41,549 nt of DNA, from IMG/VR virus record IMGVR_UViG_3300024262_000076, positions 1-41,549 of that record; one strand, given 5' to 3'. The stretch's first letter is position 1, and every line of letters begins with the position of its first letter. Source of the DNA: a virus. The position numbers and the translations under genes are program-made. The notes under the pieces are model-generated. The model did no database searches, had not been told where the DNA came from, and saw nothing but the letters and a program-made list of their open reading frames with translations. Below, piece after piece: positions 1 through 41,549 of this stretch.

Positions 1-170
1 GTGCTGCCAAGTTGCAGGACGTCAAACGAGAAGTCGAAGTTGGTATTCTTGCTTAGGTCTACGGTGTCTACTCGGTAGGCTATAGGGGGGTCCTTCACCT
101 CCGCGAGTTTTAGATTGGCCCAGGCCAACAGTGTGTCAGGGTCGGTAATCGACTTGTCTACCATAACGCC
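1..170. repeat. Left copy of imperfect 170-bp terminal overlap
   Basis: Bases 1-170 match 41380-41549 at 164 of 170 positions in the same orientation. All six mismatches fall between positions 24 and 44. The sequence is protein-coding in both copies. It marks the place where a circular or circularly permuted genome was cut for the contig. Confidence 0.9.
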
Positions 171-692
171 GATATAGATACCACCCCAGCCTCCAGGCGG
201 AGCGCCTTGAGATGTAGCATCCTCCACGTAGTCCACTGCATGGCCATCTGCGTCGGAGAGTTTAATACGAGCCGTGTCCTCGCCAGCGCCATAGCAGTAG
301 AGCCGATTCACTAGGGTACTATAATCGATGGTGCGCTCGATCCCCGTTAGGTTCTTGCGATACCTGATCTGTTGGCCCGTGTCCTCGCCGATCGAGGCCG
401 CCCATTGCAGTTTCCTGTCGTTATCAACATACAGGTAGCCCCCCACCGTGTCGCGGAGCCGGAACAAAGCCCTCAGTATTGTGTCACCATCTACCTTGAT
501 CGACCGCGTTAGTGCGGTGTAAGCCGCCGCTATCGTGCCGACAGTGATAGCCGGTGTTAGCTCCTGGAAGGCGATCAGGGCTGCCACGATGACGGCCACG
601 GTAGCGCCATCCGCCTCGTACTCTATGACTAGCTCGTGACCCAGTTGCTCCATCAGGTCCAGAGCTTCAACCTCCACGAGTGTTTTGCTCAT
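1..692 (-). CDS. Tail-associated protein (Tal/prophage-endopeptidase-tail type), 5' part, runs off left edge
   Basis: This is the first 230 codons of a baseplate tail protein. The start ATG at 692 overlaps the stop of the upstream 82-residue gene (ATGA) and has GGAGG 10 bases ahead. The product (MSKTLVEVEALDLMEQLGHEL...) looks like the interior of Tal-type siphovirus tail proteins, which sit at the tail tip below Dit. The frame is open at base 1 and continues in frame at 41379 when the window is closed into a circle, giving a joined protein of about 617 residues. Its last 56 codons are repeated at the right edge. What is seen: the open frame, the coupling and the repeat. Known: gene order TMP-Dit-Tal. 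Inferred: circular junction. Confidence 0.8.
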   Translation of the reverse strand, partial: MSKTLVEVEALDLMEQLGHELVIEYEADGATVAVIVAALIAFQELTPAITVGTIAAAYTALTRSIKVDGDTILRALFRLRDTVGGYLYVDNDRKLQWAASIGEDTGQQIRYRKNLTGIERTIDYSTLVNRLYCYGAGEDTARIKLSDADGHAVDYVEDATSQGAPPGGWGGIYIGVMVDKSITDPDTLLAWANLKLAEVKDPPIAYRVDTVDLSKNTNFDFSFDVLQLGS

Positions 693-937
693 CGTCGAAC
701 GTCCCTCCTCTGGCTCAGTCGGAACTTCTTCACGACGGTTCCAGAGTTGTAGTCTCTCAGCCAGATTTCGTTGGATAATAAAATATCGTCTGCTTTGGCA
801 TCGTCAGCCGGCAGAACAAACGATAACATACACGGGCTGTTGATTATCTGCGTGTATGATATATCGTAGGCGTTTTGCAACATCTCCACCAAGTCACCAT
901 CGCTGTTGTGTAGTTCGAGGATATAATCAAGTACCAT
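689..937 (-). CDS. N-terminal part of split tail-associated protein (82 aa)
   Basis: Start ATG at 937 has AGGGG five bases upstream and lies 8 bases after the Dit stop. The product MVLDYILELHNSDGDLVEML... with a SYTQIINSPCMLSFVLP stretch resembles the extreme N-terminal domain of Tal-type tail proteins, which normally continues into the domain that is here encoded by the next gene. The stop at 689-691 overlaps the next ATG in the -1 frame. Either the gene is genuinely split and translated by coupling through an internal GGAGG, or a one-base change broke a once single gene. A longer in-frame extension into Dit coding sequence is not supported. Confidence 0.75.
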   Translation of the reverse strand: MVLDYILELHNSDGDLVEMLQNAYDISYTQIINSPCMLSFVLPADDAKADDILLSNEIWLRDYNSGTVVKKFRLSQRRDVRR

Positions 938-945
938 GTATTCCC

Positions 946-1713
946 CTACACGTAGGTGTCCCTGTACGCTATATTCAAGGTCCCTGTGGTGCTGAATCCC
1001 GTGACCTTGACGTGGCACGCTGCATGCGCAACAACTCCGCCTCCAGGTATCAACCGAGGGAATTGCCCGGTCACAGTCGCCATCGAAGCAGCTCCTTCCT
1101 TGGTGACTAGCCATGTGGTCGAGTCTACGACTAACACATCTGTATTGGCTAGACTACCCACCCATTGCAGCTCCTCGGCTGTCTCCACACACTCTAGTTT
1201 GATGGTAACATCAGTCAGGGCTTCTCCAGCAGTAAGGGTGTATACGGGCGTCGAATAGCCAGACCCGTGCGTGGTTTCCGTCACCGTCTTGGGGTCGGCG
1301 TCTATGTTGTGGTTACTGGAAACCAGGTCGTTGTCATACGCTAACGGGTCCGGACAAACAAACTCTAGGTCGCCGGCGAATGAAATAGGCGACTGATACC
1401 TGCCAGTCAGCGAGACGAACTGAGCGTTGAAGTATCGGTCGGACAGAACATCGAGAATGAGCGTCTGAGTGTCTCGCACGTTCAAGAAGTATTTGACCTC
1501 ATTCAAGTTGATCTCTAGGTTGGCGCGGCTAGTACCGGTGACGACGACGCCTAGCAATATCGTCTTAGCCGGCCGATGAGCCCCGAAAGTATACGCTTTA
1601 TCTAGCAACTGAACATAGTCGGGCGATTGCCCGAAGTCTGTGGCAGTGTGGCTCACGACTACTAGCTTATACGTAGCCAGGTCGGTTCCACCTATCACTA
1701 TGCTATTGCTCAT
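946..1713 (-). CDS. Distal tail protein (Dit)
   Basis: This 255-residue protein lies between the tape measure and the Tal genes, the canonical Dit position. The middle carries DRYFNAQFVSLTGRY and DLEFVCPDPLAYDN, typical of the siphovirus Dit / tail-component family whose N-terminal half forms the hexameric ring joining the tail tube to the tip. The C-terminal half is a probable beta-sandwich. Its ATG overlaps the tape-measure stop by 4 bases. Nothing unusual in length or composition. Confidence 0.85.
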   Translation of the reverse strand: MSNSIVIGGTDLATYKLVVVSHTATDFGQSPDYVQLLDKAYTFGAHRPAKTILLGVVVTGTSRANLEINLNEVKYFLNVRDTQTLILDVLSDRYFNAQFVSLTGRYQSPISFAGDLEFVCPDPLAYDNDLVSSNHNIDADPKTVTETTHGSGYSTPVYTLTAGEALTDVTIKLECVETAEELQWVGSLANTDVLVVDSTTWLVTKEGAASMATVTGQFPRLIPGGGVVAHAACHVKVTGFSTTGTLNIAYRDTYV

Positions 1714-3629
1714 GCGCCCACCATCCTCGCTTTAGACTGTTGCATCCGGTATAACTCCCTGGCTATCCTGGCAATATCGGCCTCCTCTCGCACAGCCAGT
1801 TCCCCGATGTTGAAGTTGTTCACAACTCCAGCCCCGGAAGGACTAACGACCTCTGGCCCCTTCTCGCCCGCTATCGCATATGGCCGCATGGACTTCAACC
1901 CATACAGTAACGTAGGCTCCGGTATGATACCGCCCTTGGCGAACTTGGGCAAGCTAATCTCCGGAATGTTGAAGCCGATAGTCTTACCACCTAGCCATCC
2001 AGGCATCGTCACATGAATCTTGTTGATTTGCCGTATCAACCAGTTAATGGCCCTCTGGATACCGTCGATCGCAAATCTGAACGGCGCAAGCATGATGTCC
2101 TTTAGCGTCGAGAACGCCTGCTTGATTTTGCTTGGGATAGCCTGGAAGAATCCCACGATGCCCTCCCAGATGTTTCTGATCCCCTCGCCCAAGGCTGACA
2201 TATCCAGCCCCATCTTGTCCTTGATCGACGTGAAGAAGCTACCGATAGCCCCCCAAATTTGCAGGAACTTATCTTTCACCCAATCCCAGTTTTTCACCAG
2301 CAGGATTATACCGGCGATAAGCGCCGCCACCGCTATGATAATCAGCCCGATGGGGTTAGCGCTCATGGCTATATTCATTAACCATTGCGCCGCAGCAGCA
2401 ACCTTCGTAGCGACTGCAATGAGCTTGAGGGCATTCAGCAGCGGGCCTGCAATAACCATTATCCCGCCTATGGCACCAACCGTGGCTAGTATACCAGCCG
2501 TTAGCTTGGGATGCTTCTCGACCCAGGCAGATATCTTCTCGATGATTGGCGTTACCATCTCCAGCAGCTTGATTAGTGCCGGCATCAGGGTATTGCCTAA
2601 TATCATGGCTGTGTCCTTTACTTGAGCTTCCAGTTTCGCAAACTGGCGAGCAGTCGTCTTCTCCATCTCGACTAAAGCATCTGCAGTAGAACCAGCCGAA
2701 TCTCCAACAGCGTCTATATCGGCCACTGCTCCTTTGGCATTATCACCAGTGATTCCATAGACAAGACCGAGAGCTTCTATACTACTAAATGCTTTACCTA
2801 TTACTTCTTTATCACCTTTAGCGGCTTTTGTTAGAGTATCTAGAGTGCCAGCAAAACCCAGAGCTTGCAGCATCGCCTCGCCACTTTCATATTCAGAGGC
2901 TTTGATTAACTCTGTCATCTCTGCCGTCGGTGTCATCAGAGATGACATAGAGGCTCTTATTTGACTAAATGCTTGGGCAGTTGGAACGCCCTGTTTTGTA
3001 AGAGTAGCAAGAACGCCTAGAACTTCCTTATATCCTACTCCTAAGGCAGCAGCGAAAGGCATCGCAGTTGACATATTTGCTGAAAGTTCTGGAAAGGTTG
3101 TCACGCCTTTGGCTATAGTGGTGAACATTGCATCAGATACTTCCTGAGCCTCACTCATGGGTAACTTATAAGCATTGAGGACTGTAGTTAAACCTTCCAC
3201 AGATGATTTGGTATCGGTCATCCCCGCTATCCCTGCCTTTGTTGCTAGTCTGAGAAAGTCAACAGCATTTTCTTTCGGCACTCCTGCGGATATAACCTGG
3301 TAGAGAGCGTTGGCGGATTCCACGGCGTCCACGCCCATGTCCTTCGCCAAGCCTCGAACATCCTTGGAGAGTGCCTTAAACTCATCCTCATCGAGAAGCA
3401 TCATGGTGTTGACTGCGCGCATAGCCGAATCAAAATCAGCGGCCATCTTCAACGATGCCCCACCAATGGCAGTGCTGGCCCCCAGCATGACACCGCCAGC
3501 GATCTTCAGCTTCTTGCCCCACTGACTGGAGGCTTTGTCCAGTTTGCCGGTGACACCATCGATCCCACGATCGAAGTTTCCGGTGTCCAAACCTAGCTCG
3601 ACTACTGCATCGCCCGCGCTAATCGCCAT
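1710..3629 (-). CDS. Tail tape measure protein (TP901 family)
   Basis: The 639-residue protein has the TP901-type core in the N-terminal half (AADFDSAMRAVNTMM..., GMTDTKSSVEGLTTVLNAY..., ...AQAFSQIRASMSSLM). A hydrophobic segment at about residues 370-455 (LTAGILATVGAIGGIMVIAGP, then NPIGLIIIAVAALIAGIILLV) precedes a Trp-rich stretch (WDWVKDKF, IWGAIGSFFTSI). It sets tail length and is threaded through the tube; at the usual about 0.15 nm per residue the tail would be near 95 nm (inference). It starts inside the end of the GT frame (11-base overlap). Codons in roughly 2650-3290 are noticeably more A/T-rich than on either side, suggesting mosaic origin of the core. Confidence 0.93.
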   Translation of the reverse strand: MAISAGDAVVELGLDTGNFDRGIDGVTGKLDKASSQWGKKLKIAGGVMLGASTAIGGASLKMAADFDSAMRAVNTMMLLDEDEFKALSKDVRGLAKDMGVDAVESANALYQVISAGVPKENAVDFLRLATKAGIAGMTDTKSSVEGLTTVLNAYKLPMSEAQEVSDAMFTTIAKGVTTFPELSANMSTAMPFAAALGVGYKEVLGVLATLTKQGVPTAQAFSQIRASMSSLMTPTAEMTELIKASEYESGEAMLQALGFAGTLDTLTKAAKGDKEVIGKAFSSIEALGLVYGITGDNAKGAVADIDAVGDSAGSTADALVEMEKTTARQFAKLEAQVKDTAMILGNTLMPALIKLLEMVTPIIEKISAWVEKHPKLTAGILATVGAIGGIMVIAGPLLNALKLIAVATKVAAAAQWLMNIAMSANPIGLIIIAVAALIAGIILLVKNWDWVKDKFLQIWGAIGSFFTSIKDKMGLDMSALGEGIRNIWEGIVGFFQAIPSKIKQAFSTLKDIMLAPFRFAIDGIQRAINWLIRQINKIHVTMPGWLGGKTIGFNIPEISLPKFAKGGIIPEPTLLYGLKSMRPYAIAGEKGPEVVSPSGAGVVNNFNIGELAVREEADIARIARELYRMQQSKARMVGA

Positions 3630-4238
3630 TTACTACCACCTTGATCTTATTTCCGGCGCGACTAAACAATTCCTTGTCGCTCACGGTAACACTCCGCTCT
3701 GTCGAGCCGCCCTTCATGGCCTCGCATTCTCTCTGTTTCCGCGCTGCTAATTTCTCTACCATTAGCGAGAACTCCTCATTAGTCCAGTTGTCCAGTATCC
3801 ACTCCGGTGTCAGACGCCACTCTGACAACAGAAACTCAAATGCTTCCCCTACGGAGACAGTCTCATCATCGCCTCCGTGAGCGCCTGCGATAAAGGGAAC
3901 GTCAGCGTCACCAGGCGCTTGAAGCCCTCAGCTATCTCTGCGCTGGTGGCCTCTTCCTCAATCGCCGCCCTGTCGAGGTCCTTTGCGTAGGCGAAAAACA
4001 AGTCGACTATCTGATCTGGCATACCTATCATCAACGTGTCGATGGCACCGGTAAAGGCTTCAGGGTCGTCTGTTGTGACCTTGGCCAACTTGGGCAACGC
4101 CCCCATAAGGTTGCTTAGCTGTTGCCGCCATTCCCTCTCAGCCCTGAGTTTGAGGGGTCGGACCTCATATTCTACACCTCCCAGAGTTACCTTGATTCCG
4201 TCCTGGTATAGTTTCTGCTCCTCACTCCTTTCGATCAC
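3619..4238 (-). CDS. Tail assembly chaperone GT fusion (-1 programmed frameshift product, 206 aa)
   Basis: Reading starts as the 129-residue G protein (GTG at 4238). A -1 slip at the CCCTTTA heptamer (3891-3897) moves the ribosome into a frame that is open for 90 further codons to the stop at 3619-3621. The extension contains ETVSVGEAFEFLLSEWRLTPEW and a basic C-terminus. G and GT proteins are chaperones that coat the tape measure while the tube polymerises, and are directly upstream of TMP in most siphoviruses. Independent translation of the T part from a TTG at 3828 is possible but has no good ribosome site. The slip position is inferred from sequence only. Confidence 0.75.
3849..4238 (-). 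CDS. Tail assembly chaperone G (129 aa)
   Basis: GTG start at 4238 follows AAGGAGG. The protein opens with MIERSEEQKLYQDGIKVTLGGVEYEVRPLKLRAERE, a small-domain pattern seen in phage tail assembly chaperones, then an acidic alpha-helical C-terminus. It sits between the tail tube genes and the tape measure. The gene ends at TAG 3849-3851, about 40 bases past the frameshift heptamer, so most ribosomes would make this short form and a minority the GT form. Confidence 0.78.
   Translation of the reverse strand: MIERSEEQKLYQDGIKVTLGGVEYEVRPLKLRAEREWRQQLSNLMGALPKLAKVTTDDPEAFTGAIDTLMIGMPDQIVDLFFAYAKDLDRAAIEEEATSAEIAEGFKRLVTLTFPLSQALTEAMMRLSP
3891..3897 (-). promoter_or_regulatory. Ribosomal -1 slippery heptamer CCCTTTA
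   Basis: On the coding strand the frame-0 codons TTC CCT TTA contain C CCT TTA, a perfect X XXY YYZ pattern. After slipping, the new frame has no stop until 3619. Position, frame direction and gene order all match the lambda G/GT paradigm. Confidence 0.75.
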
Positions 4239-4247
4239 AAAGCCTCC

Positions 4248-4754
4248 TTATGCAGCCGCGTCAGTTATGGTGCAAACGTCTACCGCGATGTCGCCCTTGT
4301 AAGCAACGAAGCTCATGGGCACGATGGTCTTCTCGCCCTTCTTGTAACTCATCCCTACTGTCCCGGTGGGGTGAGCATACGCAATCACGACGGTGCGGGC
4401 GAAGCCCGCAGGGTTCGTTCCCACCAGTTTCAGCGAACAGGTCCGGAGTACGCCACCACCAGCAACCTTCCCGATTATGACCGGAGTCACGGCTCCATCA
4501 GCACCAGCTATCGCATAGCCGATGTTCGCGATGGATGACTCGGCGCAGTTGCAGGTGACCGTAAGCGTTTCCTTCGTGATGACCCTGTTGATCGGGAAGG
4601 TCTCTTCCTCGACCTCAATGTCGGCGACATCAACCCCGTATTCGAGCGTTACGCCGTCCTCCGTGTAGCCTATATCTGTAGCCGCAGCCGCACCTGCCAC
4701 GCCTATGAATATATCAGCTACCCCCACTAGCACGTTTCCGATTGTGTTTGCCAT
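4248..4754 (-). CDS. Major tail (tube) protein paralogue 2, short form (168 aa)
   Basis: This protein shares with the preceding 253-residue gene an N-terminal block (GYTEDGVTLEYGVDVADIEVEEETFPI.RVITKET..VTCN.AESS) and a C-terminal block (TGTVGM.YKKG..TIVP..F...DVCTITD). Such proteins form the hexameric rings of the siphovirus tail tube. It has its own AGGAGG site and follows the longer paralogue by 10 bases. Compared with it the short copy lacks an internal segment of about 85 residues. Which copy is the major tube subunit cannot be told from sequence; the compact copy could be the core tube subunit. Confidence 0.75.
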   Translation of the reverse strand: MANTIGNVLVGVADIFIGVAGAAAATDIGYTEDGVTLEYGVDVADIEVEEETFPINRVITKETLTVTCNCAESSIANIGYAIAGADGAVTPVIIGKVAGGGVLRTCSLKLVGTNPAGFARTVVIAYAHPTGTVGMSYKKGEKTIVPMSFVAYKGDIAVDVCTITDAAA

Positions 4755-4764
4755 ATCATACCTC

Positions 4765-5526
4765 CTATACTACTGTGTCTGTTACAGTGCAGACATCTGT
4801 TGCCGCCTTCCGGATCGCCTGGAAGGTCACGGGAACTATCGTTACCGCACCCTTCTTGTACGGCATTCCTACCGTGCCCGTTGCCGTAGCCTCTGGGACT
4901 GCAATGCATCTAGTGTAACTGTCAACGCCTATGGGTGGGGCCGTGCCATCTATTTGGAGCTGGACTATATTGCCGGAGGTGCTGTAGCGATAGTCGATGT
5001 CGAAAACTGTGGTATTAGCCATAGTGCCTGTTGACAACACCGTGATATTGCCGTCCCTGTAGTCCATCGTGTAATCGGTCCCCTTGGTATAAGCTACGCC
5101 ACCGCCGTCAGGCTCTACGTTCTCGGAATCAGTAGTAATCATTGAGTGAGCCAGGTTGACGGGGGTATCGTGGACCGATGTAAACTCCTCATCTGCTATA
5201 GACCCGCCGCCCAGTGTCAATATAGTCGGCGTGCCTTCATCGTCGAGTTTAGCCCCTGCCACTCCCCGGGCTATATTTATCAGGGACGACTCGGCAAAAT
5301 TGCAGGTTATCGAGACGGTCTCTTTGGTGATGACTCGCTTAATGGGAAACGTCTCTTCCTCTACTTCCACATCGACGGCGTCAACGCTATACTCGATAGT
5401 CACCCCATCCTCAGTGTAACCCACTTCCACCAGGGCGGCGTCCACATCGGGCTCACCCGCCGGCCTAATCTTCCGGTACGATAGAACCGCCACGCCGGTT
5501 AATACATTAGCTATTACATTCGCCAT
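4765..5526 (-). CDS. Major tail (tube) protein paralogue 1, long form (253 aa)
   Basis: Start ATG at 5526 is preceded by AAGGAGG. The ends of the protein match the neighbouring 168-residue paralogue (YTEDGVTIEYSVDAVDVEVEEETFPIKRVITKET and GTVGMPYKKGAVTIVPVTFQA). Between them is an inserted beta-rich stretch with YTKGTDYTMDYRDGNITVLS, a motif common in tail-tube and baseplate beta domains. Placement after the tail terminator and before the chaperones fits a tube protein. The insertion may form an external decoration domain of the tube. Confidence 0.75.
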   Translation of the reverse strand: MANVIANVLTGVAVLSYRKIRPAGEPDVDAALVEVGYTEDGVTIEYSVDAVDVEVEEETFPIKRVITKETVSITCNFAESSLINIARGVAGAKLDDEGTPTILTLGGGSIADEEFTSVHDTPVNLAHSMITTDSENVEPDGGGVAYTKGTDYTMDYRDGNITVLSTGTMANTTVFDIDYRYSTSGNIVQLQIDGTAPPIGVDSYTRCIAVPEATATGTVGMPYKKGAVTIVPVTFQAIRKAATDVCTVTDTVV

Positions 5527-5535
5527 CTCACCTCC

Positions 5536-5949
5536 TTATAATTCTGCCCTTATCATAATGCTGAACGACGTTAATACCCGGTAGTAGGTGGGTATGTCTA
5601 AATCTTGCAAATCGAGACCGTGCATATCCTCTATGGCGCTAAGGATGCTATAAGTGTCGCCATCTACCACGACATCCTGATTCTGGACGCCCTGGAGCAC
5701 GTCGTACAGTGCCCTATAAACTTCCCTGGCAGCTGACGGGCTGTCGGCCCAACAGTCAAACTGCACGCTAGGGCTAACCATTCCAGGAATATAGGGAGTG
5801 GAAGTGCCACCTCTAACGAAGTATCCTAGAGCCGGTAGCGTTGCATTCTCCGGTAGACGAGGGCAGTATATCCGCTCGTCTATAATATCAGTGAGCGTAG
5901 TCTGGAGAACCAGGAAAGCCCTCACAATCGCATTCGTGTCTTCGTTCAT
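5536..5949 (-). CDS. Tail terminator / tail completion protein (DUF3168-like)
   Basis: The 137-residue protein begins with a helical DTNAIVRAFLVLQTTLTDII...ERIYCPRLPENATLPALGYFV, followed by VQFDCWADSPSAAREVYRALYDVL and a C-terminal strand YYRVLTSFSIMI. This pattern of x-(D/S)-P-(L/A)-(D/S)-AR is typical of tail-completion proteins that cap the head-proximal end of the tube. It sits between the gp10-like protein and the tube genes and overlaps its upstream neighbour by ATGA. Confidence 0.7.
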   Translation of the reverse strand: MNEDTNAIVRAFLVLQTTLTDIIDERIYCPRLPENATLPALGYFVRGGTSTPYIPGMVSPSVQFDCWADSPSAAREVYRALYDVLQGVQNQDVVVDGDTYSILSAIEDMHGLDLQDLDIPTYYRVLTSFSIMIRAEL

Positions 5950-6305
5950 TCCAACCTCGCCTCCACAGCACCGGGCAGTTTCCCTATATGATGATCTAAT
6001 GCGGGCTTAAAATACGGTCTAGCTGCCATCTTGTATGTGCCCGTTTCAAGATAGCCCCCATACCCGGAGGTACTGTAAACAGCCGCTTGGCCCTTTTTCG
6101 TAGACAGGTCCTTGCCGGTCCCCTTGCCCTCCGCCTCGTACGCTATCGAGCGCATGTTTGTTCCCCATCGCTTCGGGCTCTCATGGATGGCTTCTTGAGC
6201 TATTAACGTCACTACCTCCACAAGGGCCCCGCTAACTGCCTTCCCCATGGTGTCCTGAGCTTCCTTGCTCTTGATGTTCAGCCTAGTGTTGACTTTTATG
6301 TTCAT
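5946..6305 (-). CDS. HK97 gp10-like head-tail joining protein
   Basis: I place the start at the ATG at 6305 because it overlaps the upstream stop (ATGA); an ATG at 6326 would add seven residues but has no ribosome site. The protein ends with AAVYSTSGYGGYLETGTYKMAARPYFKPALDHHI, the hallmark of the HK97 gp10 family (tyrosine, then ETGT, then ARP-F-x-PAL). These proteins act at the head-tail interface or as tail completion factors. Confidence 0.82.
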   Translation of the reverse strand: MNIKVNTRLNIKSKEAQDTMGKAVSGALVEVVTLIAQEAIHESPKRWGTNMRSIAYEAEGKGTGKDLSTKKGQAAVYSTSGYGGYLETGTYKMAARPYFKPALDHHIGKLPGAVEARLE

Positions 6306-6640
6306 CTCACCACTCGCAACAGGCATTCGTTGTGATGGTTCACCGAGCCGTTTTGCACACGGGATACCATCAGCACTTCATAATCTACATCGTCGATCCT
6401 GACCCTGTTCTGTTCTGTGACCTCAATGTCTTCCAGGAATAGCTTATAGTTCGCTATCACAACCTCAGCTCCTATCATCACTTCACGTCCCATGCCTCCG
6501 GCCCCCGTGTTTGCCGTCAACCGGCACGGAATATCAACTAGCGCAGCAGTCCAGCTAGGCGTCACAGTGCCATAAGCGTCAACGACTGCGCCACTGTCCT
6601 CTAGGATGATTGCAGTGTTTATCAGTAGATCCGCAAACAT
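6302..6640 (-). CDS. Head closure / head-tail adaptor protein
   Basis: Start ATG at 6640 follows GGAGG by four bases and overlaps the upstream stop by one base (TGATG). The product is about 112 residues of mostly beta structure with DAYGTVTPSWTAALVDIPCRL and NRVRIDDVDYEVLMVSRV, like the SPP1 gp16 / HK97 head-closure group, which forms the ring beneath the connector. It lies between the adaptor and gp10-like genes as expected. Confidence 0.68.
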   Translation of the reverse strand: MFADLLINTAIILEDSGAVVDAYGTVTPSWTAALVDIPCRLTANTGAGGMGREVMIGAEVVIANYKLFLEDIEVTEQNRVRIDDVDYEVLMVSRVQNGSVNHHNECLLRVVR

Positions 6641-7008
6641 CAATCCTCCTCCGCTGTGATACCGCTACCCTCCGCGAGGTCCATCTCTGCCCATTCCAGC
6701 ACAGGAACGTTGTCAGCCGCCTCCACCTCCGCGCGGTACTTGTCCGCCAGGGCCAGCTTATTAGCTGCCAATTTGCGAGTATAAGAATAATCCCCGATCT
6801 TTTCTGAGTCGGTCTGGTCTGATAACGCAGCCGCCCAACTCTCCAGGGCATAGACAGCCGCCAACTTTACCACGTCGGAGGCCATAGTCAAGAACGCCGT
6901 TAGTTCCGCGTCCGTGAACTGAGCATTAGAAGTTGGGCTATTAACCTTATCGCTAATCAGCAGCCGGGCCTTCCCGATGTCTGTCGTCAAATCGTACGTG
7001 AACGCCAT
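6640..7008 (-). CDS. Head-tail connector/adaptor (gp15/gp6-like)
   Basis: The 122-residue, largely alpha-helical protein contains DIGKARLLISDKVNSPTSNAQFTDAELTAFLTMASDVVKLAAVYALESWAAAL, a pattern typical of small connector proteins that dock below the portal. AGGAGG precedes the ATG at 7008. It starts the connector cassette 6640-5536. It is unusual that this cassette is separated from the capsid gene by a 7-kb block of fibre-like genes. Confidence 0.65.
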   Translation of the reverse strand: MAFTYDLTTDIGKARLLISDKVNSPTSNAQFTDAELTAFLTMASDVVKLAAVYALESWAAALSDQTDSEKIGDYSYTRKLAANKLALADKYRAEVEAADNVPVLEWAEMDLAEGSGITAEED

Positions 7009-7016
7009 ATATCCTC

Positions 7017-7340
7017 CTAGCCGCTCTCGGTGACGTGAATCACATGGGTTCTAAAACTCTCTACCGCACCTGCCTTAGTCAATTCTATCTCGCCCACGAA
7101 AACGCCCTCAGTATCAAAATCGCCGCTAGCTATAGTATAGTATACTTTCCCATTCGCCGCATCTGTTATGCCTCCCACCCCTGTCAGTAGTAACGTCGAG
7201 GGGACGTCATACGTCCAGACTTTCAATGCCACGGCGTATCCCGTAGGGTTGAAAACGTCACCACTCGCATCGTATAGAGTGAACGCTATATTGTAGCCGT
7301 AGTCACCTTTGGGGATATATACATTCTCAGTATGAGCCAT
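7017..7340 (-). CDS. Beta-sandwich structural protein, BppU N-domain-like
   Basis: The 107-residue protein reads PKGDYGYNIAFTLYDASGDVFNPTGYAVALKVWT, the general pattern of the small N-terminal domain of upper-baseplate proteins (D..G..x-x-F-x-x-x-x-x-x-G..x-D-L-T-G). Its ATG overlaps the stop of the large repeat protein (TAATG), so the two are probably co-translated and may partner. Function is inferred from fold pattern only; it could equally be a capsid-associated beta domain. Confidence 0.45.
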   Translation of the reverse strand: MAHTENVYIPKGDYGYNIAFTLYDASGDVFNPTGYAVALKVWTYDVPSTLLLTGVGGITDAANGKVYYTIASGDFDTEGVFVGEIELTKAGAVESFRTHVIHVTESG

Positions 7341-9544
7341 TAGAACTCCCTCCTCGACTTGGCGTTAATTGACCTTTGGAACAGATAGGTGTTGATTGCC
7401 CTTTGCAGCAGATAGGCAGCCACAGGTATCCCTGGCCTTGCGTAGGAGCCTGTGATAACAATAGAGTCAACTATTGCTATGGCATCCGCTAATGCCTTCC
7501 CGATGTCCTTCTTGTCCAGGGTGTCGGAAATGGCCAAGGTATCCGACTGCCCAAGCCCGACCTCTTTCACTAGGGCATCGGCAATCGCCATAGTCTCCAC
7601 CTCAATGATTCCTATGGCTTTGGAAAGGGCGTCTGCTATCGCTAGAGTGTCCGCTTCTGGCTTGCCTATCGATTTGGCCAGGGCATCAGCGATTGCCATG
7701 GTGTCTGCATAAGCACGGACCCAGTCAACGGTCCTGGAGAACGTATCAGCGATCCCAAGGGTGTCGGATTCTCCTAGACCTGGCTCCTTGGAAATGGCAT
7801 CGGTTATAGCCAAAGTATCAGCCAGTATCTTTCCTGGCTCCTTGGAAATGGCGTCGGCTATCGCCAAGGTATCCGCCTCGGCAACCCCCACATCCTTGCT
7901 ATCTAGGGTGTCAGCTAGGGCGAAGGTGTCGGCTTTGGCAATGCCAAGGTCCTTTTTATCTAGGGTGTCGGAGATGGCCAGGGTGTCAGCATAGGCACGC
8001 ACAAAGCCAACAACGACGGCATGAGCATCAGATATAGTCAAGGTGTCGGCCTCGGCTATACCGATGTCCTTTTTGTCTAAGGTGTCGGCAAGCGCTAATG
8101 TATCAGCCTTGTTAACCCCGACGTTCTTGGCCGCGCCTAGCAACTCCTCAGAGCCGAACGTAACCAGGTTGTCCCAGAGGCTCTCCTTGGTTGCCTTGGC
8201 GTGGGCTGGGGGGCGGACTATGGAGGAGATGCGGAATCCGCCTATGGGGCCATCAAAGGCACTAACCCCACCGAGTGTATTGCCGAGAATCGCTATCGTT
8301 TGCGATGAATCTGCTAGAGTTCTTAGCCCTTGGGATGCTCCATTTACCAATAAGTCAAGATTGTCAACATTTGTTCCATCGCAAATAATTGCCAGGTGGT
8401 GATATATTGTTGGATAAGAAAAAGCCCAGTCAACAGTGTCGTTAGCATCATTACGAACTTGCAGGTCAGGAGCGTAATGGTAGAACGATCTTGTGTAAAG
8501 TCCTGGAGCATTACCATTCCCATACAGACCTAAACCTGCACCCTGTGCATTGGGATTGCATAAGATTTCAACTGTCCACTCAGTATCGTCTGCTAATACA
8601 ATGGGGGATGTAAGTGTGATTTTATCATCACCTGAATCGAAGTCCTGCGCATACCCAACCATTCCTGCTACCTGGTTAGGCTCGTTCGCCCCCTTCTTCG
8701 TGCCGTCGTTGTTGTTACTGGTCGAGTCGTAGATATGGGCGTTATCTACCCCGTCTGCCATGTGGTAGACCGCCTTGTAGTGCTCATCCCACACATTCTC
8801 CGCAGGCGTGCTGTTAGTGTCCCCCACGTAGGTATCGTTATCCGCGTGGCTCCTGTCATAAAATAAGGTTAACACTGTGTCCACCGACGAACTAGCCGAC
8901 GGCACCTTTACGTGCAACCATGCCTTTTCGTTGGCGTCGTCCCACTGCTTTATCTCGACATAGCACTCGGCCCCATTGACTTTAACTGCGATCTTCTTGC
9001 GGTTCGCGTCAGACTGTAATTCGTCAAACACGCAGGATACGTCTGCACTGGTCCGCCCCGATGACGCGCTCAGGTATATCATCGCAGCAAAGTCGGTCAG
9101 GGTGTCGTCTACCTCGGTGTGGTCAATCGTGATAGTCAAAGATTTAGCCCAACCACCCACAGATTCCCGCATAGCTAGCGTGTCTGCTAAAATCTTGTCG
9201 AAGGTCAGTGCCGGAGCGTCTGCGATTGCCAGAGTGTCGGCCTCAGCACGCACAAACTCCACAACGCTGGCGTGGGAATCGGCAATAGCCAGAGTATCAG
9301 CCTCTCCTAATCCGATGTCCTTCTTGTCCAGGGTATCGGCAATAGCCAAGGCAGCCTCGGCGAGTATCTTACCTGGTTCCTTCGAAATAGCATCAGCGAT
9401 AGCGACGGTGTCCCCATGCGCCCGAATCCAGTCTACCGCACTAACATGAGCATCGGTGACTGCTACGGTGTCCCTGAATGATAGGTATAGGGCCACCGCA
9501 GAATCGTCAAAGTACGTTTCGTCGAAATACGGGTTATCGAACAA
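7340..9544 (-). CDS. Repeat-rich adhesin/fibre with DUF2341 and LamG domains (734 aa)
   Basis: TTG start at 9544 follows AGGAG. Residues 24-128 hold about six copies, and the C-terminal half up to residue 699 about twelve copies, of a roughly 18-20-residue unit with consensus ADTLAIADAxSKxxG. Between them lies a DUF2341-like beta domain (about 133-245, SLTITIDHTEVDDTLTDFAAMIYL...) and a concanavalin/LamG-like lectin domain (about 250-455, YHMADGVDNAHIYDSTSNNNDGTKKG...). The domain pair is typical of secreted carbohydrate-binding proteins. The tail end (AAYLLQRAINTYLFQRSIN) may be an attachment segment. A virion fibre that binds cell-surface or environmental glycans is likely; position after the capsid gene hints at a head-attached fibre. 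Confidence 0.75.
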   Translation of the reverse strand: MFDNPYFDETYFDDSAVALYLSFRDTVAVTDAHVSAVDWIRAHGDTVAIADAISKEPGKILAEAALAIADTLDKKDIGLGEADTLAIADSHASVVEFVRAEADTLAIADAPALTFDKILADTLAMRESVGGWAKSLTITIDHTEVDDTLTDFAAMIYLSASSGRTSADVSCVFDELQSDANRKKIAVKVNGAECYVEIKQWDDANEKAWLHVKVPSASSSVDTVLTLFYDRSHADNDTYVGDTNSTPAENVWDEHYKAVYHMADGVDNAHIYDSTSNNNDGTKKGANEPNQVAGMVGYAQDFDSGDDKITLTSPIVLADDTEWTVEILCNPNAQGAGLGLYGNGNAPGLYTRSFYHYAPDLQVRNDANDTVDWAFSYPTIYHHLAIICDGTNVDNLDLLVNGASQGLRTLADSSQTIAILGNTLGGVSAFDGPIGGFRISSIVRPPAHAKATKESLWDNLVTFGSEELLGAAKNVGVNKADTLALADTLDKKDIGIAEADTLTISDAHAVVVGFVRAYADTLAISDTLDKKDLGIAKADTFALADTLDSKDVGVAEADTLAIADAISKEPGKILADTLAITDAISKEPGLGESDTLGIADTFSRTVDWVRAYADTMAIADALAKSIGKPEADTLAIADALSKAIGIIEVETMAIADALVKEVGLGQSDTLAISDTLDKKDIGKALADAIAIVDSIVITGSYARPGIPVAAYLLQRAINTYLFQRSINAKSRREF
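7448..8110 (-). repeat. Tandem degenerate repeats, about 12 copies of a 54-60-bp unit
   Basis: Each unit encodes a variant of ADTLAIADAxSKxxG, with recurring sub-types such as DTLDKKDIG, AISKEPG and xxxVDWVRAY. Sub-types alternate, suggesting expansion by duplication of multi-unit blocks. The same units appear upstream at 9161-9475. Confidence 0.85.
9161..9475 (-). repeat. Tandem degenerate repeats, about 6 copies, same family
   Basis: Codes for the N-terminal repeat set (DTVAVTDAHV..., DTVAIADAISKEPG, ALAIADTLDKKDIG, DTLAIADSHA...). It is separated from the second array by the DUF2341/LamG insert, as if a lectin cassette had entered a continuous repeat. Confidence 0.82.
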
Positions 9545-9556
9545 TCATCACTCCTA

Positions 9557-9883
9557 TTAAGCCCCTATGCTGCTGGCTTCCAGGGCATCCGTCCTGGCTT
9601 TGAGATCGTCTATCTCATCCGCCAGGGTCTTGCCACCGTCCCTTTTAAGCCCCAGGAACTTGGCATCCAGTTTCTTGATATTGTCATCGCTAGGTGGACT
9701 GTCAAACTCGATGCGGATTCCCTTCTTGATTATAGGTAGTTCGGTGATACCGCCATCGGGGTCAATGTACTCGTACGTCTCCTCTGTCTCAATGCCCCCC
9801 TTGGTTAACGATTTAATCTTTTTCCCTGTGAGTGATTCTATTAACTGAGGTGTGACTTCACTTTCTAACCATGTGTAAAACAT
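9557..9883 (-). CDS. Hypothetical acidic coiled-coil protein (108 aa)
   Basis: I do not recognise the family. ATG at 9883 has AGGAG seven bases ahead. The sequence has a central TYEYIDPDGGITELPIIKKGIRIEFDSPPSDDNIKKLDAKFLGL, then a short heptad-like C-terminus (LADEIDDLKARTDALEASS). It lies between two fibre-like genes, so a structural or fibre-assembly role is plausible. Confidence 0.6.
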   Translation of the reverse strand: MFYTWLESEVTPQLIESLTGKKIKSLTKGGIETEETYEYIDPDGGITELPIIKKGIRIEFDSPPSDDNIKKLDAKFLGLKRDGGKTLADEIDDLKARTDALEASSIGA

Positions 9884-9894
9884 AATATCTCCTA

Positions 9895-10932
9895 TCAGTT
9901 TATGTGATTGTAGAGGGTGTAGACGTAGAGGGCTTTGGCTACTGCCTCCTGGTTGGTAATCTCAAACACGGCGCGGTATGAATATCCAGTAGGTAGGTTA
10001 GTGTCATGGGTTGCTGCCAATACGCTGTGAAGATAGAACTGAATACTTGTGCCAGTGCCTCGCATTTCCAGCACTCGGTTAGCCGCATGCGCCGACATAT
10101 CATAACTAAGGTCGGTGGCAACTTCGGCGTTCGTGCCGTCGCAATGCGAGGAGTATATAGCGCCGTTAATTATCTTAAACCCTCCATGAGCATCGGTATC
10201 AACAAGAGGCGCGACAGCCTCACCAGCAGCTACTAGGTACATCCGAATCTCACTTACCAACAGACTACCACTTGCCTGCACGGGCCACACAACCCTGAGA
10301 CCATTGTAATTCGGGTAGTAAAATACTAGTGCCGAGGTGGTATAGATAGTTCCCCGTTTATTGATAACAGCAGAACTTGAAAGGATAGACCGTCCCATAG
10401 CAGGCGTAAAAGTGCCTCCATCATGTGATTCCGTCCAGCCATCGATACTCTTCCAAGGTTCTAGCCAGTACATCTTCTTAATCGAGACAGCATCGAGCGG
10501 ATAGCCTGCAAGCCCAGTCAAGCTAATCTCATCCGCTCCGCCGTCCTCATGGCGGGTTTTATGAGCAGCGAGGTCCAGGTCCGCAGTTGATGTCTCCGCA
10601 ACGTGGCGTGCACCTACCCCATGCACACCAGTGGTCAACGCCTCATGGTCTTGACACTGAGATATAATCTCCGCTGTGATATTAAGCGACACCCTCTTAC
10701 CATCAGCGTGCGCGGCAGCAGTCGTGCCCTCTGCCTCCCTCGTCACCGTGAGGACGTCTGCGACCCTGTTGGTGCAGCTAAGTATCTCGTCCTCTATCGT
10801 GACATGGAAAGGATAGGTCGAAGGGAATAGCGCCCCTTCTCCTACTGCTACGGTTAACGACAAATCAGCATCGCTGATGCCGCCATTTAGTGATGAGAAG
10901 GCCCTGTTTGCTACTTTCAGAAACGTCGTCAT
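9895..10932 (-). CDS. Phage fibre-like structural protein (345 aa)
   Basis: ATG at 10932 is chosen because GAGGAG lies nine bases upstream; an earlier TTG has no site. The N-terminal domain (TTFLKVANRAFSSLNGGISDADLSLTVAVGEGALFP) is a beta domain often found in phage structural proteins. It is followed by a neck with HEALTTGVHGVG and HKTRHEDGGADEISLTGLAG, a motif typical of trimeric tail or head fibres. The C-terminal 180 residues look like a jelly-roll/LamG-type beta domain (EIRMYLVAAGEAVAP..., TSIQFYLHSVLAATHD). Probably a receptor- or glycan-binding virion protein. Confidence 0.65.
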   Translation of the reverse strand: MTTFLKVANRAFSSLNGGISDADLSLTVAVGEGALFPSTYPFHVTIEDEILSCTNRVADVLTVTREAEGTTAAAHADGKRVSLNITAEIISQCQDHEALTTGVHGVGARHVAETSTADLDLAAHKTRHEDGGADEISLTGLAGYPLDAVSIKKMYWLEPWKSIDGWTESHDGGTFTPAMGRSILSSSAVINKRGTIYTTSALVFYYPNYNGLRVVWPVQASGSLLVSEIRMYLVAAGEAVAPLVDTDAHGGFKIINGAIYSSHCDGTNAEVATDLSYDMSAHAANRVLEMRGTGTSIQFYLHSVLAATHDTNLPTGYSYRAVFEITNQEAVAKALYVYTLYNHIN

Positions 10933-10963
10933 AATCCATGACTCCTCTTTCAATACTGGGGAA

Positions 10964-10985
10964 CCAGGCTAGTGAATTCGCCTGG
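10964..10985. other. Hairpin in 127-bp gap upstream of fibre gene
   Basis: CCAGGC and GCCTGG pair around a 10-base loop, and GGGG/CCCC outside extends the stem past an AA bulge. No T-run follows on either strand. It could be an RNA processing or mRNA-stabilising element before the 10932 gene. I see no gene in 10933-11059. Confidence 0.4.
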
Positions 10986-11059
10986 CCCCCCGAAAGTATC
11001 TATTAGCTCGCGCCGACGCAATCATCCATACGCCCTCCCAAAGGTCATTGTCCTAGTGA

Positions 11060-11539
11060 TTAGGAACTCCCAAAAGTTACGGTCCACGTAATCACCGCTG
11101 AGTCCGCCGCCCCCTTGTTTATCACGGCGAAGTCCGCGTAGGTCATCAAGCTGGCATCGTCGTCAAGCCTCATAATTCCGGCCTCAGTGATTGCGCCAGT
11201 ACCGTCCCCTGCCGCCCAGGTGCAGACATAGACCACATCGTTGTCGGCCCCTGCCGCTCCCTGGGTGGTAGAGTCCAACGCGTTTCTGTCGAGGGTGGTT
11301 GCCATACCCGTGCTAGCCGATGTCTGGCCCGAACCAGTGCCCACAGCCATATACCCAATGGCAGCATCGGTCGCGTCAGACATCTGGTCGGCGACCTGGG
11401 CGTCCATCAGTTCGGTGATGGTGTTCTCGATTATCCGTTCCTCTTTGAGTAGCCCATCGGGGCCGAATAGTTGGACGTGAGCGACGCCCTTCAACCCTTG
11501 TCGGTTCCTGAATCCCATGTTAGTCCTTGCTTTGCTCAT
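11060..11539 (-). CDS. Structural protein of the fibre block (159 aa)
   Basis: ATG at 11539 has AGGAGG upstream. The pattern VHLFGPDG..KEERIIENTITE..., IGYMAVGTGSGQTSASTGMATTLDRNAL and AITEAGIMRLDDDASLMTYADFAVINKGAADSAVITWTVTF is a recurring phage beta-structural family, often encoded among tail or head fibre genes. Exact role unknown. Its N-terminal 40 residues are echoed by the 42-residue gene just upstream. Confidence 0.6.
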   Translation of the reverse strand: MSKARTNMGFRNRQGLKGVAHVQLFGPDGLLKEERIIENTITELMDAQVADQMSDATDAAIGYMAVGTGSGQTSASTGMATTLDRNALDSTTQGAAGADNDVVYVCTWAAGDGTGAITEAGIMRLDDDASLMTYADFAVINKGAADSAVITWTVTFGSS

Positions 11540-11648
11540 TGTCTGTTACCTCCTGTATATTCCTTTCGTCCTTTATCTGGCCGTCCGGCCCGCGCAGGAC
11601 GATGTGCGCCTTGTCTCTGAATCCCATTTCGTCATGCTTCTCTGCCAT
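11520..11648 (-). CDS. Small protein (42 aa) resembling N-terminus of the next gene
   Basis: ATG at 11648 has AAGGAGGAG just upstream. The product MAEKHDEMGFRDKAHIVLRG... matches the next protein's MGFRNRQGLKGVAHVQLFGPDG..KEER. Its last codons overlap the start of that gene. It is either a genuine mini-protein or the leftover head of a duplicated structural gene. The strong ribosome site argues that it is translated. Confidence 0.6.
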   Translation of the reverse strand: MAEKHDEMGFRDKAHIVLRGPDGQIKDERNIQEVTDNEQSKD

Positions 11649-11656
11649 GCTCCTCC

Positions 11657-12391
11657 TTATGCCCACGGCCACGTCGCGAGCGGCACGATTGGATTAGTTA
11701 TCTCACTATGCCGTATTATGACGACGCTAATATCTACCTCATCAGCATTGCCCGTGGACGACTTAACCCGCCCCCAGAGCTTCGCGTTAGCCGGAGCATC
11801 AAAACTCCAGTAGTTCAGTTTCTCGTGCGTAGTCTTGATAGGTGTACCAATCAACCTTGTACGCCGTTCGCCCATAATCTGCGCCACGGTCGGGTCTGAG
11901 CCGTCTAATATGCTGTACCCCAACTGGATGCAGTAGGTCGCTCCTGCCGTGGTCTCCTCTATCATAATGCCCACCGGCGCATAACAGAACGCGATAGTAT
12001 TGATTGGCACGATTTCGGTCCATACCCCCCATGTGTCCGGGGCCGCGTTGCTACAGACCAAGGTTATAGTATTCTGTGTATCCTGTGGGTAGACTCGGCT
12101 CCGCGCGTGTTCATGATGGGCTACTGCTGCGAGGTTAGCCAGCAAGTCGTCTACGTCGCTTGGGATATTCGCCGCTGCTAACTCATCAAGATAAACCGCT
12201 CGGGCTGCCGTGTAGTTAGCTAGCGCCGTGGCCATCGCATCAGTCCAGGTCGCCTGTAGGGTGGCGTCGTCCGTCCCCCTCATTGCATCACCGTCCAGAC
12301 CAGCCACATCAACGGCTATTGTGGTGGTATCAGCCGCTACCCCCAGGACACTAGCTGTCAACCGCCTAAGAGTGCCAATTAAATCAATCAT
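11657..12391 (-). CDS. Fibre-block structural protein (244 aa)
   Basis: The ATG at 12391 overlaps the upstream stop (ATGA) and is preferred over a TTG four codons earlier. The first 100 residues are helical and coiled-coil-prone (LIGTLRRLTASVLG..., YTAARAVYLDELAAANIPSDVDDLLANLAAV). The remainder is beta-rich with a predicted C-terminal sandwich. The stalk-plus-head layout suits a trimeric fibre. I do not recognise a named family. Confidence 0.55.
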   Translation of the reverse strand: MIDLIGTLRRLTASVLGVAADTTTIAVDVAGLDGDAMRGTDDATLQATWTDAMATALANYTAARAVYLDELAAANIPSDVDDLLANLAAVAHHEHARSRVYPQDTQNTITLVCSNAAPDTWGVWTEIVPINTIAFCYAPVGIMIEETTAGATYCIQLGYSILDGSDPTVAQIMGERRTRLIGTPIKTTHEKLNYWSFDAPANAKLWGRVKSSTGNADEVDISVVIIRHSEITNPIVPLATWPWA

Positions 12392-13107
12392 AACCCGAAC
12401 CAACCCCTTTCAAGCTCCCATAATATCCGGTGCTCACTGGCAGTCACCGCGCGGGACCATGCCCTCGGCCTGTGGAAGCGGGCCTTGAACCAATTCTGGT
12501 TTCCTGTGAATCGCCTACCGATAATCAGGTCGCTCGCGGCACTGGACGCTGGGTCCTGTAACGCCCCTATCGTTGTGATAGGCTGCCCGTTCCGGTAGTG
12601 CTGCGCTGTGGCTCCTGTTCTGCTGTACCCGAATAGCTGCCATTGGGACTGATTCCAGCCTGCGGAATAGGTCCCCGATCTCGTTCCGCCGTGGTGATGC
12701 CGCACGGTCATCAAATCCCCCAATACTACCCTTGTAATATAGGCTTCCCACCCTCGTATATCCACGGCGTATTTACCCATCAATATCTGAGAGTAGCTGG
12801 TGTCAATCCAATTGAACCACATAGCGAGGCTATAATCGCCATTGGTAAAGTCCAGCGCCCCTGTTGCAGCCGCCGGAGCGTCAAGGTATTGGCGCATATC
12901 TGATATGGGATATGCCGGATTTAGCGACAGGCCATAATTCCCCGATGCTAATGCCTGCCAGACAGGTGTTCCCACCGTCGCGTGAATCGTTGCCATGATG
13001 TGATTCCGAGACTCGTCATGGGTGATCATTCCAGTAGCCTCCAACATGGACAAGTCTAGCTCTATGTCCTCGTTGTAGCTCAGGCTATCGTAAAATGCGT
13101 GTGTCAT
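12388..13107 (-). CDS. LamG/concanavalin-like lectin protein (239 aa)
   Basis: The ATG at 13107 overlaps the upstream TAA (TAATG). Residues about 85-239 form a LamG-like domain: GDYSLAMWFNWIDTSYSQILMGK, then GWEAYITRVVLGDLMTVRHH, GWNQSQWQLFGYSRTG, YRNGQPITT and the ending RFHRPRAWSRAVTASEHRILWELERG. This final strand pattern is usual in phage and secreted LamG lectins. The N-terminus (MTHAFYDSLSYNEDIELDLSMLEATG) is short and may anchor it to the particle. A glycan-binding virion protein is likely. Confidence 0.72.
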   Translation of the reverse strand: MTHAFYDSLSYNEDIELDLSMLEATGMITHDESRNHIMATIHATVGTPVWQALASGNYGLSLNPAYPISDMRQYLDAPAAATGALDFTNGDYSLAMWFNWIDTSYSQILMGKYAVDIRGWEAYITRVVLGDLMTVRHHHGGTRSGTYSAGWNQSQWQLFGYSRTGATAQHYRNGQPITTIGALQDPASSAASDLIIGRRFTGNQNWFKARFHRPRAWSRAVTASEHRILWELERGWFGL

Positions 13108-13589
13108 TAGATTTCGTAGAACGCCTCCCAGGGGTAAGCCCGGGCAACTCCAGCAGTCCTCTCTATTGTCACCCACACCCCAAACCTGTTAGGTCCCAGG
13201 TCAATGTTGATTAGTTCAGGGGATATTAGCCCTACGAACGTCAGTGTGTCCTGTAGGATAGGCGCAGGCACTCCTGCCGCTATTTGGTAGTATGTCCTGA
13301 TAACGATGGTCTCCCCTGCTGTCTGGTTGCTACAGTCGATCTTCACGCACCGGGGCTCAAATACTCCCAACGGTACGTTATTAACATAGACGTTTTGTTC
13401 AGTGCCATCCGTTGTGACCGTTCCGCCAGTCTCCGCCAGTGTGGGCAATGCGTTGACAATGGCGCTGATTGTCTCCATGTCCTCCGCTATCTCAGTGATA
13501 GCATCCGCCAGGGTCGTGGCGAAATCGCCCAGTATGTCCAGCACAGGCTGGAGGTCTGCGGGATTCCTAACGCCTTCGCCGCCGCTCAT
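13107..13589 (-). CDS. Hypothetical structural protein with coiled-coil head (160 aa)
   Basis: ATG overlaps the preceding stop (ATGA). A heptad-like N-terminus (LQPVLDILGDFATTLADAITEIAEDMETISAIVNALPTLAETG) leads into a beta domain (QNVYVNNVPLGVFEPRCVKIDCSNQTAGETIVIRTYYQIAAG). This is the layout of a small trimeric stalk plus beta head. Family not recognised; the block context suggests a virion accessory protein. Confidence 0.55.
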   Translation of the reverse strand: MSGGEGVRNPADLQPVLDILGDFATTLADAITEIAEDMETISAIVNALPTLAETGGTVTTDGTEQNVYVNNVPLGVFEPRCVKIDCSNQTAGETIVIRTYYQIAAGVPAPILQDTLTFVGLISPELINIDLGPNRFGVWVTIERTAGVARAYPWEAFYEI

Positions 13590-13885
13590 GGTTTGACACC
13601 CTCCGATATTGTCAGGTTCGTATCGTCTTCCGCTATGCCGTAGATCGCCCCCAGATACAGGTTGTTTGTCCCGATCCGATAGCTCCCACCTCTGGCGTTC
13701 AGCCTCATCCCAGACCCGATAACCGCCGGAATCCCACGGGATAGGTAGATAGTGTTGTCTCCGTCATTCACCAGTTCAGCGTCCACCCTGTTAGCGTCAG
13801 CAGCCAACACCAGTGTTGACACAGCAGCCACCACCACAAAGCCGTTGACTGCGGTGGGTATCGGCCAAATCCTCGGATCAGGCAA
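13586..13885 (-). CDS. Small beta-rich structural protein (99 aa)
   Basis: TTG start at 13885 follows GGAGG by seven bases. The sequence STLVLAADANRVDAELVNDGDNTIYLSRG.PAVIGSGMRLNARGGSYRI.TNNLYLGAIYGIAEDDT fits a small phage structural family found near capsid genes, thought to be a capsid or fibre-associated beta domain. Overlaps the next gene by ATGA. Confidence 0.6.
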   Translation of the reverse strand: MPDPRIWPIPTAVNGFVVVAAVSTLVLAADANRVDAELVNDGDNTIYLSRGIPAVIGSGMRLNARGGSYRIGTNNLYLGAIYGIAEDDTNLTISEGVKP

Positions 13886-13897
13886 TCTATATCCTCC

Positions 13898-14635
13898 TCA
13901 ATTATCGGTCAGAAACCCGTGCATGTGACTGCTTATGCTCGCGGCTCCACCTACAGTAGCGTTCATTTTGATGTCACACTTCTCTGGATATCGCGAAGGT
14001 ACTTGCATAGGCGAGTTGTGCCCAACCGAACCACCAAAGTAGGTGTATCGTTTCGCTACCACCAGCCAAGCTCCACCGTAAGGACGCTTCATAACCTGGA
14101 ATGTCTGAGACACAAGCGCGTTCGAGCTGAAGTCAAAATCAACCGCCCAGAATGTCTTCCCCGCCGGCACCGTTATTAGTGAATGCTGGTTCAAGCCTTC
14201 ATCGGCAACTATCCTGTCCCAAACCTGCCCAGCACCTACGGCCTGACAATCGATATTGCCAACATTAGTCTCGTGAGTGCCAGCAGTCATCACTCTGAGT
14301 TCCAGTGTTCTCAGGAATAGCTGAGTGCCCACTACGGCAGCCACTCCAGTCATGGTAAGCGTCTCGTATACCGGGTTATAATCTCCGTCAAGGCCCCACA
14401 CCTGGACTGTTAGGGCGCCGGTGCCGCCGACATCATCCTCAGCACTATCGGAAATCAACTCGATGGCTGCTGCCGCTACCTGAATCGGCATAATTGGCAC
14501 GGCCGCACCGTTATAGTAGATGTCTCCATCATCGGCACCGGCGAAGGTCACGGATCCGTTTTGGCCCAGTCTATCAATGCCCTTGCCAGTTTGTCCGAAC
14601 AGGTTGCCCATTATACTAGGGTCGTTCGAGTGCAT
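13898..14635 (-). CDS. Structural protein downstream of capsid (245 aa)
   Basis: GGAGG precedes the ATG at 14635. The central section (DDVGGTGALTVQVWGLDGDYNPVYETLTMTGVAAVVGTQLFLRTLELRVMTAG) is a recurring beta-domain pattern seen in phage structural proteins that lie close to the capsid gene. The C-terminal part is also beta-rich. It could be a minor capsid or head-fibre component. A strong hairpin (14655-14688) separates it from the capsid gene. Confidence 0.55.
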   Translation of the reverse strand: MHSNDPSIMGNLFGQTGKGIDRLGQNGSVTFAGADDGDIYYNGAAVPIMPIQVAAAAIELISDSAEDDVGGTGALTVQVWGLDGDYNPVYETLTMTGVAAVVGTQLFLRTLELRVMTAGTHETNVGNIDCQAVGAGQVWDRIVADEGLNQHSLITVPAGKTFWAVDFDFSSNALVSQTFQVMKRPYGGAWLVVAKRYTYFGGSVGHNSPMQVPSRYPEKCDIKMNATVGGAASISSHMHGFLTDN

Positions 14636-14654
14636 ATTAACCTCCGTATCTAGC

Positions 14655-14688
14655 CAGGGTGGGGGTAAAGGAGAAAACCCCCACCCTG
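14655..14688 (-). other. 12-bp perfect hairpin after the major capsid gene
   Basis: CAGGGTGGGGGT and its exact complement flank a 10-base loop, nine bases after the capsid stop. There is no T-run, so it is not a classic intrinsic terminator. It may act as a partial terminator, a processing site or a 3' stabiliser giving excess capsid mRNA over the fibre block. Confidence 0.6.
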
Positions 14689-14697
14689 CAACTAGCG

Positions 14698-15840
14698 TTA
14701 ACTAACCAGGCCCCCGGCATAGGTCGCGCGCCAGTCGAGTTCGGTAATTCCGAAGCAATGGCGAACTCGGTAGAAAACGTTATCAGTAGCAAAGTCTCCA
14801 GAGAACGGAGTGATCGGAGCGCCCCCGATTGCAACCTTGTCGCTGGCCTTCATGCAGATCTCAGGCCTTTCATGGCCCGCTAAGTATCCAGCCTCCAGAG
14901 CCGCAATGTCGTTGGGGTCGGCGAACAGATACCAGGCCGTTAGGCCGTTAGTGGCGTCGCACACCGGAAGCCACGGCTCCACGATTAGCTCTAGCCCCAT
15001 CTGTGCCACAACGTTGTTGGTGGGGTAGGGGAGAGGCCCGCCAGCACCACCCAACTCCACCCACATCTTATTGGCGGAGGTCAGGATTTGCCGAGCCGTC
15101 ATCTCCAGACTAGGCGGCACTACCAGGTAGCGTGCCCTGTTGAAGATCGGGCTGCCACCGGCGTCTAGCCAGCCAGCCATAGCTTCAAGAGCGGCCTCCA
15201 GGTTAGCGATAGTTAGCAAGGCTACTGAGCCGTTGATCTCGCCGGCTGTGGCCTTGTCATAGAGCTCCCCTGTCGCGTGGGTTCCGTCGTCGTCCGCATA
15301 TTGGTTGACAACGGTGTATTGCTCGGTTCTTAGAGCGGCCTTGGCAAACCGCATCGGGGTGTCCTTCAAGGCACCGAGATCGTCGTTGACCATCGTCTCC
15401 CACGATATGTCGAACTGACGCCCGTACTTATAGACGTATAGGGTATATTTAGCTTCGTCGCGGTCACTTGCCAGGTATTCGCCCTTTTCTCCCACCAGAG
15501 ATAACCGCTGGTCGCCTCCGGTAATGGCGAACCTGTAACCCCCGATCTGGGGGAACAGCCTCGGCACCGTGGACGTCTTCACGTACTTTTTCCATGTGGA
15601 TTCGGTGGCCTTGTACTGGGCCAGCACTTGCCGATCCAGCACGTCACCGAATAGATACGGGAAGTCCGAGGTCGTGAGCGCCTCACGGATCAGGAACTCC
15701 CTCTTATATGGCGGTAGGCCCTTGGCGTTCGAGAGCAGGTCCACAGCCTCCTGTAACTGCCTCTCGTATCCCTCTGGCCTTGCCATATCGTGCAGGGTGG
15801 TGTATCCCTGCCAGTCTTCCATCAGTTTCATCATTTCCAT
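14698..15840 (-). CDS. Major capsid protein (HK97 fold, Mu gpT-like)
   Basis: The 380-residue protein follows the protease/scaffold and decoration genes. It contains KREFLIREALTTSDFPYLFGDVLDRQVLAQY, KYGRQFDISWETMVNDDLGALKDTPMRFAKAALRTEQYTVVNQY, and near the end a QILTSANKMWVE...LPYPTNNVVAQMGLELIVEPWL stretch, all matching the Mu-gpT-like group of HK97-fold capsid proteins. The start with AGGAGGG ten bases upstream is clear. No N-terminal delta domain is present, consistent with a separate scaffold. Confidence 0.88.
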   Translation of the reverse strand: MEMMKLMEDWQGYTTLHDMARPEGYERQLQEAVDLLSNAKGLPPYKREFLIREALTTSDFPYLFGDVLDRQVLAQYKATESTWKKYVKTSTVPRLFPQIGGYRFAITGGDQRLSLVGEKGEYLASDRDEAKYTLYVYKYGRQFDISWETMVNDDLGALKDTPMRFAKAALRTEQYTVVNQYADDDGTHATGELYDKATAGEINGSVALLTIANLEAALEAMAGWLDAGGSPIFNRARYLVVPPSLEMTARQILTSANKMWVELGGAGGPLPYPTNNVVAQMGLELIVEPWLPVCDATNGLTAWYLFADPNDIAALEAGYLAGHERPEICMKASDKVAIGGAPITPFSGDFATDNVFYRVRHCFGITELDWRATYAGGLVS

Positions 15841-15861
15841 CTTAGGTTAGCCCTCCTGTGT

Positions 15862-16053
15862 TTATTTGGGTTTCTCCGCATCAGATGATGCCGTCTCCAG
15901 CGCAACATCTAACTCTATCAGACGATCCAAAACTTCCAGCGCACCGTTGTATGCGTTTAAGTCAGCTTCGGCTTTCTTGAACGCTTCCACCGCTTGCTTT
16001 CTGCCCGTCGTATAGTAGGTATGTTGTGCTATTAGTGTATCCCTCGGTATCAT
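15862..16053 (-). CDS. Small coiled-coil protein between decoration and capsid genes (63 aa)
   Basis: AAGGAGG precedes the ATG at 16053. The protein is one long helix (TGRKQAVEAFKKAEADLNAYNGALEVLDRLIELDVALE). It is not a recognised family. Position suggests a capsid assembly helper or inner-capsid peptide. Confidence 0.62.
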   Translation of the reverse strand: MIPRDTLIAQHTYYTTGRKQAVEAFKKAEADLNAYNGALEVLDRLIELDVALETASSDAEKPK

Positions 16054-16065
16054 TTGTTTCCTCCT

Positions 16066-17049
16066 TTAACTACCACCAACATACAATCGTATCCACTGAA
16101 CGGCACCGCCCACAGTAGCGAATGGTATACCGCCTGTCTTAGCATCGTCCTCCGTGGCATCGGCTACCCATCCAAGGGAACCTGCATTAGCAGCCAGGAA
16201 AATCGCATCAATCGTCTGCGTGGTGTTGAACCGCCAAGCGTGTAAAGCGCCGGGAGCCCCGTTTAGCTGAGCCTGGGCCTGTCCAGCGAAATACATATTA
16301 GCAGCGGCCTGGGCTGCCCCTGTGTAGATGCCGACGTCATGCGGGGTTACTACGTTAGCCCCCAACACAGCGGTATCATCTACGGCTACCCATGAGCCAA
16401 AGCCATAGGTTGCACCAGTGGGGGTGCCTAGAATAGTGCCGTCCACATAGCCGTTCAGTCCTTCAGACTGGCCATCGGTTAGCCGGCCAAAGAACGACCA
16501 TCCCATGCCACCGCTTACTACTGCCCGGTTACACATTGAGCGACGAAGGTCAAAGGACCCTTGGTTGTGAACCTTGACTGCTATGACGCCTTCGCCTGCA
16601 TCCACAACCGAGCCGAGTGCAAACCCAAACGGGACCTGCGTGGCACGGTTGCGCCTCTTGCTGATGCCGCAAGCACCAACGCCTGCTGCGATTGCGCCTG
16701 CGGTAACACTGTCGATGAATAGGGGGTCACCGGCTGCTATTGCGCCTTCGCCAGCTAGCTTGTCCCACAGGTCGTCAGTGTCCGCATAGACTGTCAGGTT
16801 CCATATTCCCTCGGTGTCTATGGCAATTAGGTCAGTATCGGCCGAGGCACTTGCGAACGCTACGCCTACTATGTAGCCGGTTGCAGTCTTTACGACTACG
16901 GGATCGCCCTTATCCACCAACCCATCGGCATGGTAAGGGTGGGACAGTTCACTCTCCACCATAGTGATATGTCTACCTTCATAAGTAGACGAGACTTCCG
17001 TTCCGGCATCCAAAGAGCCGGTGTAAACTCCTGCTGTTACTCCTGGCAT
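16066..17049 (-). CDS. Capsid decoration/cement protein (DUF2190-containing, 327 aa)
   Basis: Residues about 40-165 show the DUF2190 beta-barrel layout: YHADGLVDKGDPVVVKTATGYIVGVAFASASADTDLIAIDTEGIWNL... GDPLFIDSVTAGAI... PFGFALGSV. Such proteins cement the expanded capsid. The C-terminal 150 residues are an extra glycine/alanine-rich beta domain (GATYGFGSWVAVDDTAVLG..., LHAWRFNTTQTIDAIFLAANAG) with no obvious family. Encoded directly before the capsid helper and capsid genes. Confidence 0.72.
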   Translation of the reverse strand: MPGVTAGVYTGSLDAGTEVSSTYEGRHITMVESELSHPYHADGLVDKGDPVVVKTATGYIVGVAFASASADTDLIAIDTEGIWNLTVYADTDDLWDKLAGEGAIAAGDPLFIDSVTAGAIAAGVGACGISKRRNRATQVPFGFALGSVVDAGEGVIAVKVHNQGSFDLRRSMCNRAVVSGGMGWSFFGRLTDGQSEGLNGYVDGTILGTPTGATYGFGSWVAVDDTAVLGANVVTPHDVGIYTGAAQAAANMYFAGQAQAQLNGAPGALHAWRFNTTQTIDAIFLAANAGSLGWVADATEDDAKTGGIPFATVGGAVQWIRLYVGGS

Positions 17050-17081
17050 TTTACTTTACCTCCTAGTTAATACTTTGGTTG

Positions 17082-17480
17082 CTATCGCCCTCTTGCGGCG
17101 GTCTCCGCCTGCTCGTCCGTCAGCCCCATCCCCTTGAACGACTCTTTCAGGGCTTCCCTGTCCTTATCAGGATTCGGAGCCGTGCCCCCCAGGTTCTTGA
17201 CCTTGCCGCTCTCGGCTAATTGAGCGATGTAGTCCCTCTCAGACTGGATCGCCTCCTCTATGCCCTCTGCGGTCTCGGCATCAGTGAACCTCTCCAGTAG
17301 TTTCGCCTTGGCAGCCTCGGGTAGCTCGGCCCCGGCCACAGCCTCCTTGATGGTGGCTTGTGCCTCGGCCTTTGCCTGCGCCTTTTCTGCCTCGACGATC
17401 TTCGCCCGGAGTTCGTCGTTCGCCGTGGTCAGTGTTCCCACCTGATCTTGCAATTCCTTCACTTGCGTTTCCAGTTCCAT
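17082..17480 (-). CDS. Nested in-frame scaffold protein (132 aa)
   Basis: Inside the protease gene the ATG at 17480 has a perfect AGGAGGT ten bases upstream. The product is a coiled coil (MELETQVKELQDQVGTLTTANDELRAK...) ending with KESFKGMGLTDEQAETAARGR. The arrangement copies lambda C/Nu3, where scaffold is made both fused to the protease and alone. Inference from the ribosome site; no experiment. Confidence 0.6.
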   Translation of the reverse strand: MELETQVKELQDQVGTLTTANDELRAKIVEAEKAQAKAEAQATIKEAVAGAELPEAAKAKLLERFTDAETAEGIEEAIQSERDYIAQLAESGKVKNLGGTAPNPDKDREALKESFKGMGLTDEQAETAARGR

Positions 17481-19178
17481 TTTATGAAGTACCTCCTGTT
17501 TTATTTCGGCCCGCACCGCGGCTTCTAACGCCTTTACTAAGTCGGGCCGTCGTTCCCTCAAGGTTCCTATCTCGACCAGGTCTATATCGTGCCTGTCGCT
17601 CTCGTAGAATGTGACGATGCCGCCAGCGCCAGGCTCGGTGACAAAATCAACCGAACGGGCCGCGACCAGCTTCTCGATGACCAGTGTTTCTGTTCCGTCT
17701 ATAGTGGACTTGGAGGCCGATCCCACAGCGTTGATGGATATGCCCATATCTGACAGCATCCCCTTCTGACGCAGTGACGCCAGCTTCGTCATCAACCACG
17801 GCTCAATGATCTCAGCAACACCAGTCACGACACCCTGTTCGTCACACGTTACCTCCGACAATGTGGCCACCCAGTCTTTGATCGACCTCTCGGGCCGGGC
17901 TTTGTCCTCTTCCTCGGTTGGGTGGTCGGCGTACATCTTCTGCCCTTCAAATATGCCGTAGTCCCGTTGTAATACCTCCGCAGGATAGTAGCGGTCCTTA
18001 GTCGCATTGAACCCCGGTCTAATAACCGTGACGGTAGCACGGCCCTTGTCTATTTTGGCCTCCGTCAGAGGGATATAGTTCTGGATGACCTCGCGAGTCT
18101 CCGTCTCTTTCACCCATCGTGGTATATCATCCTCATCCACGTTCAGCTTGCGGTACTCGGTGCGGACCTTGCGCTTGACTACTGCCACTTCGCTCACCGG
18201 GATGATAACCTTCTGCCCCCGGAACCCGCCCGGCGATAGAGCAGCCGCAGCACGCCCTAATTGTGCCTTCGTCACATTCTGGTCGGGGCTCTCCCACAAT
18301 CGGAGCTTCCATGTGCTCGGCTTGTGGGCATCGGCGACGTAAGCATAAGCCTCCGCAGGGTAGCTCTTGCCCTCCTCGGTCTTGGTGGCCGCCTGTTCCC
18401 GTAACCATGCCAACACGGAGGTTGTTTCTGTGACGGCCTTTTTGACTTTGCTAACGTCTACATCCTCAGACGATAGGAGTTCCTGACATAATTCCATGAT
18501 CTTCTTGACCCGGGACGCATCCGAACTGGCGTTTCGCTTGCCCGCCTCTTGGATTAGGTCAGCATAGGCCGTCTGGAGTGCCTCCATCGGCTTGTATACC
18601 GTCTGCCGGGCAACCTTTCGCGGCTCCCCGAATATCGGCCCGTCCTCGCTTATCTCGTATGTTGCTTGATAGGTCTGGCCGTCTACGCTGTAGATAATCT
18701 CCGACTCCCAGACATCCTCGACGGTGATAGTCCCCGGAATAGGCGATGACTGTTGTACCTGGTATTCAGTCACTAGGGCCGCCTGTAATATCCCTCGTTT
18801 CTCCTGGTCGCTCATAACATCCATATTGGCCTCCTTGCTGTCACGCCGTTCGCCGATCTCCTCGGCTCTCATGCGCGTTCCGCACTCGGGGCAGTCCTGG
18901 GTATTGCACTTAACATTCGCTGCTACCTCGGTGATCGCCCCACACTTGGGGCACACACAGGTGTGAGCGCCATGAGGATGCACCGCTTCCTTCGCCACCC
19001 ATCTATCGCCGACCTTGTGGTAGTCTCGCTTGACGGCGGCCCAAGCTATCGCGTGGGCGCGTGGCTCATCCTTGGCTGAGTCGTAGGACGCATTGAAAGC
19101 GCTCTTGTAAATCTCCTGGGCGTGCTTCGGTAGCTTCTGCACCGACGGTGGCAACTGAGTTATCGTGCTATATGGCAT
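17082..19178 (-). CDS. ChaB-domain / zinc-ribbon / prohead protease-scaffold fusion (698 aa)
   Basis: The ATG at 19178 with GAGGAG six bases upstream is preferred to an earlier GTG. Residues 1-60 are a ChaB domain (MPYSTITQLPPSVQKLPKHAQEIYKSAFNASYDSA...HAIAWAAVKRDY). A zinc ribbon follows (CVCPKCG... CNTQDCPECG). The protease core is about residues 360-545, with YADHP supplying a candidate catalytic His and DMGISINAVG a candidate Ser (U35/S14-like prohead proteases). The last 130 residues are a Lys/Glu/Ala-rich coiled coil, the scaffold, which can also be made separately from 17480. It matures the capsid shell and is normally degraded or expelled. Confidence 0.8.
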   Translation of the reverse strand: MPYSTITQLPPSVQKLPKHAQEIYKSAFNASYDSAKDEPRAHAIAWAAVKRDYHKVGDRWVAKEAVHPHGAHTCVCPKCGAITEVAANVKCNTQDCPECGTRMRAEEIGERRDSKEANMDVMSDQEKRGILQAALVTEYQVQQSSPIPGTITVEDVWESEIIYSVDGQTYQATYEISEDGPIFGEPRKVARQTVYKPMEALQTAYADLIQEAGKRNASSDASRVKKIMELCQELLSSEDVDVSKVKKAVTETTSVLAWLREQAATKTEEGKSYPAEAYAYVADAHKPSTWKLRLWESPDQNVTKAQLGRAAAALSPGGFRGQKVIIPVSEVAVVKRKVRTEYRKLNVDEDDIPRWVKETETREVIQNYIPLTEAKIDKGRATVTVIRPGFNATKDRYYPAEVLQRDYGIFEGQKMYADHPTEEEDKARPERSIKDWVATLSEVTCDEQGVVTGVAEIIEPWLMTKLASLRQKGMLSDMGISINAVGSASKSTIDGTETLVIEKLVAARSVDFVTEPGAGGIVTFYESDRHDIDLVEIGTLRERRPDLVKALEAAVRAEIKQEVLHKMELETQVKELQDQVGTLTTANDELRAKIVEAEKAQAKAEAQATIKEAVAGAELPEAAKAKLLERFTDAETAEGIEEAIQSERDYIAQLAESGKVKNLGGTAPNPDKDREALKESFKGMGLTDEQAETAARGR

Positions 19179-19180
19179 AT

Positions 19181-19324
19181 CTATCTCCTCATAACATAAT
19201 ACTTCCACTCATCCGCCCTTGTTTCCCACCATTCTCGCAACGTCCATTGCCCCCCTGGTGCGCGTAGACATAGCAAATCGTAAACTGAGTCAATCACGAA
19301 TTGCCCTAATCTCTTGAGCATCAT
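19181..19324 (-). CDS. Possible small Trp-rich protein (47 aa)
   Basis: An ATG pair at 19324/19321 opens a frame for a basic, Trp-rich peptide (LKRLGQFVIDSVYDLLCL...GGQWTLREWWETRADEWKYYVMRR). The stop lies just before the protease gene start. There is no ribosome site, and the T-run of the terminator abuts the start, so translation would have to be leaderless or inefficient. Listed with low confidence. Confidence 0.35.
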   Translation of the reverse strand: MMLKRLGQFVIDSVYDLLCLRAPGGQWTLREWWETRADEWKYYVMRR

Positions 19325-19360
19325 AACAACAAAAAACCGCAAACTCTCCAGCCTGCGGTT
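19325..19360 (-). terminator. Rho-independent terminator
   Basis: AACCGCA pairs with TGCGGTT across a 12-base loop and is followed by TTTTTT on the minus strand. It lies between the MuF operon end and the protease/capsid genes, and may partially separate packaging and capsid transcripts. Confidence 0.7.
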
Positions 19361-19393
19361 CCTCCGATTGGCAAGGTTGTAGTTTCTAGCTCA

Positions 19394-19534
19394 TCATGCC
19401 TTCACGTCCAGCCTCACCGTCCTCTCAATCGTTATCAATGTCGCTTTTCCATCTCGTATCTGTATTTTAACAGAACCATAATCCAAACGCCAGTCTATCC
19501 GCTCCAACTCCCTCCGGAGTTCCTCTGATAGCAT
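19394..19534 (-). CDS. DUF2292-family small protein (46 aa)
   Basis: The sequence LRRELERIDWRLDYGSVKIQIRDGKATLITIERTVRLD matches the DUF2292 pattern (…YGSVxIxIxxGKVxxIExTEKxRL). This family of tiny proteins is found in Gram-positive and other bacteria and in phages; function is unknown. A TGCTATAAT sequence lies directly upstream and overlaps the ATG, so transcription may start at or near the start codon; otherwise translation depends on readthrough from upstream. Confidence 0.65.
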   Translation of the reverse strand: MLSEELRRELERIDWRLDYGSVKIQIRDGKATLITIERTVRLDVKA

Positions 19535-19551
19535 TATAGCACTATTTGGTA

Positions 19552-19671
19552 TTATGTAGCCTCCCGGCGCTTCTTCTCTTTCGCTTCCTTGGCAGATCTC
19601 TCATATTCAGCCTTCAATTCCTCGTGGTCCTTGTCCACTAGGATATATCCGCCGTCCTTTGTTTCTGGCAT
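19552..19671 (-). CDS. Small charged protein (39 aa)
   Basis: The ATG overlaps the MuF gene stop (TAATG), so translation would be coupled. The product MPETKDGGYILVDKDHEELKAEYERSAKEAKEKK.. is a charged helix. Family unknown. The coupling makes it a likely real gene. Confidence 0.55.
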   Translation of the reverse strand: MPETKDGGYILVDKDHEELKAEYERSAKEAKEKKRREAT

Positions 19672-21023
19672 TAGACTGCTCTCCTCCGATAAGTATAACG
19701 CATTTCCTTGGCTAATGTCTGTATCATCTCGTGAGTGTGCATAATGCTAGTTAGTTTTGCGTCTTTGTTTATCGCATATACCGCATCGTATTTGTCGAAT
19801 AGGCCATTCCTGATAGTGGTAGCCCTGCTTGCCACTTCATCAGCATCCCCCCAGCCCCATTTCCCTGGACGGAGCGTAAAACGGTATTGGGGGCTCACCA
19901 CTTCCATCTGTTCGGGATTTATCTGGCAGGCGAATCTCAAATCATCCGCAGAGAACGAGTTACTGGATGGGTGGTTATGCACAAATGTCTTGATGTTCGC
20001 TTGTTTCATCTGTATGAACTCGTCCGGTGTAAAGGGAATGTGATTAGATTCTCCAGCCTTTGCAAGTATTGTATTACCGTTCTTATCTAAAGCTATACAA
20101 TGCTCTAGGTCGGCCTTTCTGTATTGCGTCTGGAACTCTGATACCTGTGCTTCTACCCCAGGCTTTGCCGTCAACAGCGCTGGCGCAATGGCGCAAGTGC
20201 AGCCTGGGTGTATGTCCCCCTCAGGCGTCATGAATTCCTGATTCACAGGAATCACCCCCTGCGCGGCATTAGCGAGGCAGTCCTCACAGTTGCCGGTAGA
20301 CCCACCGGAGCCTAACACCCATTCCTTACCCTCTATGCCCATATCGACCATAGCATCATGCGACGCCTGGAACAGCGCCTTCCGTGTCTCGGTTCGCGCT
20401 ATCAACTGGCTCCGATAGCGGCTCATGTCGAGAAATGTCTTGCGAAGGTCTCTGGATAGCCCAGGCACGCCCCGCTTGTTCTTGATGCCGTCGCTGACAA
20501 CCTTGGCTAGTCTGCGCTTCGTTTCCTCGTCCATCTGGGTGACGAGCTTCGCCCCTTCCTTCTCTGCCCAATCAACCGCCTGCTGGATCGGTGGCCCTTC
20601 ATAGGCTATCGGGATGCCAGTCATTGTCTTGCCCCATGTCACCATCTCCGCAGAGCCTGAAACATGAATCGCCCCTAGTTGGGAACTGACACGAGAAGTG
20701 ATGCCACTGTTGAAAGTCGCTAATATCGCATCAATCATATCGCTCGTATCACCCCCGATGCTCTCCTTGACATATTGATAGTAGATAGCGTCCAGTCTCT
20801 CCCATGGGAACGCCTGCTCCAAGGCTCGGAAGTATTTAGCCAACTCTCTTTCGAGGCTTCTTGCGAGCCTTTGGTTTTTGGGCGACTCGGGGTTTGCTGG
20901 AATCTCGGCCCTCAGCATCGCCTCGATAAGCATTAGGGTCTCGTATAGCTCTGTCCTCCATTGTGGATCGAGCCTCTCGGCAGGTGCGGCAATAGGCGAC
21001 ACATCCGTGGTCGAGTTCCTCAA
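19671..21023 (-). CDS. MuF/SPP1 gp7-like head morphogenesis protein with C-terminal HNHP (JAMM-like) domain
   Basis: The N-terminal 280 residues follow the MuF family: a helical head, GITSRVSSQLGAI, WAEKEGAKLVTQMDEETKRRLAKVVSDGIKNKRGVPGLSRDLRK.FLDMSRYRSQLIARTETRKALFQASHDAMVDMG and a Cys/His cluster at CEDCLANAAQG...HPGCTCAIAP. A separate C-terminal domain from about residue 300 carries LEHCIALDKNG.. and VHNHPSSNSFSADDL, like JAMM/RadC-type metal sites. MuF proteins lie at the portal and are ejected or needed for assembly; their C-terminal variable domains are often effectors. Start at TTG 21023 is uncertain; a later ATG (20933) is possible. Confidence 0.78.
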   Translation of the reverse strand: MRNSTTDVSPIAAPAERLDPQWRTELYETLMLIEAMLRAEIPANPESPKNQRLARSLERELAKYFRALEQAFPWERLDAIYYQYVKESIGGDTSDMIDAILATFNSGITSRVSSQLGAIHVSGSAEMVTWGKTMTGIPIAYEGPPIQQAVDWAEKEGAKLVTQMDEETKRRLAKVVSDGIKNKRGVPGLSRDLRKTFLDMSRYRSQLIARTETRKALFQASHDAMVDMGIEGKEWVLGSGGSTGNCEDCLANAAQGVIPVNQEFMTPEGDIHPGCTCAIAPALLTAKPGVEAQVSEFQTQYRKADLEHCIALDKNGNTILAKAGESNHIPFTPDEFIQMKQANIKTFVHNHPSSNSFSADDLRFACQINPEQMEVVSPQYRFTLRPGKWGWGDADEVASRATTIRNGLFDKYDAVYAINKDAKLTSIMHTHEMIQTLAKEMRYTYRRRAV

Positions 21024-21054
21024 CGTCTGTACCTCCGCAAATCGGGCATCTCAT
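20836..21054 (-). CDS. Zinc-ribbon protein overlapping MuF gene (72 aa)
   Basis: ATG at 21054 has GGGAGG four bases upstream. The protein starts MRCPICGGTDVEELDHGCVAYCRTC, a compact CxxC...CxxC zinc ribbon, and ends in a highly basic tail (KPRVAQKPKARKKPRKRVG). It overlaps the MuF gene by up to 190 bases in another frame. The ribosome site makes translation likely. The MuF start may in fact be later, reducing the overlap. Confidence 0.6.
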   Translation of the reverse strand: MRCPICGGTDVEELDHGCVAYCRTCREARSTMEDRAIRDPNAYRGDAEGRDSSKPRVAQKPKARKKPRKRVG

Positions 21055-21078
21055 AATACCTCCCTCAATGTAATCGTT

Positions 21079-21363
21079 TCATGAATCAGCAAAATCCCGC
21101 ATTATTTCTCCCGCCGGGCCATCAGCGGTAAGCTCCAGGCAGACGGAATCTGCATCATTGAGCCAAGGATGTCGTCCGGCAGAACTGTTTTCATCTCCTG
21201 CGTTATTATCGGCTATACACCGTGCTTCTAGTTCAGTCTCTGCCCTGACTACAAATCCAAAAGCCTTAGTGAACCACAGCTCCCAAGGATCATTGTCTAC
21301 GGCATTTCCAAACTTTCTGCCGTGTCCATATGGCTCCTTGGGTCGCAGCAAATATAATTCCAT
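21079..21363 (-). CDS. Conserved-type phage protein (94 aa)
   Basis: ATG at 21363 has GGGAGG four bases ahead. The product MELYLLRPKEPYGHGRKF...PWELWFTKAFGFVVRAETELEARCIADNNAGDE..PWL is a small soluble family I recognise as recurrent near portal/MuF genes in phages, without known function. It overlaps the end of the HNH gene in another frame. Confidence 0.6.
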   Translation of the reverse strand: MELYLLRPKEPYGHGRKFGNAVDNDPWELWFTKAFGFVVRAETELEARCIADNNAGDENSSAGRHPWLNDADSVCLELTADGPAGEIMRDFADS

Positions 21364-21593
21364 CGAACCTCCCGCAATCCGTGTTCCCTGGAATGGCACC
21401 GGCCACACAGCCAAGTGATGTTATCTCGGCCATCACCACCTCCCTGCGACCTCTTGATGATATGGTGCTTCATTAGCCCCCGCCAGTCCGGGTGTCTGTG
21501 GCAGTGCTCGCAACATCCGTCTTCTGGTACAGGGATGCGCTCTAATCGTGCCTGTCTAGCCCGTTGGCTCGGCGACATTCTGATGGTTCTCAC
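21297..21593 (-). CDS. HNH endonuclease next to portal (98 aa)
   Basis: GTG start overlaps the portal stop (GTGA). The HNH core is CEHCHRHPDWRGLMKHHIIKRSQGGGDGRDNITWLCGRCHSREHG: metal-binding cysteines, HH, N and the final H are all present. HNH proteins encoded beside terminase and portal in HK97-like phages assist genome cutting during packaging. Confidence 0.82.
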   Translation of the reverse strand: MRTIRMSPSQRARQARLERIPVPEDGCCEHCHRHPDWRGLMKHHIIKRSQGGGDGRDNITWLCGRCHSREHGLREVRWNYICCDPRSHMDTAESLEMP

Positions 21594-22951
21594 AATCCCC
21601 CCGCAATAGCTTCCCTCAAATCCCGCACCGCCTTAAGTATATCACCCCTCTTGCTTTCCGGCATCTCCTCATTCATAGCGTCCAGCACGTCAGCCGTGTT
21701 GTTGATTCCCAGGGCCATCAGCGCCATCTGCTGCACGTCTCTCGAATCCGCCAACCCTGGCATCACCAACGCCAACTTACTGATAGCGTCCGCCACCGCT
21801 ATCGCATCCGTGGGCGTGATCGGCGGGAAGTCCCTGTCTATAACCCACTTGTCGGGGGCTATCCCCGCGTGCTCTAGAATCACCTCGTCGATGTCCTGGT
21901 ATACGTCGCTCCAGACTTTCTGATAACTCTGGAACATCTTCATCATCGGCAATTCCACGGTTTTAGCCGTGGCCAGGCTCCCTACGGACACATCCCCGAA
22001 ATATTGTTCAGATATTCCCACGGCTGAACAGACCTGGAGCTTCAACATCCGCCCGTCCTGATAGGCGTTAGACGCCCCCGTGTCGGTCTTGATCGGCTGA
22101 GTGTCTACCCCCATGTTCTCCACTAGTACCGAGCCAGCGTTGGGGTTGACCTCGTTTAGCTTGCCCTTGATACTGTCAACAGTGGTCTGCCCTCCCTTGA
22201 CCTTGCTACGCCAGGCGAACTTAGCCAGGGCCAGCATTATGGCTATCCTGGAAGCGAGGAACCTCCGGTACTGCTTAATCCAGTCTAGGGCCGGTAGCAA
22301 TAGGGGATTCCCCCTCTGCTCTATCGTGTTGTAAGCGAAATGATACACTAGGGCGTCCTCAGTCTGAGTCACGCTGTGGCCCATAGCATCAACGGCCGGT
22401 TCGCCCTTGATGTTGGATATACTCCGGTAGATTGACACCTTCCCCTGCCCCTGGGCGTTCGCCCACTCCCTCTTGTAGAAACGCACGTCCTCGATGTCGT
22501 CCTCGCCGGTGATGATTTCCGTTATTTGAGCCGGATCGATTCGACGGATTGTCGCGGCTCCGGCCCCCAGGAATATCGCAAAGAATACCTCGCCGTCTAT
22601 CAGGAGCTTGTTGGATGATAGTCGCTGCCCCCGGGCCGACAGTACAGATTGGTTGACCTTGGACCCCCAGAATCCCTCCAGTACCTTACTGACAGCCTCA
22701 TCCTCCGTCTGCCATGTCATGCCGCCCCCGAAGGTGTAGTCGGTCCACAATCGGATTGCCTGCTTGCCCATTGGGTCCTTGGCCGCATAGAGCCGCGACA
22801 GGTAGAGATTCGATAACCGTTCCGTCGATGATATGGTTTGCCCAGTAGTGCTAAAGTTTATCCAGCCGGCGTCTTCTAGGCTGAACGCATCCTCGACAGA
22901 CCGCGTTGCCTCCGTTATGATCTTGTCGACTTCCATAAATTCTATAGTCAT
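21590..22951 (-). CDS. Portal protein (453 aa)
   Basis: The protein follows TerL by an ATGA overlap. It contains the portal signatures GKQAIRLWTDYTFGGG, LLIDGEVFFAIFLGAGAATIRRIDPAQITEI, LVYHFAYNTIEQRGNPLLLPALDWIKQYRRFLASRIAIMLALAKFAWR and SAVGISEQYFGDVSVGSLATAKTVELP. It forms the dodecameric DNA entry ring. The length is usual for SPP1/HK97-type portals without a fused MuF. Confidence 0.88.
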   Translation of the reverse strand: MTIEFMEVDKIITEATRSVEDAFSLEDAGWINFSTTGQTISSTERLSNLYLSRLYAAKDPMGKQAIRLWTDYTFGGGMTWQTEDEAVSKVLEGFWGSKVNQSVLSARGQRLSSNKLLIDGEVFFAIFLGAGAATIRRIDPAQITEIITGEDDIEDVRFYKREWANAQGQGKVSIYRSISNIKGEPAVDAMGHSVTQTEDALVYHFAYNTIEQRGNPLLLPALDWIKQYRRFLASRIAIMLALAKFAWRSKVKGGQTTVDSIKGKLNEVNPNAGSVLVENMGVDTQPIKTDTGASNAYQDGRMLKLQVCSAVGISEQYFGDVSVGSLATAKTVELPMMKMFQSYQKVWSDVYQDIDEVILEHAGIAPDKWVIDRDFPPITPTDAIAVADAISKLALVMPGLADSRDVQQMALMALGINNTADVLDAMNEEMPESKRGDILKAVRDLREAIAGGL

Positions 22952-24195
22952 AAGTCTAAATTCACTCCTGCCATAGCGTCGTAGATTTGTATGGTCTCTT
23001 CCTCTACCGGCTCGAATGCGCCCATAATAGCATATCTCCTGGCGTCCATACCATGAGAGAAATTATGGGTAGTCTTATCTGTCAATTTGCCGTTCCTGTC
23101 AGGTATATATCTGTAGTTCCGTTGCTCTTTAATGCAGTTGGTCGAGTCCTTGGTCCAGAACTGGCGAAAATCCATTACCCGCTTGTGTCCAGTCCGAACA
23201 CTACCCGGCCCCTTGGGTGTTCCCTTGATGTTGAAATGAGGCTTGCCTTCATCCGCCTTGTGGCTATACACTTCTTCTATGGATTTGGGCTCTGCGCTGT
23301 CTGCCCATATCTCATCATGGTTGCGTATAACTCCCAACTCATCTAGCCTATTGCCGATGTCCTGGTTAGTTAATTCCTTTTCATATATCAATTCCTGGCT
23401 GTATAGGTTATCTCCGACAATGACATGCTTAGTTAATGCCGTAGGGTCGCCAGAGAAACCCCAGTCTAGCCCATAGAAGTAATCGCCGTATGGTAACACG
23501 TCCACCTGCCCAAAGAGCGGATACACAAGCCCTGTTACCTTTCCCATCTTCCCAAGCCCATATATGTTCCACCAGTTGGGATCTTTGTCTCTGTTAGATT
23601 CTATATTAGCTACTATTTCAGCGGGAATAACATCTATGGCATCCAAATACGTTGAATGAATATAGGCACTTGTGGTCTCATGTAACCAGCCTTTCACTAT
23701 TTCGTTTCCTGATTCATATTGATGTGCCCAAAACTCACTAACGGGATTCCAGTCCACTATCGTTAGAAGCCGTGTCCTGATGTCTAGACCACGCGCGGTC
23801 TCCCACGATACGTTGTTACCCTCATTTATAAACAGTATGTCCCTTCTCGGTCCTCTAACCTTATCAGCCTCGTCTGCGCCAAAGAACTCTATGACACCAT
23901 TGCCAAAATTATAAGTATGCTCAGACATATTGTATCTGGGGTCATCTTTCGGTGTGCTTCCCAGGATGTTAAAGAAATCCCTAATCGCACCCTTTCGCAG
24001 ATGGGGCAGCGACTCACTCACTATCGATATTAAGAGCTTATGCTTAGTGTGCTGTGCTATTAAGATGAGCAACTGAATAATTGACCAGGTCTTGGAGCTT
24101 GCCGTGCCGCCTTCATTGAGGCATCTACGCTTACCGCCTAACCAGGCCGAATTATTCTGACCGAATATGCGGGTGTATCTCAACTTCCTTTCCAA
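22948..24195 (-). CDS. terL: Terminase large subunit
   Basis: The ATPase has GGTASSKTWS as Walker A (residues about 29-38) and RRDILFINEGNN as Walker B with the catalytic glutamate. The C-terminal nuclease has YGLDWGFSGDPTAL, IWADSAEPKSIEEV and HGMDARRYAIM, giving three acidic residues of the RNase H-like fold. It cuts and translocates DNA into the prohead. 415 residues is normal. Codon use is more A/T-rich than portal, and an HNH gene lies immediately upstream, suggesting exchange in this segment. Confidence 0.9.
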   Translation of the reverse strand: MERKLRYTRIFGQNNSAWLGGKRRCLNEGGTASSKTWSIIQLLILIAQHTKHKLLISIVSESLPHLRKGAIRDFFNILGSTPKDDPRYNMSEHTYNFGNGVIEFFGADEADKVRGPRRDILFINEGNNVSWETARGLDIRTRLLTIVDWNPVSEFWAHQYESGNEIVKGWLHETTSAYIHSTYLDAIDVIPAEIVANIESNRDKDPNWWNIYGLGKMGKVTGLVYPLFGQVDVLPYGDYFYGLDWGFSGDPTALTKHVIVGDNLYSQELIYEKELTNQDIGNRLDELGVIRNHDEIWADSAEPKSIEEVYSHKADEGKPHFNIKGTPKGPGSVRTGHKRVMDFRQFWTKDSTNCIKEQRNYRYIPDRNGKLTDKTTHNFSHGMDARRYAIMGAFEPVEEETIQIYDAMAGVNLDL

Positions 24196-24199
24196 TATC

Positions 24200-24754
24200 T
24201 TATCTCACATGACTAAATTGATTCAATAATTCTGAATTTTGAAATCGCATTAGCTTAATCTCTTTTTTTAATTCCTCTATTTGTACATTGACTCCGTCTT
24301 GATAACCCCTACGATAACCGTCTCTGTATCCCTTGTGATGCATTGCAATATGAGCACCAGCGAGGCTCAACTCGATATTCTCAATTCGGTTATCGTCTTT
24401 AATGCCGTTTTTATGATGAACTGATTCCCAAGATTGGAGACACCGCCCAAGAGATTTCGCCATTACAAGACGGTGTTCAAGAACATAACCCTTAGAATCT
24501 GCCATTAAATAAAAGAAATCACTCTTGTCAAGAAGAATCAAAATATAACCCTTGACAGTTCTTTTCCAACCTTTTCTATGAAGCTGCCCAGTAGCCTTAT
24601 TGCTACAAGAACGGCAACGTTTGCTAATAGGTTTCATTGCATATGCTTGAACCCAGCGTTCTTTACCACAAATATCACAACTGGCCCAAATATATGAACT
24701 TTTTGTTTTGAAACCCAACATTTTACCTTTTATGAACTCACCTATTATCGGCAT
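24200..24754 (-). CDS. HNH homing endonuclease inserted between terS and terL (184 aa)
   Basis: The N-terminus is a zinc-finger-like unit (WASCDICGKERW... CRSCSNKA). The HNH_3-type core is KGYVLEHRLVMAKSLGRCL...ESVHHKNGIKDDNRIENIEL. A coiled C-terminus follows. It is markedly A/T-richer than the flanking genes, as expected for a mobile homing endonuclease. No intron is evident: both neighbours are intact. Confidence 0.85.
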   Translation of the reverse strand: MPIIGEFIKGKMLGFKTKSSYIWASCDICGKERWVQAYAMKPISKRCRSCSNKATGQLHRKGWKRTVKGYILILLDKSDFFYLMADSKGYVLEHRLVMAKSLGRCLQSWESVHHKNGIKDDNRIENIELSLAGAHIAMHHKGYRDGYRRGYQDGVNVQIEELKKEIKLMRFQNSELLNQFSHVR

Positions 24755-24769
24755 TTCAATATCCCGTTT

Positions 24770-25132
24770 TTAAGTTCTCTCGCCATTCATCACCCGCTCC
24801 ACGTTCTTCTTGTCCTCTGCGCTGGCCACGGTTATCCTTGTATCCACTGGGCCGCCTCCGGCGCCGGTGATCTCCTGCTTGTCAGATTGCCCCAGGTATT
24901 GCTTGCCCAGGAAGATCAACATGACGATATTGCCTGCCAGGGCAACATCGATTTGCTTCTTACGTAGCCGTAGTTTTAAGTTCTCCCGCCCTTTGTGGTA
25001 GTCCTTAGCGAATCGTTTAGACAGCGTTACCACATGGCAACCCAGGACGGTAGCGATCTCCTGCTCAGTGCAGCCGATAGCGGCCATTGCCTCTACCTTG
25101 GAGCCGTCTATATCTGCCAGTGGTCTAGACAT
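24770..25132 (-). CDS. terS: Terminase small subunit
   Basis: The ATG at 25132 overlaps the upstream TAA (TAATG), giving 120 residues. The helix-turn-helix is CTEQEIATVLGCHVVTLSKRF near residue 20-40. The middle (NLKLRLRKKQIDVALAGNIVMLIFLGKQYLGQSDKQEI) is typical of TerS oligomerisation and TerL-binding parts. It recognises the packaging site. The adjacent intergenic/upstream region is the natural place to search for cos or pac. Confidence 0.78.
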   Translation of the reverse strand: MSRPLADIDGSKVEAMAAIGCTEQEIATVLGCHVVTLSKRFAKDYHKGRENLKLRLRKKQIDVALAGNIVMLIFLGKQYLGQSDKQEITGAGGGPVDTRITVASAEDKKNVERVMNGERT

Positions 25133-25380
25133 TACAACTCCAACCCCATCAGTATATCGGATTCCTCTTCCTTCCCCATACCACAAGCGGCCATCAATTT
25201 CTGAATATCTCTAATTATAACAGTTGTCTCCGGGAATACGATATTCCGCTCCTTCTCGATCCGGACAGCCGTTTCCAGCCGAACCCACTCTATAGCCAGT
25301 AACCTTTCTAACAGTTCCCTGGGCTTGGTTAGGTCTGGCGGCTCAGCATTTGCCCTCGGTCTTTCCTCGCTTGGCCCCAT
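25132..25380 (-). CDS. Hypothetical protein before terS (82 aa)
   Basis: I choose ATG at 25380 over a GTG at 25422. The protein is helical (LTKPRELLERLLAIEWVRLETAVRIEKERNIVFPETTVIIRDIQKLMAACGMG). It overlaps the HNH gene upstream in a different frame and the TerS start by TAATG. Position suggests a packaging accessory factor. Family not recognised. Confidence 0.55.
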   Translation of the reverse strand: MGPSEERPRANAEPPDLTKPRELLERLLAIEWVRLETAVRIEKERNIVFPETTVIIRDIQKLMAACGMGKEEESDILMGLEL

Positions 25381-25601
25381 TCGCTTATATTCCTCACTAA
25401 CGGGTGCATGAGAGCGTGACACTCATCGCACAGTAGCATGATATTGGCTGGTTCATAGACCAACTCACTGTGGATGCTCGTCTCACCCACGCTGATGATA
25501 TGGTGGCCGTGTATCGCAGGTATCCCGCAACACTCACAGTATTCGCCTCTCTCATTCCTGATCTGGCGCAGGACATTTAGATAGCGTTTTAACCTACCCA
25601 T
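25329..25601 (-). CDS. HNH endonuclease upstream of terS (90 aa)
   Basis: ATG at 25601 overlaps the stop of the preceding 38-residue gene. The core is CECCGIPAIHGHHIISVGETSIHSELVYEPANIMLLCDECHALMHP, with two CxxC pairs, HHI and a final H, as in phage HNH packaging nucleases. It is separate from the HNH next to portal, and the two may be alternative or co-acting. Confidence 0.78.
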   Translation of the reverse strand: MGRLKRYLNVLRQIRNERGEYCECCGIPAIHGHHIISVGETSIHSELVYEPANIMLLCDECHALMHPLVRNISEWGQARKDRGQMLSRQT

Positions 25602-25710
25602 AGAGCTCGGCACCAAACTCGTCTTGATTCATGGTTTCAATCGTAACCCGAAATGCCTGGCCTTTCAGCATGACAAGCTTGATAGTCTCCGGCAATTCCG
25701 ATTCGGGCAT
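25594..25710 (-). CDS. Small protein (38 aa, possibly longer at N-terminus)
   Basis: The reading frame MPESELPETIKLVMLKGQAFRVTIETMNQDEFGAELYG runs to TAG at 25594. Codons upstream of this ATG are also open back into the tRNA 3' end (FGGDGATRVKLD). No clear ribosome site. The sequence looks conserved-coding in character (KLVMLKGQAFRVTI), but the family is unknown. Confidence 0.5.
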   Translation of the reverse strand: MPESELPETIKLVMLKGQAFRVTIETMNQDEFGAELYG

Positions 25711-25753
25711 ATCCAACTTAACGCGGGTGGCTCCATCGCCGCCGAATGATTGC

Positions 25754-25828
25754 TGGTGGCGGGGGTGGGATTTGAACCCACGACCTCCAAGTTATGAGCC
25801 TGGCGGGCTACCACTGCCCTACCCCGCG
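25754..25828 (-). tRNA. tRNA-Met (CAT), initiator-like, CCA encoded
   Basis: The minus strand folds as a complete 75-base tRNA: acceptor CGCGGGG/CCCCGCC, D arm GGGC-AGTGGTA-GCCC, anticodon arm CCAGG-CTCATAA-CTTGG, T arm GTGGG-TTCAAAT-CCCAC, discriminator A and CCA. Base 1 and base 72 (C and C) do not pair, and the D-stem has a purine-11/pyrimidine-24 pair (G-C); both are marks of bacterial initiator tRNA. The acceptor 5' strand equals that of E. coli fMet. Only part of the three-GC anticodon-stem feature is kept (A-U, G-U, G-C). Confidence 0.9.
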
Positions 25829-25875
25829 ACGCTCCAGAATAGCAAAATAACATCACCACAATGGTCACAGTTTCC

Positions 25876-25905
25876 ATGCTACCACTAGTCTTTGCAATTT
25901 GTCAA
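25876..25905 (-). promoter_or_regulatory. Sigma70-type promoter for tRNA and packaging genes
   Basis: TTGACA (25900-25905) and TAGCAT (25876-25881) are separated by 18 bases on the minus strand, about 45 bases upstream of the tRNA. The -35 box is perfect; the -10 matches four of six. Confidence 0.6.
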
Positions 25906-25911
25906 CCCCCT

Positions 25912-26097
25912 CTAATGCCTCTGGTAATGGCCGGTGGCTAAATCAACCAAGCCCTGCTCGACCAGACGCCAGAACAATATACTCTGAGCCATGTCCCGCG
26001 CTAAGCCACTAGGGGGAGCTGGCCCTTCTACCGCCGTGCTCTCTACCAGCTGGGCCGCCGACACTAGCCCTGCTGCGCTATCCTCATTATCTATCAC
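25912..26097 (-). CDS. Hypothetical protein (61 aa)
   Basis: GTG at 26097 overlaps the upstream stop (GTGA), with GAGGG seven bases ahead. The product is acidic then helical (DSAAGLVSAAQLVESTAVEGPAPPSGLARDMAQSILFWRLVEQGLVDLATGHY). Family unknown. It is the last gene before the promoter and tRNA, so the end of the early operon. Confidence 0.5.
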   Translation of the reverse strand: MIDNEDSAAGLVSAAQLVESTAVEGPAPPSGLARDMAQSILFWRLVEQGLVDLATGHYQRH

Positions 26098-26342
26098 CAG
26101 CACGCCCTCACGAGTGCGGCTATGCCGAGGAGCGAGAACACCAGGATCGCAGCGCCGATCACCCTGCCCATCAGGTAATAGTGATATTCGGTTTGGATGT
26201 AGCCTAGTTGCGCTGTGCAGACGGCTATGCGTGGCCGCCAGGGACACATCACCTCAAAGCAGCCCACCCATAGCGCGTGCCACTCCTCTGGGGTGTTCAG
26301 AAATTCCCTGCCTGGTATCGGAATCAATCGTTTATTGAACAT
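26094..26342 (-). CDS. Small membrane protein (82 aa, C-terminal TM)
   Basis: The ATG at 26342 overlaps the end of the DUF5131 gene. The last 23 residues (RVIGAAILVFSLLGIAALVRACW) form one membrane helix; the N-terminal 55 residues are soluble (LIPIPGREFLNTPEEWHALWVGCFEVMC). It could be involved in lysis or host-membrane takeover; no family recognised. Confidence 0.55.
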   Translation of the reverse strand: MFNKRLIPIPGREFLNTPEEWHALWVGCFEVMCPWRPRIAVCTAQLGYIQTEYHYYLMGRVIGAAILVFSLLGIAALVRACW

Positions 26343-27147
26343 TCTTGCCCTCCTCCGGCATTTCCTGCCTCAGCGGTCCTGGCCAGATGGCTTTCAGGTT
26401 GTTTTCCAGGAAGACTGCTACTCCAGCCTTATCCGCCGCTTTCATGGCCTCCCGCAGCCATTCAACCCTCGGTGCTTTGTATGGGTTTGTTTGCGCCCCA
26501 ATTATGGCCCACCTAATGTCACATTGTTTCAATGAGTCCAGTAGAGGCCATGCAGCATCATTTGGCATAGCACCTAGTAAGGGTTCAAAGGAAATGAAGC
26601 ATATACTTGCTTGTATTTCTTTCAGGCATCTCATGGCATGCCATAGTGCTGCTTCATTAGTAGCCGTCACGCCGACCCAGCAGTTGGCAGGAAACGGCGA
26701 GAATTGCACCAGATTCTGAGGCTGCTTGGTCAAGAGATAGAATCGGTGTTGCGGGCAAGCCCGAATAACCTCGAATACTTGTTCTTGCCACTCTCTCGGT
26801 ACCCAGTATCCGAATAACTCCCCCATGTCGCACATCAAGATGCCGGATGGCCTCTTGATGCTTTCAGGCTGGTGTAATCTCTCTGGCCAGAAGCGGGGAT
26901 AGAAGGGGTCGTGGAGGTCCTCGTAAAGGTTGTACGACCCGTCCTCCTCGTTATTTCGTGGGGCCAACTTAGGGTTCTCTAGATGCATCTGCTTCAGTCG
27001 CCCGTTGGCCAGCCGGTAGGCATAGCACGGGAAGTTGCCTCCTTTGCACAGCCCATTGACGTGATTTAGACAGCCGGTGATGGGATTCCACGTATACCCA
27101 GGACTTCCGTCTGGATTTTGCACCCACTCAATACTCGATTTATTCAT
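26332..27147 (-). CDS. Phage Gp37/Gp68-family DUF5131 protein (271 aa)
   Basis: The sequence KSSIEWVQNPDGSPGYTWNPITGCLNHVNGLCKGGNFPCYAYRLANG opens with the DUF5131 (Gp37/Gp68) signature, a widespread phage family. Three cysteines (C-x9-C-x6-C) suit an iron-sulphur cluster of a radical SAM-like enzyme. The middle has GILMCDMGELFGYWVP, PQHRFYLLTKQP and NCWVGVTATNE, typical for the family. Substrate is unknown; related proteins resemble spore photoproduct lyase. AAGGAGG precedes the start, which overlaps the upstream stop. Confidence 0.8.
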   Translation of the reverse strand: MNKSSIEWVQNPDGSPGYTWNPITGCLNHVNGLCKGGNFPCYAYRLANGRLKQMHLENPKLAPRNNEEDGSYNLYEDLHDPFYPRFWPERLHQPESIKRPSGILMCDMGELFGYWVPREWQEQVFEVIRACPQHRFYLLTKQPQNLVQFSPFPANCWVGVTATNEAALWHAMRCLKEIQASICFISFEPLLGAMPNDAAWPLLDSLKQCDIRWAIIGAQTNPYKAPRVEWLREAMKAADKAGVAVFLENNLKAIWPGPLRQEMPEEGKNVQ

Positions 27148-27344
27148 ACTTCCTTGCCCTCCTTAATTCGCTTAACTGCTCGCTCGCCTACCCACTCGGT
27201 GATTATGGGGATAGCCACCGCCAGGAACTCCCGCGGTATGGTCGCCGCGCCAACGGCCTGAGCTATCGCCAGGATACACAGCGTTAGGGTTAGCAATATG
27301 ACAATAATCGGGCGGGCTGGGCTAGATAACATCGACTCTGTCAT
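27144..27344 (-). CDS. Small two-helix membrane protein, holin candidate (66 aa)
   Basis: ATG at 27344 overlaps the preceding stop (ATGA). A hydrophobic helix (ARPIIVILLTLTLCILAIAQAVGA) is followed by IPREFLAVAIPIITEWVGERAVKRIKEGKEV, a second moderately hydrophobic segment with a basic tail. The IPxExL..x-x-x-I-x-x-W...R layout recurs in small phage membrane proteins sometimes called holin-like. No endolysin is next to it, so the role is open. Confidence 0.55.
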   Translation of the reverse strand: MTESMLSSPARPIIVILLTLTLCILAIAQAVGAATIPREFLAVAIPIITEWVGERAVKRIKEGKEV

Positions 27345-27934
27345 GCTCCCTCCACTGCCACGGTGATCGACACTGGCCCCATTTTCACCTGATAGGCCCG
27401 TAGCCATTCGGCCTGAACCTCTGGCACCCAAGCTTCGTTCCAGCCTGGCAGGGTCGGAGTGGTCGGGCTAGTTGCGAGTGGCTCCTGTGCCTCTGGTTCC
27501 ACGGGCTCACGCTCTAACTCGCGTTGGAGCGACTGCACATAGGTCGGGATCAGTGCCCGCTCCTGGTCGCTAAGCCAAGAGTTGATCAGCCGATATATGG
27601 TCCCGGAGCCTATCCCCCACTTCGCCCGCGTCCGCTTCAAGCCTAGCCTCAGAAGGTCCGCCCGTATCTCCTCATAGTGTGCCTCTATCTCCCGATGCCG
27701 CCACGATGGGGTGCGCCTGGCTTTGTTGGTTGTCTCACTCATATTCACCTCCTCGGGCTCTCGCCCTGGCTGAATTGTGGTCCGTTTCCGGCTGGTGATG
27801 TCGCTCTGCCCGATGCCACGATATGGCACGTAGTCATAGCGGTCCACCTGGCCGCACTTGCGGCACGTCGCCACCTCACACGGCACGCCGTCTATTTTTG
27901 ACTTCACTACGTCAAAGAAGTGAGTGCAGATCAC
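27341..27934 (-). CDS. Zinc-ribbon plus helix-turn-helix protein (197 aa; internal start at 27742)
   Basis: GTG at 27934 has AGGAGG upstream. Residues 1-40 form a metal-binding unit (CTHFF...CEVATCRKCGQVDRYDY). A strong GAGGAGGTGAAT ribosome site sits directly before an in-frame ATG at residue 65, from which a 133-residue form starting MSETTNKARR can be made. That part has a helix-turn-helix (RLGLKRTRAKWGIGSGTIYRLINSWLSDQER) and a Pro/Glu-rich linker. It could be a transcription regulator made in two forms. Family unknown. Confidence 0.6.
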   Translation of the reverse strand: MICTHFFDVVKSKIDGVPCEVATCRKCGQVDRYDYVPYRGIGQSDITSRKRTTIQPGREPEEVNMSETTNKARRTPSWRHREIEAHYEEIRADLLRLGLKRTRAKWGIGSGTIYRLINSWLSDQERALIPTYVQSLQRELEREPVEPEAQEPLATSPTTPTLPGWNEAWVPEVQAEWLRAYQVKMGPVSITVAVEGA

Positions 27935-28706
27935 GCCCCCTCCTGCCTCGGACTATGTTGCTGATAAGGGTGCGGCTGCATCCGTAACTCGCCGCGATGG
28001 ATTTGTATTTTTCATGTTCTGCACGCGCCCTGATGGTAGCGTACTCCTCTAGCGGCACGTTACGTTTTGAACGCCCCCCTTCGATACATCTTCGCCTCCA
28101 CCAGTTATACCACTTAGGGTCTTCGCGTAGTACACGGCACGCTGTAGTAGCAGCTCCGCCTGCCTTTACATAGGTTTCCGGCGGTATAAGTTCCCGCATC
28201 TTCGCCATTCTCTCAGCTACTATTTTAGGGCCCACCTTAGCCCGCCATGCCGCACCAACAGCACGAATCCGCTTGGTTTGTGCCTCCCTAATTACAGCCG
28301 AACGATGGCGGTTAGAGTATGCTGCTTTAGCCTTAGACTTATCAGATAGCAACGTCCTGTTTGTCACAGCCACACCCTCGGGGCTTTTCTTTGTACGACT
28401 ATGGCGCAACCTACTCAGTGCACGTTGGTGTACCCTTTTCCCTCCATAACTATGTGCTAATTGCTCTCGTAACTCCTGTGGGTCACGGAGCCGCACGCAA
28501 TCAGCGCACTCACGAGCATAATCTGGGTCACAAATACTCGTACTCCGAGCTAATCCCATCTTCTCCCGCAAGTCCACGGCATAAATACCATGTGCCTGCA
28601 CAATATGTGATGCGATAGACCTGAACCCGCCTTTCTTACAGATAGGGCATCGCCCTTCACGCATTGACTGAAGCATCTGTTCCATCTCACATAAGTTATC
28701 TGCCAT
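27912..28706 (-). CDS. ROS/MucR-type zinc-finger and HTH DNA-binding protein (264 aa)
   Basis: ATG at 28706 lies downstream of GGAGGGCATGGCGAAG, shared with two other junctions; a GTG at 28709 is also possible. The N-terminal CPICKKGGFRSIASHIVQAHGIYAVDLREKMGLARS is a C2H2-type ROS/MucR finger. The middle is basic with repeated KA/RA segments, and the C-terminus is an HTH (YKSIAASYGCSRTLISNIVRGRR), also found on homing-endonuclease accessory domains. It likely binds DNA as a regulator. Confidence 0.7.
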   Translation of the reverse strand: MADNLCEMEQMLQSMREGRCPICKKGGFRSIASHIVQAHGIYAVDLREKMGLARSTSICDPDYARECADCVRLRDPQELREQLAHSYGGKRVHQRALSRLRHSRTKKSPEGVAVTNRTLLSDKSKAKAAYSNRHRSAVIREAQTKRIRAVGAAWRAKVGPKIVAERMAKMRELIPPETYVKAGGAATTACRVLREDPKWYNWWRRRCIEGGRSKRNVPLEEYATIRARAEHEKYKSIAASYGCSRTLISNIVRGRRGRDLHSLL

Positions 28707-28729
28707 CACTTCGCCATGCCCTCCAGTTT
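28706..28729 (-). repeat. Junction cassette copy 1 (stop/ribosome site)
   Basis: AACTGGAGGGCATGGCGAA followed by RTGA, encoding LEGMAK and stop, and supplying GGAGGG for the next gene. Other copies at 30855-30877 and 31508-31531. Confidence 0.8.
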
Positions 28730-28768
28730 CGCTATTGCCCTTAATATGGGATAAATCTTAGAGTTCAT
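28706..28768 (-). pseudogene. Leftover 3' tail of a methyltransferase-like gene (20 codons)
   Basis: Between the HNH-AP2 gene stop and the next gene lies a short frame, ATG to TGA, encoding ...IYPILRAIAKLEGMAK. It resembles the end of the methyltransferase upstream of the HNH gene (QQCYNILKAIALIEEG). It also carries the KLEGMAK ending shared with two other genes. Best explained as the displaced 3' end of the methyltransferase after insertion of the HNH gene. Confidence 0.55.
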
Positions 28769-29225
28769 TGAGATAGGCATACTCCCCGTGTAGTACCTTA
28801 GCCACCTCGTTGTAAGCTCTCGCAGCCTCTAATGCTGTATCAAACCGCCCTAGATTATGTTGGCACTTATTCAGAGAAATGCTTGCCATATACTTGCCTC
28901 GGCTCTTATCAAAACAGACACCTTTGTAGCCTGTCTTGTTACTAGATAACATTTTCCGATTGATATAGTTTTTCTCAGGCTTGACTATCCTTAAATTCTG
29001 TTCTTGATTGTCAGCCTTATCTTGGTTCTTATGGTCTATCTCCCATCCAGTAGGAGCCATCATAATATATCGGTGCATCAAGATGTGCTCTTTGCCCTTA
29101 CGACCCCCTATGTCCCTTACAGCATAGCCCTTGGTAGAACAATACCATTTCCATTTACTTAAGATAGGATACCAATAGTCATCAACCAGTGCCTCTTTGC
29201 CCTTACTCAGACATATGGTTTTCAT
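28758..29225 (-). CDS. HNH homing endonuclease with AP2 DNA-binding domain (155 aa)
   Basis: ATG at 29225 has GGAGGG eight bases upstream and overlaps the end of the methyltransferase frame. The HNH part is KGKEHILMHRYIMMAPTGWEIDHKNQDKADNQEQNLRIV; the C-terminal AP2 domain is SSNKTGYKGVCFDKSRGKYMASISLNKCQHNLGRFDTALEAARAYNEVAKVLHG. The gene is A/T-rich, unlike its neighbours. These enzymes home into conserved genes. It sits at the 3' end of a methyltransferase whose apparent original tail is found downstream. Confidence 0.85.
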   Translation of the reverse strand: MKTICLSKGKEALVDDYWYPILSKWKWYCSTKGYAVRDIGGRKGKEHILMHRYIMMAPTGWEIDHKNQDKADNQEQNLRIVKPEKNYINRKMLSSNKTGYKGVCFDKSRGKYMASISLNKCQHNLGRFDTALEAARAYNEVAKVLHGEYAYLNEL

Positions 29226-30858
29226 CAACTTTTCCCTCCTCAATCAGTGCTATTGCCTTGAGTATATTATAGCACTGTTGGGGCACAACCGCATTCCCTA
29301 ACGCTCTCAGTTTGTTCACTCTATCCTTCACTCCTGCCGCAACTCTGGGGATCCCATCTTCCCAGCTTCCGGCTGCCCATCGCTCTCTATGTCCAACCAG
29401 CCAGGAGGAAAGCCCATCATGGCAGTCACCCAATCGGGGTTCAACTGCCCAGTGGTCGGGATTCCAGCCCTTTCGCAGACCTTTGTCTTGAAGTCTCCGG
29501 ACATCGCATTGTGAGCTGCCGGGTTGTTTGCCCCTGCCTGTGGTGTCGGCCAGAGCTTCGCTTCCTTCGCTATCTTGCTTCCCAGGTCGTCCCCTCCACT
29601 CTTGGGCCGATTTTGCCTGTTCATATCCGGGTGACTCATCTGCTCTGTCGGTGTGGGCCACATCTTCACATCTGTTCTCAGGCTTCTGCCTTGCCCTCCA
29701 CCCGTTGAACCCTTGCAATCCGCTACTGCTGGCGTGGCCCACATCTTGACCTGATTCCGCAATCTGCATTGCGATGTCTGCTTGTTCTCCTGGTACTTCT
29801 GCCACCCCTCTGCTGACCCACATCGACCTGCATCTTCTACTGTGGGCGTTTGCCACAATAAACACTCGGTCTCGTCTATGCGGGGCGTTAACGGCACAAG
29901 CCGGTATAACAAACGCCTGTGTTTCATAACCCGCACCTTCCAGGTCAGATAGCACACCGTCGAGCGGAAGCCCCCCTTGTACACTAAGTATTCCAGTAGG
30001 GTTTTCAAAAATGGCGTAAGTTGGTTGCATTTCTCTAAGGATTCTAATAGCTTCACTCCAGAGCCAACGGTCATCTTTTGTGCCTCTACGCTTCCCTGCA
30101 ACACTCGCTGGTTGACAGGGTACCCCTGCCGTGAGAAGAGTAAGCCTATTTGCTTTTCTTGTGCATTTCGTTGTGGCATATTTCGCATAGAGTAACTCCA
30201 TTAGATAAGTCAAATCGTTCTTCGGGATATTCTGCCCAGGAGCGGATATGGTGCGCTCGTAAATAGTTGTGCCGTCTTGGTTTAAGTCCGCATTGCTGGC
30301 AAGTGTAATCATCTCGGGCAAATACCCTTCTTCTCCATTGGGATACTTCTGCTTCTTTATATCGCTGGTGCCGTTCGTATCCACTCCCATCTTTCCAGTT
30401 GGGGTTTCCGTCTCCTCGCATCCAAGCCCCACCATTAGCATTTGCCCCGTTACCTCCTCGCATCGCCTTGACACGACATTCCCAAGAACAGTATTTCCAA
30501 CCTCGGGCAGCAATGCTTGGAGGTAAGGACACCACTTTGCGGCAATAGAGACACTCTTTATTAACTCGCCTCTTCCTCTGGGCATCATCAGCCAATTGTA
30601 GATTTGCAATATCTGCTGCTCTTTGTTTTTCGCTTCGCATAATTTATTATAGCATATTCCGTCATTGTCACCAAGTTCCCATGCAGATAGGTCAAATATG
30701 TCTTTGTGTACTGGAACCTCTGGCCAGTGCTTCCGTAGCACCTTTTGGCAATAGGCATCATTCTCACAGAACAGGACGGTGCGAAATCCAGCCCACTCAG
30801 CGGCGAGGTCAATGCCGCCGATACCAGAGAACAGTGATACGTGCGTGAGCTCACTCAC
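29203..30858 (-). CDS. DNA (cytosine-5) methyltransferase with 178-residue insertion (551 aa)
   Basis: Conserved motifs: I LFSGIGGIDLAAEWAGF (residues 9-25), IV GVPCQPASVAGKRRG with the catalytic Cys (about 248), VI FENPTGIL, VIII PHRRDRVFIVANAHS, and X LRALGNAVVPQQ near the C-terminus. The GTG start overlaps the upstream stop (GTGA). Residues about 59-236 have no place in the family and are the out-of-frame translation of an embedded HNH gene (30146-30640). Without it the enzyme would be about 373 residues, the family's usual size. Whether the inserted protein is active is uncertain. The 3' half is also overlapped by a second ORF. Confidence 0.82.
   Translation of the reverse strand: MSELTHVSLFSGIGGIDLAAEWAGFRTVLFCENDAYCQKVLRKHWPEVPVHKDIFDLSAWELGDNDGICYNKLCEAKNKEQQILQIYNWLMMPRGRGELIKSVSIAAKWCPYLQALLPEVGNTVLGNVVSRRCEEVTGQMLMVGLGCEETETPTGKMGVDTNGTSDIKKQKYPNGEEGYLPEMITLASNADLNQDGTTIYERTISAPGQNIPKNDLTYLMELLYAKYATTKCTRKANRLTLLTAGVPCQPASVAGKRRGTKDDRWLWSEAIRILREMQPTYAIFENPTGILSVQGGLPLDGVLSDLEGAGYETQAFVIPACAVNAPHRRDRVFIVANAHSRRCRSMWVSRGVAEVPGEQADIAMQIAESGQDVGHASSSGLQGFNGWRARQKPENRCEDVAHTDRADESPGYEQAKSAQEWRGRPGKQDSEGSEALADTTGRGKQPGSSQCDVRRLQDKGLRKGWNPDHWAVEPRLGDCHDGLSSWLVGHRERWAAGSWEDGIPRVAAGVKDRVNKLRALGNAVVPQQCYNILKAIALIEEGKVDENHMSE
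29266..29274 (-). promoter_or_regulatory. Extended -10 (TGCTATAAT) before the HNH-AP2 gene
   Basis: A perfect extended -10 element lies about 40 bases before the HNH-AP2 start, inside the methyltransferase 3' end. No convincing -35 is seen, as expected for TGn promoters. Confidence 0.4.
29328..30188 (-). CDS. WPTP-repeat protein overlapping the methyltransferase (up to 286 aa)
   Basis: This frame overlaps the methyltransferase across its catalytic and C-terminal parts. It reads STVCYLTWKVRVMKHRRLLYRLVPLTPRIDETECLLWQTPT, then repeated (L/M)W(P/A)TP units and ends GQLNPDWVTAMMGFPPGWLD. This pattern matches phage proteins I know as companions or C-terminal parts of cytosine methylases (…SxPRTxETxxGxWPTP…LNPxWVEWLMGFPxGW). 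Both frames therefore look like evolved proteins. The start is uncertain; the family-like part begins near residue 40. Confidence 0.6.
   Translation of the reverse strand: MRNMPQRNAQEKQIGLLFSRQGYPVNQRVLQGSVEAQKMTVGSGVKLLESLEKCNQLTPFLKTLLEYLVYKGGFRSTVCYLTWKVRVMKHRRLLYRLVPLTPRIDETECLLWQTPTVEDAGRCGSAEGWQKYQENKQTSQCRLRNQVKMWATPAVADCKGSTGGGQGRSLRTDVKMWPTPTEQMSHPDMNRQNRPKSGGDDLGSKIAKEAKLWPTPQAGANNPAAHNAMSGDFKTKVCERAGIPTTGQLNPDWVTAMMGFPPGWLDIESDGQPEAGKMGSPELRQE
30146..30640 (-). CDS. HNH endonuclease nested inside the methyltransferase gene (164 aa)
   Basis: The gene lies fully within the methyltransferase frame, in another minus-strand frame. It has a zinc-finger-like part (ECLYCRKVVSLPPSIAARGWKYCSWECRVKAM) and a full HNH core (FARDDYTCQQCGLKPRRHNYLRAHHIRSWAEYPEERFDLSNGVTLCEICHNEMH). 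Its limits nearly equal the segment that is foreign to the methyltransferase, so it arrived as an insertion of about 534 bases. The start ATG is five bases from a TATAAT box, implying a leaderless mRNA. Confidence 0.85.
   Translation of the reverse strand: MRSEKQRAADIANLQLADDAQRKRRVNKECLYCRKVVSLPPSIAARGWKYCSWECRVKAMRGGNGANANGGAWMRGDGNPNWKDGSGYERHQRYKEAEVSQWRRRVFARDDYTCQQCGLKPRRHNYLRAHHIRSWAEYPEERFDLSNGVTLCEICHNEMHKKSK
30646..30654 (-). promoter_or_regulatory. Extended -10 (TGCTATAAT) directly before nested HNH gene
   Basis: TATAAT lies at 30646-30651 with TG at the extended position, and a weak TTGGTG 17 bases further upstream. The initiator codon is only five bases downstream, so transcription would begin at the ATG. 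Confidence 0.5.
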
Positions 30859-30877
30859 TTCGCCATGCCCTCCAGTT
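30855..30877 (-). repeat. Junction cassette copy 2
   Basis: Same element at the PAPS-reductase/methyltransferase junction; provides the end of one gene and the ribosome site of the next. Confidence 0.8.
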
Positions 30878-31511
30878 CTGCTAGCTTATCGTTCGGCCAG
30901 GGGTAGGGGCTTTTGCTATCCATGTCCATTAGCCTCTGCCATAGTTCGGGGAAATTATCTCGTAGCGCTTGTAATTCCCATTGTGGTTTGAGCGGGCAGC
31001 ACCAGCAGGACACCCGTTTGAATATGCGATACAGACCGCCGAAGTCAAAGCCTTGTGAGTAGCAATACTTCAGGGCCTCGGTTTCCGAAACTCCCCACTC
31101 TAACAAGGGATAGCGATAGCCGTTCTCCCAGTTTGGTCTTCTGCGCCGTTCCTCGTAGGTATAGCCAATGCACTGACTGGCGCCCTCCATGTATGGATGC
31201 AATATGTCTCGCTTGTGGGCTGTGCACCAACGCCGCCTGAACCCAGGCCAACCATAGCCCTTGTCACCCTTTCGTGGCCCCTTGGCCTTCACTATCTCAA
31301 ACATATAGTATTCCCAAGAGTGCTTAGGGTAGAGCCTGGTTATGCTTCGGCCTATGTGCGCCTCCAGTTTTTCAAGATGCTCTTGCATCCCTGGAAACTC
31401 CATGCCCCAATCGAAAAACGCTATATCGTCCACCTGTTCGCCTCGCTCCAGCATCATCAGTAGCATGGCGGTGCTGTCCTTTCCCCCACTGAGGTTCACT
31501 ATCTGTTTCAT
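30855..31511 (-). CDS. PAPS reductase-family (PP-loop) protein (218 aa)
   Basis: ATG at 31511 overlaps the upstream stop (ATGA) and has GGAGGG nine bases ahead. MKQIVNLSGGKDSTAMLLMML contains the PP-loop SGGKDS. Family positions FFDWGMEFPGMQEHLEKLE and SCWCCPLKPQWELQALR (cysteine cluster) agree with phage phosphoadenosine-phosphosulphate-reductase-like proteins (DndC-related). Such proteins may activate sulphur or modify nucleic acids. It lies beside a cytosine methyltransferase, fitting DNA modification or defence evasion. Confidence 0.8.
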   Translation of the reverse strand: MKQIVNLSGGKDSTAMLLMMLERGEQVDDIAFFDWGMEFPGMQEHLEKLEAHIGRSITRLYPKHSWEYYMFEIVKAKGPRKGDKGYGWPGFRRRWCTAHKRDILHPYMEGASQCIGYTYEERRRRPNWENGYRYPLLEWGVSETEALKYCYSQGFDFGGLYRIFKRVSCWCCPLKPQWELQALRDNFPELWQRLMDMDSKSPYPWPNDKLAELEGMAK

Positions 31512-31531
31512 TTCGCCATGCCCTCCAGTTT
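31508..31531 (-). repeat. Junction cassette copy 3
   Basis: Same element at the RuvC/PAPS-reductase junction, one base different from copy 1. Confidence 0.8.
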
Positions 31532-31981
31532 CCTCATGCCGATATGGTGGCTCGCTATCCCGATAGCGTCCGTGATGTCGTTCATTACGCCTGGTCGTAG
31601 AGCGGGATACAACAAGTGCACACATCCAGCTACATCATCCTTCGTGGCGTTGCCATTGCCTGTTACGCCCTTTTTCCACTGGCCAGGTGAGTACAGGTAG
31701 ACAGGCAGTTTCCTACGCTTGCAGTAGTCCTTAACGCACCTAGCCGCTACGATCAACGCTGAGGTATCGCGGTTTGCTGCCTTAAAGGGTCGCTCCATAG
31801 CGACCTCGTTCGGGCCAAAACTCTGCATTAAGTTTGCCATAGCGGTCTCTATCGACAGAAACTTCCCGGCGTATGTGCCTAGGCTCACTACCTCTACCCC
31901 GTAGCTCAGCAATGAGTAGTATTGATCCATCACGGCGAATCCCATGTGGTTGCTCCCGGGGTCTATCGCTAGTACCCTCAT
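31508..31981 (-). CDS. ruvC: RuvC-like Holliday junction resolvase (157 aa)
   Basis: ATG at 31981 starts MRVLAIDPGSNHMGFAVM, the RuvC first acidic motif. VAMERPFKAANRDTSALIVAARCVKDYCKRRKLPVYLYSPGQWKKGVTGNGNATKDDV gives the central glutamate and the loop. NDITDAIGIASHHIG supplies the last aspartates. It resolves branched DNA in recombination and before packaging. Length is near the family's. No strong ribosome site; it follows the upstream stop by two bases. Confidence 0.85.
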   Translation of the reverse strand: MRVLAIDPGSNHMGFAVMDQYYSLLSYGVEVVSLGTYAGKFLSIETAMANLMQSFGPNEVAMERPFKAANRDTSALIVAARCVKDYCKRRKLPVYLYSPGQWKKGVTGNGNATKDDVAGCVHLLYPALRPGVMNDITDAIGIASHHIGMRKLEGMAK

Positions 31982-31983
31982 CA

Positions 31984-32241
31984 CTACTTCTTCTGCCCAC
32001 CAAACCAATTGCGAGCACAGGCAATAGAACAAAACTCTTGGACGTAAATCTCTACATCGCGAGGTTCAGAGATCAGAACTGGAGAACAGATACTTATCCA
32101 TTGCCTCCGTGACCCCTCTAAAATATCGCGTGTCGCCAGTGTGCCAAGCGACAGTTGTAGCCACTTAGCCGCATCCTTATGGCTTAACTCTATTGTGGCC
32201 TTGCAGTTATCACATACCACATAGGTCCTATTTTCAATCAT
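31984..32241 (-). CDS. Zinc-binding protein (85 aa)
   Basis: ATG at 32241 overlaps the loader gene's stop (ATGA). YVVCDNCKATIELSHKDAAKWL and EFCSIACARNWFG give two cysteine pairs, a treble-clef-like metal site. The family is unknown. It sits between the helicase loader and RuvC genes, so a DNA-metabolism role is plausible. Confidence 0.6.
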   Translation of the reverse strand: MIENRTYVVCDNCKATIELSHKDAAKWLQLSLGTLATRDILEGSRRQWISICSPVLISEPRDVEIYVQEFCSIACARNWFGGQKK

Positions 32242-33029
32242 TTCGTCCTCCTAGTTCCATCTCGATAGTCCGGGGCCGCATTGTGCGCTATCCGTGACGT
32301 CTTTTTGTCCCGAAATCGGCTCTGGATTCGCGCTGGCAAATCAGTTAGGTCCCTGTTAGTAGTCAGTACCGTGTGCTTCCCCGTTGCATAGCGCGACGTA
32401 AGAATCTCGTCCAGCTTGGCCTCCTCCCACTCCGTGCCGTACTCCACACCCCAGTCGTCGATTATCACGAACGGCTCGGCCTTAAACTGCTGTATCTGGG
32501 CCTCGATGGTATTGTCACCGATACCGGCCCGAAGTTGGCTAAACAGGTCCGCCGCCGCTATCAGTTTCACCTGCTCTCTCCGTTCAATCAGCGCATGCGC
32601 CAGGGCATTGCACAGGTGGGATTTACCACAGCCTGTTATGCCGTACACTAGCAACCAGACGAACGAGGCGGAGCCCTGCCCCATTGCCCTCGCGTGGTTG
32701 TAAGCCTCCATAGCTCCAGGGAGCTTCTGGAACGTCTCAAACGTCTGGTCGGTCCTGGTGATTCCGTGCCGTCTCATGCTCGGAACCCCTGTCTTGAAGG
32801 CCCAGATGCTATCGAGGAGACACCCCTCCGCCTTGCAGGGGACTATTCGCGTATAGTCCGGCTGGTCGGGATGCTTCCAGGGGTGAACAAAACCACAGCC
32901 ATGACACTGAGGACAATGGGGATTAGGCCGGTAAGCCCTGGAGTCGGGCCGGTCAGTCCCATCCTGTGTAGTCTGGGGACGGAGTGTACTCGGTGCGGGT
33001 GGGTAGGTCCCTGTTTCTAGTTCCGGCAT
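32238..33029 (-). CDS. DnaC/IstB-type helicase loader ATPase (263 aa)
   Basis: GGAGG precedes the ATG at 33029. An N-terminal zinc ribbon (CPQCHGCGFVHPWKHPD...VPCKAEGC) leads to an AAA+ core with Walker A YGITGCGKSHLCNALAHAL and Walker B FVIIDDWGVEYG, and a sensor with HTVLTTNRDLTDLPARIQSRFRD. It would load the host replicative helicase onto the phage origin. It overlaps the initiator gene by 77 bases. Confidence 0.85.
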   Translation of the reverse strand: MPELETGTYPPAPSTLRPQTTQDGTDRPDSRAYRPNPHCPQCHGCGFVHPWKHPDQPDYTRIVPCKAEGCLLDSIWAFKTGVPSMRRHGITRTDQTFETFQKLPGAMEAYNHARAMGQGSASFVWLLVYGITGCGKSHLCNALAHALIERREQVKLIAAADLFSQLRAGIGDNTIEAQIQQFKAEPFVIIDDWGVEYGTEWEEAKLDEILTSRYATGKHTVLTTNRDLTDLPARIQSRFRDKKTSRIAHNAAPDYRDGTRRTK

Positions 33030-33831
33030 GTTTCGCCTCCTTTCCGGCCTTTGCCCTCTCGAGCCAGTTCAGCAACGCTGACCAGGGTCGCTGCAACTTC
33101 TTTCTGCTATTCCAATACTCGCGGAATTTCTTGAATTCCAGCAGATAGTTCAGCCCCCCATAGTCGTTGCAGGCGTCCTGGAGTTTGGCGATGTTGGCTT
33201 CGGTGGCTTTCGGCCAGCCGGTTGTTCCGGCCAGGATACCGTAGAGTTCCTCAATAAGCGGATCCGTGTCCTTCTCGTCGCCGTTGCTATGGCCTGGTGG
33301 CGATTCTGTAATGACCGGTGATGATGTTTCGATTTCTGGCGCTGCTTCTACAATACCAATACCAATACCAATACCATTCCCAACCCCACCCCCAACCCCA
33401 TCCCCATATAAATGTTGTGCAGTTGTTACCCCCTCGTTATCACCTTGTGGCGGAGTTGTTAATGCGTTGTTATTAACATGACTATCCTGGGGTGGCAACG
33501 ACGGTGGTGAGGGTAGCTTACTCGGTGATATTCTCGTCATGTATTGATATTTCAGGAAGGTTGGCAGCCATAGATATTCCCATCCCTCACTCTCATACCA
33601 GACAGCTAATCGCTTCTTCACTATGGCATCGCGCCATTCTTGGATTTGGTCTACCCCGTAGGTATCCGATGGGAATACAGTGACTTTGAGTGACAGCGCT
33701 GAACCTCGAAGCCTTCCTGCATCATCGGCATGGCTAATCATCCCGATAAATAATAGCCGCGCCTCTACGGGCAAGGTAATCACCTGCTCGCTAACCCAAA
33801 TATCAGGATCGATTTGTCTCTTTCTAGCCAT
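32953..33831 (-). CDS. DnaD-like replication initiator (292 aa)
   Basis: The N-terminus MARKRQIDPDIWVSEQVITLPVEARLLFIGMISHADDAGRLRGSALSLKVTVFP is the winged-helix unit of phage replication initiators. A low-complexity linker rich in Gly/Ile (VGNGIGIGIGI) separates it from a C-terminal helical domain (KKFREYWNSRKKLQRPWSALLNWLERAK) of the DnaD/helicase-loader partner type. It precedes the DnaC-like loader gene. The linker DNA is a repeat and G-quadruplex block and may be the origin. Confidence 0.8.
   Translation of the reverse strand: MARKRQIDPDIWVSEQVITLPVEARLLFIGMISHADDAGRLRGSALSLKVTVFPSDTYGVDQIQEWRDAIVKKRLAVWYESEGWEYLWLPTFLKYQYMTRISPSKLPSPPSLPPQDSHVNNNALTTPPQGDNEGVTTAQHLYGDGVGGGVGNGIGIGIGIVEAAPEIETSSPVITESPPGHSNGDEKDTDPLIEELYGILAGTTGWPKATEANIAKLQDACNDYGGLNYLLEFKKFREYWNSRKKLQRPWSALLNWLERAKAGKEAKHAGTRNRDLPTRTEYTPSPDYTGWD
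33352..33405 (-). repeat. Hexamer iterons plus G-quadruplex motif inside initiator gene
   Basis: On the plus strand AATACC occurs four times in tandem at 33352-33375. The minus (coding) strand of 33379-33405 then has five runs of 3-5 G separated by 1-2 bases. A flanking ATATAAAT gives an easily melted segment. Lambda-type phages place iterons within the initiator gene at the origin. The G-quadruplex-forming ability is inferred from sequence. Confidence 0.65.
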
Positions 33832-34021
33832 GCCGTAGCCTCTCTATTTCCGTCACTGGGATGTAGTACGTCCCCCCAAAGGACACAGGGATGATCTTCT
33901 TAGAGCGTATCCACCGGTAGACAGTGATTCGGTTGACCTTCAATTCCTTGGCTGCTAACGTCACCGAGGTTACATCATCAGCCGTTACCGTAAATGCAAC
34001 AGATGCTTTTTTCATAGCCAC
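33824..34021 (-). CDS. Excisionase/AlpA-like HTH protein (65 aa)
   Basis: GTG at 34021 has GAGGTG eight bases upstream; ATG at 34015 is an alternative. The HTH_17/MerR-like unit TSVTLAAKELKVNRITVYRWIRSKKIIPVSFGGTYYIPVTEIERL covers almost the whole protein. It binds DNA, either as a regulator or a recombination directionality factor; no integrase is seen, so regulation is likelier. Confidence 0.68.
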   Translation of the reverse strand: MAMKKASVAFTVTADDVTSVTLAAKELKVNRITVYRWIRSKKIIPVSFGGTYYIPVTEIERLRHG

Positions 34022-34047
34022 AAGCGTATCACCTCATCAATTATTTG

Positions 34048-34227
34048 TCAAACATCTATCGGTTTGGTGGCCTTGTCATCTCTGTCCCTCTTCAAGATTT
34101 GGTATACCCTCACATGAGAGATATTGAACGCCTTGGCTATTTCCCTAAGACTCAATCCTGGGTTGTCTCTGGTATATGCAACCAGTTGCTCATTCCGTGC
34201 CAGTTTCCGTAAACTATCGTATCTCAT
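34048..34227 (-). CDS. Small helix-turn-helix protein (59 aa)
   Basis: AGGAGGG precedes the ATG at 34227. The product MRYDSLRKLARNEQLVAYTRD.PGLSLREIAKAFNISHVRVYQILKRD contains a clear HTH (SLREIAKAFNISHVRVYQILK). It is a tiny DNA-binding regulator. It lies just upstream of the excisionase-like gene. Confidence 0.72.
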   Translation of the reverse strand: MRYDSLRKLARNEQLVAYTRDNPGLSLREIAKAFNISHVRVYQILKRDRDDKATKPIDV

Positions 34228-34239
34228 ATAATCTCCCTC

Positions 34240-34455
34240 CTATGATTCAGTCATACCAGCGCCCTCTGCTGGTTCCAGGAAATCTGAGTCAACGGTAAAG
34301 ATAGGCACGGTGTCTTCGGCCCGCCGATAGCCAGCCTCCAGGATCGCCTGTGCTGCCCGTTCCGGGAAGACATCGAGGGTGGCCTCGTACCTATCAGCGG
34401 TATACCAGGCCTCCCGTATGATTACCATTAGTTCCTGTTCCTGTGTCTGCTCCAT
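34240..34455 (-). CDS. Small acidic protein (71 aa)
   Basis: ATG at 34455 follows AAGGAGAGTGAG, the same junction as at 34786. The helix QEQELMVIIREAWYTADRYEATLDVFPERAAQAILEAGYRRAED is a recurrent phage early-gene pattern. Function unknown. Confidence 0.6.
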   Translation of the reverse strand: MEQTQEQELMVIIREAWYTADRYEATLDVFPERAAQAILEAGYRRAEDTVPIFTVDSDFLEPAEGAGMTES

Positions 34456-34456
34456 C

Positions 34457-34786
34457 TCACTCTCCTTTGACTTCATCAAGGTCAAGGAACCAAACAGGGC
34501 TTCGGCCTGGGCCTGGTTCATCGTCATATTCCCACCAATCACCGTCCACATCGTCGTGCCACTCGCAAACGGACACCCTGTGAATCATATAGCCAGAGTG
34601 TATATGCGGGAGAACAGCGTCTCTCATCTCACTCTCAGGCATATGTTCAGGGAATTCGTCTGTGATGACCTGTTCCCCTATGGCTGCTGCAACGAAGGCT
34701 TCGGCCGTAGGATAGGCTACTTTACTACCGCAATACTCGTTGCAGTCCCATACCTGTATGATTCCCATTTCTGCTAATTTGCCCAT
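34457..34786 (-). CDS. Hypothetical acidic protein with EPGxGRSPVW tail (109 aa)
   Basis: ATG at 34786 has GGAGAGTGAG directly before it. The protein ends SGYMIHRVSVCEWHDDVDGDWWEYDDEPGPGRSPVWFLDLDEV.., and the same C-terminal half is the whole of the next upstream gene. Rich in Asp and Glu; possibly a DNA mimic, but no family is known. Confidence 0.6.
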   Translation of the reverse strand: MGKLAEMGIIQVWDCNEYCGSKVAYPTAEAFVAAAIGEQVITDEFPEHMPESEMRDAVLPHIHSGYMIHRVSVCEWHDDVDGDWWEYDDEPGPGRSPVWFLDLDEVKGE

Positions 34787-34787
34787 C

Positions 34788-34943
34788 TCACTCTCCTGCT
34801 CCTTCAACTTCATCGAAGTCAAGCGACCACACAGGGCTTCTACCTCTCCCTGGTTCAGCGAAAAATTCCCACCAGTCACAATCCCAACCTGACTCCCTAT
34901 GGCAAAGTGTCACGCGATGTATTAGGTATACAAATGTACTCAT
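34788..34943 (-). CDS. Small paralogue of the next gene's C-terminal half (51 aa)
   Basis: AGGAGAC lies upstream of the ATG at 34943. The protein (YLIHRVTLCHRESGWDCDWWEF..EPGRGRSPVWSLDFDEVEG..) aligns with the C-terminal half of the 109-residue gene. The DNA around the stops and following starts is duplicated too. Confidence 0.6.
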   Translation of the reverse strand: MSTFVYLIHRVTLCHRESGWDCDWWEFFAEPGRGRSPVWSLDFDEVEGAGE

Positions 34944-34947
34944 CTTG

Positions 34948-35091
34948 TTAGTCTCCTGCTATCCTGTCCCACAGGCTCCATGCGACCAGGCACAGCCCTA
35001 GCATTATCCAGAGCACCGTGCCGGCGGCTATAACCACCGGCCACGCATACCAGTGGCGCTGCTGTGGGGTTGTGTAGTAGGTGTCAGTCAT
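34948..35091 (-). CDS. Small single-span membrane protein (47 aa)
   Basis: MTDTYYTTPQQRHWYAWPVVIAAGTVLW... ends with a hydrophobic segment (PVVIAAGTVLWIMLGLCLVAW) and a charged tail. It overlaps the Xre gene's stop region. A membrane protein of the early operon; function unknown. Confidence 0.58.
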   Translation of the reverse strand: MTDTYYTTPQQRHWYAWPVVIAAGTVLWIMLGLCLVAWSLWDRIAGD

Positions 35092-35377
35092 GCACACCCC
35101 CTATTGGCACCAGGTGTATTTCCACCTCTAGTCCCAGGGCAGCAAACAGTCTGCCAACAGTGCGAAGAGACGGGTCAGCGGTCCCATCTTCTATAGCCTT
35201 GATATACCATGCAGTCTGTCCCGCATCTTCGGCTAACCTCGTTTGGGTCATACATAATTGCCTCCGTGTCCTACGCAGGGTAAGCGCAAAATTGTCTATA
35301 GCGGCCTCAGCCCCGTACTCCTGGGCAGAGTCTGGATCACGCAGTTGTTCCTCTAGGTCTTCTCTTGGTGTAGTCAT
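35084..35377 (-). CDS. Xre-family regulator (HigA-like, 97 aa)
   Basis: ATG at 35377 overlaps the ASCH gene stop (ATGA). The HTH is FALTLRRTRRQLCMTQTRLAEDAGQTAWYIKAIEDGTADPSLRTVGRLFAALGLEVEI, a full Xre/HigA domain. It could be the antitoxin-like or repressor partner of the ASCH protein directly upstream, or a stand-alone phage regulator. Confidence 0.78.
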   Translation of the reverse strand: MTTPREDLEEQLRDPDSAQEYGAEAAIDNFALTLRRTRRQLCMTQTRLAEDAGQTAWYIKAIEDGTADPSLRTVGRLFAALGLEVEIHLVPIGGVHD

Positions 35378-35760
35378 AACTTCTCCTCTACCCATTGCAG
35401 AGTTAGCTTATTGATTGGCTCAAGGCCATATATGGCGAAGCTCCGAGCAGGCTTTAGCCTGTCGCACGTATACAGGAGCCATATCCTCATTTCCTTTAGG
35501 CTATCAAAGCCGTCCTGCATGGCTTCTTCTTCTGTGACTACAGGCCCATAGTAGGAGGTATCTAATGAGGATAGAGTCCTTGGGCCAACTGAGACTATTC
35601 GCGCTGTCCCTAGTATTTCTCGGTTCTTGCTCCTAGGCTTGAAGACCGCCTGGACCACTTCCCCCTCGTGCCATTCCTTATCCTCACGCGGGATTCGGAA
35701 GGTCGTGAATTCATGCTGGTCCAGTTTGGGCCATTTTCCGGCGAAACCGAGTATCCTCAT
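35374..35760 (-). CDS. ASCH/PUA-like domain protein (128 aa)
   Basis: The sequence WPKLDQHEFTTFRIPREDKEWHEGEVVQAVFKPRSKNREILGTARIVSVGPRTL, then VVTEEEAMQDGFDSLKEMRIWLLY, has the ASCH layout (short beta barrel, then a DGF/DGY helix). Such domains bind RNA or modified bases. It overlaps the following Xre gene by 4 bases, so the two may act together. Confidence 0.6.
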   Translation of the reverse strand: MRILGFAGKWPKLDQHEFTTFRIPREDKEWHEGEVVQAVFKPRSKNREILGTARIVSVGPRTLSSLDTSYYGPVVTEEEAMQDGFDSLKEMRIWLLYTCDRLKPARSFAIYGLEPINKLTLQWVEEKL

Positions 35761-35930
35761 GTCGCCTCCTCTGTTATTTCCTTATCCTCATCTGAGGGGG
35801 TGGTATAGTCTAGTTTTTGACAATTTCTTCCCCCACAGTGAGGACAGACGGTATAAGGTGTCCCATAAGGTGTCAGTCCCTCCCAATAGATACCAGTTAT
35901 TCCGCAGTGCTTACATACCATTGTGCTCAT
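35757..35930 (-). CDS. Zinc-ribbon protein (57 aa)
   Basis: ATG at 35930 and an ATGA overlap with the ASCH gene. MSTMVCKHCGITGIYWEG and TVCPHCGGRNCQKLDY are the two halves of a zinc ribbon. The tail is acidic. Probably a small nucleic-acid-binding protein. Confidence 0.65.
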   Translation of the reverse strand: MSTMVCKHCGITGIYWEGLTPYGTPYTVCPHCGGRNCQKLDYTTPSDEDKEITEEAT

Positions 35931-35935
35931 GTCTC

Positions 35936-36070
35936 TTACATTCCTCTAACTATTTGTTTGCTGGCCCAGGGACTTGCACCCTGGGACGGGGTTTTGGGCC
36001 CTGCCCCAAACGAGGCCGTGTGTCTTAGTATTTCCCCTCTCTCCACGGGTGCTACACACGCTTTACCCAC
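35936..36070 (-). CDS. Possible 44-aa protein in hairpin-rich gap
   Basis: GTG at 36070 opens a frame (GKACVAPVERGEILRHTASFGAGPKTPSQGASPWASKQIVRGM). A 20-codon frame (36052-36114, MSLPVAECMKTLSEKWVKRV), adjacent to the ERF stop, ends in a different frame at the same place. The two could be one frameshifted gene. Weak support; hairpins are an alternative explanation for the sequence. Confidence 0.3.
   Translation of the reverse strand: MGKACVAPVERGEILRHTASFGAGPKTPSQGASPWASKQIVRGM
35965..36010. other. Two hairpins upstream of the zinc-ribbon gene
   Basis: CCCAGGG pairs with CCCTGGG across a 7-base loop (35965-35985). TTTGGG pairs with CCCAAA (35993-36010). The first resembles a tRNA T-arm but lacks the TTC loop and the remainder of a tRNA. 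They may attenuate or process the early transcript. Confidence 0.5.
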
Positions 36071-36114
36071 TTCTCAGATAGCGTCTTCATACATTCCGCC
36101 ACCGGCAAACTCAT

Positions 36115-36765
36115 TCAGTCCTTAATAGGCTCTATGACCGCTTTTAGCTTGGCCCATGCTTCCCGCAGGTCTGTTATGCCTGTTCTATCCTGTAGCCCCA
36201 GTTCAGTTAACACCATCGCCTCATCAAAGCCGAAGTTCCGTTGGCATTGATTGAAAAACTTGTCGAGGTTCTGATCGGTGATGGGGATAGGCTCTACTGG
36301 GGCTGTCGGATCCGCCACGGCCTCCACCGCTTTCGGTGTTGGCTTCTTAGCCGGCTTCGGTGTTTGTGGGGTCATAGCTGCCTGTGCATCATCATCTGCC
36401 TCAGTAGCCAGCCCTATGAGCGCCGATAGGCTGTACCGTCTAGCATATGTGATGGCGCTGCCTACCGCCTGGGGGTCCAGCTTCACTAGAGGCATCTCTA
36501 GCCTACCGCTTACCCACTCGCCTGACGTGTGCACCAACATAGTCTCCAGTGCCACTGAGCCGTTGCCAGTAGCATCGGCGGTTTGGATTACGGCCAGCCC
36601 ATTCTCAGCCAGTGGTCGGCGGCAAGCCTCCCACACACTCAATAGGTCGGCGTACCGTGATTTGAAAAAGGGATTTTCGGCTGATTCCTTTGCAGGTTGT
36701 AGCTCGGCCTGCACTCTATTCAGGGCCTTGGCTAGTTCAGCAATGCTGTCTGACTTCTGCATCAT
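36115..36765 (-). CDS. erf: ERF-family single-strand annealing protein (216 aa)
   Basis: ATG at 36765 overlaps the upstream stop (ATGA). SIAELAKALNRVQAELQPAKESAENPFFKSRYADLLSVWEACRRPLAENGLAVIQT...HTSGEWVSGRLEMPLVKLDPQAVGSAITYARRYSLSALIGLATEADDDA is the complete ERF core. The C-terminus is Pro/Lys-rich followed by a helical tail. It anneals single strands for recombination and for circularising the genome, and pairs naturally with RuvC. Confidence 0.9.
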   Translation of the reverse strand: MMQKSDSIAELAKALNRVQAELQPAKESAENPFFKSRYADLLSVWEACRRPLAENGLAVIQTADATGNGSVALETMLVHTSGEWVSGRLEMPLVKLDPQAVGSAITYARRYSLSALIGLATEADDDAQAAMTPQTPKPAKKPTPKAVEAVADPTAPVEPIPITDQNLDKFFNQCQRNFGFDEAMVLTELGLQDRTGITDLREAWAKLKAVIEPIKD

Positions 36766-37415
36766 CGCGCCCCCCTTGCCTGCTGGACGTATTTGGGGAT
36801 AATCAATACCCCGGGAATCACCTTGACGCCCGACTTCACCCTGGCCCGTATCCTCACCATGTCCGGTACACATAGGTCTCGGGGCACTAGGTCTGGGTTC
36901 GTGATGGCCACATCGAAGCTCTCGATGTAGGACACGCTGCCAAGGTGGGTATGCGATGTAGTCGGCGCCAGTGGAGTCACCTGCCGCTGCTCAATCGGCG
37001 CAACTATCTCACCGTTCTCCTGCGCCTCTCTCATCTGCTCTGCCAACAGCGCCAACTTTTCATCTCGCTCGGCCTTCTCCGCCAGTCTTTGCTCACGGTG
37101 CCAGTCGCCCAGGCCCTTTGTGACGGCATTGATGCCGTTGGTGATACGGTCTGTTAAGGGCTTAAACGCAGCCTTGATGTTGTCGTGTTCTGTCTTGCTG
37201 GGCTTAAGTTGGTCTGCCTCCTCCGCCTTGATTTCCTTCAGAGCCGCTCTGCTGTGGATCAATAAGTCCTCGGCGTTCTTCTGCTGCGCCTCGTTAGTGA
37301 TCTCCACGCTCTCCAGCCAGCCCAGCATTGTGCCGTGCTTCTCCTCCAGTAGCGCCAGCGATAGGCTAGCCGCGTCTGGCCTTGGGCTAACAGTCGAAAA
37401 CACATCTATTGACAT
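36762..37415 (-). CDS. Coiled-coil recombination-associated protein (217 aa)
   Basis: AAAGGAG precedes the ATG at 37415. The first 140 residues are coiled coil (NAEDLLIHSRAALKEIKAEEADQLKPSKTEHDNIKAAFKPLTDRITNGINAVTKGLGDW). The C-terminus VPRDLCVPDMVRIRARVKSGVKVIPGVLI matches a family usually encoded beside ERF/RecT. It is probably a recombination accessory or nuclease-inhibitor-like factor. Confidence 0.65.
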   Translation of the reverse strand: MSIDVFSTVSPRPDAASLSLALLEEKHGTMLGWLESVEITNEAQQKNAEDLLIHSRAALKEIKAEEADQLKPSKTEHDNIKAAFKPLTDRITNGINAVTKGLGDWHREQRLAEKAERDEKLALLAEQMREAQENGEIVAPIEQRQVTPLAPTTSHTHLGSVSYIESFDVAITNPDLVPRDLCVPDMVRIRARVKSGVKVIPGVLIIPKYVQQARGAR

Positions 37416-37711
37416 TGCCTTTTCTCCTTTCCTGCAAATTCCTGGGCGACGAGCTTATTCATCACCCGTCTATTCTCCAGTTTGGTTTCCAGTTTATCCA
37501 TCAGGAAGTCCTCCCAATTACGGGGACTTTTTAGGTTGCTGCTCCCGAGATACCAGTCTTCCAACTCCTCCGCCGTCACCTCCACCGATTGCTCGGCTAT
37601 GGCGCCCTTGGCTGCCCGATAGCCCTCGTCCCACGCCCACGCCCACTTGGGATCATCGATATCGCTACTCGGGTCGTCCAGGTCCTTCCACTCGCACAAC
37701 ACGATTCTCAC
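37406..37711 (-). CDS. Hypothetical protein (101 aa)
   Basis: GTG start overlaps the upstream stop (GTGA), and its end overlaps the next gene. The protein is acidic, Trp-rich at the start (IVLCEWKDLDDPSSDIDDPKWAWAWDEGYRAAKG), helical afterwards. Unknown family. Confidence 0.55.
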   Translation of the reverse strand: MRIVLCEWKDLDDPSSDIDDPKWAWAWDEGYRAAKGAIAEQSVEVTAEELEDWYLGSSNLKSPRNWEDFLMDKLETKLENRRVMNKLVAQEFAGKEKRQCQ

Positions 37712-37929
37712 AGAGCCATCCCCTTCACGATCTGGTCTACATAGAGAACAGTCGATATTTCTTCCCCAGGAATCGTTACCTCATACTGGCGCCATATTGG
37801 GTCCCACACTGCTCTTGCCCTAGTCCCGAACACGGAACCCACCAATCGGCGGTTCGCTAGTAAGAAATACCACCGTGGCCGATTCATGCGCCCGTACAGT
37901 TCGAGAACGCGATCACCGTTACTCTTCAC
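37708..37929 (-). CDS. Hypothetical protein (73 aa)
   Basis: GTG at 37929 overlaps the preceding stop. The basic N-terminus (RVLELYGRMNRPRWYFLLANRRLVGSVFGTRARAVW) is followed by beta strands. No recognised family. Coupled on both sides in the early operon. Confidence 0.52.
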   Translation of the reverse strand: MKSNGDRVLELYGRMNRPRWYFLLANRRLVGSVFGTRARAVWDPIWRQYEVTIPGEEISTVLYVDQIVKGMAL

Positions 37930-38195
37930 TTGCCACCCCCTCTCATTCCCGTTCCTGGATAGTTTGACCGATCATCTATCACCATCTCCACCGCCTCCAG
38001 GTCAATCCCTAGCTTGCCCGCGATGATCTCCGGCATACAGCCCTCGTGCCATAGCCGGATGATGCCCTGGCGATAGCAGTTGCTTCTCCCCAGAACTCCA
38101 CACACCGCCTTCAGGTCCAGTCCTAGCTTCGTGGCTATCTCCCCCGGGGTGCACTGCTCGTCGGATAGCTGTGTGACTGCCTTGACCATTCCCAT
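37926..38195 (-). CDS. Protein with two internal HTH-like repeats (89 aa)
   Basis: GGAGAGAGGGAC precedes the ATG at 38195. The two halves align: EQCTPGEIATKLGLDLKAVCGVLGRS and EGCMPEIIAGKLGIDLEAVEMVIDDRS. Each looks like a helix-turn-helix. First gene after a strong promoter. Probably a DNA-binding early regulator. Confidence 0.65.
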   Translation of the reverse strand: MGMVKAVTQLSDEQCTPGEIATKLGLDLKAVCGVLGRSNCYRQGIIRLWHEGCMPEIIAGKLGIDLEAVEMVIDDRSNYPGTGMRGGGK

Positions 38196-38292
38196 GTCCC
38201 TCTCTCCTTTCGCCTAGATTTGCTCTACCGGACAATTAGCCGGACTGCCCTGCAAAGCTATTGATAACCTCGGCTCATTCCCCCTTTCAGTT

Positions 38293-38321
38293 ATAGTATC
38301 ATATGGTAATAGGGTTGTCAA
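38293..38321 (-). promoter_or_regulatory. Strong early promoter
   Basis: TTGACA (38316-38321), 17 bases, then TACTAT (38293-38298) with a TG before it. It lies about 100 bases upstream of the 38195 gene. The ATACTATAAC stretch is shared with the 39093 promoter. A CCGGACAA site lies at 38228-38235. I see no gene in 38196-38317. Confidence 0.72.
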
Positions 38322-38554
38322 GTGGCAGGATTGTCCTTTTGTAATGCCCTCGCGCTGATGACTTTCTCCACCTCCGACACCGGTATCTCCCAGATGTCGA
38401 ACCTGTTTTTCCAGGCTTTCATGCGCCCCCAGGCGAGCTTCCCATAGACGCCTTGGCGGGTAATTCCTAGCACCTTCGCCGCCTCGGTGATGGTATATGT
38501 TGCCGTTGCCTGTGCCGCCGGCTGTGGCTCTGGTGTTACCTTGTGATCTTCCAT
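38318..38554 (-). CDS. Excisionase-like HTH_17 protein (78 aa)
   Basis: ATG overlaps the upstream TAA (TAATG). TYTITEAAKVLGITRQGVYGKLAWGRMKAWKNRFDIWEIPVSEVEKVIS is a MerR/excisionase-type unit. It ends just inside the promoter of the next operon, so it may regulate it. Confidence 0.65.
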   Translation of the reverse strand: MEDHKVTPEPQPAAQATATYTITEAAKVLGITRQGVYGKLAWGRMKAWKNRFDIWEIPVSEVEKVISARALQKDNPAT

Positions 38555-38754
38555 TATTCTCCCTCCGTGTGATTATTAGCGGCTGCCCTGATCTCAGTGA
38601 TTGTTGCCGTCAACTGGCTCCACCGCGCTACTAGTTTTCCCCCATAACACAGCTCCACCACATCATCATCCGGCTCGAAGAGCCAGTATCCCCTGGCCCT
38701 TTGCCACCCCGTCAAGGCGGCCTGCAATACATTGGGTTTCGTTCTGGTCTTCAT
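38554..38754 (-). CDS. Hypothetical protein (66 aa)
   Basis: Product TKPNVLQAALTGWQRARGYWLFEPDDDVVELCYGGKLVARWSQLTATITEIRAAAN. A compact mixed fold with a basic N-terminus. Family unknown. In the first early operon. Confidence 0.52.
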   Translation of the reverse strand: MKTRTKPNVLQAALTGWQRARGYWLFEPDDDVVELCYGGKLVARWSQLTATITEIRAAANNHTEGE

Positions 38755-38786
38755 TGTCCTTTGCCTCCTTCGCTTAACTCATGGTA

Positions 38787-39062
38787 TTAGATACCTGGTT
38801 GCATATCCCTTACATATTGCTCTATTACTCCAGGGTATAGATACATCCCGATATTCTGTAGCTCACTCTGGCGCGTTTCGTATTGGCACAGTAGTTGCAG
38901 CACCCTATCTGCGGAAACCTCACCCTCGTCTTTCATCCGCCAGTGTTCCTCGTATAAAGCCTCATCCACATCTGCAATGCCGTGTTGCCGGAGCTCGTTG
39001 GCTAACTGTGTAATTGCGCGCTGTGTCTCCTCGTATGCGTCTCGTGTGTTCCTGATTGTCAT
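38787..39062 (-). CDS. First early gene, hypothetical helical protein (91 aa)
   Basis: GGGAGGGAAGG precedes the ATG at 39062, and the early promoter is 30-60 bases upstream. The protein is helical and acidic (TRDAYEETQRAITQLANELRQHGIADVDEALYEEHW). Function unknown; first-transcribed genes often take over the host. Confidence 0.6.
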   Translation of the reverse strand: MTIRNTRDAYEETQRAITQLANELRQHGIADVDEALYEEHWRMKDEGEVSADRVLQLLCQYETRQSELQNIGMYLYPGVIEQYVRDMQPGI

Positions 39063-39092
39063 TTCCTTCCCTCCCTTTATCCTTATGGTTAT

Positions 39093-39121
39093 AGTATGCG
39101 CCTATCAACCGAGTTTGTCAA
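39093..39121 (-). promoter_or_regulatory. Early promoter
   Basis: TTGACA (39116-39121), 17 bases, then CATACT (39093-39098), or TACTAT with a 19-base spacer. It lies just after the terminator and drives the 39062 gene. Confidence 0.65.
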
Positions 39122-39154
39122 GGGGTTTAGCAAGAAAATGGAAGGAAATCGCAC

Positions 39155-39178
39155 AAAAAAACCCGGCTTTCACCGGGG
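39155..39178 (-). terminator. Rho-independent terminator ending the late transcript
   Basis: CCCGG pairs with CCGGG around a 6-base loop, with seven T on the minus strand. It separates the late (tail) operon from the early promoter. Confidence 0.78.
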
Positions 39179-39186
39179 TGTGAGAT

Positions 39187-39227
39187 GGACACTTTGTCCG
39201 CCCTGTCCGTTTACATTGTCCGGACAA
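39187..39227. promoter_or_regulatory. Operator-like cluster of TGTCCG motifs
   Basis: GGACA/TGTCC (39187-39199), TGTCCG (39204-39209) and the perfect 12-base palindrome TTGTCCGGACAA (39216-39227). The same half-site recurs at 38228-38235. It lies in the 300-base gap 39063-39361, which otherwise shows only weak hairpins (39245-39264, 39303-39315) and no gene. Confidence 0.55.
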
Positions 39228-39361
39228 CTTGATACCGTTTCATTGCCCCATAGCACCTCGGGGCTTCTATCTAAATAACCTGAGACGCATTGAGAGACAC
39301 CAGAGAGGCCCTCTCGCTTCGCGGTAGTACAATCCCTCAGCCTACCCTAGTTTATCCATAG

Positions 39362-39556
39362 TTATGGTAGCCCCTGGGTCTCAATGGGCGGTGGTTTATC
39401 ATCCTCCTGGTCTACTTTCTTGGTGGCCTCCGCTAGACAGTCCCGGCATAGCCTCATCTGGAGCCCATGCCGCCCCTGAAAAAAAGCCACGGGCACTCCC
39501 TCCACATTGCACCTATCGCACAGCCCCCGCCTCCTGGCCCAGATATCGCGCTTCAT
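39362..39556 (-). CDS. Zinc-ribbon protein (64 aa)
   Basis: ATG overlaps the upstream stop (ATGA). MKRDIWARRRGLCDRCNVEGVPVAFFQ and LCRDCLAEATKK give two CxxC pairs. The N-terminus is very basic. A nucleic-acid binder of unknown role; last gene of the late operon. Confidence 0.65.
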   Translation of the reverse strand: MKRDIWARRRGLCDRCNVEGVPVAFFQGRHGLQMRLCRDCLAEATKKVDQEDDKPPPIETQGLP

Positions 39557-39717
39557 GGCCGGTTGCGAGCTCCTCCTCGACCACCACCGGCTCCTCGACC
39601 TGGCCCGCTGCCGGGGCATGGCCTAGTATTCCTGTTGGCGCCACGGCCCCCGGGCTGTCCTACCCCACGGCCTGAGCCGTTTTGTCTACCTGGTAAACCT
39701 CGTTGATTGTTAGCCAT
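39553..39717 (-). CDS. Gly/Arg-rich RGG-like protein (54 aa)
   Basis: ATG overlaps the upstream gene end. The sequence is nearly all Gly, Arg, Asn and Pro (GRQNGSGRGVGQPGGRGANRN, then GRGAGGGRGGARNRP). Both its start and stop overlap neighbouring genes, so it is a true member of the operon. A disordered RNA- or DNA-binding or condensing peptide is plausible. Confidence 0.6.
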   Translation of the reverse strand: MANNQRGLPGRQNGSGRGVGQPGGRGANRNTRPCPGSGPGRGAGGGRGGARNRP

Positions 39718-40033
39718 TGTCTTCACTCTCCCTTGCGCGAACGATCACCTGCTCCTGCAATTTTGCGACATTGAGATTACAGGCCACTACCGAGGCGGTC
39801 AGCCCGTTATTGATGCAGTTCTCCAACGCCAGCACCCTATTGCCTACTACCGCCAGCGTCTTGTCAATCTCTTTGCAGTCTACTTGGAGTGCGGCGATTA
39901 CCTTGGTCTGCTCGGCTACCCTCTCGTCGCCGGACCTGGCCTTGCCAGCCGACTTGCCCAGCGTGAAGGCCCAGCCGATCACGTTGACTGCCAACATCGC
40001 TATTATGACTCCGATGTTCCAATCCCAGGTCAT
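39710..40033 (-). CDS. Membrane-anchored coiled-coil protein (107 aa)
   Basis: GGAGGTGACGCC precedes the ATG. One N-terminal membrane helix (NIGVIIAMLAVNVIGWAFTLG) and a coiled-coil remainder with three cysteines. The layout resembles XhlA/spanin-like lysis accessory proteins. No endolysin lies beside it, so a lysis role is only a suggestion. Confidence 0.6.
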   Translation of the reverse strand: MTWDWNIGVIIAMLAVNVIGWAFTLGKSAGKARSGDERVAEQTKVIAALQVDCKEIDKTLAVVGNRVLALENCINNGLTASVVACNLNVAKLQEQVIVRARESEDNG

Positions 40034-40206
40034 GGCGTCACCTCCTGCTCGGACTTGATTCTACCCTCGTTTTGAGCAGCAACGACCAGCGCCTCAGTCA
40101 TCATGCGCATTGCGTCAACCAGGCTAACATTTCCAGCTATCTGATACTCGGTCTTGCTGTCCTTGCCCTCCCCTGTGGTGTGTTGGGCAATAGTGAATAG
40201 CTTCAT
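40030..40206 (-). CDS. Small protein downstream of tail gene (58 aa)
   Basis: GGGGG precedes the ATG at 40206; the stop overlaps the next ATG (ATGA). LFTIAQHTTGEGKDSKTEYQIAGNVSLVDAMRMMTEALVVAAQNEGRIKSE. A small soluble helix-rich protein. Family unknown. Confidence 0.6.
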   Translation of the reverse strand: MKLFTIAQHTTGEGKDSKTEYQIAGNVSLVDAMRMMTEALVVAAQNEGRIKSEQEVTP

Positions 40207-40217
40207 AAGTTACCCCC

Positions 40218-41549
40218 TCAATCGTGTAGAGCATCGACCTTAGTCGACAACTCCTGAATAGAGCTAATGATCAGGCCGAACAGGTCATTGGAATTTACCG
40301 CCACGGTAGGAAATGCTTCTACGGGTCGTTTCAGATGGTTAGCACGCTCGGGCATCTTATGCCGCAAACTCTCAAACCTAGAGTTGTAAGATTTGAGATC
40401 ACGAAGGTGTTGAGCCGCAGCTTTATCGTAGCTCTGTTGGTCTGGTATCCTCAGAATTTCCATAGGCATGGTGCTCTTATCCATTATCTCTACGCCGTCA
40501 ACAACCTTAGTCCGTATCCCCTGAACTTTTTCTAACGCGTTCACTGCCATCTTCATCGGGCTGTGGTAGGCTATATCTACGATCTCAAGGTGTCTAAAAT
40601 AGTAAGTATCAGTACCCAAGTCTACGTCGTCAGCCGCCAAAGGTCTCAAATCGTGGCCTGTGGGGTCGACCACGACATCCCCATCGGAGGATATGGTTGT
40701 GCCTTCGCTGCCACTATCCAAGTACAATTGATCGATTCCTAAAATTCCAAATTGGTCATATGCAGTAGCCAGTTGACCCTTAACATCTCCACCATACTCC
40801 ATGTTGAGGTAGGGTCCGTATGCTCCGCTAGGTTGATTGATAGTTATACCGTCACTATCTAACACCACGTTGCCGGTTGCTGCTTTGAATATACCGTCAC
40901 TATCTAGATATGCCTGAAGATCATCATCATTGATGCCAGCCACCCTGTATGTTGCGCCGTCCTTGTAAATCCGAATGCCTGTAAAATCTACGCCTACAGT
41001 ACCGCTTCCTAGACGAATATCACCAGCCGTTATTGTTCCCAGATCGGCCTTGATTGCTGCAATGTTATCAACGTCGATTTTAGTGGCCGTGATTGTTCCC
41101 GTCTCGATATTATCCCCGTCGATGGTGGTCGCGTCCCCTGTTGCCCAATCCTGAACCGTGAACACGCCCTTTACTATAACCTGGCCAGCCCCGATAGTGG
41201 TAGCTACGTGCTGCTCGAATTGCTGGGTGTCGTATACCTCCAGCAGGCTGTCGGATATGTCCTTGGTCCTGGTTGACAGTTCTAGGGTCATACGCTCAGG
41301 GTGCAACAAGTCCGGATGGTCGATTCTGACCACGACCACGGAAACATCGATCCCCAGGTCCTCATCTATGACAGTGACGGTGCTGCCAAGTTGCAGGACG
41401 TCGAATGAGAAGTCGTAGTTAACATTCTTGCTTAGGTCTACGGTGTCTACTCGGTAGGCTATAGGGGGGTCCTTCACCTCCGCGAGTTTTAGATTGGCCC
41501 AGGCCAACAGTGTGTCAGGGTCGGTAATCGACTTGTCTACCATAACGCC
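40218..41549 (-). CDS. Tail fibre/spike C-terminal part of Tal, S74-like end, runs off right edge
   Basis: Frame open at 41549; it continues from base 1 of the window in the circular reading. The domain order is Tal end, a long beta-repeat region (GTITAGDIRLGSGTVGVDFTGIRIYKDG, LDSDGITINQPS...), the usual DVDLGTDTYYFRHLEIVDI motif preceding chaperone ends, and a C-terminal helix FPTVAVNSNDLFGLIISSIQELSTKVDAL. The last part resembles the intramolecular chaperone (peptidase S74) end of fibres; the catalytic Ser-Lys pair is not evident. Probable tail-tip fibre for host binding. Confidence 0.78.
   Translation of the reverse strand, partial: GVMVDKSITDPDTLLAWANLKLAEVKDPPIAYRVDTVDLSKNVNYDFSFDVLQLGSTVTVIDEDLGIDVSVVVVRIDHPDLLHPERMTLELSTRTKDISDSLLEVYDTQQFEQHVATTIGAGQVIVKGVFTVQDWATGDATTIDGDNIETGTITATKIDVDNIAAIKADLGTITAGDIRLGSGTVGVDFTGIRIYKDGATYRVAGINDDDLQAYLDSDGIFKAATGNVVLDSDGITINQPSGAYGPYLNMEYGGDVKGQLATAYDQFGILGIDQLYLDSGSEGTTISSDGDVVVDPTGHDLRPLAADDVDLGTDTYYFRHLEIVDIAYHSPMKMAVNALEKVQGIRTKVVDGVEIMDKSTMPMEILRIPDQQSYDKAAAQHLRDLKSYNSRFESLRHKMPERANHLKRPVEAFPTVAVNSNDLFGLIISSIQELSTKVDALHD
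41380..41549. repeat. Right copy of imperfect 170-bp terminal overlap
   Basis: Repeats 1-170 with six mismatches between 41403 and 41423. Two change amino acids (Thr/Val, Phe/Tyr), two codons change silently. The join between 1 and 41379 keeps the tail gene in frame. Confidence 0.9.

Follow-up and report, generated by a model that had tools for sequence, protein, structure and literature searches.

An HNH endonuclease gene nested in a viral C5-cytosine methyltransferase gene whose reading frame stays open through the insert

Homing genes are thought to spare the genes that they target by splicing, as introns and inteins do, by occupying intergenic sites, or by splitting the target into parts that are then reassembled. 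Intron- and intein-encoded homing endonucleases resemble the locus described here in that the nuclease gene lies inside another gene without damage to that gene's product; they differ from it in that our locus has no splicing element of either kind, and its host product would carry the translated insert. Viral overprinted and nested genes, in which one stretch of DNA encodes two proteins in two frames, offer a further parallel, but our locus houses a nuclease gene that has homologues and was imported, not an ORF that arose de novo, and the peptide added in the host frame looks like a by-product.

Free-standing HNH homing endonucleases that split their host genes have been described in phages, namely mobE in the nrdA gene of Aeh1 and mobA in the topoisomerase gene of T4 (PMC2988022). 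As in these cases, our HNH gene has no intron or intein around it and lies within the coding sequence of a conserved phage gene; however, the host gene of mobE or mobA consists of two ORFs, whereas the host ORF studied here is continuous through the nuclease gene. In plant chromomethylases, finally, motifs I and IV of the methyltransferase are separated by a chromodomain (PMC3934875). In these enzymes (CMT3/ZMET2), which are C5-methyltransferases and remain active, the large insertion occupies the loop that also holds the insert of our locus, a precedent, not a proof, which suggests that a large insertion at this site may be compatible with activity. Their chromodomain is functional and is read in the methyltransferase frame, whereas the loop peptide of our locus results from reading an HNH gene in another frame. 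In the open-licence literature we found no description of a nested HNH gene that preserves the frame of its host.

The host methyltransferase and the nested gene

The nested pair sits on the minus strand of the window, by which we mean the whole stretch of DNA analyzed, a virus record of 41,549 bases (Table 1). The original prediction had placed a methyltransferase at 30858-29203 with an HNH gene nested in its open frame, and the coordinates proved right; the HNH gene lies at 30640-30146. The methyltransferase starts with a GTG that overlaps the stop codon of the upstream gene (GTGA), an arrangement consistent with its translation from the phage operon, and no stop is found before the one at 29203. 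It is matched in two stretches by PF00145 (Pfam, E 7.9e-37) and, also as two stretches, by two phage families, phrog_363 being among the matches. The C5 motifs are present in order, I (FxGxGG), IV (PCQ), VI (EN), VIII (RxR) and X (GNAV), with the invariant columns P247 C248 Q249, E285 N286, R329 R331 and G521 N522; all catalytic motifs are intact and the half downstream of the insert is well conserved. Structure prediction of the 551-residue protein, a check suggested beforehand, gave an AlphaFold2 model with a confident core (pLDDT about 80-96 in blocks around residues 1-60, 261-290, 301-340 and 521-540) and a low-confidence insert (pLDDT about 30-70), the variable region also being poor. Foldseek matched this model to C5-methyltransferases including M.HhaI, M.HaeIII and ZMET2, the last of which ranks first. 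Motifs and fold together place the protein among the C5-cytosine DNA methyltransferases.

Table 1. Coordinates of the nested locus, of the genes around it, and of the BUCT618 locus
Feature	Position	Strand	Length, matches and remarks
C5-cytosine DNA methyltransferase, host ORF	29203..30858	-	551 aa, uninterrupted across the insert; PF00145, phrog_363, Foldseek
Inserted segment, approximate	30142..30668	-	Defined against relatives without the segment; ends uncertain by about 10-25 nt
Nested gene, predicted HNH endonuclease	30146..30640	-	164 aa; PF01844, phrog_1271 and other PHROGs
Promoter-like element	30646..30674	-	TTGGTG - 17 nt - TATAAT, extended -10 (TGC); ends 5 nt before the HNH ATG
Third-frame ORF, apparently overprinted	29328..30188	-	286 aa; phrog_1008; family-wide
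Second predicted endonuclease gene, HNH-AP2	28758..29243	-	PF00847, PF13392; likely ATG at 29225
BUCT618 locus (L013)	1312-3213		201-residue HNH nested in a 633-residue N-type methyltransferase

The HNH gene is complete and is encoded on the same strand as the methyltransferase, in a different frame. Its product matches the HNH domain PF01844 above the curated Pfam cut-off (E 1.8e-8) and is laid out as a Cys-pair (zinc-finger-like) segment, the sequence NPNWKDG and the HNH domain; its Cys pairs and H-N-H residues mark it as a putative HNH endonuclease. The stop codon of this gene coincides with the point at which methyltransferase homology resumes.

Uninterrupted homologues were sought, as had been proposed, and were found. 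Among some 150 relatives drawn from contigs of viruses and bacteria, the spacing between motif I and motif IV is nearly always 63-72 codons (63-64 in most, 69-72 in many others), versus 237 in the window methyltransferase. The extra segment is consequently real, although the excess is about 165-174 codons and not exactly the 178 first counted, and the HNH gene with its stop takes up 165 codons. Very little of the insert lies outside the HNH gene, as had been noticed, the amount being roughly 0-26 nt instead of about 40. Alignment could place the segment, but not its exact ends. A native domain was rejected since the segment is missing from relatives, so that the feared case of a segment native to all homologues did not hold. 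Native hydrophilic inserts of up to roughly 100 residues do occur in the same loop of three relatives (L020, L021, L055).

When the full methyltransferase and the HNH gene were used as scan queries, no copy of the window insert in the same gene came up; among phages and plasmids no record covers 80% of the 551-aa fusion, and in genome contigs methyltransferases were found, none with a nested HNH. Since no close relative was found, a single sequence is all that bears on the mobility of the window insert and on the selection acting upon it. Two loci with only two host-frame stops (L004, L099) turned out not to be nested.

Other arrangements could be set aside from the anatomy of the locus. No Rfam intron family was detected around the insert at a relaxed threshold (E <= 5), and a group I or group II intron was rejected, there being no Rfam core and the insert being almost wholly HNH coding. 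An intein was likewise rejected, since the HNH is read in another frame and no Hint/intein domain was found by Pfam in the 551-aa protein. Both exclusions had been anticipated in the original prediction. A host gene split by a homing endonuclease gene, of the mobE/Aeh1 type, does not agree with a host ORF that is continuous over 551 aa.

The open host frame in the window and in N-type methyltransferases

When the synonymous codons of the HNH gene were permuted, keeping its protein and codon use (200,000 shuffles), a mean of 6.05 stops was expected in the methyltransferase frame, and none is observed (P 1.5e-5). With codons drawn from the codon usage of the window as an alternative null, the probability of zero stops was 1.5e-4. 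The null was calibrated on 28 non-nested HNH genes, which had 230 stops versus 226.5 expected, none of the genes having zero. The open methyltransferase frame through the HNH gene is not due to chance, as first supposed, and there is statistical support for purifying selection having kept that frame stop-free across the insert.

Searching with the HNH of the window brought up Escherichia phage BUCT618 (OM735461), in which an HNH gene is nested in an N-type methyltransferase (Table 1). The deposited annotation of this phage has one 'site-specific DNA-methyltransferase', and the nested gene of 201 residues was missed. Relatives of this locus in viral contigs (L201-L213) encode HNHs that share 58-94% amino acid identity with the BUCT618 protein. 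Each HNH gene is nested a short way past the GFPKS motif of the methyltransferase, and the host frame continues without a stop across it and, as far as the contig extends, to either side; complete members carry the host motifs DPPY and DPFxGSG. In the 12 nested HNH genes of BUCT618 and 11 relatives, 0 stops occur in the host frame where 25.1 are expected; the remaining frame contains 185, close to its expectation of 184.9. These genes have a common ancestry and do not count as 12 separate tests, but for seven representatives alone (L013, L205, L206, L208, L209, L211, L212) about 16 stops are expected. These figures lend strong independent support to the selection for an open host frame that had been suggested from the window.

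The window and the N-type class share the phase of the two genes (host frame at HNH offset 1), the avoidance of stops, and a promoter-like TATAAT just before the ATG. Their HNHs are only about 31% identical, and the host families differ, C5 versus N-type. Judged from these sequences, we are dealing with a recurring arrangement and not with the same element, and the N-type class is an independent second case of a nested, frame-open HNH. The insertion sites of both classes are naturally length-variable loops, that of N-methyltransferases without HNH measuring 15 to 156 codons. A native in-frame segment of about 70-80 codons (RFTEWVRSTGIT...) is often present in the latter, in the loop after GFPKSxDVSKAID (L217, L218, L222, L223, L225 and others). 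Nothing closely resembling the BUCT618 locus was found in E. coli genomes, and the predicted structure of one N-methyltransferase fusion (L205) was too poor for use (pLDDT 44).

Promoter-like sequences precede the nested genes of both classes. That of the window has a weak -35 box (3/6 matches) and is not listed by a strict consensus promoter scan. In the N-type class, several nested HNHs have a consensus sigma-70 promoter of their own, its -10 box ending exactly 6 nt upstream of the ATG: it is perfect in L208 and L210 (TTGACA-N16-TATAAT) and matches at 11/12 positions in L203, L205 and L213, and L209 has a TATAAT with a weak -35 box. This spacing suggests that the mRNA of the nested HNH may be leaderless or near-leaderless.

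Mobility, selection and the explanation of the insert

Divergence at fourfold sites was compared between members of the N-type class. Between L201 and L013, 7/72 such sites differ in the HNH versus 27/36 in the upstream host flank, and between L203 and L205 the figures are 10/73 versus 15/31 in the host flank. The insert, far less diverged than the methyltransferase that surrounds it, appears to move between alleles. In L208 and L210, the 87-nt leader that codes in the host frame only is identical and the flank differs at 15/31 fourfold sites; because this leader is also little diverged, double coding is unlikely to be the sole cause of the low divergence of the insert. Furthermore, pN/pS is 0.18-0.45 for the HNH and 0.2-0.6 for the host flanks, and both genes look maintained by purifying selection. 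Inside the insert the host-frame pN/pS is near 1, a ratio that is biased in overlapping frames, and it is only indicated that there the openness of the host frame matters while its amino acids are free. The HNHs of L208 and L210 are nearly identical in the leader and the C-terminal half and diverged in the N-terminal half, a pattern that suggests domain swapping.

The explanation that we favor, and hold to be probable, is that a homing-type HNH gene, with neither intron nor intein, occupies the length-variable loop between motifs I and IV, the host frame being kept open so that one chain can be made. As the anatomy of the locus shows, the HNH gene was inserted in such a way that the methyltransferase resumes in frame, and purifying selection, for which the statistics argue, would purge host-frame stops from the insert, whose HNH frame encodes the nuclease. 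A promoter of its own, at the 5' border of the insert, would drive the HNH gene, probably yielding a leaderless or nearly leaderless mRNA. Ribosomes coming from the methyltransferase start would meet no stop and produce one chain with about 170 extra residues, which may form a disordered loop and leave the catalytic fold intact, as the model with its confident core and low-confidence insert suggests. The nuclease would cut insert-free alleles, and repair would copy the element in, by analogy with the N-methyltransferase class; the mobility of the window copy and the activity of the fused enzyme are both inferred. For the most part this agrees with the original interpretation.

A broader proposal seems to us evenly poised between right and wrong: besides introns and inteins there would be a third route by which a homing gene spares the gene it occupies, in which the nuclease gene is constrained to leave the host frame stop-free and the host enzyme puts up with a loop read from that other frame. 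This route would have evolved at least two times, in C5 and in N-type methyltransferases. If selection for an open host frame is true, it would provide another way of sparing the target with no need for splicing machinery. A nested nuclease ORF together with a stop-free host frame would be a signature searchable in all phage genomes, and annotators would be expected to call such loci a single long methyltransferase and to miss the nuclease, as in BUCT618.

Four other explanations were weighed. The N-type HNH appears to move between methyltransferases that are near synonymous saturation, including some with differing target-recognition regions, and 78 of the 80 nearest N-methyltransferases have no HNH insert, the two carriers being loci already known. 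Moreover, the HNH is matched by HNH families of phages, a large number of them of the homing type, and restriction-type NCBIfam models score far below cut-off. All this makes it unlikely that the two genes form a nested restriction-modification pair, in which the methyltransferase would protect the sites of the HNH and nesting would keep the genes linked, even though two unrelated methyltransferase families each have members with a nuclease inside them and nesting would ensure the co-transfer of both genes.

We regard as quite unlikely a recent insertion into a dead or decaying methyltransferase whose open frame is a coincidence. The insert is a single sequence for which close relatives were not found, and an HNH insertion can accompany a broken methyltransferase, because two loci described below (L019, L054) pair an insertion in the same loop with a stop at motif IV. 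Against this, the zero-stop probability is only 1.5e-5 to 1.5e-4, the catalytic motifs are all intact with a well-conserved downstream half, and 12/12 nested HNHs of the N-type class show the same open frame.

The methyltransferase halves might instead be made separately and then reassemble, with the HNH promoter or a re-initiation close to the HNH stop giving rise to the second half. There is an in-frame ATG near the 3' end of the HNH gene (MELLYAKYATT...), and functional split enzymes are known, such as the T4-like nrdA split by mobE (PMC2988022). Nevertheless, no stop ends the N-terminal half, so translation begun at the methyltransferase start has to carry on into the insert and beyond, and a split gene gives no reason for the avoidance of stops; we consider it very unlikely. 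Most improbable is a small unrecognized intron or bypass element, removed from the RNA or skipped by ribosomes, for which nothing direct speaks beyond the existence of comparable untranslated segments in phages, and which is at odds with the negative Rfam search, with the few nucleotides outside the HNH gene, and with the conservation of an open, in-phase host frame that removal would not need.

Overlapping and neighbouring genes

The second half of the methyltransferase is also covered, in the remaining frame, by a third ORF that the original prediction missed. It overlaps the last 14 codons of the HNH gene, and positions 30146-30188 are open in all three frames. A +1-frame ORF over the C-terminal part of the gene is conserved almost everywhere in the C5-methyltransferase family, mostly with 160-360 codons (L002, L003, L010-L012, L016-L095, L132-L198), and in 18 loci 4 stops were observed in it versus 65.4 expected. 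It ends in a motif like LNPxWVEWLMGFPxGW, and annotations often list it as a further 'DNA methyltransferase' beside the first. It looks like a real overprinted gene.

A different HNH, with a helix-turn-helix-like segment, is found in the C5 loop between motifs I and IV of L019 (139-790) and L054 (3166-3800), and a scan with it found only those two loci. This HNH reads in the methyltransferase frame and has a perfect TTGACA-N17-TATAAT promoter and an AGGAGG; a 6-nt insertion with a stop lies exactly at motif IV (GGFP*SCQP). In the window, the second HNH gene (HNH_3 and AP2 domains) begins at the 3' end of the methyltransferase, and two HNH genes touch one methyltransferase.
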